Source: a virus
Length of the DNA: 26,482 nucleotides
Strand: one strand, 5' to 3'
IMG/VR virus record: IMGVR_UViG_3300042478_000653
Location: 1-26,482 of that record
Shown: positions 1-26,482 of the stretch, piece by piece
Layout: each line of letters opens with the position of its first letter
Position numbering within the stretch: the stretch's first letter is position 1
Made by a program: the position numbers and the translations under genes
Notes under the pieces: generated by a model
Seen by the model: the letters and a program-made list of their open reading frames with translations, nothing else
Database searches by the model: none
What the model was told of the DNA's origin: nothing

Positions 1-338
1 TTCATCTTGTCATGATTACCACTGTTGATGAAATCAATCCATCTTTGGAAAAAAGTTCTTAAATCTTCTGATTGGTGTTCTGATGAATATACCTGTATTG
101 CCCAATCAGCTGCTGATCTTTCTGCTGGGAATTTCACAGGTCTACCTCTATAATTTAGATTTATAGAACCAACACTAGAACCTGGAAATTGAGTTGCTTT
201 GCAATAAATTTCAAGTGCCTGGTTAAAGACACTTGAATTGATTTGTGATCTTAATGAAGATGGAATGCCACCAGTTACTTTAAATCTGTTGGACTTTACT
301 CCTACGAAATATTTTCTAAAATCATCTATTTTACCCAT
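1..338 (-). CDS. Second tail tube protein, gp19 paralogue (partial, C-terminus beyond left edge)
   Basis: This is the N-terminal 112 codons of a tail tube subunit, the protein that stacks as hexamers to form the inner tube through which DNA passes. It starts with MGKIDDFRKYFVGVKSNRF and is clearly homologous to the complete gp19 directly upstream (338-844). Shared blocks are MGKID, the FPGSSVG/VPGSSIG segment, GRPVKF, ER, DWA(I/V)QVY and the WID motif near the break. It differs by an insert of several residues around positions 27-42 (IPSSLRSQINSS). The ATG shares a base with the gp19 stop codon (TAATG), so translation is probably coupled, and no strong Shine-Dalgarno is seen. It could be a tube subunit, a tube initiator or cap, or a diverged copy; which one cannot be decided here. 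The reading frame stays open to base 1. Confidence 0.88.
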   Translation of the reverse strand, partial: MGKIDDFRKYFVGVKSNRFKVTGGIPSSLRSQINSSVFNQALEIYCKATQFPGSSVGSINLNYRGRPVKFPAERSAADWAIQVYSSEHQSEDLRTFFQRWIDFINSGNHDKM

Positions 339-844
339 TAGATATATTGCCAATAATCGTAAGTGAGTGTTAAAGTGAATTCAGCGAATGTATCTGGTGC
401 ATCATAGCTCAAATCTACAGGTGAAATGTCTACTGGAAAACAATGAACCAGTTTAATTTTACGTTTGTATAATGGGGTAGATGATGTATTTGTCATGTCC
501 TGATAATGAACTTCCCAATCAGCAGTGTAATCATAATTTACTTCGTGATCTGATCTACTATCCATTTTATCGATCCAGTCTTCAATAACTTTACGAAGGT
601 CAGTTTTTGATGAATCATATACCTGTACTGCCCAATCAGTATATGTTCTTTCACCTGAGAATTTCACAGGTCTTCCTTTGAAACCAACTGGAATGATTCC
701 TATACTTGAACCAGGCACAGATCCTGCCTTAGCATAGATTTTAAAATCTGGAATATCAACATTAACTGGTGTTTTACCAAAAATTTCAAATCTATTTGCT
801 CTTACACCCTTAAAAGATTGTCTGAAAATATCTATCTTTCCCAT
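338..844 (-). CDS. 19: Tail tube protein gp19
   Basis: This is the major tail tube subunit of a contractile tail. The 168-aa length fits T4 gp19 (163 aa). Diagnostic features are the MGKIDIFRQSFKGVRANRF N-terminus, the VPGSSIG and GRPVKFSGER segments around residues 43-66, the DWAVQVY motif, and a C-terminus of alternating polar and hydrophobic beta strands ending in LTYDYWQYI. It lies directly after the sheath gene gp18, as in T4. A strong Shine-Dalgarno (AGGAG, 851-855) sits at good distance before the ATG. The TAA stop overlaps the ATG of a second gp19-like gene. Identification is firm from sequence and gene order; whether both copies enter the virion is not known. Confidence 0.95.
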   Translation of the reverse strand: MGKIDIFRQSFKGVRANRFEIFGKTPVNVDIPDFKIYAKAGSVPGSSIGIIPVGFKGRPVKFSGERTYTDWAVQVYDSSKTDLRKVIEDWIDKMDSRSDHEVNYDYTADWEVHYQDMTNTSSTPLYKRKIKLVHCFPVDISPVDLSYDAPDTFAEFTLTLTYDYWQYI

Positions 845-858
845 TATTATCTCCTAGA

Positions 859-2046
859 TTAAAGGGTCGAACTTAAATCCTTATTTGTAAGAGTAAGTCT
901 TACAAAGTTTATTGATGGAATTGGCTTAACTAAAATATCTGCTACGAAATTCTTAGCCTCTATAATTTCGGCAGTGTTATTTGTTTCATCACAAATAACT
1001 CTATATTCGGAAATTCCTCTACCAGCCTGTACTTCTCTAAGCACACTATCTGCTGCTGATGCAAATGTTTCTCTAGTAGTAGCATCATTTTGTTCAAATA
1101 ACACACCTCTTGCAAGTGGACCAAGTGTTCTCTTAAGATAGATAAACAATCTTGCAACATTTATTGATCCCAATGTTGAAGTGCCTGAATACAATGACTT
1201 ATCACCAAATAGAAGTGTACCTTCTCCTGGAACATTAAATACTGGATTTACTTTATTTGTGTAAAGAGATCCCTTATCTGCTTCTGAAAGAACTTTTGTA
1301 AGTCCAGCGACATTGTTAATTCTACCTCTTCTTGCCCCTGCTGGAGAGAACCACGGGAATGAATCTCTATCAGTTCTTATAATACATCCTGCTACGTCAG
1401 GAGCTAGTGATGAAATTATGAGATTTGTTGGATCACCAGCGACATTAAAGTGCTTCTTTTCTCCATAAACTGCACAAGTATTTTCACCGTATGTTGCTGT
1501 TGGTGCAGTTACTGCTGGTGGAGCAGTACTCGAATTTACACCTAAAACACCAAATACTGGAAGTGGACCATCCGCTCTGGCACTTACAACATTGTTTACA
1601 AAACTTTGATTTGTACTGGCAGTACCACCTTGGAAAACTACATCAAAATCTTGCATATAGAAATCACCAGAACCTCCAGAATCTTGCCATGAGACATAAC
1701 ATGGTGCTCCGTATTGCAAGAAGTTATGAACGTGATACCATTCATCAGTCCAACCAGTTACACCGTTGGTCGCTAAATCTCTAGCAGCAAGTGTTGTACC
1801 ATTGGTTGCTGAAAATCCTGGATAATATGTATTGTAAAAATAAGTTAATCTATTGAACCAATCATTTAAATTTTCTACGTAGTAATATCCTTGAGCTGTC
1901 TCGGTAGCACTCTTAGAAAATAATTTCATAGAGTAAGTTCCACCCTGACCCAACATTGCACCAACTGCTGGTGAATTTAGTTCAGATGTGCTTCTTGTTA
2001 ACGATTCATCAAGTATTCTTACAGTTACTCCTGGGTAGCTGCTCAT
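859..2046 (-). CDS. 18: Tail sheath protein gp18 (compact form)
   Basis: This is the contractile tail sheath subunit, which surrounds the gp19 tube and drives it through the host envelope on contraction. The N-terminus (MSSYPGVTVRILDESLTR) and the C-terminal third are classic sheath: PAGARRGRI near residue 237, NVPGEGTLLFGDKSL, INVARLFIYLKR, FEQNDATTR, and a final strand with KPIPSINFVRLTL. At 395 aa it is much shorter than T4 gp18 (659 aa). The conserved core is present, so the missing mass should be the surface domains inserted in T4. The segment at residues 170-200 is rich in Ala, Pro and Thr and looks like a linker. The gene has a good AGGAG at 2053-2057, follows gp17 after a 45-base AT-rich gap, and precedes gp19. 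Confidence 0.95.
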   Translation of the reverse strand: MSSYPGVTVRILDESLTRSTSELNSPAVGAMLGQGGTYSMKLFSKSATETAQGYYYVENLNDWFNRLTYFYNTYYPGFSATNGTTLAARDLATNGVTGWTDEWYHVHNFLQYGAPCYVSWQDSGGSGDFYMQDFDVVFQGGTASTNQSFVNNVVSARADGPLPVFGVLGVNSSTAPPAVTAPTATYGENTCAVYGEKKHFNVAGDPTNLIISSLAPDVAGCIIRTDRDSFPWFSPAGARRGRINNVAGLTKVLSEADKGSLYTNKVNPVFNVPGEGTLLFGDKSLYSGTSTLGSINVARLFIYLKRTLGPLARGVLFEQNDATTRETFASAADSVLREVQAGRGISEYRVICDETNNTAEIIEAKNFVADILVKPIPSINFVRLTLTNKDLSSTL

Positions 2047-2091
2047 AATTTTCTCCTATTCTAATAATATATATTTTTTTAGCTTTTTTGA
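2047..2091 (-). promoter_or_regulatory. AT-rich gap before gp18 with Shine-Dalgarno and possible weak promoter
   Basis: This is the longest intergenic gap in the window. Read on the minus strand it contains runs of A, a TATATATT-like stretch near 2065-2074, and a strong AGGAG six bases before the gp18 ATG. Sheath protein is needed in very high copy, so a late promoter here would make sense. The AT-rich stretch does not match TATAAATA exactly, and the imperfect CTAA...TTAG pairing has no convincing loop. Only the ribosome binding site is well supported. Confidence 0.35.
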
Positions 2092-3804
2092 CTAAAAAAC
2101 CCAGAATTGAGTGGAAATATTATTTTTACGATCATTACGATCAAACCAGACATCATTGTTCAAGACTTCACCAATATCACCTCTTCCGTCCTCAATAAAT
2201 CCAAACGGAACTATCTCAGCCTCTATTTTTTCTATTTCCTCATTGAACATCTCAACACGTATATCTTTATTTGTTAATGTTTCAAAAAAGTCTTGACGTG
2301 TTGCCCAAGAAAATAAAACTAAACACATAACAAGATCGTCTGTATGACCATCATCTGCTCTGAAAGAAACACCATCTGCAATAAAAGTTGTTAATTCATC
2401 AATTGTATCTGAATCCTCAACAACGATTTTATCTTGTTCTATAAGATTCTTGAGTATCGCACAACCTAACTTCTTGACAGGATTTGTTGTTCTGACTCCT
2501 AACAGAAGTCTATTACCACCACCCATTTCAGTGATTGTCTGACCCTTAGTTCCTTTGAAATTAGATTTAATCAAATTTTCATATTCTAAATCATTATGCA
2601 AGATGTCGGCAACCTGTGAGCCAATATCATTTACTTCTACTAAAACATATGCATTATTATATTTTTTACCAACTGCACGTATATAAGATGGAAGAAGTAA
2701 TGGAGATACTACATTGCTTTTAAATCTAGCTACGACTCTATAAGGCATTGTAGTAATATCAACTACTACGAATGCACTGTTATCTTTTCCTTGCCCTCTA
2801 GCCACATCCACGGTTATGAAATACTGATGATCTGGATTTTCTTTTTCATCCGTCCCTTTTATTGGATCTTCATAAACCAATAAACCTTCACCATTTCTAT
2901 GTCTTGGTTTACCATAACTTAATTGATTTAATTTATTAGCATCTATAAGAGTATTAGCAGAACCTATGAATGAGCAATTAAATTCCGCATCAAATTGCCT
3001 TTCAGAAGTATTTTTGATTTGCTGTTCTTTCCATGCATCATCACGTAGTGGACCGCCTGGATATTGTGGAATCTCTTTCCAATTAACTTCAAATGGAACA
3101 TATTCATTTTGTTTTGATATAGCAGCTTTCCATAGCTGATAATACATATTCAACCCTTTAGGCGTTGAAATGATAATCATTTGAGTACTTTGACCAGCAG
3201 TAATTGTTGGATACACAGATGAAAAGAATTCTTCGGCTACTGTAGTTGGAACGAACGCAAATTCATCCAAAAAAATTATATTGTAACTTCCACCACGAAC
3301 AGCAGATGATGACGTTGCTGCTGCTAATATTTTAGAACCATTCTCTAAAACAATAGATCCTTTATTCCACTCAACAATACCTTGTTGAAGCCAGTTTGGT
3401 AAATATTCATATGCTTCACGAATTCTTGCAAGAATATCTCTAGCTGTATTCAATTTATTTGCAAGAATACAGACATTCATATTTTGATTAAATAAAACTT
3501 TATGTAAAAGATAACAACAACCAACGGTAGTTGTTTTTCCAGCCTGCCGAGCAAGTTTACCAATAACGAATCTATTTTTTTCTAAAGTACGAATAAGTCT
3601 TTCTTGGTAATCATATAGATCAAAGTCTGTTATACCTTTATCTAATGTAACTACTTTGACATATTTTCTAGCAAAATATACAGGATCACCAGCACATTTC
3701 ACATATTCTTCTACTTGCTCTTTTGTAAAGTCAATCTTAACACCAATGGGTTTTAGATTGGCATTTCCAAGATAACCAGGTTTTTTCTGATATTGACTAG
3801 ACAT
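2092..3804 (-). CDS. 17: Large terminase subunit gp17 (packaging ATPase/nuclease)
   Basis: This is the motor protein that pumps DNA into the prohead and cuts the concatemer. The ATPase half shows a Walker A of the T4 type (ARQAGKT, residues 85-91), a Walker B with catalytic glutamate (IIFLDE, 176-181) and a coupling motif (IIISTPKG, 210-217). The nuclease half shows the RNase H-like acidic residues: D333 in ITVDVARG, E390 in VLVEVND, and D489/D490 with a nearby histidine in DDGHTDD. The length of 570 aa is close to T4 gp17 (610 aa). The start overlaps the end of gp16 by eight bases, so the subunits are probably made by coupled translation. Order gp16-gp17-gp18 is as in T4. All key residues appear intact. 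Confidence 0.97.
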   Translation of the reverse strand: MSSQYQKKPGYLGNANLKPIGVKIDFTKEQVEEYVKCAGDPVYFARKYVKVVTLDKGITDFDLYDYQERLIRTLEKNRFVIGKLARQAGKTTTVGCCYLLHKVLFNQNMNVCILANKLNTARDILARIREAYEYLPNWLQQGIVEWNKGSIVLENGSKILAAATSSSAVRGGSYNIIFLDEFAFVPTTVAEEFFSSVYPTITAGQSTQMIIISTPKGLNMYYQLWKAAISKQNEYVPFEVNWKEIPQYPGGPLRDDAWKEQQIKNTSERQFDAEFNCSFIGSANTLIDANKLNQLSYGKPRHRNGEGLLVYEDPIKGTDEKENPDHQYFITVDVARGQGKDNSAFVVVDITTMPYRVVARFKSNVVSPLLLPSYIRAVGKKYNNAYVLVEVNDIGSQVADILHNDLEYENLIKSNFKGTKGQTITEMGGGNRLLLGVRTTNPVKKLGCAILKNLIEQDKIVVEDSDTIDELTTFIADGVSFRADDGHTDDLVMCLVLFSWATRQDFFETLTNKDIRVEMFNEEIEKIEAEIVPFGFIEDGRGDIGEVLNNDVWFDRNDRKNNISTQFWVF

Positions 3805-4228
3805 CAGGTAATTCCTTAGCTTGAGATCGTGATTTATTAATCAGATTCTGTAAATCTGTTGTAGATCCGACATATATTGAATTATTAGTAATATTTGTAA
3901 CTTTTTCTTTTTGAATATTTTCTGATTTTTCATGAACAACCATTAGATCTTTATTCATATCAGATAATGTTTTTAATAATAATGCTGCAACTTCATACGC
4001 TCTTGGAGAATCACTTGCAGAGGCAACTTTCATAATTCCATCTAACGCATCCATGCCATTATTAATAAGTTCTTTCATATTAGTTCTTGCTGAATTAAAA
4101 TCAGCCTCAAGAACTTCTTCTTTAGATCTCTTGATTTCTTTTACAATTTGAATATCTTTCTTTTCAGGATTTTTTTCAAATGTAGTTTCTAAAGCTTTTG
4201 ATATATTTTCAAATGGATCTTTTGACAT
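3797..4228 (-). CDS. 16: Small terminase subunit gp16
   Basis: This is the small terminase, which forms a ring, recognises viral DNA and stimulates gp17. The 143-aa protein is mostly helical and charged. The central block carries the signature of the T4 family: DFNSARTNMKELINNGMDAL at about residues 43-62, then a PRAYEVAALL segment followed by LKTLSDMNKDLM. The N-terminal 35 residues are Lys/Glu-rich. The C-terminus (ITNNSIYVGSTTDLQNLINK) is a short conserved tail. Length is slightly under T4 gp16 (164 aa). It sits between gp15 (2-base gap) and gp17 (8-base overlap), the T4 arrangement. Confidence 0.93.
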   Translation of the reverse strand: MSKDPFENISKALETTFEKNPEKKDIQIVKEIKRSKEEVLEADFNSARTNMKELINNGMDALDGIMKVASASDSPRAYEVAALLLKTLSDMNKDLMVVHEKSENIQKEKVTNITNNSIYVGSTTDLQNLINKSRSQAKELPDV

Positions 4229-4230
4229 AA

Positions 4231-4980
4231 TTAAACACCATCATAATAAGTAATACTTCCTGTTTCTGCATTTCCAGTATATCCTGGGCTTGAAACAAGA
4301 TTTGAAGGAGCTGATTGCATAGTCATTCCATTGTAAATATTTACACGTGCATTTTCTATGATTCCTCCAATATCTCTCTTAATGTTTCCATAAACATAAG
4401 ATTTCATAGTAAAATTAAAAACACTTGTAACACTTCTTCTTGTACTAAAATCACCTTCGTAGTCTTCAGATGTACTAACATCATTTAATACAATCGGAAC
4501 ATCAACTTTTTCATTTAATGAATTATAATTTATCGTTACGGTAAAATCTGGCGCAAAGAACGGAACGATTTGTTCTATAATTTGTAAATTATCTTCTAAA
4601 TTTCTAGTGAAAGAGTATAAATTTAAATTAATATTATATGGTATTTCAGTAAATGTACTTTCGTTATATCCAGAAACAGAACTCTTTTTCTTATAAATTC
4701 TATTCAATTTTCTTGTTGGATCATAAAGAATATTAATTATTTCAAATCCCATTTTTGGAAATGTCGATTGAATATGTGTATTATCCGTAACACCAGTTTC
4801 TGTTGTTAATCTATAAATAAACTTTTCTTTAGGACCATATAAAATAGGAACTTTTATCCTATTTGTAATATTATCATTGCTATCTTTTCGTAATATAGTT
4901 ATTTGATTAAATAAAGTTCCAAATGCAACTATATTTTTACGAATAGTTTCATTATAAAATGATACATTTTCTCCAAACAT
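4231..4980 (-). CDS. 15: Tail terminator / sheath stabiliser gp15
   Basis: This protein caps the completed tail at the head-proximal end and joins it to the neck. The family is recognised from the N-terminal half: residues 1-60 contain YNETIRKNIVAFGTLFNQI, then KVPILYGPKEKF. After that come a PKMGFEI strand and DPTRKLNRI, all typical of T4-type gp15. Length is 249 aa against 272 in T4. The second half contains the beta-rich NLYSFTRNLEDNLQIIEQI segment and PFFAPDFTVTI. The start ATG shares a base with the gp14 stop (TAATG), and gp16 follows after two bases. Gene order and sequence agree. Confidence 0.94.
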   Translation of the reverse strand: MFGENVSFYNETIRKNIVAFGTLFNQITILRKDSNDNITNRIKVPILYGPKEKFIYRLTTETGVTDNTHIQSTFPKMGFEIINILYDPTRKLNRIYKKKSSVSGYNESTFTEIPYNINLNLYSFTRNLEDNLQIIEQIVPFFAPDFTVTINYNSLNEKVDVPIVLNDVSTSEDYEGDFSTRRSVTSVFNFTMKSYVYGNIKRDIGGIIENARVNIYNGMTMQSAPSNLVSSPGYTGNAETGSITYYDGV

Positions 4981-5861
4981 TAATATTTCCCTTCACTGAA
5001 TGGATCAGTTTCTGTGAAATCAAATAAATCCTTTTTAGCTCTTTCATTGTCAAAATCAACATTATCACCATCACTACGATCCTTAACAGGATCAGTAGGT
5101 ATAATAGTTGTAGTTACGGATCTATTGAATCCTGTATATCCAGCACCAGACAATGCACCAGAAAGTGTGATACCATTTACATATGTACCAACTTCATCAA
5201 ATACGTACATATATGAATAGCTGAAACCTTTGGTAAATTGCTGTACAGTTGCGGTATATCCAGAATGATTCACATATTCCCCAGGTAAATAATTTCCACC
5301 TTGTATACCTTTGAGAAGAATTCTTGAAACATACGACTTTCTATCCTTCGTGGCATTATCAAGAATATCAATGCCAGTATTAAACTCTTCGTGTGAATAT
5401 ACAAAGGCTTCTAGTGTTAGAGTATATGTTGTCAATGCACCTAACTGATAGAATGGAATCTCGTCCTCTAGTTTATTAATTTCAAATATAGTACCAGATA
5501 AAGGAAAATATATTAAATCACCTTCTCTCGGTCTTACAATCAGTGAATCTTTAGAATATATTTCTTGTTTGAATCGTGTCTTGGATACTTGAATAGTCAT
5601 TCTATCGGTGATCATAACGCCGAATTTACTAATTACATCTGCTTGACCATCGAATGATAATACAGTTTGAACATAACATTCCAATTGATATGCTTTTGTA
5701 AATTTGGATTGAATATCTTCACCCAAAATATTATCCAATTTAAAATATTCTCTTGGTATATAAAGAATATCAATACCAGTAACTTTAATAGTTTCTATAG
5801 TGAGATCATCTATTAACTTTTGATCTAGATTTGAATATTTGAAAAATGGATTTGTTGCCAT
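4980..5861 (-). CDS. 14: Neck protein gp14
   Basis: This is a head completion/neck protein that, with gp13, closes the filled head at the portal and forms the docking site for the tail. The 293-aa protein starts MATNPFFKYSNLDQKLIDDL and has the typical gp14 elements: a GIDILYIPRE strand near residues 29-38, a hydrophobic segment with FGVMITDRMT, and RPREGDLIYFPLSGTIFEI at about 111-129, followed by ALTTYTLTLEAFVYSHEEFN. It is somewhat longer than T4 gp14 (256 aa). The additional C-terminal third (GLY/THR-rich, about residues 180-260) resembles a small beta domain of unknown role. It lies one base after the gp13 stop and overlaps gp15 by TAATG. Confidence 0.94.
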   Translation of the reverse strand: MATNPFFKYSNLDQKLIDDLTIETIKVTGIDILYIPREYFKLDNILGEDIQSKFTKAYQLECYVQTVLSFDGQADVISKFGVMITDRMTIQVSKTRFKQEIYSKDSLIVRPREGDLIYFPLSGTIFEINKLEDEIPFYQLGALTTYTLTLEAFVYSHEEFNTGIDILDNATKDRKSYVSRILLKGIQGGNYLPGEYVNHSGYTATVQQFTKGFSYSYMYVFDEVGTYVNGITLSGALSGAGYTGFNRSVTTTIIPTDPVKDRSDGDNVDFDNERAKKDLFDFTETDPFSEGKY

Positions 5862-5862
5862 A

Positions 5863-6666
5863 TTAACCTACAAAGAAATTTACTGGCAATTCGTGTGAAG
5901 TAATAAACTCAATTTCAATCGCAGCGATCTCGCTTACTGCCTCAGCGTAGATCTGACCGCCTTTCATTACTATACCACCAGGTAGCTGAACACCATCATA
6001 TTTGGCCATATTCGCCCCCCATTGACGTTTAATTAAGGCTGTTAAATATTTTTTCAAAAGTCTATCATTAAATATTTTTGTGTATTCTTCTGGATCAAGT
6101 GCTGCATATGTTTCAAAAACAATATAGTCACCGACAATAATATCGGACAAAGATCCATCAATATGAATTCTATTCGTGACTTTACTGAATCTAATTGCCT
6201 TTTCACCTTGAAAGAAATCCTCAATTAATTTAATATATTGTTTTGTTGAATGATATGAGGCAAGACCCATAGATCCACCACCATTCATTCCTCTATTGAT
6301 TCCGAAATAGTCAACAAGAGCTAATTGATATTTTAAATCAAACATATCAATATTAGCAAAATTACCAAATTGAAATAATTTTACAACAGAGATAATATCA
6401 GAACCGTTTGGTCTTGCATTTGCATTTCCATTCCAACCGCCGATATTATTAATATCAATATATTTGTTGGTTTTATCCGTTTGTGTTACTTGATATTTAA
6501 AAAATACTTTGTCAACACCATCAAAATGACGTTCAGTAAAGAATTGTAAAGCTTCGTCTAGACGATCTTCACATTGTTCTCTATCCACATTTATTTCTAT
6601 TACTGGACTACCAAGAGTTCTTAATGCATAATCAATAATTGAATCTCTTGAATTAGGTGCTGCCAT
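5863..6666 (-). CDS. 13: Neck protein gp13
   Basis: This is a head completion/neck protein and partner of gp14. The N-terminus is diagnostic: DSIIDYALRTLGSPVIEINV, then an acidic helix with EDRLDEALQFFTERH and a following FKYQVT strand. Later landmarks are LFQFGN, YFGINRG and the C-terminal ALIKRQWGANMAKYDGVQLP, then IAAIEIEFITSHELPVNFFVG. The length of 267 aa compares with 309 in T4. The start has a strong AGGAGA (6671-6676), which lies inside a hairpin whose loop holds a TATAAATA late promoter (see those entries). This suggests gp13 heads a transcription unit covering neck, terminase and tail genes. Confidence 0.95.
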   Translation of the reverse strand: MAAPNSRDSIIDYALRTLGSPVIEINVDREQCEDRLDEALQFFTERHFDGVDKVFFKYQVTQTDKTNKYIDINNIGGWNGNANARPNGSDIISVVKLFQFGNFANIDMFDLKYQLALVDYFGINRGMNGGGSMGLASYHSTKQYIKLIEDFFQGEKAIRFSKVTNRIHIDGSLSDIIVGDYIVFETYAALDPEEYTKIFNDRLLKKYLTALIKRQWGANMAKYDGVQLPGGIVMKGGQIYAEAVSEIAAIEIEFITSHELPVNFFVG

Positions 6667-6700
6667 AAAATCTCCTATTTTATTTATATGGAGATATTAT
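6665..6700 (-). promoter_or_regulatory. Hairpin sequestering the gp13 ribosome binding site, late promoter in its loop
   Basis: On the minus strand, ATCTCC (6695-6690) can pair with GGAGAT (6675-6670), which contains the gp13 Shine-Dalgarno. After one U-U mismatch, four more A-U pairs (6700-6697 with 6668-6665) take in the first two bases of the AUG. The 14-base loop holds the TATAAATA element. RNA read through from upstream would fold and hide the start site; RNA initiated at the late promoter would lack the 5' arm. This is the arrangement known for T4 genes such as e, soc and I-TevI. The pairing is visible in the sequence; the regulatory effect is inferred. Confidence 0.55.
6681..6688 (-). 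promoter_or_regulatory. T4-type late promoter (TATAAATA) before gp13
   Basis: Read on the minus strand this is a perfect match to the T4 late-promoter element TATAAATA, used by RNA polymerase carrying the phage sigma-like gp55 factor. No upstream -35 box is needed in this class. The usual spacing would place the start of transcription near 6675, right at the gp13 Shine-Dalgarno, giving a very short leader. It is the only exact match I found in an intergenic position. The short leader is the main doubt. Confidence 0.6.
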
Positions 6701-7201
6701 TTATTTTTTATCTGGAACATTTACAGCTATTTTTTCCAGATCCTTATATGTGATATTCTTTTCAATATAATATCTTCTTGTAACTGGTTCTTCTGCTTCG
6801 GATGGATCTGATTTTTTATAATTAGAAAAACCTGGCATTTGTAAAGGACATGATAATTTTGGATAATCTAACTTAGAATATTCTTCACCATTAGAAACAA
6901 GCCAAGTTCCTTTTCTGTCACCACAACCACAACCTCCACAAAAGAATTTACCTGTTGTTGTGCTTGGTTTTAAATGTTCGCATGGAGGAAGTTCTCCACC
7001 CTCTCTCATATTACCAAAACAAGATAAAACTCTTAATTGTTTTACTGCTTTAGAAACTTTTTCATTTGAAATACCTCTAGAAGCAATAGCAGATGCAAAA
7101 TTTTGCACCATTGATATTTTTTCTGATACTGTATTTTCTTTTTTTATTTCTTCTGTTCTGAATTTTTCATTATCTTTGTTTTTTCCACAATTGCAACTCA
7201 T
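6701..7201 (-). CDS. Conserved Cys-rich phage protein, possible metal binder
   Basis: This 166-aa protein has no assigned function, but its type recurs in T4-like marine phages as far as I recall. It has eight cysteines: C3, C5, C61, C74, C88, C91, C93 and C118. The core FCGGCGCGDRKGTWL (residues 87-101) with C74/H76 before it and C118 after it looks like a zinc or iron-sulphur site. It is followed by LDYPKLSCPLQMPGFSNY (111-128). The N-terminal 60 residues are a charged helical segment. The ATG overlaps the preceding adhesin stop (ATGA), and gp13 follows after 34 bases. Position between receptor-binding genes and neck genes suggests a virion or assembly role, but this is only inference. Confidence 0.75.
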   Translation of the reverse strand: MSCNCGKNKDNEKFRTEEIKKENTVSEKISMVQNFASAIASRGISNEKVSKAVKQLRVLSCFGNMREGGELPPCEHLKPSTTTGKFFCGGCGCGDRKGTWLVSNGEEYSKLDYPKLSCPLQMPGFSNYKKSDPSEAEEPVTRRYYIEKNITYKDLEKIAVNVPDKK

Positions 7202-8655
7202 GTTAATATCACCTTTCTGAACAATCTTATATCTGATTTATTAGTTCCAGGAACTAATAGCATTTGTCCAAATTCAAATGCATTACTATTTATTATCTGA
7301 CCATAACTAAAAATTATATTACTGAAATTAAATTTATTTGTTTTACTTGAAGTAATATCTTCAAAAAATATAGAAGATGATGATAATGAATTTGTAATGT
7401 CTAATTTATCAAGCAATGATGAATTATTTCGAATAGAATTAGCCAAAAATGCCAATTCTAATATACTTGGAATATAGTAATCAGCAAATCCAGTACGTAT
7501 TCTGCCTTTGATTGTATTCACAGTTACAAAATCTAAACCAAAAAAGTCTGTCTTATTACCATATGTATTATAGAAGCCATCTGATAAAGATGTTTGGGGG
7601 ACTGATGAAGATATCTCTTCAGTTGTTAAAAGATTTGTATTTATATTATTAATATCTACAATCAAAGCACAAGTTTGATTTCCATCTCTAGGAGTAGAAT
7701 CATCATAATATTTTTCTTCTGGAGATTGTAAATTCAGTGAACCATAAACTTTACATAAAGATGAACTTGGAATATATTTTCCAATGTAGATGCCGCCTTT
7801 ATATGAATCACCTATTTGTATATTTAGAGCATCAAATGCTGCTTCTGACATGGATTCGGGTTCTATAACTCTAGCAGTTTCTACTATAGGTAATTGTGGA
7901 GCATAAGAATTTCCACAAAATATTGTATTATTTTCACCATAACTTGATGAAATCCAATATCCATTGCAATTATGAAGCATGTTAATTTCACAAGAATAAC
8001 TAAAACCTGAATCATTTCTTGTTAATGTATAACAAGTGCCAATATCAAAAATAGAATTTGATTCTTTTCCAGTAGCTATTTTAGCAAAGTTATTAGAAGT
8101 TATTGCATTCGGTTCACATTCAACCTCAGAACATAAAGAATTTGATGTAAACAATGGAGTATTTTTCAATTGTCCATTTTCAAATGTTATACCCTTTAAA
8201 GAGCATTCTTTTTCTGAACATACATTTTCGCATGTTATTCCTATAGGAAAACCAGCACCATCATAATCCATATAACAACATGCTTTTGGAATTCTTATAT
8301 CTCTTCCAGGATTATTTGGATCCTGAGCTGAAATATTACCACCTATTCGTGTACATTCACATAAAGTTACTTGCTTTACACCTATAGTATTATTGTTTGT
8401 TAAAATAGAAGAATCATTAATTACTGCTATTTTTTGTGAAGGTGTAAGATAAGAGCAAGCATAACAACTTACTAATTCACCTTGATTTGGGCATTCTGCA
8501 TTTGTACCAGCAATAAATGTGCCATTTTTTATAAAACATTCGTAAAATGACAATTCTTCACTAGTACCATTTGTAAAACAACAAGTACCAATAGCCTTTA
8601 AATCTGATCCAAAATTTACGACAGATTTAACTCTAGATCTAAATTGCGTACTCAT
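7198..8655 (-). CDS. Cys-rich DUF1566-like structural protein without collagen stalk
   Basis: This 485-aa protein is the fourth member of the adhesin cluster. Residues 1-200 are Cys-rich, with CC repeats at GTCCF (about 23-27) and KACCY (about 125-129) spaced like the repeats in its neighbours. Near residue 280 a GDSYKGGIYIGKY segment opens a DUF1566/Lcl-C-like domain, which continues with a CALIVDI strand and GFADYYIPSILELAFLANS at about 388-406. The end is degenerate: the usual YWSST block is replaced by IFFEDITSS and the VRPVR block by IRLFRKVIL. Unlike its three neighbours it has no Gly-X-Y stalk, so it may attach to another fibre. ATGA overlaps link it to the 1510-aa gene and to the 166-aa gene. 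Confidence 0.8.
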   Translation of the reverse strand: MSTQFRSRVKSVVNFGSDLKAIGTCCFTNGTSEELSFYECFIKNGTFIAGTNAECPNQGELVSCYACSYLTPSQKIAVINDSSILTNNNTIGVKQVTLCECTRIGGNISAQDPNNPGRDIRIPKACCYMDYDGAGFPIGITCENVCSEKECSLKGITFENGQLKNTPLFTSNSLCSEVECEPNAITSNNFAKIATGKESNSIFDIGTCYTLTRNDSGFSYSCEINMLHNCNGYWISSSYGENNTIFCGNSYAPQLPIVETARVIEPESMSEAAFDALNIQIGDSYKGGIYIGKYIPSSSLCKVYGSLNLQSPEEKYYDDSTPRDGNQTCALIVDINNINTNLLTTEEISSSVPQTSLSDGFYNTYGNKTDFFGLDFVTVNTIKGRIRTGFADYYIPSILELAFLANSIRNNSSLLDKLDITNSLSSSSIFFEDITSSKTNKFNFSNIIFSYGQIINSNAFEFGQMLLVPGTNKSDIRLFRKVILT

Positions 8656-11600
8656 GTATCACAATCCTCAAAAGTATTTAGAATATTTAAATTAGAAGGA
8701 TCCATTGGAACACAGATAGAATCTGTTTGATTTACATATATTTTCTTATTAATTAATCTGAGATCTCCAGCAAATCCTGAAGATGTACATGAAAATTCAG
8801 GTATACTTCCAAGACAATCATTACAACCACTACCACCATTGGCAAAACATGCAGCATATAATGTTCTTATTAATTCAGACCATAAACTACAATTTTCACC
8901 TATATCATATGGATCATCAATGACTACTGGTAAAGCAAAACAAACTCTTTGTTTACGACTATTTATAAAGTATGGTATTCCAGGATTACCACAAGTGGGC
9001 CACACTACAGTGTTTCCCACACAAGGAGTTCCAACATCAGTGGCACATTGAAATGCATTGATTGCATTTGGAAAACCACAGCCATCATATAAATAACTAC
9101 CACAAGCAGATACTGGTGGTTCATCAATTAAGCCACATGAAAGACTTACCTCAACATTAACTTTATTACATGATAAATTTTCATTTATTGAAACTGTACC
9201 ACTTGCATAAAAATAGGAATCATCACAATTTAGACTTCCTGCCTGAATACAACAAGAATTACTTCCAGTATCAGGGCAATCTGGGTAACATTCTATTGAT
9301 GGATCTTCATTACCACATTGCTCACCAAATCCAGCTCTCAATTTATTGCATACCATAAAATTATATGAAGGACAACGATCACCAGTAAAAAAGTCACCAT
9401 CACAAACATGACAAGATAATAATTCACCAGATGGTTCAAAATTACATCCTTGTCCAAAACAATTCGTTGATAATGTTATATCTGTAATATTTCCATCTGA
9501 TTTTTGATTTACAGTATTATCTGGTGAAATTATATCAGTAAAAATTACCAATCTAAGTGTATCTGCAAATGATTTAAGATAATAACCATCATCATAAGGA
9601 TCGTTATGTGTAGTATCATTTTGAATATCATCAAATGATGGCATGTATGATCTTATATTTGGAATTGTGATGCAACAAATTACATCAATACTTCCATCTT
9701 GATTTAAAAATTCAGGAATAACTAAATTGCCTTTAGGATACGTTCTTTTATTCTCATAAAATGGATCAGCAATAGCATTTGAATTTTTATAAATATATTG
9801 CGATCGATTTATTGCATATGAAAATTGATGTAGATTTATATCGCTTGAAGTATCTGGAATGAAAATTAAATTATTATTATCAAAATCACGTGGAATGTTA
9901 TCAATCAAAAATTCATGATAATATCTATTTCCATTTTCAATTGTTGCTGTTGATTTTATCTTTATAGCACCAGAATCAAATATAATGGCATCATCTCTAG
10001 TTTTATATTTTTTACAATCTAAAGATAGATTTTGATTAAATTGTTCATATTTATAATTATATTGTGGGTCTACTAAATCAACAATCCATGGATGACCTGG
10101 ATCATTTAATCCTACCGAATAATTTAAATATTCATTAGCTAAATTACTAAGATTAAAAAATCTATTTGAAAAATTCATTGATAATTTAGATAATAATTTA
10201 TAATACGATTGTATTGTATTGCTTGGAATACCAGAAGCAGTTTGTGGATTTATTATTTTATTATATCCATGTGCGTGATAACCAACTAAAAGCATACCAT
10301 ATGGAATATATGGTAAAGATGATGTAGGATAGTTTGGAATAAATGTGGTTGATTTTACACAGGGAATAAGATATCCAGAATCTACGAAAGGTTGTAAAAA
10401 GTCATTACTAGTAACTATATGATCCAATTTTAAAAATTTACATTGTTCATCTATAAGTGCATAATATAAATAATTTAGTGGAGGAATATTAGTATTATAT
10501 TCCATATTTGTTGAAGCAATATAAAATATAGTTTCATCTTGTTTAGATGGTATTGAAAATAAATTTGTATTTAATGAAGAACCATTAACCAATGGTCCTA
10601 TTCGTGGATCAGCATATGTTGTTGTAAAATTTGCATTTCTACACTCAGAACTTATAACTGAACCTTCATTTGCTCTATGTATAACTCTAAAACCCTGTCC
10701 AGGTTGATTATTTCCAATGTTGTGAGACATTCTTACGATATCATATATTCCAGTTATACCAAATGTATTAAGACCCATATTTAAAAAATGATTTTTATAA
10801 TCATTAGTATTATAAGCTAAAGGTCTAAGTTGGCCTTCGAAAATTTCTGATACACTATTTTTTCTTATACCTCCATATAAAGGTCCATTTAATTGTCTAC
10901 GTAATTTATCAGTTCCTGGCATAAATACATTAGCGTCTATCGTCTGTATATCTCCATTTCCATCTGTATCTTCACTTGTTTGTGATAATGGATTAATGGA
11001 ATCAATGGTATCTGTTCCGTATGAATTTGTTATTCCTCGTAATGCAGCTAAATTTTGTGAGTAATGTCTTGGATAATTAGTTCTTAATAGATAAAATCTT
11101 AATGATTTAAATTGATCAGAAGACATGGATTGAACATTTGCTATGTTTAATTTTAAACATACTCGACCAGTGCCATCTTCATCTATTTTTATTATATTTA
11201 CTCCAGCATTAAAATCAGCTATGTTATTACTTTCAACTGGAATAAATAAATCTTTTACAGCCATTCCTTGTCTAAAAATATAACGAATTTGATCATTACC
11301 AAATTTTTCGTGATATTGAAAAAATGCTATACCACTTGTAAAATGTGATGTAATTTCAGATGATTCTAAATTTTCCTTTGGATACATTTTTATGGATGTA
11401 AGACAATCCATTGATGTCGGCTCAGTACAATCAAATAATTCAGTAAATCCTCCACTAGAACATGCGCATTCTGGAGATGAACTACAATTACCTGGGCATG
11501 AAGTACCATCACCATTATATTGACCACCTTGAGACTGACATACAGTTTGGCTAACTTGTGTACAATCACAATCTTTACAACAAGCTCCAGATGGTATTAG

Positions 11601-13184
11601 ACATGTATTAATATCACATTCACCACCAATAAAACTACCCTTACATTGAGATTGATATTTTTGTGAACAAACTCCATTTTCACAACAAGCTCCGAATGGA
11701 TCATTCTGTGAATTTATATCTAAACATTCACAATTGATTTGATTACACGGTAAACCTTCTCCCATGAAAATTCCACCAACAGCATCACATTCAACTTTAT
11801 TTAATTCTAAACAACCACCTATAGTACAACAAGGTCCAGGTCCAACCAACTGATCACAACAGTTTGCTTCTGAACATGAACCTTCAACGGCTTTTCCACC
11901 AAGAACTTGTTCGCATAATAATTTTGTAAAGTTATCGCCCAAACATACACCATCTTTACAACAAGAAACTAAACCATCTTGTTCACAATTATTAGGACAT
12001 AATCTAGATCCGAAATTAGTATCATCTGGATTATTATTATACGCACCACAGGTAATTCCAGAATAATAACTACCACCGAAGGCTTCACATTCAGATGGTG
12101 TTGTATCTTCTATACATCTACCATTTGTACAACAAATTCCAGTTGATCCACAAGCATCTTTGCATGATCTCAATGGATAAAATGTTCCAAACAGTGATTC
12201 ACATGCTTCTTTTGTTATGTAATCTTTGCATTTTGTTTCAAAATTTTCAGCACTATAACAACATGATCCCAATGTATTTGATAATACACAGGAATTAACA
12301 TCAACATCAAAACCTCTAGCAGCAACTGTGGCCAACCATGTTTCGCCTTGATCAGTTGAAGTTATATTAATAATTGATTTACCACATGTTAAATAATTTT
12401 CACCAGATTCAAAATAAATATTTTCTGGGAAATGCCATATATTTTCATTTTCTGGAATCAATGTTAAAGATATTGATTCATTTGCTCTAAATGTACCAGT
12501 AATTCCTGCGATACCAATTGGTGTTGCTAAGTAAAATGTTCCTGCATCATCAGCATTTAGATAGATTAAATCATCATCTCTAGTAATTGGACCAACATAT
12601 TTTATCTTAGAGGAAGCATTTAATTTTGCTCTACCATTTCCAGAACCAGTATCATTATATACGAGTGTTCCATTATAGTAATTTGCATCATAAGATACGC
12701 CAATAGAAGTGCTAGATATTTGACTATTTGTTTTCAAATATACTAATGTATTTTGATTTAAATTTGCTATATCAAGTTCTGATGGTGCTTCTGATATATT
12801 TGTATGAATATAGATATAATCTGAATCTTCAGTTAAATATAAAGAACCAGTGAATGTCATTCCACGTATTGAAACAGTCTGTGTTCCTGAATCATATGAT
12901 GATATAAAACTATAAGAATCTTCTGGACTTGTTGTGCCACCAATATAAAATTCACTCGTAGCACCACGGAAATTTCCAGTTACTTCTTGGGTTGAACCAT
13001 TGGATAATGTCAATATTATACTATTAGTGTAGGCTTGTATAGATTGAATATACACACCATAATCACCAGTTGGTCCTGTAGGGCCAGTATTTCCCGTTTG
13101 TCCAGTATTTCCTGTGGCTCCTAATTGACCAATTGGACCCTGTGGCCCTCTTATAACGTATGTTCCTATAGTACTTTTTGACAT
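8652..13184 (-). CDS. Giant collagen-like, Cys-repeat tail adhesin (1510 aa)
   Basis: This is the largest protein in the window and a probable fibre or adhesin. Residues 13-42 are ten perfect Gly-X-Y triplets (GPQGPIGQLGATGNTGQTG...). Next comes a beta segment (IILTLSNGSTQEVTGNFRG, about 56-74) of the kind seen after stalks in tail fibres. At 308-576 there are six CC repeats of about 35-57 residues: G-x-C-C, a central G-x-C, a cysteine about ten residues on, a GG pair, and a closing C(x)nC. Residues about 595-1235 are a large region I do not recognise, poor in cysteine. A second Cys-rich cluster fills about 1240-1500. There is no DUF1566 domain, unlike the 904- and 995-aa proteins. No signal peptide or membrane helix is seen. 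The Shine-Dalgarno is weak. Confidence 0.82.
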   Translation of the reverse strand: MSKSTIGTYVIRGPQGPIGQLGATGNTGQTGNTGPTGPTGDYGVYIQSIQAYTNSIILTLSNGSTQEVTGNFRGATSEFYIGGTTSPEDSYSFISSYDSGTQTVSIRGMTFTGSLYLTEDSDYIYIHTNISEAPSELDIANLNQNTLVYLKTNSQISSTSIGVSYDANYYNGTLVYNDTGSGNGRAKLNASSKIKYVGPITRDDDLIYLNADDAGTFYLATPIGIAGITGTFRANESISLTLIPENENIWHFPENIYFESGENYLTCGKSIINITSTDQGETWLATVAARGFDVDVNSCVLSNTLGSCCYSAENFETKCKDYITKEACESLFGTFYPLRSCKDACGSTGICCTNGRCIEDTTPSECEAFGGSYYSGITCGAYNNNPDDTNFGSRLCPNNCEQDGLVSCCKDGVCLGDNFTKLLCEQVLGGKAVEGSCSEANCCDQLVGPGPCCTIGGCLELNKVECDAVGGIFMGEGLPCNQINCECLDINSQNDPFGACCENGVCSQKYQSQCKGSFIGGECDINTCLIPSGACCKDCDCTQVSQTVCQSQGGQYNGDGTSCPGNCSSSPECACSSGGFTELFDCTEPTSMDCLTSIKMYPKENLESSEITSHFTSGIAFFQYHEKFGNDQIRYIFRQGMAVKDLFIPVESNNIADFNAGVNIIKIDEDGTGRVCLKLNIANVQSMSSDQFKSLRFYLLRTNYPRHYSQNLAALRGITNSYGTDTIDSINPLSQTSEDTDGNGDIQTIDANVFMPGTDKLRRQLNGPLYGGIRKNSVSEIFEGQLRPLAYNTNDYKNHFLNMGLNTFGITGIYDIVRMSHNIGNNQPGQGFRVIHRANEGSVISSECRNANFTTTYADPRIGPLVNGSSLNTNLFSIPSKQDETIFYIASTNMEYNTNIPPLNYLYYALIDEQCKFLKLDHIVTSNDFLQPFVDSGYLIPCVKSTTFIPNYPTSSLPYIPYGMLLVGYHAHGYNKIINPQTASGIPSNTIQSYYKLLSKLSMNFSNRFFNLSNLANEYLNYSVGLNDPGHPWIVDLVDPQYNYKYEQFNQNLSLDCKKYKTRDDAIIFDSGAIKIKSTATIENGNRYYHEFLIDNIPRDFDNNNLIFIPDTSSDINLHQFSYAINRSQYIYKNSNAIADPFYENKRTYPKGNLVIPEFLNQDGSIDVICCITIPNIRSYMPSFDDIQNDTTHNDPYDDGYYLKSFADTLRLVIFTDIISPDNTVNQKSDGNITDITLSTNCFGQGCNFEPSGELLSCHVCDGDFFTGDRCPSYNFMVCNKLRAGFGEQCGNEDPSIECYPDCPDTGSNSCCIQAGSLNCDDSYFYASGTVSINENLSCNKVNVEVSLSCGLIDEPPVSACGSYLYDGCGFPNAINAFQCATDVGTPCVGNTVVWPTCGNPGIPYFINSRKQRVCFALPVVIDDPYDIGENCSLWSELIRTLYAACFANGGSGCNDCLGSIPEFSCTSSGFAGDLRLINKKIYVNQTDSICVPMDPSNLNILNTFEDCDT

Positions 13185-13200
13185 AATATTCCAATTTTAT

Positions 13201-16188
13201 TTATTCAGCACATCCATATGATGCACCAGAGGGACATGAAGGACAAGATTCATAATCATGGTTTTCATAAACTTCAGAAATCCAATAACATAAAGGATTA
13301 TTTGTTTTTACGATTGGTATTCTTCTTACTGGACGCAACGCGGCAGATTTAGTATTTCTTGGTTTTGATTGTACAAATCCATCTGAGAAATTTTGCACCA
13401 ACATTGTTTCACCAGCACATGTATTCATACTTAATTTATATAAATCATTTTCATTTAAATTAAAATCCGATTTTGTAAATCTAAATTTACTATTATGTGA
13501 ATTATTTGGTGTTTCGTATATTGTATAAAATGATTTATCATCAGGATTATTATTATTCCATGAATGTAGGGTACAAAGACTTGTTGATGACCAATAGTTA
13601 AGTTCATCATTTAATGGATTATCACCATTAATTAATAGTGAATTATTTAAATCAACCATATTTGCGTAAATATAATTTAATTCAATAATGCTTGGAATAT
13701 ACCAATCTGTATATCCATTAATTCCTGTTTGATTTACAATAGATATCTGCTTTGTACAAGAATCTGTTGGATTATTACTATCCCACATTTCTGCATATTT
13801 TACTGCAAATTGTGTTATATCATTTTCAATAGTTGTTTCATTTACAGTATCAGACCAATTCTTTTTACCAGAAATACTACCATCATAAAAACAGAAACGA
13901 TCAAATGCATATTGATCACTATTTGAATTTCCAACTTGTCCTGGCGTTAAGTTTATAGATCTAAACCAAAAATATGTGTTTTCTTTTGATGTTTCATCAA
14001 ACATTCTTGTTGTCATGAAACCATCAAGTGGGCATGTGCTAATTGGTTCAAGATTGTAATTATTTAATCCCTTAACTCTTCCCTCAGACATACCCCATTT
14101 TAATAAATTATCACCTTCGTTGATCTCAATGTCATCTGGGGAGATTATTAATGCCCATAATAAAGGCATTCCAGTAGATTCATAAAATTGATATGCTAAT
14201 CTTTTATATTTAGATGAACCATTTAACCCAAGACCCTCAAATAACATAACGTCAGATAAATCTTGATTTGAGAATGCTAATTGAGATGCATTTGAATTAC
14301 CTTCAAACATACTTGATGATGGCCATTGTATTTCATCTTCTGAAGTTGAAGTTGATCTAACAAATCCATCATACGTTTGAATTATATGTGGTATTCCACC
14401 TTTAAATAAGCACTGGTTTTCTTTTGCTTCTTGTGGTAGAATTGTAGGATATGTTCTTATAAAATAATCAATATTTAATTTAGAAGCTGGCAAATCATCA
14501 GTGCCAAAAGTAATACCTGATTCACCAAAGCAATTTTTATAATTATAATTTGATGAATTATTTACAAAGCCTCTTGGATAATATCTACAACCTAAAACTT
14601 GTCCTCTTGCCAATAATGGTGTGGAAAAATTATTACATGGAGATGGATGCCCAACAATACCAACTAAATATCCACCAGCTACTTTTGTTCCTATATCCAA
14701 ACATGGAATATTAATTGTTGCTCTACATGATGTATTTGTTGATGAAAAATAACCTACACTAAGTTCAGATGTACAACATCTACCAGAAAATACACCTGGT
14801 CCTAAAAATACACCATTACACTCGTCTGCAAAGGTTTCAATAATATTTCCATCTGCTAAACAACATCCACCCTTTGATGTTTCCTTGCACGTAGCATCAC
14901 AATCACCCAGACATGATTGACCAGCATGGAATGTTGAATTTTCTATAGAAATACATTCAAAATTTGTAAAATTATCAAAGCATTTACCATTAATACAACA
15001 TTTTCCAGTAACTACGTCATTTGGACATGATGTTAAGCATGTAAAATATTCATCACTACCTTCTGTATTATTACATACCTGAAGTGGATTAAATATACCA
15101 CCATATTTCAAACATAATTCTTGGGAAGTATTTACGCACTTTCCATTAACACAACAAGCTCCCTCGGAAAAACAATCACCATTTATTAGTCTAGAAGAAC
15201 AAGCTGAAGTTCTAAAACTACCACCCATAGCCAAACAATATTCTTTATTAACATAATCAAGACATTTTATGTCAGAATCTGTTTCATTTAATTCACATAA
15301 ACAACAAGATCCAACATTTTCACTGGTTATTAATTGTGGAGTAAACGAATATCCACGATTGTATGTGTTTTTCAAAAATGAAATATTAAAATTACTTGCA
15401 CCACTTGAACCAATATACAATGTTTGATTTAATTCAATCTTATTATATACATCAAAATTTACTTGATATCTAGAAAAGTTTGGATTAATAGCATATGATG
15501 GATTAAAATTAAATAATGTATCAGCAATACCAGTAGCACCACTAAATCCTACTATATTTTGAGTAAATGATATAGAACTTCCATAATTTATATTATTGTG
15601 TATTGCGTGTCTCTCTGATGCTAATGGTAAATCCAACATAGAAATACCATTATCCCAATAACTATTAGGAACTCCTTTTGCTTTTGTGGCACTGTATATA
15701 AATGCTATATTACCAGTGTCGCCTACAGGATAAACTGTGTATGTTTTACCAGCTACTGATATTTTATTCACATCTACAGAAATTGAACTAAAAGAATTTG
15801 TAGAAGATTTAAATGTTATACCTTTAAGGGCTAATGTGGCTCCTTCAGTAAGTAATTGTATATTTAAATCTCTCAAATCTTCTGGTTCATGAACAATAAC
15901 AGAAATACCATTTGTAGTATTTCCCTTTAAAATAGAAAATTCATTACTATAAGCAGATGTATTTCCTTGTATATTTAAAGAAACTGAACCAGTTCCTCCA
16001 ATATAAATTGTAAGATTTTTTCCAGAAATATATGTAAAGCCAGTAATACCTAAACCAGATGCCCCAGTTGGACCAGCAATAAGTGGTCCAGTAATTCCAG
16101 TTGGACCAGTTGGACCAGTTGGACCTGTTGGACCTGTTGAACCAACAATATTGCTTATATAAGGTAAAAATGAGCTTCCTATAGTCAT
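13201..16188 (-). CDS. Collagen-like, Cys-repeat, DUF1566-type tail adhesin (995 aa)
   Basis: This is a modular fibre or adhesin. Residues 16-33 are six perfect Gly-X-Y triplets, mostly GPT, followed by a broken stretch (GPLIAGPTGAS). A beta segment with NLTIYIGGTGSVSLNIQGN follows at about 58-76. A Cys-rich region at 295-496 holds CC repeats (GSCCLC, GACCVNGKC, GKCCINGKC, GGCCLADG). At about 498 the DIGTKVAGGYLVGIVG segment opens a DUF1566/Lcl-C-like domain. This ends with GYTDWYIPSIIELNYIYANM (about 820-840), a YWSSTS block and AALRPVRRI (about 950). A last short Cys tail (SCPSCPSGASYGCAE) closes the protein. The first CC repeat (KCLDYVNKEYC) matches that of the 1510-aa protein (KCKDYITKEAC), so the genes are paralogues. 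The 904-aa gene starts one base downstream of its stop. Confidence 0.85.
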   Translation of the reverse strand: MTIGSSFLPYISNIVGSTGPTGPTGPTGPTGITGPLIAGPTGASGLGITGFTYISGKNLTIYIGGTGSVSLNIQGNTSAYSNEFSILKGNTTNGISVIVHEPEDLRDLNIQLLTEGATLALKGITFKSSTNSFSSISVDVNKISVAGKTYTVYPVGDTGNIAFIYSATKAKGVPNSYWDNGISMLDLPLASERHAIHNNINYGSSISFTQNIVGFSGATGIADTLFNFNPSYAINPNFSRYQVNFDVYNKIELNQTLYIGSSGASNFNISFLKNTYNRGYSFTPQLITSENVGSCCLCELNETDSDIKCLDYVNKEYCLAMGGSFRTSACSSRLINGDCFSEGACCVNGKCVNTSQELCLKYGGIFNPLQVCNNTEGSDEYFTCLTSCPNDVVTGKCCINGKCFDNFTNFECISIENSTFHAGQSCLGDCDATCKETSKGGCCLADGNIIETFADECNGVFLGPGVFSGRCCTSELSVGYFSSTNTSCRATINIPCLDIGTKVAGGYLVGIVGHPSPCNNFSTPLLARGQVLGCRYYPRGFVNNSSNYNYKNCFGESGITFGTDDLPASKLNIDYFIRTYPTILPQEAKENQCLFKGGIPHIIQTYDGFVRSTSTSEDEIQWPSSSMFEGNSNASQLAFSNQDLSDVMLFEGLGLNGSSKYKRLAYQFYESTGMPLLWALIISPDDIEINEGDNLLKWGMSEGRVKGLNNYNLEPISTCPLDGFMTTRMFDETSKENTYFWFRSINLTPGQVGNSNSDQYAFDRFCFYDGSISGKKNWSDTVNETTIENDITQFAVKYAEMWDSNNPTDSCTKQISIVNQTGINGYTDWYIPSIIELNYIYANMVDLNNSLLINGDNPLNDELNYWSSTSLCTLHSWNNNNPDDKSFYTIYETPNNSHNSKFRFTKSDFNLNENDLYKLSMNTCAGETMLVQNFSDGFVQSKPRNTKSAALRPVRRIPIVKTNNPLCYWISEVYENHDYESCPSCPSGASYGCAE
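16097..16141. repeat. 9-bp tandem repeat coding the collagen stalk
   Basis: Five consecutive 9-base units of the form ccagttgga are present; the first three are identical and the last two differ by one or two bases. They encode Gly-Pro-Thr triplets in the stalk of the 995-aa adhesin. Because the period is a multiple of three, gain or loss of units would change stalk length without a frameshift. Confidence 0.9.
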
Positions 16189-16189
16189 G

Positions 16190-18904
16190 TTAGATTAATG
16201 GCAAACGCCATAGTTTGTATGTTTCATCACTTACTGAAGGATACGATCCATCACATCTTATTAATTTAATTGGCCTAACTTTATATGTATTTTCTATTCT
16301 ATTCGCAGTTATAGAATAATTGTTTTCTGGATTTTCTGCATCAATATTATGAATCCAAGCATTTGATCCTTTAGTAGAGGATGCTTGTGCATCTGCTGTG
16401 GTGTGTGCTCCAGTTGATGTCCAGTAAATTCCATTTAATTGATCATAACCAGACAACAGTAATGAAACATTTATATTAAAATCTGTTGTCTGCTGTGTTA
16501 GATATGAAATAAAACCAAGTTCATCGTGTGATGGAATAAACCAACTTGATTCTCTTTCTGTTGTAGGAGGATTGTCAATATTGTATTGTTTAATTGCCTG
16601 GTAGATTGTTGGAGTAGTTAATGATATATCTTCATTATATAACAGCTTAGATGTCAATAGTCTATGAGTATTATATAAACCATAATTTCTTCTCCATTTA
16701 CCAGTATATCCAGAAGATGATTGATCGAAAAGCCATTGTAAAGAACTACCACTAGTTCTTATAGTTGGTAATGCAAAGGTATTGCTTGATAAACTTGTCA
16801 AAGATACAACACCTTCACCTAAATTAAATACAGATTTTGATGTGATCTCTTCTATATTATTTGTTATTGGATTGTATATATATCCCCAAGCAATTTGATT
16901 TTTAGACCAAATGAAATGTGAAGTATTTCGATATTCTAAATCTTGTTTAGAAATAATTAATATAAACTTATCTTCTCTAGAAGTTCTAGATGCAAAAGAT
17001 TTATCAAAACCATATCCATTAAAATCGTATTTAATAGTAAAAGGCACTGAAGATCTATCAGAATTTATAGTATCAATGTCAAAGAAATTAGAAACTGCAC
17101 TAATATCATTAAAAATATCATTACCGAAAATTTTAGAAGTATTCAAATCAAATATTCCAACAACAATACCTCCAGCATATTCATCACCCTGTTTTAATTC
17201 TGATATACCTGGAATAGTCTGTGAACATGCAATAGAATCTGGTGAACAATTAAATGATTGACAATATTTTTGATCACCTAGATATGATTTACTTTCAGAA
17301 ATACACTGTGATCCTGTATATCCATTAACACAAGTCATACCAGAATCACAACATCCACCACTACCACCAGAACATATGTTTAATTGCGAGGCATTATTAG
17401 GTTTACATTTAACACCAATGCCTTGAAAAAAGTGACCTAGTTCATTGCAAGTAATAATACTAGAATCTAAACAGTTACCAAGTCCATCACAACAAGAACC
17501 TGATGGAACATTACGAAAACATGTATCATCACATAAAAACCATTCTAATGTACTCTTTAGCCCCTCAAATGGGTGAAAAATAAATTCATTCTCTCCAGCA
17601 CTAGTAGCACATTCACAATAAGTTAATTCACTTGGTGTAAAGGTATTTTCTGCTGTTTTAATACAACAACTACCTTTTCTAGTACACAATGATGAATTTG
17701 ATATTCTTTTTGTTGGAATGAAATAGCCAGTACACCCACCACTTATGCTTTCATAAGCGGAAGAAGTACAATTGCCTGGACAGCATAAACCACCAGTAAA
17801 AAATTCTTGTGATGGCAATCTTTCTGAATATGGGTAGCATGTTACACTTAAACTTTCTGAATCAATAGAAGTATTTGAACTTGCACTATTTTGTTGATAT
17901 TGTACAGGATATGCAAGATATCTTCCACCAATTGAAATTAGATTGAGAGCATTAAATGATGAATCTGGGCAAAAATATGAATTATTTTGCCATTCTATAC
18001 CAGCAACATCAAATCTATTATAGAAATTATCACCTAATGTAATTCCAGAATCAATATCAGCATCATTATCATAAATTACATAATATATTTTATTTGAATT
18101 TAATGTAAATGTATTTGGAAATTGAATTGTGATACCTTTAGATAAAGTACCATATTGTGGTTCTTTTATAAAGAACACATATCCATTTATTTCATTATTT
18201 GTATTTAAAGTATTTGTATATGGATTGATGTGAAATATAGATCCTTGTGATGGATCTATTTTCCAATAAACTAATGATGAACTTACAACATTGGGTTTGC
18301 AAATTACAAGACTTTCATGTATATTTTTATGTTGTATTAATATAGATGCTTCATCTTCATTATATTTGGTAGAAGTAATTCCAGCCTGTTTTTGTCCTGG
18401 AAGATTTTGTAAAATATTTCCTAAAGTTCCACCACTTATACCAATAAATCCAATATTGATTGCATCAAAATCAACACGAATTGTGTTATTATTGATATAA
18501 TTTACTCTTACGTATGGAGAACTCGCTGATGATATACCTTTAAATGTTAATATATCAACAGGAAATTGAGAATCATACGTTTGATTTGTTAATGAATTAT
18601 TTAATGGACTAAAATTAAAAAGACTTACACCAAGTAATTTTATTTTTGAATAACCATTAGCACCAATAATACGTGCAATGGAAGAAATAGTTTTTCCATC
18701 ACTATAATGAAAAACAAATGTTTTATCTTCTGCAATAGTAATATTTACTAAATTGCCTCCAGTGTTTCCTGTAGGTCCAATAATACTATTACCAGTTGCT
18801 CCAATTGAACCAGTAGCACCAGTATTACCTGTAATACCAGTTAATCCTGATCTATAGGATTCGATTTCTAAAGAATAAACATAACTGCTTCCAGTACTTC
18901 CCAT
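16190..18904 (-). CDS. Collagen-like, Cys-repeat, DUF1566-type tail adhesin (904 aa)
   Basis: This has the same plan as the 995-aa neighbour. Gly-X-Y triplets run from residue 20 to 37 (GLTGITGNTGATGSIGAT), then GNSII, then GPTGNTG. A beta segment with FVFHYSDGKTISSIARIIG follows at about 64-82. The Cys-rich region at about 371-565 contains GGLCC, GSCCIK, GSCCDGLGNC and GGCCDSGMTC repeats. At about 572 the GDEYAGGIVVGIF segment opens a DUF1566/Lcl-C-like domain, ending with WFIPSHDELGFISYL (about 786), IYWTSTGAH (about 825) and VRPIKLIRC near residue 880. Collagen stalk plus this C-terminal domain is the layout of the Legionella collagen-like adhesin Lcl, which binds sulphated glycans. A host-surface ligand is therefore likely but not shown. 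The start has no clear Shine-Dalgarno and lies just after the 158-aa gene. Confidence 0.86.
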   Translation of the reverse strand: MGSTGSSYVYSLEIESYRSGLTGITGNTGATGSIGATGNSIIGPTGNTGGNLVNITIAEDKTFVFHYSDGKTISSIARIIGANGYSKIKLLGVSLFNFSPLNNSLTNQTYDSQFPVDILTFKGISSASSPYVRVNYINNNTIRVDFDAINIGFIGISGGTLGNILQNLPGQKQAGITSTKYNEDEASILIQHKNIHESLVICKPNVVSSSLVYWKIDPSQGSIFHINPYTNTLNTNNEINGYVFFIKEPQYGTLSKGITIQFPNTFTLNSNKIYYVIYDNDADIDSGITLGDNFYNRFDVAGIEWQNNSYFCPDSSFNALNLISIGGRYLAYPVQYQQNSASSNTSIDSESLSVTCYPYSERLPSQEFFTGGLCCPGNCTSSAYESISGGCTGYFIPTKRISNSSLCTRKGSCCIKTAENTFTPSELTYCECATSAGENEFIFHPFEGLKSTLEWFLCDDTCFRNVPSGSCCDGLGNCLDSSIITCNELGHFFQGIGVKCKPNNASQLNICSGGSGGCCDSGMTCVNGYTGSQCISESKSYLGDQKYCQSFNCSPDSIACSQTIPGISELKQGDEYAGGIVVGIFDLNTSKIFGNDIFNDISAVSNFFDIDTINSDRSSVPFTIKYDFNGYGFDKSFASRTSREDKFILIISKQDLEYRNTSHFIWSKNQIAWGYIYNPITNNIEEITSKSVFNLGEGVVSLTSLSSNTFALPTIRTSGSSLQWLFDQSSSGYTGKWRRNYGLYNTHRLLTSKLLYNEDISLTTPTIYQAIKQYNIDNPPTTERESSWFIPSHDELGFISYLTQQTTDFNINVSLLLSGYDQLNGIYWTSTGAHTTADAQASSTKGSNAWIHNIDAENPENNYSITANRIENTYKVRPIKLIRCDGSYPSVSDETYKLWRLPLI

Positions 18905-18906
18905 AA

Positions 18907-19383
18907 TTATTCACTTACTGGTACTTTATAACCAATGTAGTTTACTACTGTTCCTGTAAAATTACCGTGTGGTGCTACTTGATATACTGGTTTTACAATA
19001 TGATTTTGATTGGTTGGAGCCAATGACTGTAATTTTCCAGCAGTTAAATCGCTAAGGAAGTAAATATCATGACCACCTTCACCACCATCATCAATATTAA
19101 TATATCCAGTTAAACCGATTGATCCATACAATACAACATTCGCATTTCCAGAAATATCAACACTTTCTACTATTCCGAAAACTTCAGCAGTATTTGGTGA
19201 ATCTGCTTTTGATCTCTGATACTTTGATGATGATATACTATAAAATATTGCATCACCAGCAGATAAGCCTGGAGGTGCAATTTGTGCAGATCCTATCTGT
19301 ACCATCAATCTATTACCACCCTCAGATGATAAATTTACTACTGTATTTGCTGCTCGTATATTTGAACTAATTGATGTAGCCAT
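18907..19383 (-). CDS. Small fibre-associated structural protein (158 aa)
   Basis: I do not recognise a named family. The protein is beta-rich and has no cysteine. Its residues about 50-155 align by eye with residues about 115-217 of the 772-aa fibre encoded just upstream. Shared landmarks are (K/R)A(D/N)(S/T)P..AE(V/I)(F/L)G, a glycine-rich turn, IYFLS/IYFLD, (T/N)AGK(L/I), a V-KP-(V/I) segment and a closing YxGxxx strand. It therefore looks like a free-standing copy of a fibre domain, and may cap, trimerise or decorate the fibre. The start has a good AAGGA just before it, overlapping the 772-aa gene's stop. Confidence 0.75.
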   Translation of the reverse strand: MATSISSNIRAANTVVNLSSEGGNRLMVQIGSAQIAPPGLSAGDAIFYSISSSKYQRSKADSPNTAEVFGIVESVDISGNANVVLYGSIGLTGYINIDDGGEGGHDIYFLSDLTAGKLQSLAPTNQNHIVKPVYQVAPHGNFTGTVVNYIGYKVPVSE

Positions 19384-19393
19384 ATGTTATTCC

Positions 19394-21712
19394 TTAAATT
19401 GGATAGTCAGCATCAGCAATGAAATGGTAATAAATTTGATCGTATGAAGTATATCCTTCACTCACATTTATTTTAATAGTATTTATTCTTGGTGTGGCAT
19501 TTATTGCTATACCACCAGATGCACTTCGTATTCCTCCAGCATATCCAACAGTACCATTTGTGGACCTTAATTCTCTTGTCTCTGTTTGATTATATGCTTC
19601 ATTTGAAGATCCACTGTATGGTGAGTATAATGTTATAGTAGGTGTTGTTCTCATGTGAATTGGTAATTCATGAACAACTGATGAATAATTTGGAAGAGTT
19701 ACAAGATATGGAGTAGTTTCTGATGTTATGAATCTTGAAACTAATGTTGGTGTTCCTATTCTTTCTTCCCTTGCATATGTTGTATAATAATATTGTTGGC
19801 AATAATCTAATTGTTGGCCATATGGAATAAAATGATGATTAGATATAGATGATGTTCCATATGAAGCATTGAATGAAGCTAAAGATACATAAACATTTGT
19901 TGAAATTGATTCAGATGCTTCATTTGCTTGAGTAATTAAAGGGATTAAATCAAGTCCAATTTCAGAATAATCATTCGCCAATGGTGTAACCGACGAAGAT
20001 ACTTCATCAACATAAGTTGTTATATTATATTTTGCCCAGTTAGTAGTTAAATTTACAGTTCCCAATACTTTATAATCTAACAAAGAAGTTCCATTATATC
20101 TTGAGAGATATACTATAGCAGTATTATAATTTGAATGTGATGTCTTAGCATAGAAACTAACTGTTACATTTTTCTTATCGACTGCTTTTGCATCTGGAAT
20201 AACATGACCAACCATCATATGATCGAAGAAAGTATATCCAGGGTAACTAGCAGTAGTGATTCCAGCATAAGATGCTGCTGATGAACCTAAAGCCTTTATA
20301 TCGACATAATAATTTGGACTTCCTTCTATTTCTGTCTGATAATCACTAAATGATTGTCTAGTTATATAAAAGTTCTTGAAACTATCTCCACCAGTGACAC
20401 CATCGTGTCTTCTCCATAGATCAGCAAATATAACATTCCCAGTTGATGTATAAGGCACATCTCTACCAATATTTGATCTCTGCCATACTTCAAAATTACC
20501 ATTTATAAGAACATTTGGAGTTCCTGCTGATGACGATGAGGTAGAACGAAGAGAGGTAGAACGAAGATCAGTTGTTGATGAAGTAGTATAAGGTTTTTGT
20601 ATATCAATTACTGAATAACCAGATGATACATCATAATTAATAGCAATAAGAGGAAGAGTACCTGGTCTTGTCGTGGCTGAAATTAATTGAGGATTATCAG
20701 ACCTATCTGAAAGATCAAACTCATCATTTAAATATGAACCACCAACACCAGGTAATACTGATGTATATCCAGATAATTGTAAAGTAATATAAAGATTTGA
20801 ACCAACTATAAATTTTTCAATCACAACACCAACAATATAAACTTCTTCATCATTTCCAGCTCTACTATGGAACCAACCTCCATAATTTTTTCTATTACCT
20901 AAAGCATCGACATCATTTATTGAAGTTGCATAAGACGGAGAAAATGACAACACATCACCAAGCAATATTTCTGAGTTTGCTGATGAATAAAGTGCAGTAT
21001 TAAGAGAAAATACTATTTGATTTGAGCCAGAAGAACCATAACTTGTGAGATCGTAATTTAAATAATTACCACGATAACTTAAAACTATACCTTCATTTAG
21101 AGTTAAACCCATCACTATTGGTTTAGAAACAGTACCAGTAGTTTGTGGTTCATCATCATCAATTTTTCCAGCATTTATGCTATCTAAAAAATAGATGCAA
21201 CCAGCACTAAGACCTTTACCATAAATTCCAGAAAAATCTCCAGTAATTTTACCAGCAATGGTTATAGTTGATGATGTGATTCCTCTTGAAGATAATAATC
21301 CTAATATTTCAGCATTTTCTGGAGTATTTGCTCTTGATGCTGTTAAACCTAATGCCTGTGTTATTGAGTCTAAGTAAATTCTAACTGGTGTACCAAATGT
21401 ATAACCAGAAGTTCCAGATGTAATACCAGTTGTCTGAATATTAATATTTGGAATATTTACATTACTATTAAAAGTAATTGTGTTATTAAATGTTAAAGGA
21501 GCTTGAATTATTCCAGATGTACCACCTATTGATAGTGATAATTGACCACTAGTATTTGTTGATGCTAAAATGCCATCACCACTTGTGGCTCCATATACCT
21601 TAAGTAAGTTTAATTTAGCAATAATATCATTATTTTCTTTATTAAACCAATCATAAAAAGTAGCCGTAGCTCCTAATGTAGAAATAGTATATGTGTTATT
21701 TGTAACTGGCAT
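19394..21712 (-). CDS. Tail fibre with carbohydrate-binding-like module (772 aa)
   Basis: This is a probable receptor-binding tail fibre. The N-terminal 110 residues (TFYDWFNKENNDIIAKLN, then Gly/Ser/Thr-rich strands) look like an attachment and shaft region. Residues about 115-217 form a beta domain also found as the separate 158-aa protein; residues about 289-372 may be a third, more diverged copy. A low-complexity linker (RSTSLRSTSSSS) lies at about 384-395. From about 400 a module starts with NVLINGNFEVWQRS, a motif of many phage tail fibres that opens a jelly-roll carbohydrate-binding-like fold. It continues with VTVSFYAKTS, NWAKYNITT and LDYCQQYYYTT (635-645), the last being a classic sequel in such fibres. 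Ligand and host are unknown. AAAGG precedes the start. Confidence 0.87.
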   Translation of the reverse strand: MPVTNNTYTISTLGATATFYDWFNKENNDIIAKLNLLKVYGATSGDGILASTNTSGQLSLSIGGTSGIIQAPLTFNNTITFNSNVNIPNINIQTTGITSGTSGYTFGTPVRIYLDSITQALGLTASRANTPENAEILGLLSSRGITSSTITIAGKITGDFSGIYGKGLSAGCIYFLDSINAGKIDDDEPQTTGTVSKPIVMGLTLNEGIVLSYRGNYLNYDLTSYGSSGSNQIVFSLNTALYSSANSEILLGDVLSFSPSYATSINDVDALGNRKNYGGWFHSRAGNDEEVYIVGVVIEKFIVGSNLYITLQLSGYTSVLPGVGGSYLNDEFDLSDRSDNPQLISATTRPGTLPLIAINYDVSSGYSVIDIQKPYTTSSTTDLRSTSLRSTSSSSAGTPNVLINGNFEVWQRSNIGRDVPYTSTGNVIFADLWRRHDGVTGGDSFKNFYITRQSFSDYQTEIEGSPNYYVDIKALGSSAASYAGITTASYPGYTFFDHMMVGHVIPDAKAVDKKNVTVSFYAKTSHSNYNTAIVYLSRYNGTSLLDYKVLGTVNLTTNWAKYNITTYVDEVSSSVTPLANDYSEIGLDLIPLITQANEASESISTNVYVSLASFNASYGTSSISNHHFIPYGQQLDYCQQYYYTTYAREERIGTPTLVSRFITSETTPYLVTLPNYSSVVHELPIHMRTTPTITLYSPYSGSSNEAYNQTETRELRSTNGTVGYAGGIRSASGGIAINATPRINTIKINVSEGYTSYDQIYYHFIADADYPI
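20538..20567. repeat. 15-bp perfect tandem duplication in fibre linker
   Basis: Two adjacent perfect copies of the 15-base unit gaggtagaacgaaga lie at 20538-20552 and 20553-20567. They encode the repeated RSTS(L/S) linker between the fibre shaft and the carbohydrate-binding-like module of the 772-aa protein. Being in frame, the copy number sets linker length. Confidence 0.9.
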
Positions 21713-21724
21713 CTTTAACCTTTA

Positions 21725-22375
21725 TTAAATTGGCATTCCATTAAAATAAGTATAAACATTATTTGTTTTTCTTATTATTACTTTTGTATTATTGGCATTA
21801 GTATTAAAATTAGCACCTGTTATATTATGATTTACTCTATATGCACCAGGACTATTAGTGTTAACACTTCCAGAAGAGTTATCATATAAACGATCATCTG
21901 AAGAGGAAAATACATCTAATGTTGATATACTGAAACCTATAAAACCACTTGCTGCATCTAAAGATGAATCATAGATAATATCTTCTGTAAGATATACCCA
22001 ATGATTCAGACCACTTGAATGATTATAGTAATACCATCCAGATGAAAATGTTATAAAATCACCAGATACTGTGATCATATCTGGTGATAATGGAATTGTT
22101 CCATCCCATATTATTCCAGTGAAATCTGATATATCTGCAATATTTTGTAATGCATATAATGTCCAATTAGACATCATAGTATTACTTAATTTATCTATTT
22201 TGTGATAAATATCTTGAATTTCATTTAATTCAGCGGCTTGTAATGCTAACCCAGGTGTGAATCCGATCAATATATAATTATCTTCTGTGGTTTCAAAAGA
22301 AGTAAATCTTGAGTAGAATGGTTTTCTACTCAAGGATGATGGATTTGTAATATCTCCAAATATTTCGTTAGCCAT
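21725..22375 (-). CDS. Baseplate/fibre adaptor-like protein (216 aa)
   Basis: This is a small structural protein just after gp8 and before the tail fibre, the place where T4 keeps gp9 and gp10. The N-terminal half contains YILIGFTPGLALQAAELNEI at about residues 34-53, matching the F-x-PG-x-x-LQA-x-ELN-x-Q motif I associate with the N-terminus of phage fibre-connecting proteins (DUF4815-like). A short helix with DIYHKIDKLSNTMMSNW follows. The remainder is a small beta-rich domain. The likely role is joining a fibre to the baseplate wedge; homology to T4 gp9/gp10 is not visible. The ATG shares a base with the gp8 stop (TAATG), and the fibre gene begins 12 bases after its own stop. Confidence 0.7.
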   Translation of the reverse strand: MANEIFGDITNPSSLSRKPFYSRFTSFETTEDNYILIGFTPGLALQAAELNEIQDIYHKIDKLSNTMMSNWTLYALQNIADISDFTGIIWDGTIPLSPDMITVSGDFITFSSGWYYYNHSSGLNHWVYLTEDIIYDSSLDAASGFIGFSISTLDVFSSSDDRLYDNSSGSVNTNSPGAYRVNHNITGANFNTNANNTKVIIRKTNNVYTYFNGMPI

Positions 22376-24165
22376 TATAATCCCTTAATCATATTTATTC
22401 TTATTATTCTGGATAATGTACCAGATGTTGTTGTTAACTTTAGATCTCTTGAAGTTCTTTTTGTTTGTAATACTTTACCAGAATATTGTTTGAATGATGG
22501 TGATGAAATCACGGTACTTACAATGAATTCATTGTCACTTGAATCTGTAATTTCAGATAAAGAAGACAAGTTAGAATAATCTATTCCACTAACAGTGACT
22601 ATAGACTCGTAAGGTAACTGTGGATAATCAAAAACATAAAGTGGATCATTTGATACATTCTGTAAAATTCTGGCTGTATTTGTATTTTTATTTACACCAG
22701 ATATAATAGAATTTGCAGACCCTTTACCTTTACTTGGAATAGTTGTGGGATTTCCAAGTGTTTCGTCACCAGGATAATAAACAGAAACCACAGAACCACC
22801 TGATTTTACTTTACTGTTATATGGAGATAATTCAGCTCCAGCAATAACAAGATCACCATTTGGTAATTCTTCTAAAGGATTAGATACTAAACCAAATAAA
22901 TTTATAGTTTCTGGCAATGCTACAGCACTCGAATATAATTCATTTGTATCTATTCTTGTATCTACCATAACATTATTACAATTCAATACATCATATGGAT
23001 CTATGTTTAATCCATCAATATTATCAAAATTAACATTAATTGATGATAATAAAATATCAACAATGTTAGTATTTGTAAATATTGAATTAGATATACTCAA
23101 ACTAATATCTCTGTAATTGGTTCCACCTGATTGAACTTCTACACCTTCTACAATATATTTTCCATCAATATTTGTGTAGGTCAGGAATCTCATTGATGCT
23201 CCTGATCCAGTTGCTGATGTAATAGTAATTTGAGGATTTTGTATACTAACAACTAAATCATCACCAGTTATTCCTGATAAATCTAACTGTGCAGAAATAA
23301 GAGAACCATCATCTGGCCCATTGTTTGCTATTTCATATAATGCATAATATGGAGATGAAGCTGGTAGTTTATTTTCTGAAATCAATCTTCCAATTAAATC
23401 AAACTTATCTTCAATTGTATAAGTTGAATTTACACTAGTACCAGTTGGATAGAATTTATTGTAAAACTTAGGATTATCTGTAAAAAGTGTATAACACTCA
23501 GAACAATCACTAATAAAGGAGGTATATAAATCTCCTTTAGAATAATTTTCAAAACTTATACCAGATATTGGTAATTGATTATTATCTTTAAAATATAAAG
23601 CACACGATCCAGTTGCTGTTATATTGTTTGAACAAAATTCAGTCTGTGCAGTATATTCTGTAGAAAATGTTTGTTCTTCAAAAGTTTCAAATGATATAAC
23701 AGGAATCCATTCAGTCTTAACAAATCTTAGCAAATCACCTGTTATTCTGTAAATCGGTAGCCAGGAATAACCATCTGGATATGATTGTATTCCATAACTG
23801 TGATTTGGAATATATGTTGAAGCATTTTGTCCTTCACGATCTATTCTATTATATGCATTATTTTGAATACAAAGATAAACATTTCCATTTTCTTTATTCC
23901 ATGCATAATATGAATTTGTATTTTGTTTGTTTGATTTCCAAGGATAGTAAATATTTCCAGATGACCAGGGATTGTTATTAATAACACCTATAACGTCAGC
24001 CTTACTAACTTTCTTACTAAATGCCATATCTCTCCACAAATCTATAGAAGATATTGTAGAAGTATCATCAGCAACACTATCTGATTGACCGACAAAAACA
24101 TGTAAATGTTCGGTTTTTCCTATAGATGAAATATATGACTGAATATCTTTAGATTTTTTTAACAT
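22375..24165 (-). CDS. 8: Baseplate wedge protein gp8 (enlarged)
   Basis: This is a baseplate wedge subunit. The N-terminal third has gp8 landmarks: HVFVGQSD near residue 20, IDLWRDMAFSKKVSKADVIG, an NVYLCIQNN strand, and DGYSWLPIYRITGDLLRFVKT followed by EWIPV at about 130-155. At 596 aa it is far longer than T4 gp8 (334 aa), similar in size to cyanophage-type gp8. The extra central part includes a GSGASMRF...VEVQSGGTNY beta repeat, common in baseplate and fibre proteins. An upstream TTG at 24174 is possible, but the ATG at 24165 shares a base with the preceding stop (TAATG), the pattern used repeatedly in this window, so I choose it. Confidence 0.9.
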   Translation of the reverse strand: MLKKSKDIQSYISSIGKTEHLHVFVGQSDSVADDTSTISSIDLWRDMAFSKKVSKADVIGVINNNPWSSGNIYYPWKSNKQNTNSYYAWNKENGNVYLCIQNNAYNRIDREGQNASTYIPNHSYGIQSYPDGYSWLPIYRITGDLLRFVKTEWIPVISFETFEEQTFSTEYTAQTEFCSNNITATGSCALYFKDNNQLPISGISFENYSKGDLYTSFISDCSECYTLFTDNPKFYNKFYPTGTSVNSTYTIEDKFDLIGRLISENKLPASSPYYALYEIANNGPDDGSLISAQLDLSGITGDDLVVSIQNPQITITSATGSGASMRFLTYTNIDGKYIVEGVEVQSGGTNYRDISLSISNSIFTNTNIVDILLSSINVNFDNIDGLNIDPYDVLNCNNVMVDTRIDTNELYSSAVALPETINLFGLVSNPLEELPNGDLVIAGAELSPYNSKVKSGGSVVSVYYPGDETLGNPTTIPSKGKGSANSIISGVNKNTNTARILQNVSNDPLYVFDYPQLPYESIVTVSGIDYSNLSSLSEITDSSDNEFIVSTVISSPSFKQYSGKVLQTKRTSRDLKLTTTSGTLSRIIRINMIKGL

Positions 24166-25358
24166 TAGTTGCAACCAGTACAGGATAGATTTTCGTTTGG
24201 GCTAGTAAGACCGTCAGAATAACATAAAATAATAAAATCTTGTATATTTATATTACCAAAGGTATCTTCGGTGATTAGCTGATTCCAATTTGGGAATCGA
24301 TGTGTAGGACCAGTAAATCCAGAGTAACTAGCTCCACAACAACCTATACATGAAGTTATTCCATAGAAAGTATATCCATTTATGGTTCCCAAAGAACCGT
24401 ATGTTATGTTAAGACGATATGGGGCATAGTTTGAGAGCATTGGGTATTCACAAATAGTTCCCACCTCATCATCTGGTTCTGCTGGCTGAAAATCTGATAA
24501 TTGTTTACCAAATATTAAATGTGTTCCAGCTGGATGGTTTGAAGCTCTATAAACTTGTTCCAGGTCATCATTATCATTATAATATGATCCAACAAATACA
24601 AGATATGAGTAATCATGAAACCATGTTGTGTCATGAAGTTTTGAAAAATTCAAATAACTTCCAGATAGATCACCCTTTTCAAGATAACCACCAGTGTCAC
24701 CTGTTCCAGTTCTAAAAGTGAAATTTGAGTCAGCAAATTTACCACCATTTAGTCTTAATATAAATTGTTTGGGTATTTCAATTTCAATATCAGCTTCATC
24801 AATTACGAATAATGTAGTTAATAGCTTTCTAATACCATCTTCTGTTCCTTTTCGATGGTAAAAGTTTTTTCTTATTCCTATAAAGAATTTTTCTAATTCC
24901 GATCTTCCAACTGTTAATGAAGTAGAATTAAATATTCCAGTAAATGATTCTGCGTATACGGCATACAAATTTTGTATTAGATTTTCTTTTGTTTTTCTTA
25001 CATCAATAAGATCTAAAATATTTTTAGAAAGCCCATATTGTCCACCAGATGAATTATCACAATATAGCCAATCATAATATTTTTGTAAAAAATCATAGAT
25101 TGTTAAAACACTTTCTCCATTACCTTCACGTTCTGTTTTTTCTTTGATTACCCACAATGGAATAAATTTTGTAATATCAAATAAAGTACCACAAGTTTCT
25201 GTATTATTTGTATTAAATCTAGGATCATTCTCAACAAGACGAGTTGCAGATGATGATTTATTTTGAGTTGATTCAATTTCTTGAATAACCAAATCAATCA
25301 ATGCATTTACAGCATGATTATTATTTAATACTGCGTCTTGTATAAGATATGGTATCAT
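24165..25358 (-). CDS. 7: Baseplate wedge gp7-like protein (short)
   Basis: This is probably the short counterpart of T4 gp7, which with gp6 forms the core of each baseplate wedge. The middle carries FYHRKGTEDGIRKLLTTLF at about residues 167-185, a motif typical of gp7 and of P2 gpI-type tail proteins. Before it, YDFLQKYYDWLYC (about 88-100) and the LIDVRKTKENLI helix also fit that fold. Length is 397 aa against 1032 for T4 gp7, so the large outer domains are absent. The C-terminus is odd: CIGCCGASYSGFTG (about 336-350) and a final SCTGCN give several cysteines, recalling the adhesins downstream. It lies between gp6 (ATGA overlap) and gp8 (TAATG overlap), matching order 6-7-8. Confidence 0.75.
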   Translation of the reverse strand: MIPYLIQDAVLNNNHAVNALIDLVIQEIESTQNKSSSATRLVENDPRFNTNNTETCGTLFDITKFIPLWVIKEKTEREGNGESVLTIYDFLQKYYDWLYCDNSSGGQYGLSKNILDLIDVRKTKENLIQNLYAVYAESFTGIFNSTSLTVGRSELEKFFIGIRKNFYHRKGTEDGIRKLLTTLFVIDEADIEIEIPKQFILRLNGGKFADSNFTFRTGTGDTGGYLEKGDLSGSYLNFSKLHDTTWFHDYSYLVFVGSYYNDNDDLEQVYRASNHPAGTHLIFGKQLSDFQPAEPDDEVGTICEYPMLSNYAPYRLNITYGSLGTINGYTFYGITSCIGCCGASYSGFTGPTHRFPNWNQLITEDTFGNINIQDFIILCYSDGLTSPNENLSCTGCN

Positions 25359-26482
25359 GTACCAGCCTCTATTACCTTATTAGATAAAATTGTAAATTTA
25401 GTATTCTGAGAAGTTATAAATTTATCATTTACAAAATTTAAATCAACTTGAATGTTTCCAGATGCTATATTGTATATTTCCAAAATACCCTTTTTAACAT
25501 TAATTCTTCCATAATTTAATGATGAATTATAATTATATGAACCTGAAGAAGTTCTTACAAATGTTTTAAGTGGTACAAATGTATCTAATTCAGTAGTATT
25601 TGTAATTGTTGCTCTTAATTGTACGGTTCTACTATTCTTATCTAAGAAAGATTCTGTTACTGATTTAGTTGAGCCGACTAAAATATTAAATTCATTTTCT
25701 AAATTTATAGTTACACCATTTGTTGGTGCATCTGTAAATATCTTATTATAGTTCATGATAATATCAACAGATCGAACATCTGAAAAATTATTTAAAATAT
25801 TTGTTTTTATTTGGGCTATATCAAAAGTAATATTATATTTACTTATAATAGAATAATTTGAAATTAAATAATTTTTGATATTTGAAATTATTCTTTGTTT
25901 TGTAGATGATGATGTAATCTCTGGATTGAATTTCAATTGCACATCATAAGTAAGATTGTCCGATGTGGATTGAACATATTCAGGAAGAATAGTCACAGCA
26001 CATTTTGTCTTAAGATATGATATAAGATCTAATACATCTGATGTCGGAATAGAATCAGTTGCAATAAAAACTCTTCCATATTTTGGTGGAAATAATTCAT
26101 CGCCACCAAAAATTGAGAAGTTATCTTTAGATACATCAAAACCTTTATTTCTTAAATATACAGTAGATATTGCTAAAAAGTCATTTTTTGTAATTGCTCT
26201 ATTTTGTGCAGCAAAAAACTTAGGACCAATAAATTTTAAATAATCTATATCTGGACCATTCAATCCACCAGATGATGTTTGTATAAGTTCAATATTATTG
26301 CTTGTTTCTGCAACATATTCAAAATTAACTATATTATTTGCAGCAGTTCCATTAGATGTCAAATAACTAATTCTTGTATTATATGAATCTAAAACTTCAT
26401 TTCCAAGTGAATTTTCTTTACCAAACTGTATCTCAAATCCTGTCTCAAATCTTTCAACGAAATAACTAGTTTGACTTAAATT
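25355..26482 (-). CDS. 6: Baseplate wedge protein gp6 (partial, N-terminus beyond right edge)
   Basis: This is the C-terminal part of the main baseplate wedge scaffold, a baseplate J-like protein. The frame is open from the right edge, with 375 residues visible; a TTG at 26362 is internal and not the start. Visible landmarks are GFEIQFGKEN near the beginning of the visible part, ISYLTSNGTAANN, QNRAITKNDFLAI, RVFIATDSIPTSDVLDLISY, VTILPEYVQSTSDNLTYDV, and a helix IKNYLISNYSIISKYNITFD leading to SDVRSVDI. This succession of an alpha/beta domain and a C-terminal beta domain is that of gp6/baseplate J. T4 gp6 is 660 aa, so somewhat less than half is probably missing. The stop overlaps the gp7-like start (ATGA). 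Confidence 0.92.
   Translation of the reverse strand, partial: NLSQTSYFVERFETGFEIQFGKENSLGNEVLDSYNTRISYLTSNGTAANNIVNFEYVAETSNNIELIQTSSGGLNGPDIDYLKFIGPKFFAAQNRAITKNDFLAISTVYLRNKGFDVSKDNFSIFGGDELFPPKYGRVFIATDSIPTSDVLDLISYLKTKCAVTILPEYVQSTSDNLTYDVQLKFNPEITSSSTKQRIISNIKNYLISNYSIISKYNITFDIAQIKTNILNNFSDVRSVDIIMNYNKIFTDAPTNGVTINLENEFNILVGSTKSVTESFLDKNSRTVQLRATITNTTELDTFVPLKTFVRTSSGSYNYNSSLNYGRINVKKGILEIYNIASGNIQVDLNFVNDKFITSQNTKFTILSNKVIEAGT

Follow-up and report, generated by a model that had tools for sequence, protein, structure and literature searches.

Two tandem gp19 tail tube genes in a clade of T4-like viruses

The stretch of DNA analysed here (the window) is the whole record IMGVR_UViG_3300042478_000653 of an uncultured T4-like virus, 26,482 bases in length, and it carries two adjoining genes of the gp19 tail tube family, A and B. 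B is a second, diverged tube gene that is intact in related contigs. We put at about one half the probability that B is a real functional tube subunit, probably a minor type that forms one or a few rings in a tube otherwise built of A.

Two adjoining tube genes and their surroundings

The minus strand of the window follows the T4 order, gp13, gp14, gp15, gp16, gp17, and gp18, and ends with the two tail tube genes (Table 1). The stop codon of A (TAA, 340-338) and the start codon of B (ATG, 338-336) have base 338 in common; the ORF finder prefers for B a TTG five codons upstream. The first-pass annotation had described a tandem gp19 pair with a common TAATG junction, and the open reading frames, the sequence, and the phrog_45 matches of both genes bear it out. 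At the sequence level, the presence of two gp19 genes in tandem is confirmed far beyond chance. The motifs named earlier as common to A and B are present, and the insert ascribed to B is real: aligned with A, B of contig L001 has eight extra residues at about 34-41 and two more at about 87-90.

Table 1 Features of the window around the tail tube genes
Feature	Position	Strand	Basis
B, second gp19 paralogue, 5' 112 codons; rest beyond contig end	1..338	minus	phrog_45 8e-16
TAATG, junction in which TAA (A) and ATG (B) overlap at base 338	336..340	minus	sequence
A, gp19 tail tube protein, complete, ATG start, 168 aa	338..844	minus	ORF; phrog_45 2.3e-31
Ribosome binding site of A (AGGAG); none of similar strength for B	845..858	minus	anti-SD pairing, A -7.3 vs B -1.5 kcal/mol
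gp18 tail sheath, 395 aa	859..2046	minus	PF17482 7e-11; phrog_23 7e-48
gp17 large terminase, 570 aa (context)	2092..3804	minus	PF03237 1.1e-24; PF17289 1.2e-15

Since the window is the whole record, B is interrupted where the contig stops. Three other IMG/VR contigs (L001, L002, and L003) show 0 differences from window bases 1-844 and complete the gene: B comprises 180 aa from MGKID, and gp20 starts 8 bases after it. The earlier concern that the second copy might be truncated just outside the window thus fails. Orthologues of B are found in six further contigs (L004-L009), and in all nine contigs B has an uninterrupted reading frame at the same place, as it has in the window as far as it reaches. 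The order gp18-A-B-gp20 is seen in the eight contigs that show both neighbours. The one-base overlap of A and B recurs in L001-L008; L009 has a 31-base gap. An assembly artefact or a broken gene is ruled out by the identical DNA in three contigs and the orthologues in six more.

Between A and B of L001, identity is 46% over an alignment of 175 aa, with a score of 156 bits. Both match phrog_45, annotated as tail tube, with 7.8e-27 for the whole B of L001. When clade profiles are compared with solved structures, T4 gp19 is the best match for both (A, 2.3e-15; B, 2e-9). PF06841 matches A at 9.8e-5 and 22.6 bits, under the curated cut-off of 28.2; the window part of B matches nothing in Pfam at E up to 10, and the whole B of L001 has no match to PF06841 at E up to 1. 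PF06841 also gave no match when run against the window's own record, where all controls were silent too, so the result is not read as absence and phrog_45 was used. AlphaFold models of A (pLDDT 70) and of B of L001 (pLDDT 65), both of fair confidence only, resemble gp19 with TM scores of 0.48 to 0.59. The best PDB match of the B model is the T4 tube (5w5f, 1.3e-6), and that of the A model is a Klebsiella phage tube (9ev2), followed by 5w5f. B is less acidic than A (net charge 0 vs -3 in L001 and -3 vs -8 in L009). Both genes are like T4 gp19 (PF06841, phrog_45) in family match and in the order gp17-gp18-gp19-gp20, and probably in fold. As the first-pass annotation had it, T4 has one gp19, located between gp18 and gp20, whereas this clade has two, the second diverged.

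The gp18 sheath is short, with 395 aa in the window and 394-413 aa in the clade and neighbouring clades, compared with 659 aa in T4. Three very large adjoining ORFs of 1510, 995, and 904 aa (window:8652-18904) have GPTG-rich N-termini and many cysteines and are possibly fibres; the first has a weak Collagen match (2.2e-4) and the second a weak Lcl_C match (1.8e-6), both below cut-off, and the third matches neither.

The terminase frame of L064 (L064:2250-5081) contains a long in-frame insertion that is intein-like (Intein_splicing 0.0018, below cut-off), and the same holds for L063, L007, and L008. The insertion ends in ...VHN-C, which we take to be an intein motif. A complete HNH/NUMOD3 endonuclease ORF lies in another frame inside the insertion (L064:2899-3663; NUMOD3 6.5e-7, HNH 8.3e-5). 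Over this ORF the terminase frame has 0 stops in 762 bases, compared with at least 6 (mean 15.7) in 2000 synonymous shuffles of the endonuclease, and both frames seem to be kept open. In L062, whose contig begins inside the insertion, there are only about 166 insertion residues and no endonuclease ORF. The terminase of the window is without the insertion.

Occurrence, origin, and constraint of the second copy

Queries with A, B, and the terminase yielded 89 distinct viral contigs, a sample biased in that two queries target tube genes and the terminase search supplied the best 80 of 209, with possible near-copies among the samples. A tube gene is visible in 64 of the 89 contigs; it is flanked by gp18 and gp20 in 54, and the remaining 10 do not show both flanks. 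Among the 54, 44 have one tube gene, eight have two (L001 and L003-L009, all of this clade), and two have three (L024 and L025). L002, one of the 10, shows A, B, and gp20, with no gp18 in view. A single gp19 stands beside gp20 in the named records Mosig, S-CRM01, Melnitz-3, pf16, DLP_6, vB_VmeM-32, Cr30, SynMITS9220M01, phiM7, and T4 and, by profile, in the unannotated contigs L011, L012, and L047.

Vibrio phage phiKT1024 has three consecutive tube genes and Campylobacter phage NCTC12673 has two. In L024 (3836-5680) and L025 (2420-4277), three consecutive, strongly diverged tube genes lie between gp18 and gp20, the third without a Shine-Dalgarno sequence. In phiKT1024 (L044:2823-4403), a gene annotated as putative chaperonin GroE sits between the sheath gene and the three tube genes. 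Sheath genes are duplicated in tandem too: L079:10539-13104 and L083:10691-13245 each contain two adjoining gp18 ORFs of about 420 aa.

A tree of 43 tube proteins recovers A and B each as a clade (support 94/95 and 100/98) and the two clades as sisters, with modest support of 81/79; the A+B grouping holds at 77/82 when gp3 and gp54-like rows are added. On the age of the duplication, which the first-pass annotation had suggested judging by phylogeny, the tree places A and B as sisters, with B a young gp19 duplicate. Relative to the ancestral sequence, the two copies have diverged unequally: of the 51 columns conserved in at least eight of nine single-copy relatives, 47 are retained in A and 34 in B. 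Where A and B are fixed for different residues (27 positions), the nine single-copy relatives agree with A in 18 cases and with B in 7, and 12 more distant single-copy tubes agree with A in 13 and with B in 9. All ten nearest single-copy tubes (L055, L056, L103, L061, L065, L070, L034, L081, L077, and L060) score more bits to A than to B of L001. These patterns would be explained most simply if the tube gene had been duplicated in tandem once in this lineage and A had kept the old role. By terminase, the one-tube contigs L055, L056, and L103 are as near the window as the two-tube L009 (identity figures of 79% and 77% for L055/L056 and L059, and of 78% for L103), so loss or exchange of a tube copy in the L055/L056/L103/L009 branch is also possible. 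An origin in common with the extra copies of Campylobacter and Vibrio phages and of L024 and L025 is not favoured; those rows lie elsewhere in the tree, but they are long-branched.

The ratio dN/dS is below 1 in all eight pairs compared, both for B (0.046-0.667) and for A (0.05-0.30), indicating purifying selection on both genes. B has the higher ratio in six of the eight, with its top value of 0.67 in L001/L004, and between L001 and L009 A is 62% and B 50% identical. B is not always the faster copy: the pairs L005/L008 and L007/L008 are more similar in B than in A.

Predicted pairing with the anti-Shine-Dalgarno sequence is stronger for A than for B in four of seven viruses and tied in three. 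The energies for A and B are -7.3 and -1.5 in L001, L004, and L005, -8.7 and +0.1 in L009, and -4.2 for both genes in L006-L008. Within the clade, gp18 ranges from -7.3 to -9.2 and gp20 from +0.4 to +1.0. Strong sites also precede gp13 (-7.3) and the terminase (-6.0) of the window, so the strength of the site is a weak guide to copy number.

Three phrog_45 genes are present in 11 of 14 named phage records; the other three records are a 26.5 kb fragment with two, NCTC12673 with four, and phiKT1024 with matches in five or six places. One of the three genes is gp19, and one directly follows gp23 and is annotated as gp3 or head-proximal tip in S-CRM01 and SynMITS9220M01. The third lies, in S-CRM01, two genes before a gp48-like gene; we label such genes gp54-like, and the rows so labelled do not form one clade in the tree. 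The sister record G017 (156.7 kb) has three such genes, gp19, gp3-like, and gp54-like. Both clade contigs that are long enough (G002 and G003) carry, besides A and B, one more gene that clusters with annotated gp3; the one scanned matches phrog_45 at 2.5e-30. B therefore does not stand in for gp3, and its identification as the gp3 tube terminator is ruled out, B grouping with A. Identity with gp54 is not favoured, as B groups with A; the longest clade contig (33,340 bases) ends short of the gp54 region.

Candidate roles of B

We propose that a T4-like lineage duplicated its tail tube gene in tandem and that A stayed the main tube subunit. B, having kept the gp19 fold, would have become a distinct tube subunit that enters the virion, probably in smaller amounts than A and probably translated by re-initiation after A. 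Within the tube that A builds, it would make up a single ring or a small number of rings, most likely at one end. The first-pass annotation had offered a first ring, a last ring, or a mixed tube as the place of the second copy; the second, intact, diverged tube gene stands, and the three placements are indistinguishable from sequence.

A tube in which A and B co-polymerise along the whole length, as alternating rings or mixed hexamers, is the main rival, a possibility we take seriously but doubt. It accords with the B model, which appears to have the full tube fold and no added domain, with the equal Shine-Dalgarno scores of A and B in L006-L008, and with what is described for SPP1, where two forms of the major tail protein occur at about 3:1. 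Two gp19 types are likewise reported in CP220 virions, whose authors could not say whether the types are mixed. It sits less well with four of the seven viruses, in which B has no good ribosome site, and with the loss from B of many residues that single-copy tubes and A keep. The comparison of L003 with L004 speaks for the mixed tube, since A and B there change as if the pair were kept matched. In 150-base windows, these two genomes are 93-100% identical over the terminase, 95-100% over almost the whole of gp18, and 99-100% where gp20 begins, and through A and B they are 86-97% identical, with two dips. Residue differences number 40/348 in A and B together, 10/626 in gp18 and the first 231 residues of gp20, and 2/570 in the terminase; the difference between the tube genes and gp18/gp20 gives a Fisher p of 6e-11, a value that the linkage of residues makes too small. 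The tube gene pair (L003:4039-5090) is thus a patch of raised divergence in otherwise near-identical genomes. Between L001 and L004, synonymous divergence is 0.19 in A and 0.11 in B compared with 0.03 in gp18, which points to import by recombination.

The joint change of A and B fits a co-adapted pair and would also fit their plain neighbourhood on the genome. It is rather unlikely, in our estimate, that A and B are a co-adapted cassette exchanged between phages while sheath and portal stay constant, two coevolving gp19 proteins building a special tube section in a division of labour beyond that of gp3 and gp54. We consider it very improbable that two antigenically different tube proteins, or their exchange, serve escape from a host defence that senses the tube, such as DSR2. 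DSR2 is reported to sense the tail tube protein of another phage type, and in L003 and L004 the two tube genes have changed jointly between flanks that remain similar; yet the raised synonymous divergence points to recombination and not to selection as such, and a defence should detect two targets more readily than one. Slightly less credible still is a redundant B that is on its way out or is kept for dosage only. The weaker constraint on B than on A in most pairs would suit redundancy. Against it, B is open and in place wherever it is seen, across a divergence of A down to about 60% identity, and dosage would not account for the 46% identity of A and B. The minor-subunit reading of B remains the one we prefer.

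Other phages with more than one gp19

Timms 2010 describes several gp18 and several gp19 genes in the Campylobacter phages CP220 and CPt10 and, by sequencing of tryptic fragments, at least two types each of gp18 and gp19 in mature CP220 virions, with mixing left open in that account. For vB_CcoM-IBB_35, three gp19 genes are reported, with all products among the virion proteins by ESI-MS/MS. In the NCTC12673 record, genes annotated 'gp19 tail tube protein' and 'II' are adjacent. Like the present clade, these T4-like phages have multiple gp19 genes. They differ in that the Campylobacter extra gp19 rows lie elsewhere in the tree from A and B, that gp18 too is present in several copies in CP220 and IBB_35, and that in NCTC12673 the two gp19 genes do not adjoin gp18 and gp20. 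The three strongly diverged consecutive copies of phiKT1024 and of the marine contigs L024 and L025 likewise lie elsewhere in the tree. Extra gp19 genes, and more than one type in virions, are thus already published for Campylobacter phages according to these reports, and this clade is a further, separate case of extra gp19 genes.

Special end rings of tube-fold proteins also have precedents. According to a review, which also covers the two tail protein forms of SPP1, the T4 tail has rings of gp48 and gp54, 24 rings of gp19, and gp3 as terminator; gp3, gp54, and the AlgoCIS tube initiators Alg5 and Alg7 are described as tube-fold paralogues that form such end rings. Those proteins are old, strongly diverged, and encoded apart from gp19, whereas B is a young gp19 duplicate.

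The contractile tail tube is usually pictured as one repeated protein. Additional gp19 genes are seen in Campylobacter and Vibrio phages and marine contigs as well as in this clade, whose copies appear to have arisen apart, so tubes built from several kinds of subunit may be a recurrent feature. Having two tube copies that split clearly into A and B, and a single sheath gene at the site, the clade offers a clean place to ask about mixing.
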